A stretch of DNA of 12,745 nt, from the NCBI GenBank assembly GCA_016206745.1, contig JACQQW010000230.1, forward strand, positions 1-12,745, given 5' to 3'. Source of the stretch: Candidatus Omnitrophota bacterium (GTDB lineage: Bacteria; Omnitrophota; Gorgyraeia; Zapsychrales; Fredricksoniimonadaceae). Within the stretch, counting starts at the first letter, position 1, and the number at the start of each line of letters is the position of its first letter. A program made the position numbers and the translations under genes. The notes beneath the pieces are model-generated. The model ran no database searches. It was not told the DNA's origin and saw only the letters and a list, made by a program, of their open reading frames with translations. Below, piece by piece: positions 1 to 12,745 of this stretch.

Positions 1-1
1 T

Positions 2-451
2 ATTTTAGCCGCCAATAATATCAACCGTTCTTTGGAAGAGCTGTCGGTTTTGACTGTTGCGGTGGACTTGATCAGTGACATTATTAAAGTGGGCGAGCCG
101 AAATTAAAGACCACCTTGTTTGCCATGCATAAAGTAGGGGACGCTTTAGGGCTTAAATATTTCAGCGTCAAAGTTGCGCCCAGGGATGTCTTGAAACTCA
201 AGACCCCGTTTATTGCCCACCTTAAAGGCGAGCACTTTGTCACGGTCAAAAAAGTCACCACATCCAAAGTCTATGTTTTGGACCTGGGCCGTCCGGAGAT
301 TTTAAACCGGGTGGATTTAGAAAAGCAAGTGGACGGTTTCGCCTACGTGGCCACCGGTTCCCTGCCCGCGCCGGAAATGGTCAGGGGCGGGAGATACCAG
401 TACGTTCCTGAAACCCTGGAAGCCTTTGTCTGGGGCGACAAATGGCGCGAC
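2..451 (+). other. Peptidase C39-like domain, C-terminal part (protein domain)
   Basis: Residues 1-150 resemble the second half of the C39 papain-like fold, the double-glycine peptidase family best known from bacteriocin ABC exporters. The sequence runs from a helix into A-L-G-L-K-Y, then a P-F-I-A-H-L strand, then G-E-H-F-V-T-V with the candidate catalytic histidine H78. V-Y-V-L-D-L-G follows, with the candidate aspartate D94, and then a closing F-V-W-G-D stretch like the W-x-G end of the family. The expected Q and nucleophilic Cys would lie upstream of the window, so activity cannot be judged. No ABC transporter membrane or ATPase domain follows, so this would be a stand-alone C39 module inside a giant protein. 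Such modules could process the protein itself or cut targets. The family call rests on order, spacing and motif, without a database search. Confidence 0.72.
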
Positions 452-3400
452 CAAAGCAAGAATTTGCCCGGGTTGTTCAACGGCACGCGATTGGCCGTTA
501 ATATCGGCATTCAAGTGGCTGTGGCCGCGGCGAGCTTTGGGCTTGGGGCCTCCGGCGTTCCCGGCTTCAGCAATACCATCGGCGGTGTTCCAGTCAACAT
601 AGGACAATTTGTGGCGTTTGGCATGGCCGTGTCCCAGTTTACTTCCACCATCGCCACCATTTGCGTGCAGGAAGGGGCCTGCGACGCGCACACAGGATTT
701 TTATTAAGCACGGCATTGGCTTTCGGCATCACCGTGGGGGTTGGCATGGCCGGATCTATAAGTAATGCGGGGACTGGGGCGGCAGGAAGTTTTAGTGTCG
801 GCAAGCTTGCCGAAGACCTTGCCATCAGTTTATTTAGAGCTGAAGCGCAGTACCAGGTCCTGCAGCAGGTGGAAAAACTCTGCAAGGAAGGGGACTGCAG
901 TGAAACTATGCAGATCGTTAAAGATATGGTGAGCGCGATTGCCATGGCGGTGGTGGGATACGCGGCCACAGTTGCGGGAGTAAAGATTATAAGCACATTT
1001 GACTCTAGCGTCACTCAAAGATACGGATTTGGCAAAACCAAAGAAGGCCCGGATGCCGTTACTGACTTAGCGGACGAGAAGGCAACCGTGCGGGGCATGG
1101 ATAAAGTCAAGGATGCCCTGATCAAAAACCCTAATTTGCCCCATGAACAGCAGCAGGAGATTTTCTGGCAGGAATACATGATCGCCATGAAAGAAATGGG
1201 TTTGGGCGATCTGGCGCAAAAGGCATTTGATCATCAAGGAGACAAGGGCTACCCGACAGCTTTTCGGGATTTGGTCAGGGACAGGTTCGCCGGCAGTCCC
1301 GACGGGCTTCGCGATCAGGACTTAGTCAATGCCTGGAAGGATGGATCGTCCAAAGATTGGAAACCATTTGACATGGGCGAGACCGCTAAAAGTTTTAAAA
1401 GCCAGCTTCCTCTGGCTGTCGGTGAAATTTCCGCCATGCTGGTGCGCCTGGCGGCATTGAAAATTGCCGGGGCCAAGGCGGACAATGTGTACGCCAGGGC
1501 CATCTCGCAATTCTTTAATTCCGGCACTGCCCGCATGGGGGAAAGCTGGGCGGGCGGAAACGGCTTCACCGGAAAAGACGCGGATGGCAAACAGATTTCA
1601 TTAGGCGACATGATTTTGAAAGCGGCCAAGGATGGCGCTGTGCGCGGGATTATGCAATTTGGCTTTTCCGCTTTGGAACAATCCATCATCGGCAAAGCGC
1701 CTGGGAAATCGGATCCCGCGAAAATGCCCCGTAGCATCGACGACACCCATGTGGACGGCACGTCCGATGAAGTCCTGCAATACGAATACCGCCTCAAGCA
1801 GGCCCAATTCCGTACACTGGTGTTTTTGGGAACTGCGGTTGCCGGTGCTGCAAGGGAACTGTTTTGGGAACCGGAAGCCACCAGCCAGAATCCACGGACA
1901 TGGGGAACATTCTTAAATCTGATCGGAGGGAATGAGCAAAAGGAGATGTCCGGGTATTTGACCCCCGGTCTGGGAAAATTATTTGGAACACCCTATTTGA
2001 GCACTTTTGTTCGCACAGGGAGTTGGGGATCAATCAATAATGCCATTGCTTACAGCGATACGCTGGGTGCTTTAAGCGGATGGACGGCCCAAGGCGCGGT
2101 GCAGTCCACCAACATTTATAATAACCTGAAGGCCGCGCATGAGGCCGCGAAGAATGGCCCCATTGGCCTGACCCGCGGCCCCGGCGGTTTGCTCGCGCCC
2201 GATTATCTGGGCGCGTATATCGCCTCCCACGGGCCTTCGGTGCAGGACCAATACATTTTGGCCCTGTGGCAGCAGCATTTGATCGGCGCTCCCGGCATCA
2301 GCCCGGACCACATTAACACAACATTTCAGAATGCCGTTATAGATAATTTTGAGTCCATAGGCCGGCCGATTGTGGTGCCGTTGGTGAATATGATTGTACG
2401 TCCCAAAGAGAATGCTTTGTGGGCCAAGGACAGAGTGGAGAATTTGAAACCCAGTGAGGCCGGCTTTACGTTTACCAATACCGTTGCGGGCAGAAAGGAA
2501 ATTATTGAATTCGACCGACAAACCGGTAAAGCTTACAAAATGGATAGTGATGAGCAAGGTAATCTGCAGCGTACAGAAACAGAAGTGGATCTCCAAAAGA
2601 GGGAAATCAAAGTCACCAAAAAAGGAAACGAGTTCAATATTATATCGCCCAGCGGTTATGGTACGCTCAAGGAGCAGACACTTAATACCGAAAACGGACA
2701 GATTGAAGGACGGACGGTGTACATCCGGCGCGGCGGTTTGCGCAATTTCGGCGATATAATTATGACCATGTTTGTCGGCCGCATGAACGGAATGTATTCG
2801 GCAAAACCAGGCTTATTCAGCACCGGAGATAAATATTTCAGTGAGCCGGAACAGAAAGAGATTGAAGACTTTTATGGTTTAAAGGCAAACAAATATGATA
2901 TTTCCTGGGGCCTGGGCGCTACGCCAGGGAAGGCAGGGCAGGTGTTTGACAGCAAAGGTTATTATTCCTTTGCTGGGGCGGCGCAGCAGAACTTTTTCTT
3001 GACCTTTCCTTTAAGGGATAAAGACGGCAAGGCTGTTTATCCCGTCCAGGTGGCGCCCTCGGAAGGCATTAAGATTTTTACTGGCGCAGACAATGACCGG
3101 GCTCAATTATTTGGTGTCATTGGCGGACCATTAAAGAATGAACTGGTCCTGCCGGGCGGATGGTATTACGGGACCCCTGTGGCAGGCGCGTCGGCAGCGA
3201 TGGCCTCCGTGACGCCCACAGCTTCGTTTTCATTGGCACAGGGCTTTGCCAAGGGGGCCCAAGCGTTCTTAAACAACAAAGAGGGCACCGATCCCGTTAC
3301 TCTTGCCACCATTCCTATCCCCAGCCACGAGTTTACCCGCAACATTCGTTTTACCGAGGACTCTAAACCAGGTGAGGCTTCCAAGAAATCCAGGGCCGCT

Positions 3401-6400
3401 TTAGTTGACAAGGACGGCAGGGTTTTTGTTACCGGTGAGGGAATGCCCGGCGCTACAGTCGGCATTGAAGGTTTTTCTGTAGTTGCGCGCCCCGGTGATG
3501 AATTTGTTTTGCGCGGCAAAATTAAGAATTTAGACAATCGTTTCTTTGACTTGGAAACAACGGCACCATCTCGTTTGGAATACAACATTGTCTTTAACAC
3601 CCAGGGCATCATGCCTGTTCTTGGCACCCAATTGCGCCAGGGGCTTAAATTTATTGTGGGGCAAAATCAGGAAGGTAAAAATCTCATAGTCGGTGTTGAG
3701 GGGCTTTATGTCGGCGCCAGCGACGACGAGCACCGCAGGACATTTACTGTCAGGGATTATTCCTTCGATGGGACCAACAAAGAAGCCGAGGCCGCTTTTG
3801 GGAAAAATATTTGGCTGGAGACCAAGCGGATTGGCGAAAAACAAGACGGGGACGAGACAACGGTTCTACAATGGAAAGGGGACTTCATTCAAACTAACGT
3901 TCCTCTGTTGCATGGCTGGACCAAAGCGGGAGAGAGTACTCCTTTGGTCACACGTACGAAGCTGTATTTATCTGATACGAAAGACCCAAGCAAAAGTCTT
4001 TATTCCACCCGAGAAGACGGCCTTGCAGAAGCGGATTTGACCGGCGGGGAACCGCAGGCCAGATTTATGGCGGACAATACCGGGGCGCAATTGTTTTCTT
4101 CCGGTGATGGCCATGTCCGTTTTTCGAGGTATTTGCTGCAGGGAGGCATTGAGAGAGTAGCCAACGGGGATGTTAAAGGGGCTTTGGACAATACCAGCCT
4201 TAAAGAGGTGAAGTACAATTTTGGCGATCAAATCGATTACGGCAATAAAATGACCAGGATCGGCGAGGTGAAGGATGCCACCATTGAATATATATGGCAA
4301 AAGGATGGAAAATGGAAACCAACCGAAGAAAGTCTAAGCAAACTTCATGATGTGGACATGACTTTAACCTATCAAGATGGATCCCATCTAACACTGCCTC
4401 TTAAATTCAATCTCAAGGAACATAAGCTTTATGCCAAAGCATATGACTACAATTCCATGCTTAGGCCCATTCCCAAATTTGATGACAACAAACAACCCAA
4501 CGCCTCTGAGAAGGAAAATACTCAAGATCCAGCCAATGCTTCAAAATTACCGGACAGGGCTTTCTTTACGTCTCAAAATTTACCACTCAACTATCAATCG
4601 ATTGCTCCTCGCGGAGTGGATTCTCTTTATGTGGCCAATCTTAATCACACCGGCTATCTTATTCCTTCTTTGGACAATTCGCCCATGTTTCAGGATGTGA
4701 TGCATATTGTCGATAAAGAAGGGATGAAAGAATTTGTTTCCATGGTGCAGACGGCGGAAAAGGATGGACAAAGAACCGCTAAATTTATTGCCGCTGAACA
4801 CCGGGACGGCACAAATTTTAAACCAGAGGATGTTTTCATATTGAATAAACAGGGCCAGCTCGCTGCTATTAATACGGGCGGTAAAAACGATGCGGGACAA
4901 TACAAGTATCAGCAGACTTATGAGGGGCTTGATGGGCATAAGGCGGTCATTAAGCTGACTGAGTCCCTTGTTAGAGAAGGTGACAAGCCCAGGGAAGCGC
5001 TTGTCGGAATTGATAGAATTTCCATGGGGCCCGGCGGCAGGGCGATTACGGGTTCATTGCGAGGTTTTGACCGCAAGGTTGAATTCGGCCAGGACGGCAA
5101 AGTTACCCGCACCATCAATGATGCCCTGGCCCGCATCGATCCCACCGGAACCAGCAAAGATATCGACACAGGCACATTGATCTTTTGGAGTGAGTTGAGC
5201 AAAATCATGCCGGCATTTAATGTGTTCATCCGGCAAGGCCCCCTGTCCGCAGTGGCGTCGCAGGCCGAGTCCAATAAGAATCCGAATAAAGATGAGCAAA
5301 ATCCGGATTCCCAAAAGTCCATTGCCGCTACCCGGGCGCATAATTATGTGGTTTCCCGCACCAAGGATAAGGAAGCTCAGGGGCAGCGTATCGACGTTTC
5401 TTTGGGGGCGAACTTTACTGGCGGAATGTCGCTGGATCAGCGCCACATGATTTATGAAAACCGGACCGGAAAACCCTTGAGCGATTTTGCTGTGGTGGTA
5501 GATGAGAAACATGAGATCACCGGCGAGTTGGCCATGCGCGGTGGCAATGGCCAGAGGGCCTATTTCAATGACAAAGGCGATATGTTTTACGGTACGGGGA
5601 TCTTCGGCATCCGCAGTAATAAGGATTACGAGTATTACGTTAACCATGTCTACAACAGCATCGCCGGCGCGAAAGTCCACGGCGGGTATACGTACCGCAG
5701 CATGGAATACGGGTATAGGACTGACGGATCATTGGATGTCAAAAGCATTGCCACGGGCGATCCGCATTTTGAATGGGCCAGCGGCAGGAGCCAGGGCAGG
5801 TCGTCGGTCGGAGGGCTGACGGCCAGCGGGGGGAAAGTGTATTTGTCGGGAGTGGGCAATGCGCCCATGGTGCCGGTGTTTTTGAGCGGCTCAGGTTTGA
5901 AGGAAACGGATAAAGATTCCAAAGATAAAATGAAATCCTGGGAAAAAGAACAGCCGTGGGGCAAGGGGCAGGGGGACAGGCCCCCCGAAGCGGACGTTGT
6001 GAGCTTGTTCAAGCAGCACCAGAAAAAAGAACTCATGGCCAATGATAAATCCATTAACGGCCAGCTCGCGAATAAGTATTTTAACCAACAGGGCCACGAT
6101 GCCAAGACTTTGGAGGAGTTTCATGCTTGGCTGGCGTCCCCGGATGGAAAGGCCGCGATCAGGGCCAACTTAGGCGGCTATTACCATGAGACCACGCTCA
6201 CCGGCGGCGGCATGGCTTCCGGTCAGAATTTGATTTCCACTTTGCACAGTCCCTTCAGCGGTTCTTTGCAGCAGGACCAGCGCGGGATGGTCATTATTAA
6301 TGAAGGCGGGCAGGGGGCGGCCTTTGCCAAGGTGGCTGGACACGGGTCGGGAACAGCGTATGCGGACAACCATGCGCTTATTTATTTTGATAAAGAAGGG

Positions 6401-9400
6401 CGGATGGATTATTTTACCGGACAATTAACGATGAAAGGCAAGATTCCTTTTGTGGCCAATGCCCGCAAGGAAGACGGCTCCAACGCATACAGCGAATTTT
6501 TATTCAAAGTCATCATTTTTGGCCACAGCCTGGTCAGCGATCCGGACGACAATAGCCGGCGCATCCAGCTGGATTTTGTGCAGGGCACGCTGCCTTATAT
6601 GGTCAAGGGCAGGGGGGTCGGGAGTGAGCTCAGGAATGAAGGCGGCAAAGACCGAATCGTGCCGATCACCTTCAGCGGCATTGAAATCATCAACCGCATC
6701 GACAGTACTGGCACGGAATTGCAGGGCCAGGGCGATTTGAAAGTCCTGGACGTGCAGAAGGCTTCTTGGGTGGGGACTAAAAACTCTGGAGGGGGCACGT
6801 CCGCCCCAGGGCGGGCCGATAGGTCGGATCTGGAAAAAACAACCACCAAAATGAACAGAGACGAGCAGAAAAAACGGCAAGAATTTGATGACGCCCATAA
6901 AACCGATATAGGGTATACGAATATGTCGGCCTCTCAAAAAGATGCCTTTTATTTGGCGGAAAAAGCCAAGACCGACACCTCCCTGGCCGGGCAGGTGGCC
7001 AAAGATCTGTTAAGTCAAAGCCTTCCCAGCGGCACGGACCTGAAGGCAAAATTCAATGAGATGTACGCAGCCAAGCTGAAAGAACAGTATGACCAGGGAA
7101 ATCTGCCCAATGCGCATACATCTACCTTGTCCAGGAACAAGTATGGCACAGTGATGGCTGACACTCAGCAATTGATTTTATCCGCCAACACGCCTTTCAG
7201 CGGTTCCATGCGGCAAGACCAAAAGAACTTGCACGTTGTGATCACGGGGGACAATGTTTATTATGGCCATGCCGTGGACAGCCACGACAACCACGCCTCC
7301 AAATTCGAGGCCAGCAACGGGTCCGACCTCTATTATAACAAAGACGGTCAGTTAGAATATTTCAGCGGCAATGTGTACCTTAAGAATATCGATGGCAAAC
7401 AGCAGGTGCAGATATATTCCGGCAAGGATTATGACGGCAAAATATGGACGCTGGCCTATTTGGTCAAAAGCATGGGCATGACTTATAGCTTTGACCGCCA
7501 GGGGCTGCATTTGGACATATTAGAACAAGGGCTTGATATCAACAGCAAGGGCGGTTTGCTTACGAATGGCACCACTACAAAAGAAGTTGCCTTTAAGGAA
7601 TTGCCGGTTCTTGTGTCCCGCAGTGAGGCTTTAAAAGGGCAGGGAGATTTAAGGTTTAAGATCGATGGGGACATGGTTTATATACCGGCGTTTTTGAGGC
7701 AGCCGACCACTGTGGATTCGCAAGAAAGCCTTGAAAAAGCCCTGAAACAAAGCTCAGAAAATTACCGACGGGACTGGGAAGAGCAGTGGAAAAAGAGGAA
7801 TCCCACGCGGGACATGAAAGAAAAGGAAAACCAGGACGCCATGAACCAGTCCTATGGCGAACATTTGAGGGACGAGCACAATCTTTCCTTCGCGGGTTTG
7901 ATAGCCAAATACGCTCAAGAACACCGGCGTGTGACCGTTGAGGGACTGGACTTGTTTCTGAAAGAAAAAGGGGCAGGGTCGATCAAGAATTTCCATGAAA
8001 TTGTGCTGCACGATAACGGCACGGCCAAAGATCAATGGCTGATCGGCAGCTTGCAAAACCCCTTGACCGGGTCTTTGTCCCAGGACCAAGCCGGGCTGAT
8101 GATCCAGATGGACAATAATTACAACACCGGCGGAGGCATGCTTTACGCCAAAATATTGGACGCGGCAGGCAACCATGTCGCCAACATGGCCGCTCCGGAC
8201 CAGGGCCGGGTGTATTTTGACCAAAACGGCCAGTTGGGCTTTTTCACCGGTACCAATTATAGGCTGCGCGTCAGCGATTTGGACGCCATGGTTTATACCG
8301 CGGACAAGAAGGGGGACAATCCGGGGGTGGAGAAAATAGAACATTTGCGTTTATTCCCCATGATTTTAGCCATGCGCTATAGCTTTGGGGAAAGAGACCT
8401 GGAAGATCATAAAGGCAAGGAAAAGGTCTTGAAGCTGGACATTGTTAAAAATGAAACCAGCTTTGTCCGCAATGCCCAGGGCACATATGATTTTGAGGAA
8501 CATGCCACTGTCGATGGAAAACCAAAAATGGTGAAGGGCACCTTCAATGATTTTGTCCAGGTGGCGCGCAAAGGGATCGGCGGTAAAGAAATTGAGGGCC
8601 AGGGTGATTTAGATTTGATCGGCATTAAGACCGAAGGCGGCCAAAAGCTTTTCCCGATCGAGGATATTTCCCGCCTGCGCATTATGCAAACCACGCCGCT
8701 GGTGGGGAGTTTCCAAGTCCGCCAGGGCCAGATCATCGATGAGAATGGGGCGAGGTTTCAATACGCTAATGCCGGGGGAGGCAAACGGGAAGTCCTGGTG
8801 TCCAATCACCGTGATCCCAAAGAAGCCGGGCTTAAATTCGAGGAAAATGATGACGGCCAGTTGGAGTTGAGGTACATCACGAAGGTGAAGTCCATTTTGG
8901 GGTTGAGCAGCTACACCAGCAATACCAAAGTAGAATCCAAGGCGGTCCCCGGCGGATGGATGGCGTGGATACCAGGCGATACCAGCAGCGACAGGACCGT
9001 TTATTTCATCGGGTCGGATTTCAAAGTGGCCGCCATCAAAGGGGAATTTTTCCTTGATTCCGCTAAATTGTTCGACCGCATCAAAGACCTCGACGGGAGG
9101 AAGATGCTGAAAGGGGACTCTAAAAAAGCCGATTACGATAAGATCAATAAAGCTTTAAAGGACCATACGTCGTTAGAGGACCTGGCCCTTGCGATTAATG
9201 ACCAGGAGCTTTTTGGCAAGTGGATCGTGGATACATTAAAGGACAAGGCGATCATCAATTTAAGCCAGGTCAACAGCACGGGCGCTTGCGTTGCTATTCA
9301 TTATATGGCTTCCGATATATTCCAACAGACGGGTTTGGGTGCATTGAAAATGGTTTATATTGAAGGCCTGAAAGAGCCGCACGTGGCTTTGGTTGACGTG

Positions 9401-12400
9401 ACGACCAGAAAGCTCATTGATTTGACCTATCAGGCAGATTACCCAGATACGGCCAAAATTGTTTTGGCCAACGGCAAAGAAATAAAGAACATAAAACACG
9501 GTGCTGAACTGCCCCAAGAAGTTATAGACCAGGCTGTCATTCCAAAGGGAGTGATTGAACAGCAAATGGCCTTAATCAACTTGAAAATGGGGCGTTTTGA
9601 GGAAGCGGCCAAGCACGCGGACAAAGCCAAAGAGGCCGGAGGGGACAAGGCCCACAATATCAAAGAGCTGGCTGATATTTATATTGCCCTGGGCAATAAT
9701 GCCCGCAATAACCGCGATAGGACCCAGGCCGTGCAGTTTTATGAGAAAGCCAAGGCTTTGGACGAGGGTGCTGGAAGAACTGACCGGATGGATGACTTGG
9801 ATGTTGCCATAAGCGCCATGGGCGGCGGCGGCCGTGCGGCCGCGGTTAAAGAGCCCAGAACATCATTTTTCTTCGATCAAACCGGAATGGGCAAAGGCCC
9901 CATGCTCGCGGTGCTTTCCAGTATGCCCAGCGGGTTTTATTTAGGAAGAAATGGCAAGGCGTCCATACGCACCATCGATGGGGAATTCAGCTATGAATCA
10001 GCGGTGTCCGCGGCAAGTAATAGCCGGACCATATATATTGTCAGCGACAAGTCCGGCGAGAAATTTGTCTATGATCCGCTCACCGGCACGACTTTGAGTA
10101 AAAAAGCAGGCGGCATCATCCCCTTGACTTCTTCACAAGGACTGCCGTTATACTTGGATTTGGGCGACGGACAATTAAGGACTTTTATTTATAATGAAGC
10201 AGCTTTCGGTAAAAGCGAAAACGAAGCGCGGAATTATTTTAGAGGCAGGGTCAATGGCCATGACATTTTTGCTCCGGATACTGTCACTCAAGCGGGGAAT
10301 ACCTATAACGCGCTTATATTCACGACCAAGGGAGAACCGGTAGACCTGGGGCATTTCTTGGCGAGCCAATATCAAATCCAAGCCCAGCCTGCGGTGAACG
10401 AGGACGTGCAGCAGCGGGGAGAACTGTGGGTGCAGAATGAAAAAGGGCCAGGCCGGCCGCGCAAAGAACTATTGGCGCATGAAAATGTCTTCGGGCCTAT
10501 GGAGGACAAAGGCGTTTCTTTTGGTCAGATGGCGAAAGATTTATTATCAGGCATGAACGACTACCGCGATGCGGAGGGATATTTTACTGTTCCTTTACTA
10601 ATTACAAATGTAAGAATAAAACGGCCTCAATTCCTTGGTGGTCATGGTGAGGATGAGCGGCTTTTTAGCGTCGTAACTGGGAACGGAACGGAAGGAAGAA
10701 TGGATCCCGAAGCTTTGGGCCTGAGCCAGGATACGATAATGGGTATCAGAAAGATTATTTTAGATGCACATAATATTCAGAAACGGGCGTTGGAAAGTTT
10801 GTGGGCAGGTAAACCGGCAGACCAGGCAGACATAGACGCAGATATGAACGCATATGAAAATTCCAGGAACAGGATCATGGAGCTTATATGGAAGGATGCA
10901 GGCATTAACGCGGTGCTGGCGAATCCAACCACGGTTAAAGATTATGCGTGGACTTCTGACCATTCAGGGGAACGTAACGCTAAAATTTTAGGTACTGCTG
11001 CTACTGCGTGTGCAATAGGGTGTTGGAATTTGGGCTTCGGAGCGGCCCTTGCCATTGGCGCAGCGGGAGGAGGTTATTTATTGCTGGGCAGGAACATTGA
11101 AAATAACCGGGTGAATTTTGAGAATATTTCTGGTGGGGAAGTGGCAATGACGATGGGGATGGCCTTATTGCCGGTGGCAGGAAAGGTAATGGCTTTGACC
11201 AAGGTAGGTACGGCCGTTGATTCTTGGATGGCCGGCATTGGAAAAGATGTTGCCCTGCGCTGGGGGGCGGAAATATCCAATCCTGTGGTCCAGCGCCTGG
11301 TGGGAGTGGGGGTAATTTCTGGCCGTACAGGGACGGCGGCTGCGATTGGCGCGGCTGGTTATGATTTTTTGACGGGCCATGATTACAGTAATGTGGGGAA
11401 AGTCGCGAGTATTGGCGCGGCCCTGCCGGCACTGGTTTTACCTGCGGCATCTCTTTTTAAAAGCAGCTATGGATTGAGCTTTAAACTGGCGGCCACCACC
11501 GTTTACGCACCCAATGCCGTTTCCCTGGTGGCGCGAGGGAAAATATTAGATGGTGACACCAATGCCGCATTATTTACGCTTGCTTTGGCATTTCCGGTAA
11601 GCAGGGTATTCGCAGGTTCGACGGCGGGGAGTTTAGTTGAAAAAGCAACACAATCGTTGATAGGACGCGCAGCCTTGAATGTAGCCAGAACCTCCGTTTT
11701 CTCTGCCCTTGATTACGCGGCCTGGTACGGCATGACTGATGCGGCGGAAGCCGCCCGTCAGGGCCAGAATTTAGGATATGACGGGGTGATGAGCAGTGCC
11801 GGGAAGGGAGCGATTTTTGGTTTGATCGTAGGCGGTGGTTTTGGCGTGCTGGGCCAGGCGCGGCTTTTAAACGCAGCCAGACTGGCAAAAAAGACCGAAG
11901 CGGCGGCTAACGCTGCTGCGGAAGGAACAGTTAACGCCGCAAGGGCCGCTGATGCAGGTATCGTTGAAGCGGTATCCAGACCTACCCGTTTTTATAATTG
12001 GCTTGGCTCAAAAACAGACAAGACCATCACCTGGCTTGGCACAACCACAGGCAGGACAATCGGCGGGGCGGCTGCCGGAGCCGCGCTGAATGTGGGATAT
12101 GAATTTGTTCCTTTGTGGGTAAGTAGAGGTTGGACCAGGGCTGCGCAGGAATACGGTGGCGAAAGGCTTCTTCTTAACGCAGCCACCGGTATCATTTCCG
12201 GGGCGGTCATCGGGCGTTTGAGCAATAAACTTTTCCCCAAGGCGGAAGTGTTGGAACATAACCATTGGAGAGGGGCCGGCTGGCGTTTGGGGGTGGGCAG
12301 CGCCACCGGAGCTTTGCTTTTTACCGGGCATGATTTCGGTACCGCCATCGCCGAAAACGGTACGTGGCAGAGGGCCTGGGAAAATTACGGAGGCACGCAA

Positions 12401-12745
12401 GGCGCCCGCTTTGGCCGGCTGGCGGCGCGGGGTTTGGGCGGGGCTTTGCTGGGCTGGTCTATTATGTCGGGAGTGGGCGCTATGAACCGGATGGGCTGGA
12501 GCGAAGGGTTTAAATTCGGCGAAAGCCCGCTGGAATTATGGAACACGTCCAACCGCAGTGCCATGCGCTGGCCCATTGTCTCCGCCAACTTTACCATAGG
12601 AGAAGCATTTTGGACAGGTCTGGTCAGTAATATTGAAAAAGGAATTGGAGACAGGCTCGGCGTTCAAACCCGGTATACCGACGTACATATTCCTGCCTTT
12701 GCCATGAAAGAAGGAAGATACTTTATTGATTTATTTGGAGAAAAA
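2..12745 (+). CDS. Giant multidomain surface/secreted protein, internal fragment (both ends missing)
   Basis: The frame starting at base 2 is open for 4,248 consecutive codons to the end of the window, so this fragment alone is roughly 450-470 kDa. No start codon, signal peptide or stop is in view. In order it holds a partial C39 peptidase-like domain, a hydrophobic block with paired cysteines, a helical region, a long beta-rich region, five diverged repeats, a transglutaminase-like Cys-His-Asp domain, two TPR-like repeats, another beta-rich domain and a hydrophobic Gly/Ala-rich repeat region. Only seven cysteines occur in the whole fragment, which fits a protein working outside the cytoplasm. 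The domain mixture and size recall the giant genes of Omnitrophota. A role in cell-surface interaction or predation is inferred from that comparison. The continuous frame is certain; the function is not. Fusion of several genes by sequencing error is unlikely, because no gap, ribosome binding site or break in coding character is seen. Confidence 0.97.
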   Translation, partial: MLAANNINRSLEELSVLTVAVDLISDIIKVGEPKLKTTLFAMHKVGDALGLKYFSVKVAPRDVLKLKTPFIAHLKGEHFVTVKKVTTSKVYVLDLGRPEILNRVDLEKQVDGFAYVATGSLPAPEMVRGGRYQYVPETLEAFVWGDKWRDQSKNLPGLFNGTRLAVNIGIQVAVAAASFGLGASGVPGFSNTIGGVPVNIGQFVAFGMAVSQFTSTIATICVQEGACDAHTGFLLSTALAFGITVGVGMAGSISNAGTGAAGSFSVGKLAEDLAISLFRAEAQYQVLQQVEKLCKEGDCSETMQIVKDMVSAIAMAVVGYAATVAGVKIISTFDSSVTQRYGFGKTKEGPDAVTDLADEKATVRGMDKVKDALIKNPNLPHEQQQEIFWQEYMIAMKEMGLGDLAQKAFDHQGDKGYPTAFRDLVRDRFAGSPDGLRDQDLVNAWKDGSSKDWKPFDMGETAKSFKSQLPLAVGEISAMLVRLAALKIAGAKADNVYARAISQFFNSGTARMGESWAGGNGFTGKDADGKQISLGDMILKAAKDGAVRGIMQFGFSALEQSIIGKAPGKSDPAKMPRSIDDTHVDGTSDEVLQYEYRLKQAQFRTLVFLGTAVAGAARELFWEPEATSQNPRTWGTFLNLIGGNEQKEMSGYLTPGLGKLFGTPYLSTFVRTGSWGSINNAIAYSDTLGALSGWTAQGAVQSTNIYNNLKAAHEAAKNGPIGLTRGPGGLLAPDYLGAYIASHGPSVQDQYILALWQQHLIGAPGISPDHINTTFQNAVIDNFESIGRPIVVPLVNMIVRPKENALWAKDRVENLKPSEAGFTFTNTVAGRKEIIEFDRQTGKAYKMDSDEQGNLQRTETEVDLQKREIKVTKKGNEFNIISPSGYGTLKEQTLNTENGQIEGRTVYIRRGGLRNFGDIIMTMFVGRMNGMYSAKPGLFSTGDKYFSEPEQKEIEDFYGLKANKYDISWGLGATPGKAGQVFDSKGYYSFAGAAQQNFFLTFPLRDKDGKAVYPVQVAPSEGIKIFTGADNDRAQLFGVIGGPLKNELVLPGGWYYGTPVAGASAAMASVTPTASFSLAQGFAKGAQAFLNNKEGTDPVTLATIPIPSHEFTRNIRFTEDSKPGEASKKSRAALVDKDGRVFVTGEGMPGATVGIEGFSVVARPGDEFVLRGKIKNLDNRFFDLETTAPSRLEYNIVFNTQGIMPVLGTQLRQGLKFIVGQNQEGKNLIVGVEGLYVGASDDEHRRTFTVRDYSFDGTNKEAEAAFGKNIWLETKRIGEKQDGDETTVLQWKGDFIQTNVPLLHGWTKAGESTPLVTRTKLYLSDTKDPSKSLYSTREDGLAEADLTGGEPQARFMADNTGAQLFSSGDGHVRFSRYLLQGGIERVANGDVKGALDNTSLKEVKYNFGDQIDYGNKMTRIGEVKDATIEYIWQKDGKWKPTEESLSKLHDVDMTLTYQDGSHLTLPLKFNLKEHKLYAKAYDYNSMLRPIPKFDDNKQPNASEKENTQDPANASKLPDRAFFTSQNLPLNYQSIAPRGVDSLYVANLNHTGYLIPSLDNSPMFQDVMHIVDKEGMKEFVSMVQTAEKDGQRTAKFIAAEHRDGTNFKPEDVFILNKQGQLAAINTGGKNDAGQYKYQQTYEGLDGHKAVIKLTESLVREGDKPREALVGIDRISMGPGGRAITGSLRGFDRKVEFGQDGKVTRTINDALARIDPTGTSKDIDTGTLIFWSELSKIMPAFNVFIRQGPLSAVASQAESNKNPNKDEQNPDSQKSIAATRAHNYVVSRTKDKEAQGQRIDVSLGANFTGGMSLDQRHMIYENRTGKPLSDFAVVVDEKHEITGELAMRGGNGQRAYFNDKGDMFYGTGIFGIRSNKDYEYYVNHVYNSIAGAKVHGGYTYRSMEYGYRTDGSLDVKSIATGDPHFEWASGRSQGRSSVGGLTASGGKVYLSGVGNAPMVPVFLSGSGLKETDKDSKDKMKSWEKEQPWGKGQGDRPPEADVVSLFKQHQKKELMANDKSINGQLANKYFNQQGHDAKTLEEFHAWLASPDGKAAIRANLGGYYHETTLTGGGMASGQNLISTLHSPFSGSLQQDQRGMVIINEGGQGAAFAKVAGHGSGTAYADNHALIYFDKEGRMDYFTGQLTMKGKIPFVANARKEDGSNAYSEFLFKVIIFGHSLVSDPDDNSRRIQLDFVQGTLPYMVKGRGVGSELRNEGGKDRIVPITFSGIEIINRIDSTGTELQGQGDLKVLDVQKASWVGTKNSGGGTSAPGRADRSDLEKTTTKMNRDEQKKRQEFDDAHKTDIGYTNMSASQKDAFYLAEKAKTDTSLAGQVAKDLLSQSLPSGTDLKAKFNEMYAAKLKEQYDQGNLPNAHTSTLSRNKYGTVMADTQQLILSANTPFSGSMRQDQKNLHVVITGDNVYYGHAVDSHDNHASKFEASNGSDLYYNKDGQLEYFSGNVYLKNIDGKQQVQIYSGKDYDGKIWTLAYLVKSMGMTYSFDRQGLHLDILEQGLDINSKGGLLTNGTTTKEVAFKELPVLVSRSEALKGQGDLRFKIDGDMVYIPAFLRQPTTVDSQESLEKALKQSSENYRRDWEEQWKKRNPTRDMKEKENQDAMNQSYGEHLRDEHNLSFAGLIAKYAQEHRRVTVEGLDLFLKEKGAGSIKNFHEIVLHDNGTAKDQWLIGSLQNPLTGSLSQDQAGLMIQMDNNYNTGGGMLYAKILDAAGNHVANMAAPDQGRVYFDQNGQLGFFTGTNYRLRVSDLDAMVYTADKKGDNPGVEKIEHLRLFPMILAMRYSFGERDLEDHKGKEKVLKLDIVKNETSFVRNAQGTYDFEEHATVDGKPKMVKGTFNDFVQVARKGIGGKEIEGQGDLDLIGIKTEGGQKLFPIEDISRLRIMQTTPLVGSFQVRQGQIIDENGARFQYANAGGGKREVLVSNHRDPKEAGLKFEENDDGQLELRYITKVKSILGLSSYTSNTKVESKAVPGGWMAWIPGDTSSDRTVYFIGSDFKVAAIKGEFFLDSAKLFDRIKDLDGRKMLKGDSKKADYDKINKALKDHTSLEDLALAINDQELFGKWIVDTLKDKAIINLSQVNSTGACVAIHYMASDIFQQTGLGALKMVYIEGLKEPHVALVDVTTRKLIDLTYQADYPDTAKIVLANGKEIKNIKHGAELPQEVIDQAVIPKGVIEQQMALINLKMGRFEEAAKHADKAKEAGGDKAHNIKELADIYIALGNNARNNRDRTQAVQFYEKAKALDEGAGRTDRMDDLDVAISAMGGGGRAAAVKEPRTSFFFDQTGMGKGPMLAVLSSMPSGFYLGRNGKASIRTIDGEFSYESAVSAASNSRTIYIVSDKSGEKFVYDPLTGTTLSKKAGGIIPLTSSQGLPLYLDLGDGQLRTFIYNEAAFGKSENEARNYFRGRVNGHDIFAPDTVTQAGNTYNALIFTTKGEPVDLGHFLASQYQIQAQPAVNEDVQQRGELWVQNEKGPGRPRKELLAHENVFGPMEDKGVSFGQMAKDLLSGMNDYRDAEGYFTVPLLITNVRIKRPQFLGGHGEDERLFSVVTGNGTEGRMDPEALGLSQDTIMGIRKIILDAHNIQKRALESLWAGKPADQADIDADMNAYENSRNRIMELIWKDAGINAVLANPTTVKDYAWTSDHSGERNAKILGTAATACAIGCWNLGFGAALAIGAAGGGYLLLGRNIENNRVNFENISGGEVAMTMGMALLPVAGKVMALTKVGTAVDSWMAGIGKDVALRWGAEISNPVVQRLVGVGVISGRTGTAAAIGAAGYDFLTGHDYSNVGKVASIGAALPALVLPAASLFKSSYGLSFKLAATTVYAPNAVSLVARGKILDGDTNAALFTLALAFPVSRVFAGSTAGSLVEKATQSLIGRAALNVARTSVFSALDYAAWYGMTDAAEAARQGQNLGYDGVMSSAGKGAIFGLIVGGGFGVLGQARLLNAARLAKKTEAAANAAAEGTVNAARAADAGIVEAVSRPTRFYNWLGSKTDKTITWLGTTTGRTIGGAAAGAALNVGYEFVPLWVSRGWTRAAQEYGGERLLLNAATGIISGAVIGRLSNKLFPKAEVLEHNHWRGAGWRLGVGSATGALLFTGHDFGTAIAENGTWQRAWENYGGTQGARFGRLAARGLGGALLGWSIMSGVGAMNRMGWSEGFKFGESPLELWNTSNRSAMRWPIVSANFTIGEAFWTGLVSNIEKGIGDRLGVQTRYTDVHIPAFAMKEGRYFIDLFGEK
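479..1021 (+). other. Hydrophobic Gly/Ala-rich region with about four membrane-like helices
   Basis: Residues 160-340 contain hydrophobic runs at about 163-185, 200-222, 234-253 and 309-330, rich in Gly, Ala, Val and Ile and with few charges. Each is long enough to cross a bilayer. Between them sit two cysteine pairs: C221/C227 in C-V-Q-E-G-A-C and C294/C299 in C-K-E-G-D-C. The pairs look like small disulfide loops on the same side of a membrane. A polar helix (about 270-308) separates the third and fourth runs. The region could anchor the protein, insert into a target membrane as in pore-forming toxins, or be a buried Gly-rich helical bundle. No family is recognised. Confidence 0.6.
1022..2461 (+). 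other. Mostly helical region, unrecognised
   Basis: Residues 341-820 read as amphipathic helices with loops. The start is charged, with a stretch rich in Glu, Gln and Lys near 381-400. A moderately hydrophobic helix follows near 430-450 and a stronger one near 603-622, the latter starting F-R-T-L-V-F-L-G. The second half (630-820) is rich in Gly, Asn, Trp and Tyr with many short helices, including T-P-Y-L-S-T-F and L-G-A-L-S-G-W, and ends in a charged hinge near 801-820. No catalytic motif or known family is visible. It links the membrane-like block to the beta-rich region. One or two of its helices may be membrane-associated, but most of the stretch looks soluble. Confidence 0.5.
2462..5377 (+). 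other. Long beta-rich polar region, unrecognised (possible diverged repeats)
   Basis: Residues 821-1792 alternate polar and hydrophobic residues in short strands joined by turns such as D-K-D-G, D-S-K-G and T-G-E-G, as in adhesin-like or beta-sandwich and beta-solenoid proteins. Recurrent hairpin forms include a V-D-K-D-G-R-V-F-V-T-G-E-G stretch at about 1135-1147, G-D-G-H-V-R-F-S near 1368-1375, and L-N-K-Q-G-Q-L-A near 1614-1621. The G-S-L-R-G-F-D segment near 1684-1690 recalls the signature of the later repeats. These may be more diverged copies of the A-E repeat, but the similarity is too weak to draw boundaries. The region ends in a linker rich in Asn, Lys, Asp and Gln near 1755-1775. 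No cysteine and no enzyme motif are present. A structural or binding role is inferred. Confidence 0.5.
5378..5896 (+). repeat. Protein repeat unit A (beta-rich, most diverged of the clear units)
   Basis: Residues 1793-1965. The signature is N-F-T-G-G-M-S-L-D-Q-R (D1812), followed about 40 residues later by A-Y-F-N-D-K-G-D-M-F-Y-G-T-G, matching the hairpin of later units. The unit is rich in Tyr (Y-E-Y-Y, G-Y-T-Y, Y-G-Y) and closes with S-G-G-K-V-Y-L near 1942-1948, in place of the G-Q-G-D-L strand of units B-D. It lacks the well-formed helical arm that precedes B and D. The signature aspartate lies 280 residues before that of unit B. Confidence 0.6.
5996..6775 (+). repeat. Protein repeat unit B with helical arm
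   Basis: Residues 1999-2258. A charged helical arm (1999-2060) contains L-A-N-K-Y-F and T-L-E-E-F-H-A-W-L. The beta core follows, with signature P-F-S-G-S-L-Q-Q-D-Q-R-G (D2092), the hairpin I-Y-F-D-K-E-G-R-M-D-Y-F-T-G near 2127-2140 and the closing strand Q-G-Q-G-D-L (D2245). A Ser/Gly/Pro linker follows at about 2261-2270. The core has no cysteine and no obvious catalytic site, so a binding or scaffold role is likely. The DNA is only partly similar to the other units, indicating old duplication. Confidence 0.75.
6824..7702 (+). repeat. Protein repeat unit C with helical arm
   Basis: Residues 2275-2567. The arm (2275-2370) is the longest and most charged, starting N-R-D-E-Q-K-K-R-Q-E-F and including A-A-K-L-K-E-Q-Y. 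The core carries P-F-S-G-S-M-R-Q-D-Q-K-N (D2406), the hairpin L-Y-Y-N-K-D-G-Q-L-E-Y-F-S-G near 2443-2456, a strand pair around Y-S-F-D-R-Q-G-L-H-L-D-I-L, and the closing K-G-Q-G-D-L-R-F (D2549). The spacing of its signature to unit B is 314 residues, longer than the others because of the arm. Its match to B is the clearest pairwise similarity in the array. Confidence 0.77.
7712..8677 (+). repeat. Protein repeat unit D with helical arm
   Basis: Residues 2571-2892. The arm (2571-2665) is very charged at first, with W-E-E-Q-W-K-K-R, then contains L-I-A-K-Y-A and V-E-G-L-D-L-F-L, which align with L-A-N-K-Y-F and T-L-E-E-F-H-A-W-L in unit B. The core has P-L-T-G-S-L-S-Q-D-Q-A-G (D2695), the hairpin V-Y-F-D-Q-N-G-Q-L-G-F-F-T-G near 2737-2750 and the closing E-G-Q-G-D-L-D-L (D2869). 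An insertion rich in Asp, Glu and Lys near 2805-2860 makes the core longer than in B or C. Confidence 0.75.
8678..9037 (+). repeat. Protein repeat unit E (short, diverged, no arm)
   Basis: Residues 2893-3012. It begins directly after unit D without a helical arm. P-L-V-G-S-F-Q-V-R-Q (2899-2908) aligns with the P-x-x-G-S-x-x-Q-D-Q signature, except that Arg replaces the Asp. F-E-E-N-D-D-G-Q-L-E-L-R-Y aligns with the hairpin of unit C. The closing G-Q-G-D-L strand is missing; G-G-W-M-A-W-I-P-G-D occupies that position. It is probably a degenerate or capping copy. Confidence 0.5.
9038..9550 (+). other. Transglutaminase-like (papain-fold) Cys-His-Asp domain
   Basis: Residues 3013-3183. A helical lead-in (3015-3085) reaches N-L-S-Q-V-N-S-T-G-A-C with C3096 at the start of a helix (C-V-A-I-H-Y-M-A). 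Thirty-one residues later comes P-H-V-A-L-V-D with H3127, then K-L-I-D-L-T-Y with D3140. This order and the short Cys-His distance fit the core of transglutaminase-like proteins. There the Cys caps a helix and His and Asp sit on following strands. Q3089 is placed where a papain-fold oxyanion glutamine could be. The TPR repeats just after it recall SirB1-type proteins, which pair the two. C3096 is the only cysteine of the fragment not in a close pair. It could be an active peptidase or crosslinking enzyme, or a degenerate fold. The call rests on motif order only. Confidence 0.5.
9557..9766 (+). other. Two TPR-like repeats
   Basis: Residues 3186-3255. The first repeat (about 3186-3219) reads A-L-I-N-L-K-M-G-R-F-E-E-A-A-K-H-A with a following A-K-E-A. 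This is the classic A/L-x-x-x-x-G-x-x-x-x-A pattern of tetratricopeptide repeats. The second (about 3220-3255) has L-A-D-I-Y-I-A-L-G, a short loop insertion (N-N-A-R-N-N-R-D-R), then Q-A-V-Q-F-Y-E-K-A-K-A-L. TPRs are helical hairpins that bind peptides or other proteins. Directly following the Cys-His-Asp domain, they may present its substrate or pack against it. Confidence 0.75.
9815..10621 (+). other. Beta-rich domain after a tetraglycine hinge, unrecognised
   Basis: Residues 3272-3540. It starts after M-G-G-G-G-R, a flexible hinge next to the TPRs. Short strands and turns follow: F-Y-L-G-R-N-G-K-A-S-I near 3307-3317, R-T-I-Y-I-V-S-D near 3342-3349, and L-Y-L-D-L-G-D-G-Q-L near 3384-3393. 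A Pro/Arg/Lys-rich connector near 3481-3490 leads into an amphipathic helix near 3507-3522 and further strands. No enzyme signature or cysteine is present. The style resembles the beta-rich regions earlier in the protein, without a clear copy of the A-E signature. Confidence 0.45.
10622..10981 (+). other. Helical connector before the C-side hydrophobic region
   Basis: Residues 3541-3660. After a short strand and loop (3541-3570), the sequence forms long amphipathic helices: I-M-G-I-R-K-I-I-L-D-A-H near 3579-3590, then A-L-E-S-L-W-A-G, an Asp-rich turn, and R-I-M-E-L-I-W-K-D-A near 3624-3633. It ends in a polar stretch (D-H-S-G-E-R-N) just before the first hydrophobic helix. No family is recognised. 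It may be a spacer or a docking helix pair. Confidence 0.45.
11300..11461 (+). repeat. Hydrophobic hairpin repeat i
   Basis: Residues 3767-3820. A Gly/Ala helix ending in A-A-G-Y-D-F-L-T-G-H-D-Y is followed by a loop and a second helix V-A-S-I-G-A-A-L-P-A-L. The T-G-H-D loop is shared with repeat iv. A poorer copy may follow at residues 3824-3875, with an A-R-G-K-I-L-D-G-D-T loop. Confidence 0.5.
11663..11860 (+). repeat. Hydrophobic hairpin repeat ii
   Basis: Residues 3888-3953. The first helix runs through F-S-A-L-D-Y-A-A-W-Y-G, a polar loop follows (A-R-Q-G-Q-N-L-G-Y-D-G), then a second helix A-G-K-G-A-I-F-G-L-I-V-G-G-G. The plan of Gly/Ala helix, aromatic/acidic turn, polar loop, Gly-rich helix is the same as in repeats iii and iv. 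An Ala-rich, charged helix (3956-3985) separates it from repeat iii. Confidence 0.45.
12047..12226 (+). repeat. Hydrophobic hairpin repeat iii
   Basis: Residues 4016-4075. Helix G-G-A-A-A-G-A-A-L-N-V-G-Y-E-F, then W-T-R-A-A-Q-E-Y-G-G in the loop, then helix A-T-G-I-I-S-G-A-V-I-G. The W-x-R-A-x-x-x-Y-G-G loop recurs in repeat iv about 80 residues later. Confidence 0.6.
12284..12481 (+). repeat. Hydrophobic hairpin repeat iv
   Basis: Residues 4095-4160. Helix L-G-V-G-S-A-T-G-A-L-L-F, turn T-G-H-D-F-G, loop W-Q-R-A-W-E-N-Y-G-G, then helix A-R-G-L-G-G-A-L-L-G-W. It joins the T-G-H-D turn of repeat i to the W-x-R-A-x-x-x-Y-G-G loop of repeat iii, which supports a common repeat origin. A fifth, cut-off copy may begin at about residue 4187. 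Confidence 0.6.

Follow-up and report, generated by a model that had tools for sequence, protein, structure and literature searches.

With moderate confidence, we read the gene that fills the analysed DNA (the window, i.e. the whole stretch of 12,745 nucleotides) as coding for an exported, membrane-anchored giant protein, which belongs to a family of Omnitrophota giants recognised by their common N-terminal header and is used together with a Tad pilus in cell contact. The window is occupied by one open frame whose first residues align with this header, and in most relatives with enough upstream sequence the header lies behind tadB and tadC. Giant open reading frames in Omnitrophota have already been published, and the gene in the window is a further case of them.

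One open frame across the window

Frame +2 of the forward strand (bases 2-12745) comprises 4,248 codons with no stop, as an earlier note on this DNA had described it, and the five remaining frames hold 80 to 251 stops each. In 200 first-order Markov sequences simulated with the dinucleotide make-up of the window, the longest open frame had a mean of 206 and a maximum of 335 codons, and the chance of zero stops across 4,248 codons was roughly estimated at log10 = -63. A frame this far beyond chance bears out the assignment to a giant gene that had been made from the letters. The window constitutes the entire contig C190 of its source MAG (genome G000; 1.36 Mb, 299 contigs, 69% completeness), and therefore both ends of the gene lie off the contig. 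Its length (12.7 kb, open at both ends) is to be read against a threshold of 20 kb for giants (PMC10066038) and against the frames of its relatives, which reach 173 kb (some header frames being short). The earlier placement in Omnitrophota also stands, as the genome shares its family with those of three giant-bearing relatives (G021, G010 and G031).

When the frame was divided into blocks of 300 codons, GC was lowest at codon position 2 in all blocks as far as residue 3600; in the next two blocks, which form the Ala/Gly-rich end, this position had a GC of 0.51 and 0.57. Stop-free protein matches in relatives span window residues 1-380, 447-805, 1454-2288 and 2368-2553, and matches to the repeats of the window extend to about residue 2919. 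Past about residue 2920 the coding reading is carried by the open frame and its composition only; two outside matches in this part (E 3.0e-4 and 4.7e-4) are weak and not convincing. Tandem Repeats Finder reported no tandem repeats in the window, and a search with the whole translation against 5.8 billion sequences (candidates of 0.55-1.75 times the query length) recovered only the translation itself.

One Pfam family exceeded its cut-off in the window (Peptidase_C39, residues 33-108, 32.9 bits vs a cut-off of 22), and five families were registered at E <= 1. The KS, A, C and carrier domains are absent among these five, and RHS or toxin domains among the Pfam and NCBIfam matches at E <= 1, which agrees with the earlier statement that the gene is neither a polyketide or peptide synthetase nor a carrier of RHS repeats. 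NCBIfam gave one weak match to the translation, far below cut-off, and a sequence search of the PDB gave none at E <= 1. Membrane-like segments were indicated by hydropathy at residues ~164-333, at 471 and at 3667-3956 (Table 1).

Table 1. Features located in the window (nucleotide positions; residues are those of the translated frame).
Feature	Position	Strand	Basis or remark
Single open frame	2..12745	+	4,248 codons; reaches both contig ends without a stop; part of giant gene
C39-type cysteine peptidase domain, front part missing	2..361	+	Pfam PF03412 and alignment with relatives
Aligned catalytic His	233-235	+	Residue 78; alignment with relatives
Aligned catalytic Asp	281-283	+	Residue 94; alignment with relatives
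Catalytic Cys position (expected)	about 24 nt off contig	+	Alignment with relatives
AFVWGDKWRD motif, after the C39 domain	422..451	+	First W and G in 29/29 rows
Ala/Gly-rich hydrophobic region, membrane-helix-like segments	479..1021	+	Hydropathy, alignment
Conserved Cys pair inside the Ala/Gly-rich region	659-682	+	Close pair in 28/29 rows
Second block common to some relatives	1340..2416	+	Matches G004, G021, G031, G018, G036; within residues 447-805
Block common with G005:C24	4343..7657	+	Residues 1448-2552, about 32-34% identity
Four diverged ~300-residue repeats	5219..8803	+	Residues about 1740-2934
Weak TPR-like stretch	9563..9766	+	Residues about 3188-3255, below Pfam cut-offs
Ala/Gly-rich hydrophobic region near the right end	10979..12691	+	No convincing relative

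A shared header in front of variable bodies

The relatives have in common a header of ~290-400 residues at the N-terminus of their frames, in which a signal-like segment is followed by a C39 domain (with conserved C/H/D), the WGDKWRD motif and an Ala/Gly-rich region. Four motifs typify it: SRFxxWIRxVAxxVxxxFxPxQxSWAFNYNP (the signal-like segment), NCGVYAL, PFIAxxxxEHFVTV with a D thereafter, and VWGxKWxDxSxxLPGL, which precedes the Ala/Gly-rich hydrophobic region with its close Cys pair. In the header alignment A2 (29 rows: 28 named loci and the window), the catalytic residues are kept throughout (Cys 28/28, His 29/29, Asp 29/29), and a possible signal-peptidase site carries Ala at -1 in all 28 rows that have letters there and S (26 rows), G (1) or C (1) at -3. 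Window residues 1-155 match positions 139-288 of the header profile A1 (E 7.7e-58), the first of them lying 8 residues past the aligned catalytic Cys and about 200 residues into the relatives. The distance from the upstream stop to where the match begins (window residue 1-7) is 175-255 codons in 15 of 18 locus rows (two others leave the 5' end of the locus after 105 and 207 codons, and one has 323), and therefore the window begins about 0.6 kb inside the gene. The earlier description of an internal piece thus holds insofar as both ends are open, but the piece is not a random one, its left end being placed shortly past the gene start and within the C39 domain.

Peptidase_C39 exceeds the Pfam cut-off in two relatives as well, and in the PDB the A2 profile retrieves C39 proteases (LahT and PCAT-type ones) with modest E-values of 0.0015-0.027. 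The AlphaFold model of the G021 header reached a pLDDT of 86-98 in all ten-residue blocks of positions 101-260 (mean of 76 overall). C39 proteases usually carry a Gln six residues before the catalytic Cys; this Gln was encountered in 1 of the 28 rows of relatives, and the window lacks that position. The kept C, H and D speak for peptidase activity, but with the Gln absent from most rows this should be taken with caution. Since the signal segment precedes it, the C39 domain would act outside the cytoplasm (in the periplasm or at the cell surface), as far as the putative signal can be trusted. Transporter C39 domains work at the cytoplasmic side, unlike a domain placed by export. Although the C39 domains of bacteriocin ABC transporters (PCAT1, LahT) resemble the one described here by family (PF03412) and by the aligned His and Asp (and Cys in the relatives), they differ from it in that Pfam found no ABC transporter family in the window, the domain is predicted to lie outside the cytoplasm behind a signal segment, and the relatives mostly lack the Gln.

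By scanning 84,980 species genomes with a pattern derived from the header alignment, we recovered 38 relatives among 51 candidate stretches (an earlier genome scan, with a single protein as query, found none). The labels of 36 of these header loci read Omnitrophota/Omnitrophica, Omnitrophus, Zapsychrus or Aceula (the last two belonging to Omnitrophota), and the other two are labelled Elusimicrobia and 'bacterium'. The header profile, at E <= 0.001, matched 188 of 384 genomes drawn from the phylum (145 of the 248 good ones), many of them over the C39 part only, and left 196 (103 good ones) unmatched. Near-full-length headers (query start <= 12, end >= 250) were counted by hand in at least 78 genomes among the matches listed, of which 33 belong to the window's family or order and 45 to other orders of its class. 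Considering that no near-full-length header from another class occurs among the matches listed, we delimit the family to the class and do not regard it as phylum-wide. A protein search with the header yielded 46 proteins, all short (the search restricts candidate length); one of the few that carry an organism name is labelled Ignavibacteriae, and the others are Omnitrophota.

Within the 55 genomes of the window's family and order (its own included), 34 (again with its own) hold a match to window residues 1-2999, as do 23 of the 28 good ones; most of these matches fall at residues 1-~260, inside long frames. In 36 of the 38 loci the header frame extends as far as the locus does, the two that stop earlier having 2,265 codons (L093, directly followed by a frame of 1,452 codons) and 772 codons (L112). 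Stop-bounded header frames measure 35,884 (G010), 19,506 (G021, with 38 X), 9,214 (G031), 7,967 (G011) and 7,274 codons (G007), those running off their contigs (G004, G034, G006, G019, G036) 17,411 to 25,804, and the longest among the matches listed attains 57,756 codons (G274:C2, header at 22867-23622). Eight short-framed header copies were checked (seven from six further genomes and the second copy of G281): six run off the contig and two are closed, at 409 (G219:C15) and 1,704 codons (G281:C37), in genomes that both hold another header copy. Two near-full-length headers per genome were noted for G281 (C37), G219 (C15, C17) and G329 (C24, C28). In G047 (C7:31200-79999), three long frames overlap one another and have unknown bases where they meet; they are perhaps one giant interrupted by assembly gaps.

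The bodies behind the header are mostly long and hypervariable among relatives. Units related to the ~300-residue repeats of the window were found in G005, in G025 and in a 42,913-codon frame of G130 (a genome outside the window's order), the repeat-bearing contig of G005 (C24; 33,245 bases) being itself open throughout. Residues 2501-4248 were matched in only 5 of the 55 genomes at E <= 0.001, namely in the window's own, in G005 and G025 (through the repeats), and marginally in G031 and G045. An AlphaFold model of the repeat unit, built from four sequences, was uninformative (mean pLDDT 35).

Three candidate assignments for the body were abandoned. A transglutaminase-like domain, suspected by eye near residue 3092, was dropped; the profile of a region that four giants share (G004, G006, G010, G021) proved hydrophobic and did not match the window. 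Homology of the right-end hydrophobic region to other giants was dropped as well (hhalign probability 0.6%). Glucan synthesis was rejected as a general function, PF02364 being present in only 10 of the 55 genomes and absent from G000. Where it does occur, this eukaryotic-type 1,3-beta-glucan synthase domain can lie inside giants, as in the 17,411-codon header frame of G004:C15 (L032:11741-13204, minus strand; matched by yeast FKS1 at E 3e-20) and in a 17,674-codon frame of G034 (C3:364507-365862); other frames bearing it among the ten genomes have, e.g., 21,496 and 10,599 codons. The tails of three giants (G006:C79, G004:C15, G019:C8) resemble, by eye, cytoplasmic enzymes (LOG-like, nucleotidyltransferase-like, radical-SAM-like), and in that of G004 no Pfam family was found at E <= 0.01. 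The last part of the G010 frame also differs by eye from the rest and may not be a natural protein.

Tad genes upstream of the giants

The tadB and tadC genes, the only pair scored for synteny, are situated upstream of the header and on the same strand in 23 of the 26 header loci whose upstream sequence is at least 4.5 kb long (the misses being L089, L092 and L101) and in 26 of all 38. The TadB and TadC profiles were built from six contigs (G010, G021, G031, G004, G036, G034), and four of the scored loci (L085, L086, L095, L107) also contributed to them. Outside the window's order and inside its class, the pair was found on the same strand within 12 kb upstream in 16 of 19 header loci; the misses were G148, G219 and G342, the last with a piece of tadC at the contig edge. 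This sample consisted of 20 headers taken in E-value order, 19 of which have at least 4.5 kb upstream (G097 has 713 bases); G222 (short upstream) and second copies were skipped, and G274, scored apart, carries tadB and tadC about 8-10 kb before its header.

Seven contigs were inspected by eye. The six from which the profiles were built show, upstream of the giant, a pair of proteins (about 285 and 300 residues long), a large TadG-like protein and mostly small pilin-like proteins (no Pfam family was found in the latter when scanned), and the seventh (G006) has pseudopilin-like genes instead. T2SSF exceeded its cut-off in four of the ~285/300-residue proteins and in a 285-residue TadB-like protein of the window's own genome. 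The gene for this last protein ends 21 nt before the end of contig C173 (3,461 bases) and lies on a different contig from the giant. C173 is compatible with the gene order of the relatives if tadC and the beginning of the giant were lost in a gap between the two contigs, which would then presumably join. The missing start of the header was also sought in G000, with no positive control, and was not found. Before the TadB-like gene (L123:2-1252 on the same contig), Cys-rich repeats resemble thrombospondin type 1 (E 8.6e-4, below cut-off).

MutL/MutS-like genes were recognized by eye downstream of the giants in G021 and G031, both of one genus. Secreted-looking proteins, with an LPxPG-like stretch after a signal-like segment (by eye), adjoin the giants of G007 (C40:71625-73871), G021 and G010 (downstream in the last two). 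We did not find the shared header and tadB-tadC synteny of Omnitrophota giants in the literature searched.

The same arrangement was encountered in a single-contig genome from outside the window's order (G127; 1,974,201 bases), where a frame matching TadC (E 7.8e-82) is closely followed by a header frame of 39,687 codons (29823 to 148884); the search yielded no separate tadB there. For Ca. Velamenicoccus archaeovorus, a giant of 39,678 aa with 42 predicted membrane helices and a Tad locus at 12382-29832 have been reported (PMC10066038). Because the start of the header frame agrees with the Tad coordinates, and the codon count with the protein length, G127 is probably this organism. Peptides of the V. 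archaeovorus giant were 3-fold higher in attached cells, and its Tad complex was expressed in co-culture with Methanosaeta; the excerpted text handles giants and Tad as separate traits (PMC10066038). A public proteome of V. archaeovorus is deposited as PRIDE PXD025008 (PMC12583861). The published giant thus has phylum, class and a giant frame in common with the window, and the V. archaeovorus-like giant of G127 has the N-terminal header with its C39 domain and the adjoining Tad genes in common with the header family. It differs from the window by order and, by single-sequence search, has no match to window residues 1-2999, therefore the bodies differ.

Proposed function and its alternatives

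We reason that the window represents the front part of a giant gene, minus its first ~200 residues. A Sec-type signal segment would export the giant, signal peptidase probably cutting after a small-W-A site, and the C39-type domain would thereby face the periplasm or the cell surface. The Ala/Gly-rich membrane segments may anchor the giant, and the long, variable body, which in the window includes four repeats of ~300 residues, may make contact with other cells. Most likely the giant would work alongside the Tad pilus when the bacterium attaches to other cells or preys on them, and the most likely substrate of the C39 domain would be the giant itself or a Tad partner. A conserved header in front of a hypervariable body is what would be expected if the tasks common to all members (export, anchoring and processing) fell to the header and lineage-specific targets to the body. 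Taken with the killing of prey by the Tad pilus of Myxococcus (PMC12075869), the Tad linkage makes a role in contact or predation our best guess. More tentatively, and with well under even confidence, the header giants of the class may all be one orthologous component of a Tad contact machine, in which the header exports the giant and bears a surface protease for processing it or the pilus tip, and the hypervariable body supplies lineage-specific adhesive and effector modules directed at the partner or prey of the respective lineage.

The Kil system of Myxococcus offers a likeness in that the giants occupy a tadB-tadC neighbourhood with Flp-like and TadG-like genes (by eye), and a difference in that its tips are minor pilin complexes and the available part of its description mentions no giant C39 protein (PMC12075869). 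Gigantic Omnitrophota proteins have been described as carrying lipocone, papain-like peptidase and polysaccharide-synthesis domains (PMC12419801); they resemble the present family by mixing a papain-like peptidase, polysaccharide enzymes and membrane segments, but an N-terminal header, the C39 family and a Tad linkage go unmentioned in the excerpted text.

That the N-terminal part of the aligned relatives holds a peptidase-like domain in which C/H/D are retained would also suit a self-processing polyprotein, cut by its C39 domain into many mature proteins so that the giant itself does not persist; bodies that combine unrelated modules (with a glucan-synthase domain in two cases) point the same way. 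We consider this unlikely, given that most relatives lack the Gln usual before the Cys, and that some modules of the body look cytoplasmic by eye although the C39 domain is predicted to lie outside. The scarcity of that Gln (1/28 rows) would instead favour a non-catalytic C39 domain, which merely docks and positions an export or pilus partner. The C39-like domains of RTX-type transporters have such a docking role, but docking versions lose the Cys, and its retention in 28/28 rows, together with His and Asp in 29/29, renders this reading distinctly improbable.

The giant could also be a structural, extracellular coat with no special link to Tad, the synteny reflecting old gene order only. A coat function has been proposed for the V. 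archaeovorus giant (PMC10066038), many membrane-like segments appear in a simple hydropathy scan, and the MutL/MutS-like neighbours are likewise kept in two relatives; yet tadB-tadC, the one gene pair scored, holds its place in other orders of the class too, and we regard a coat of this kind as quite improbable. An assembly artefact (a chance or mis-joined open frame) might be suspected from a MAG contig with both ends open and from the absence of relatives past about residue 2920. It is very improbable indeed, as there are zero stops across 4,248 codons, long frames of relatives from independent assemblies match several blocks within residues 1-2919, and the single-contig genome G127 has the same header on its 39,687-codon frame.

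Our preferred reading, an exported giant used with the Tad pilus in cell contact, bears on proteins that have been called poorly conserved and hard to assess (PMC10066038). The earlier note had held the functions of such giants to be largely unknown; that giants exist in Omnitrophota is indeed published, but the statement can now be sharpened by the class-wide header, the C39 domain, the Tad neighbourhood of the relatives and the V. archaeovorus-like giant. The giant Omnitrophota proteins rank among the longest predicted proteins, and the header, its peptidase domain and the Tad neighbourhood provide a handle by which the start of the gene is recognisable even in broken MAGs. With such a handle, members of the family can be enumerated and put into alignments, and the V. 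archaeovorus enrichment, for which proteome data are available, is one place where involvement in contact or predation could be tested.
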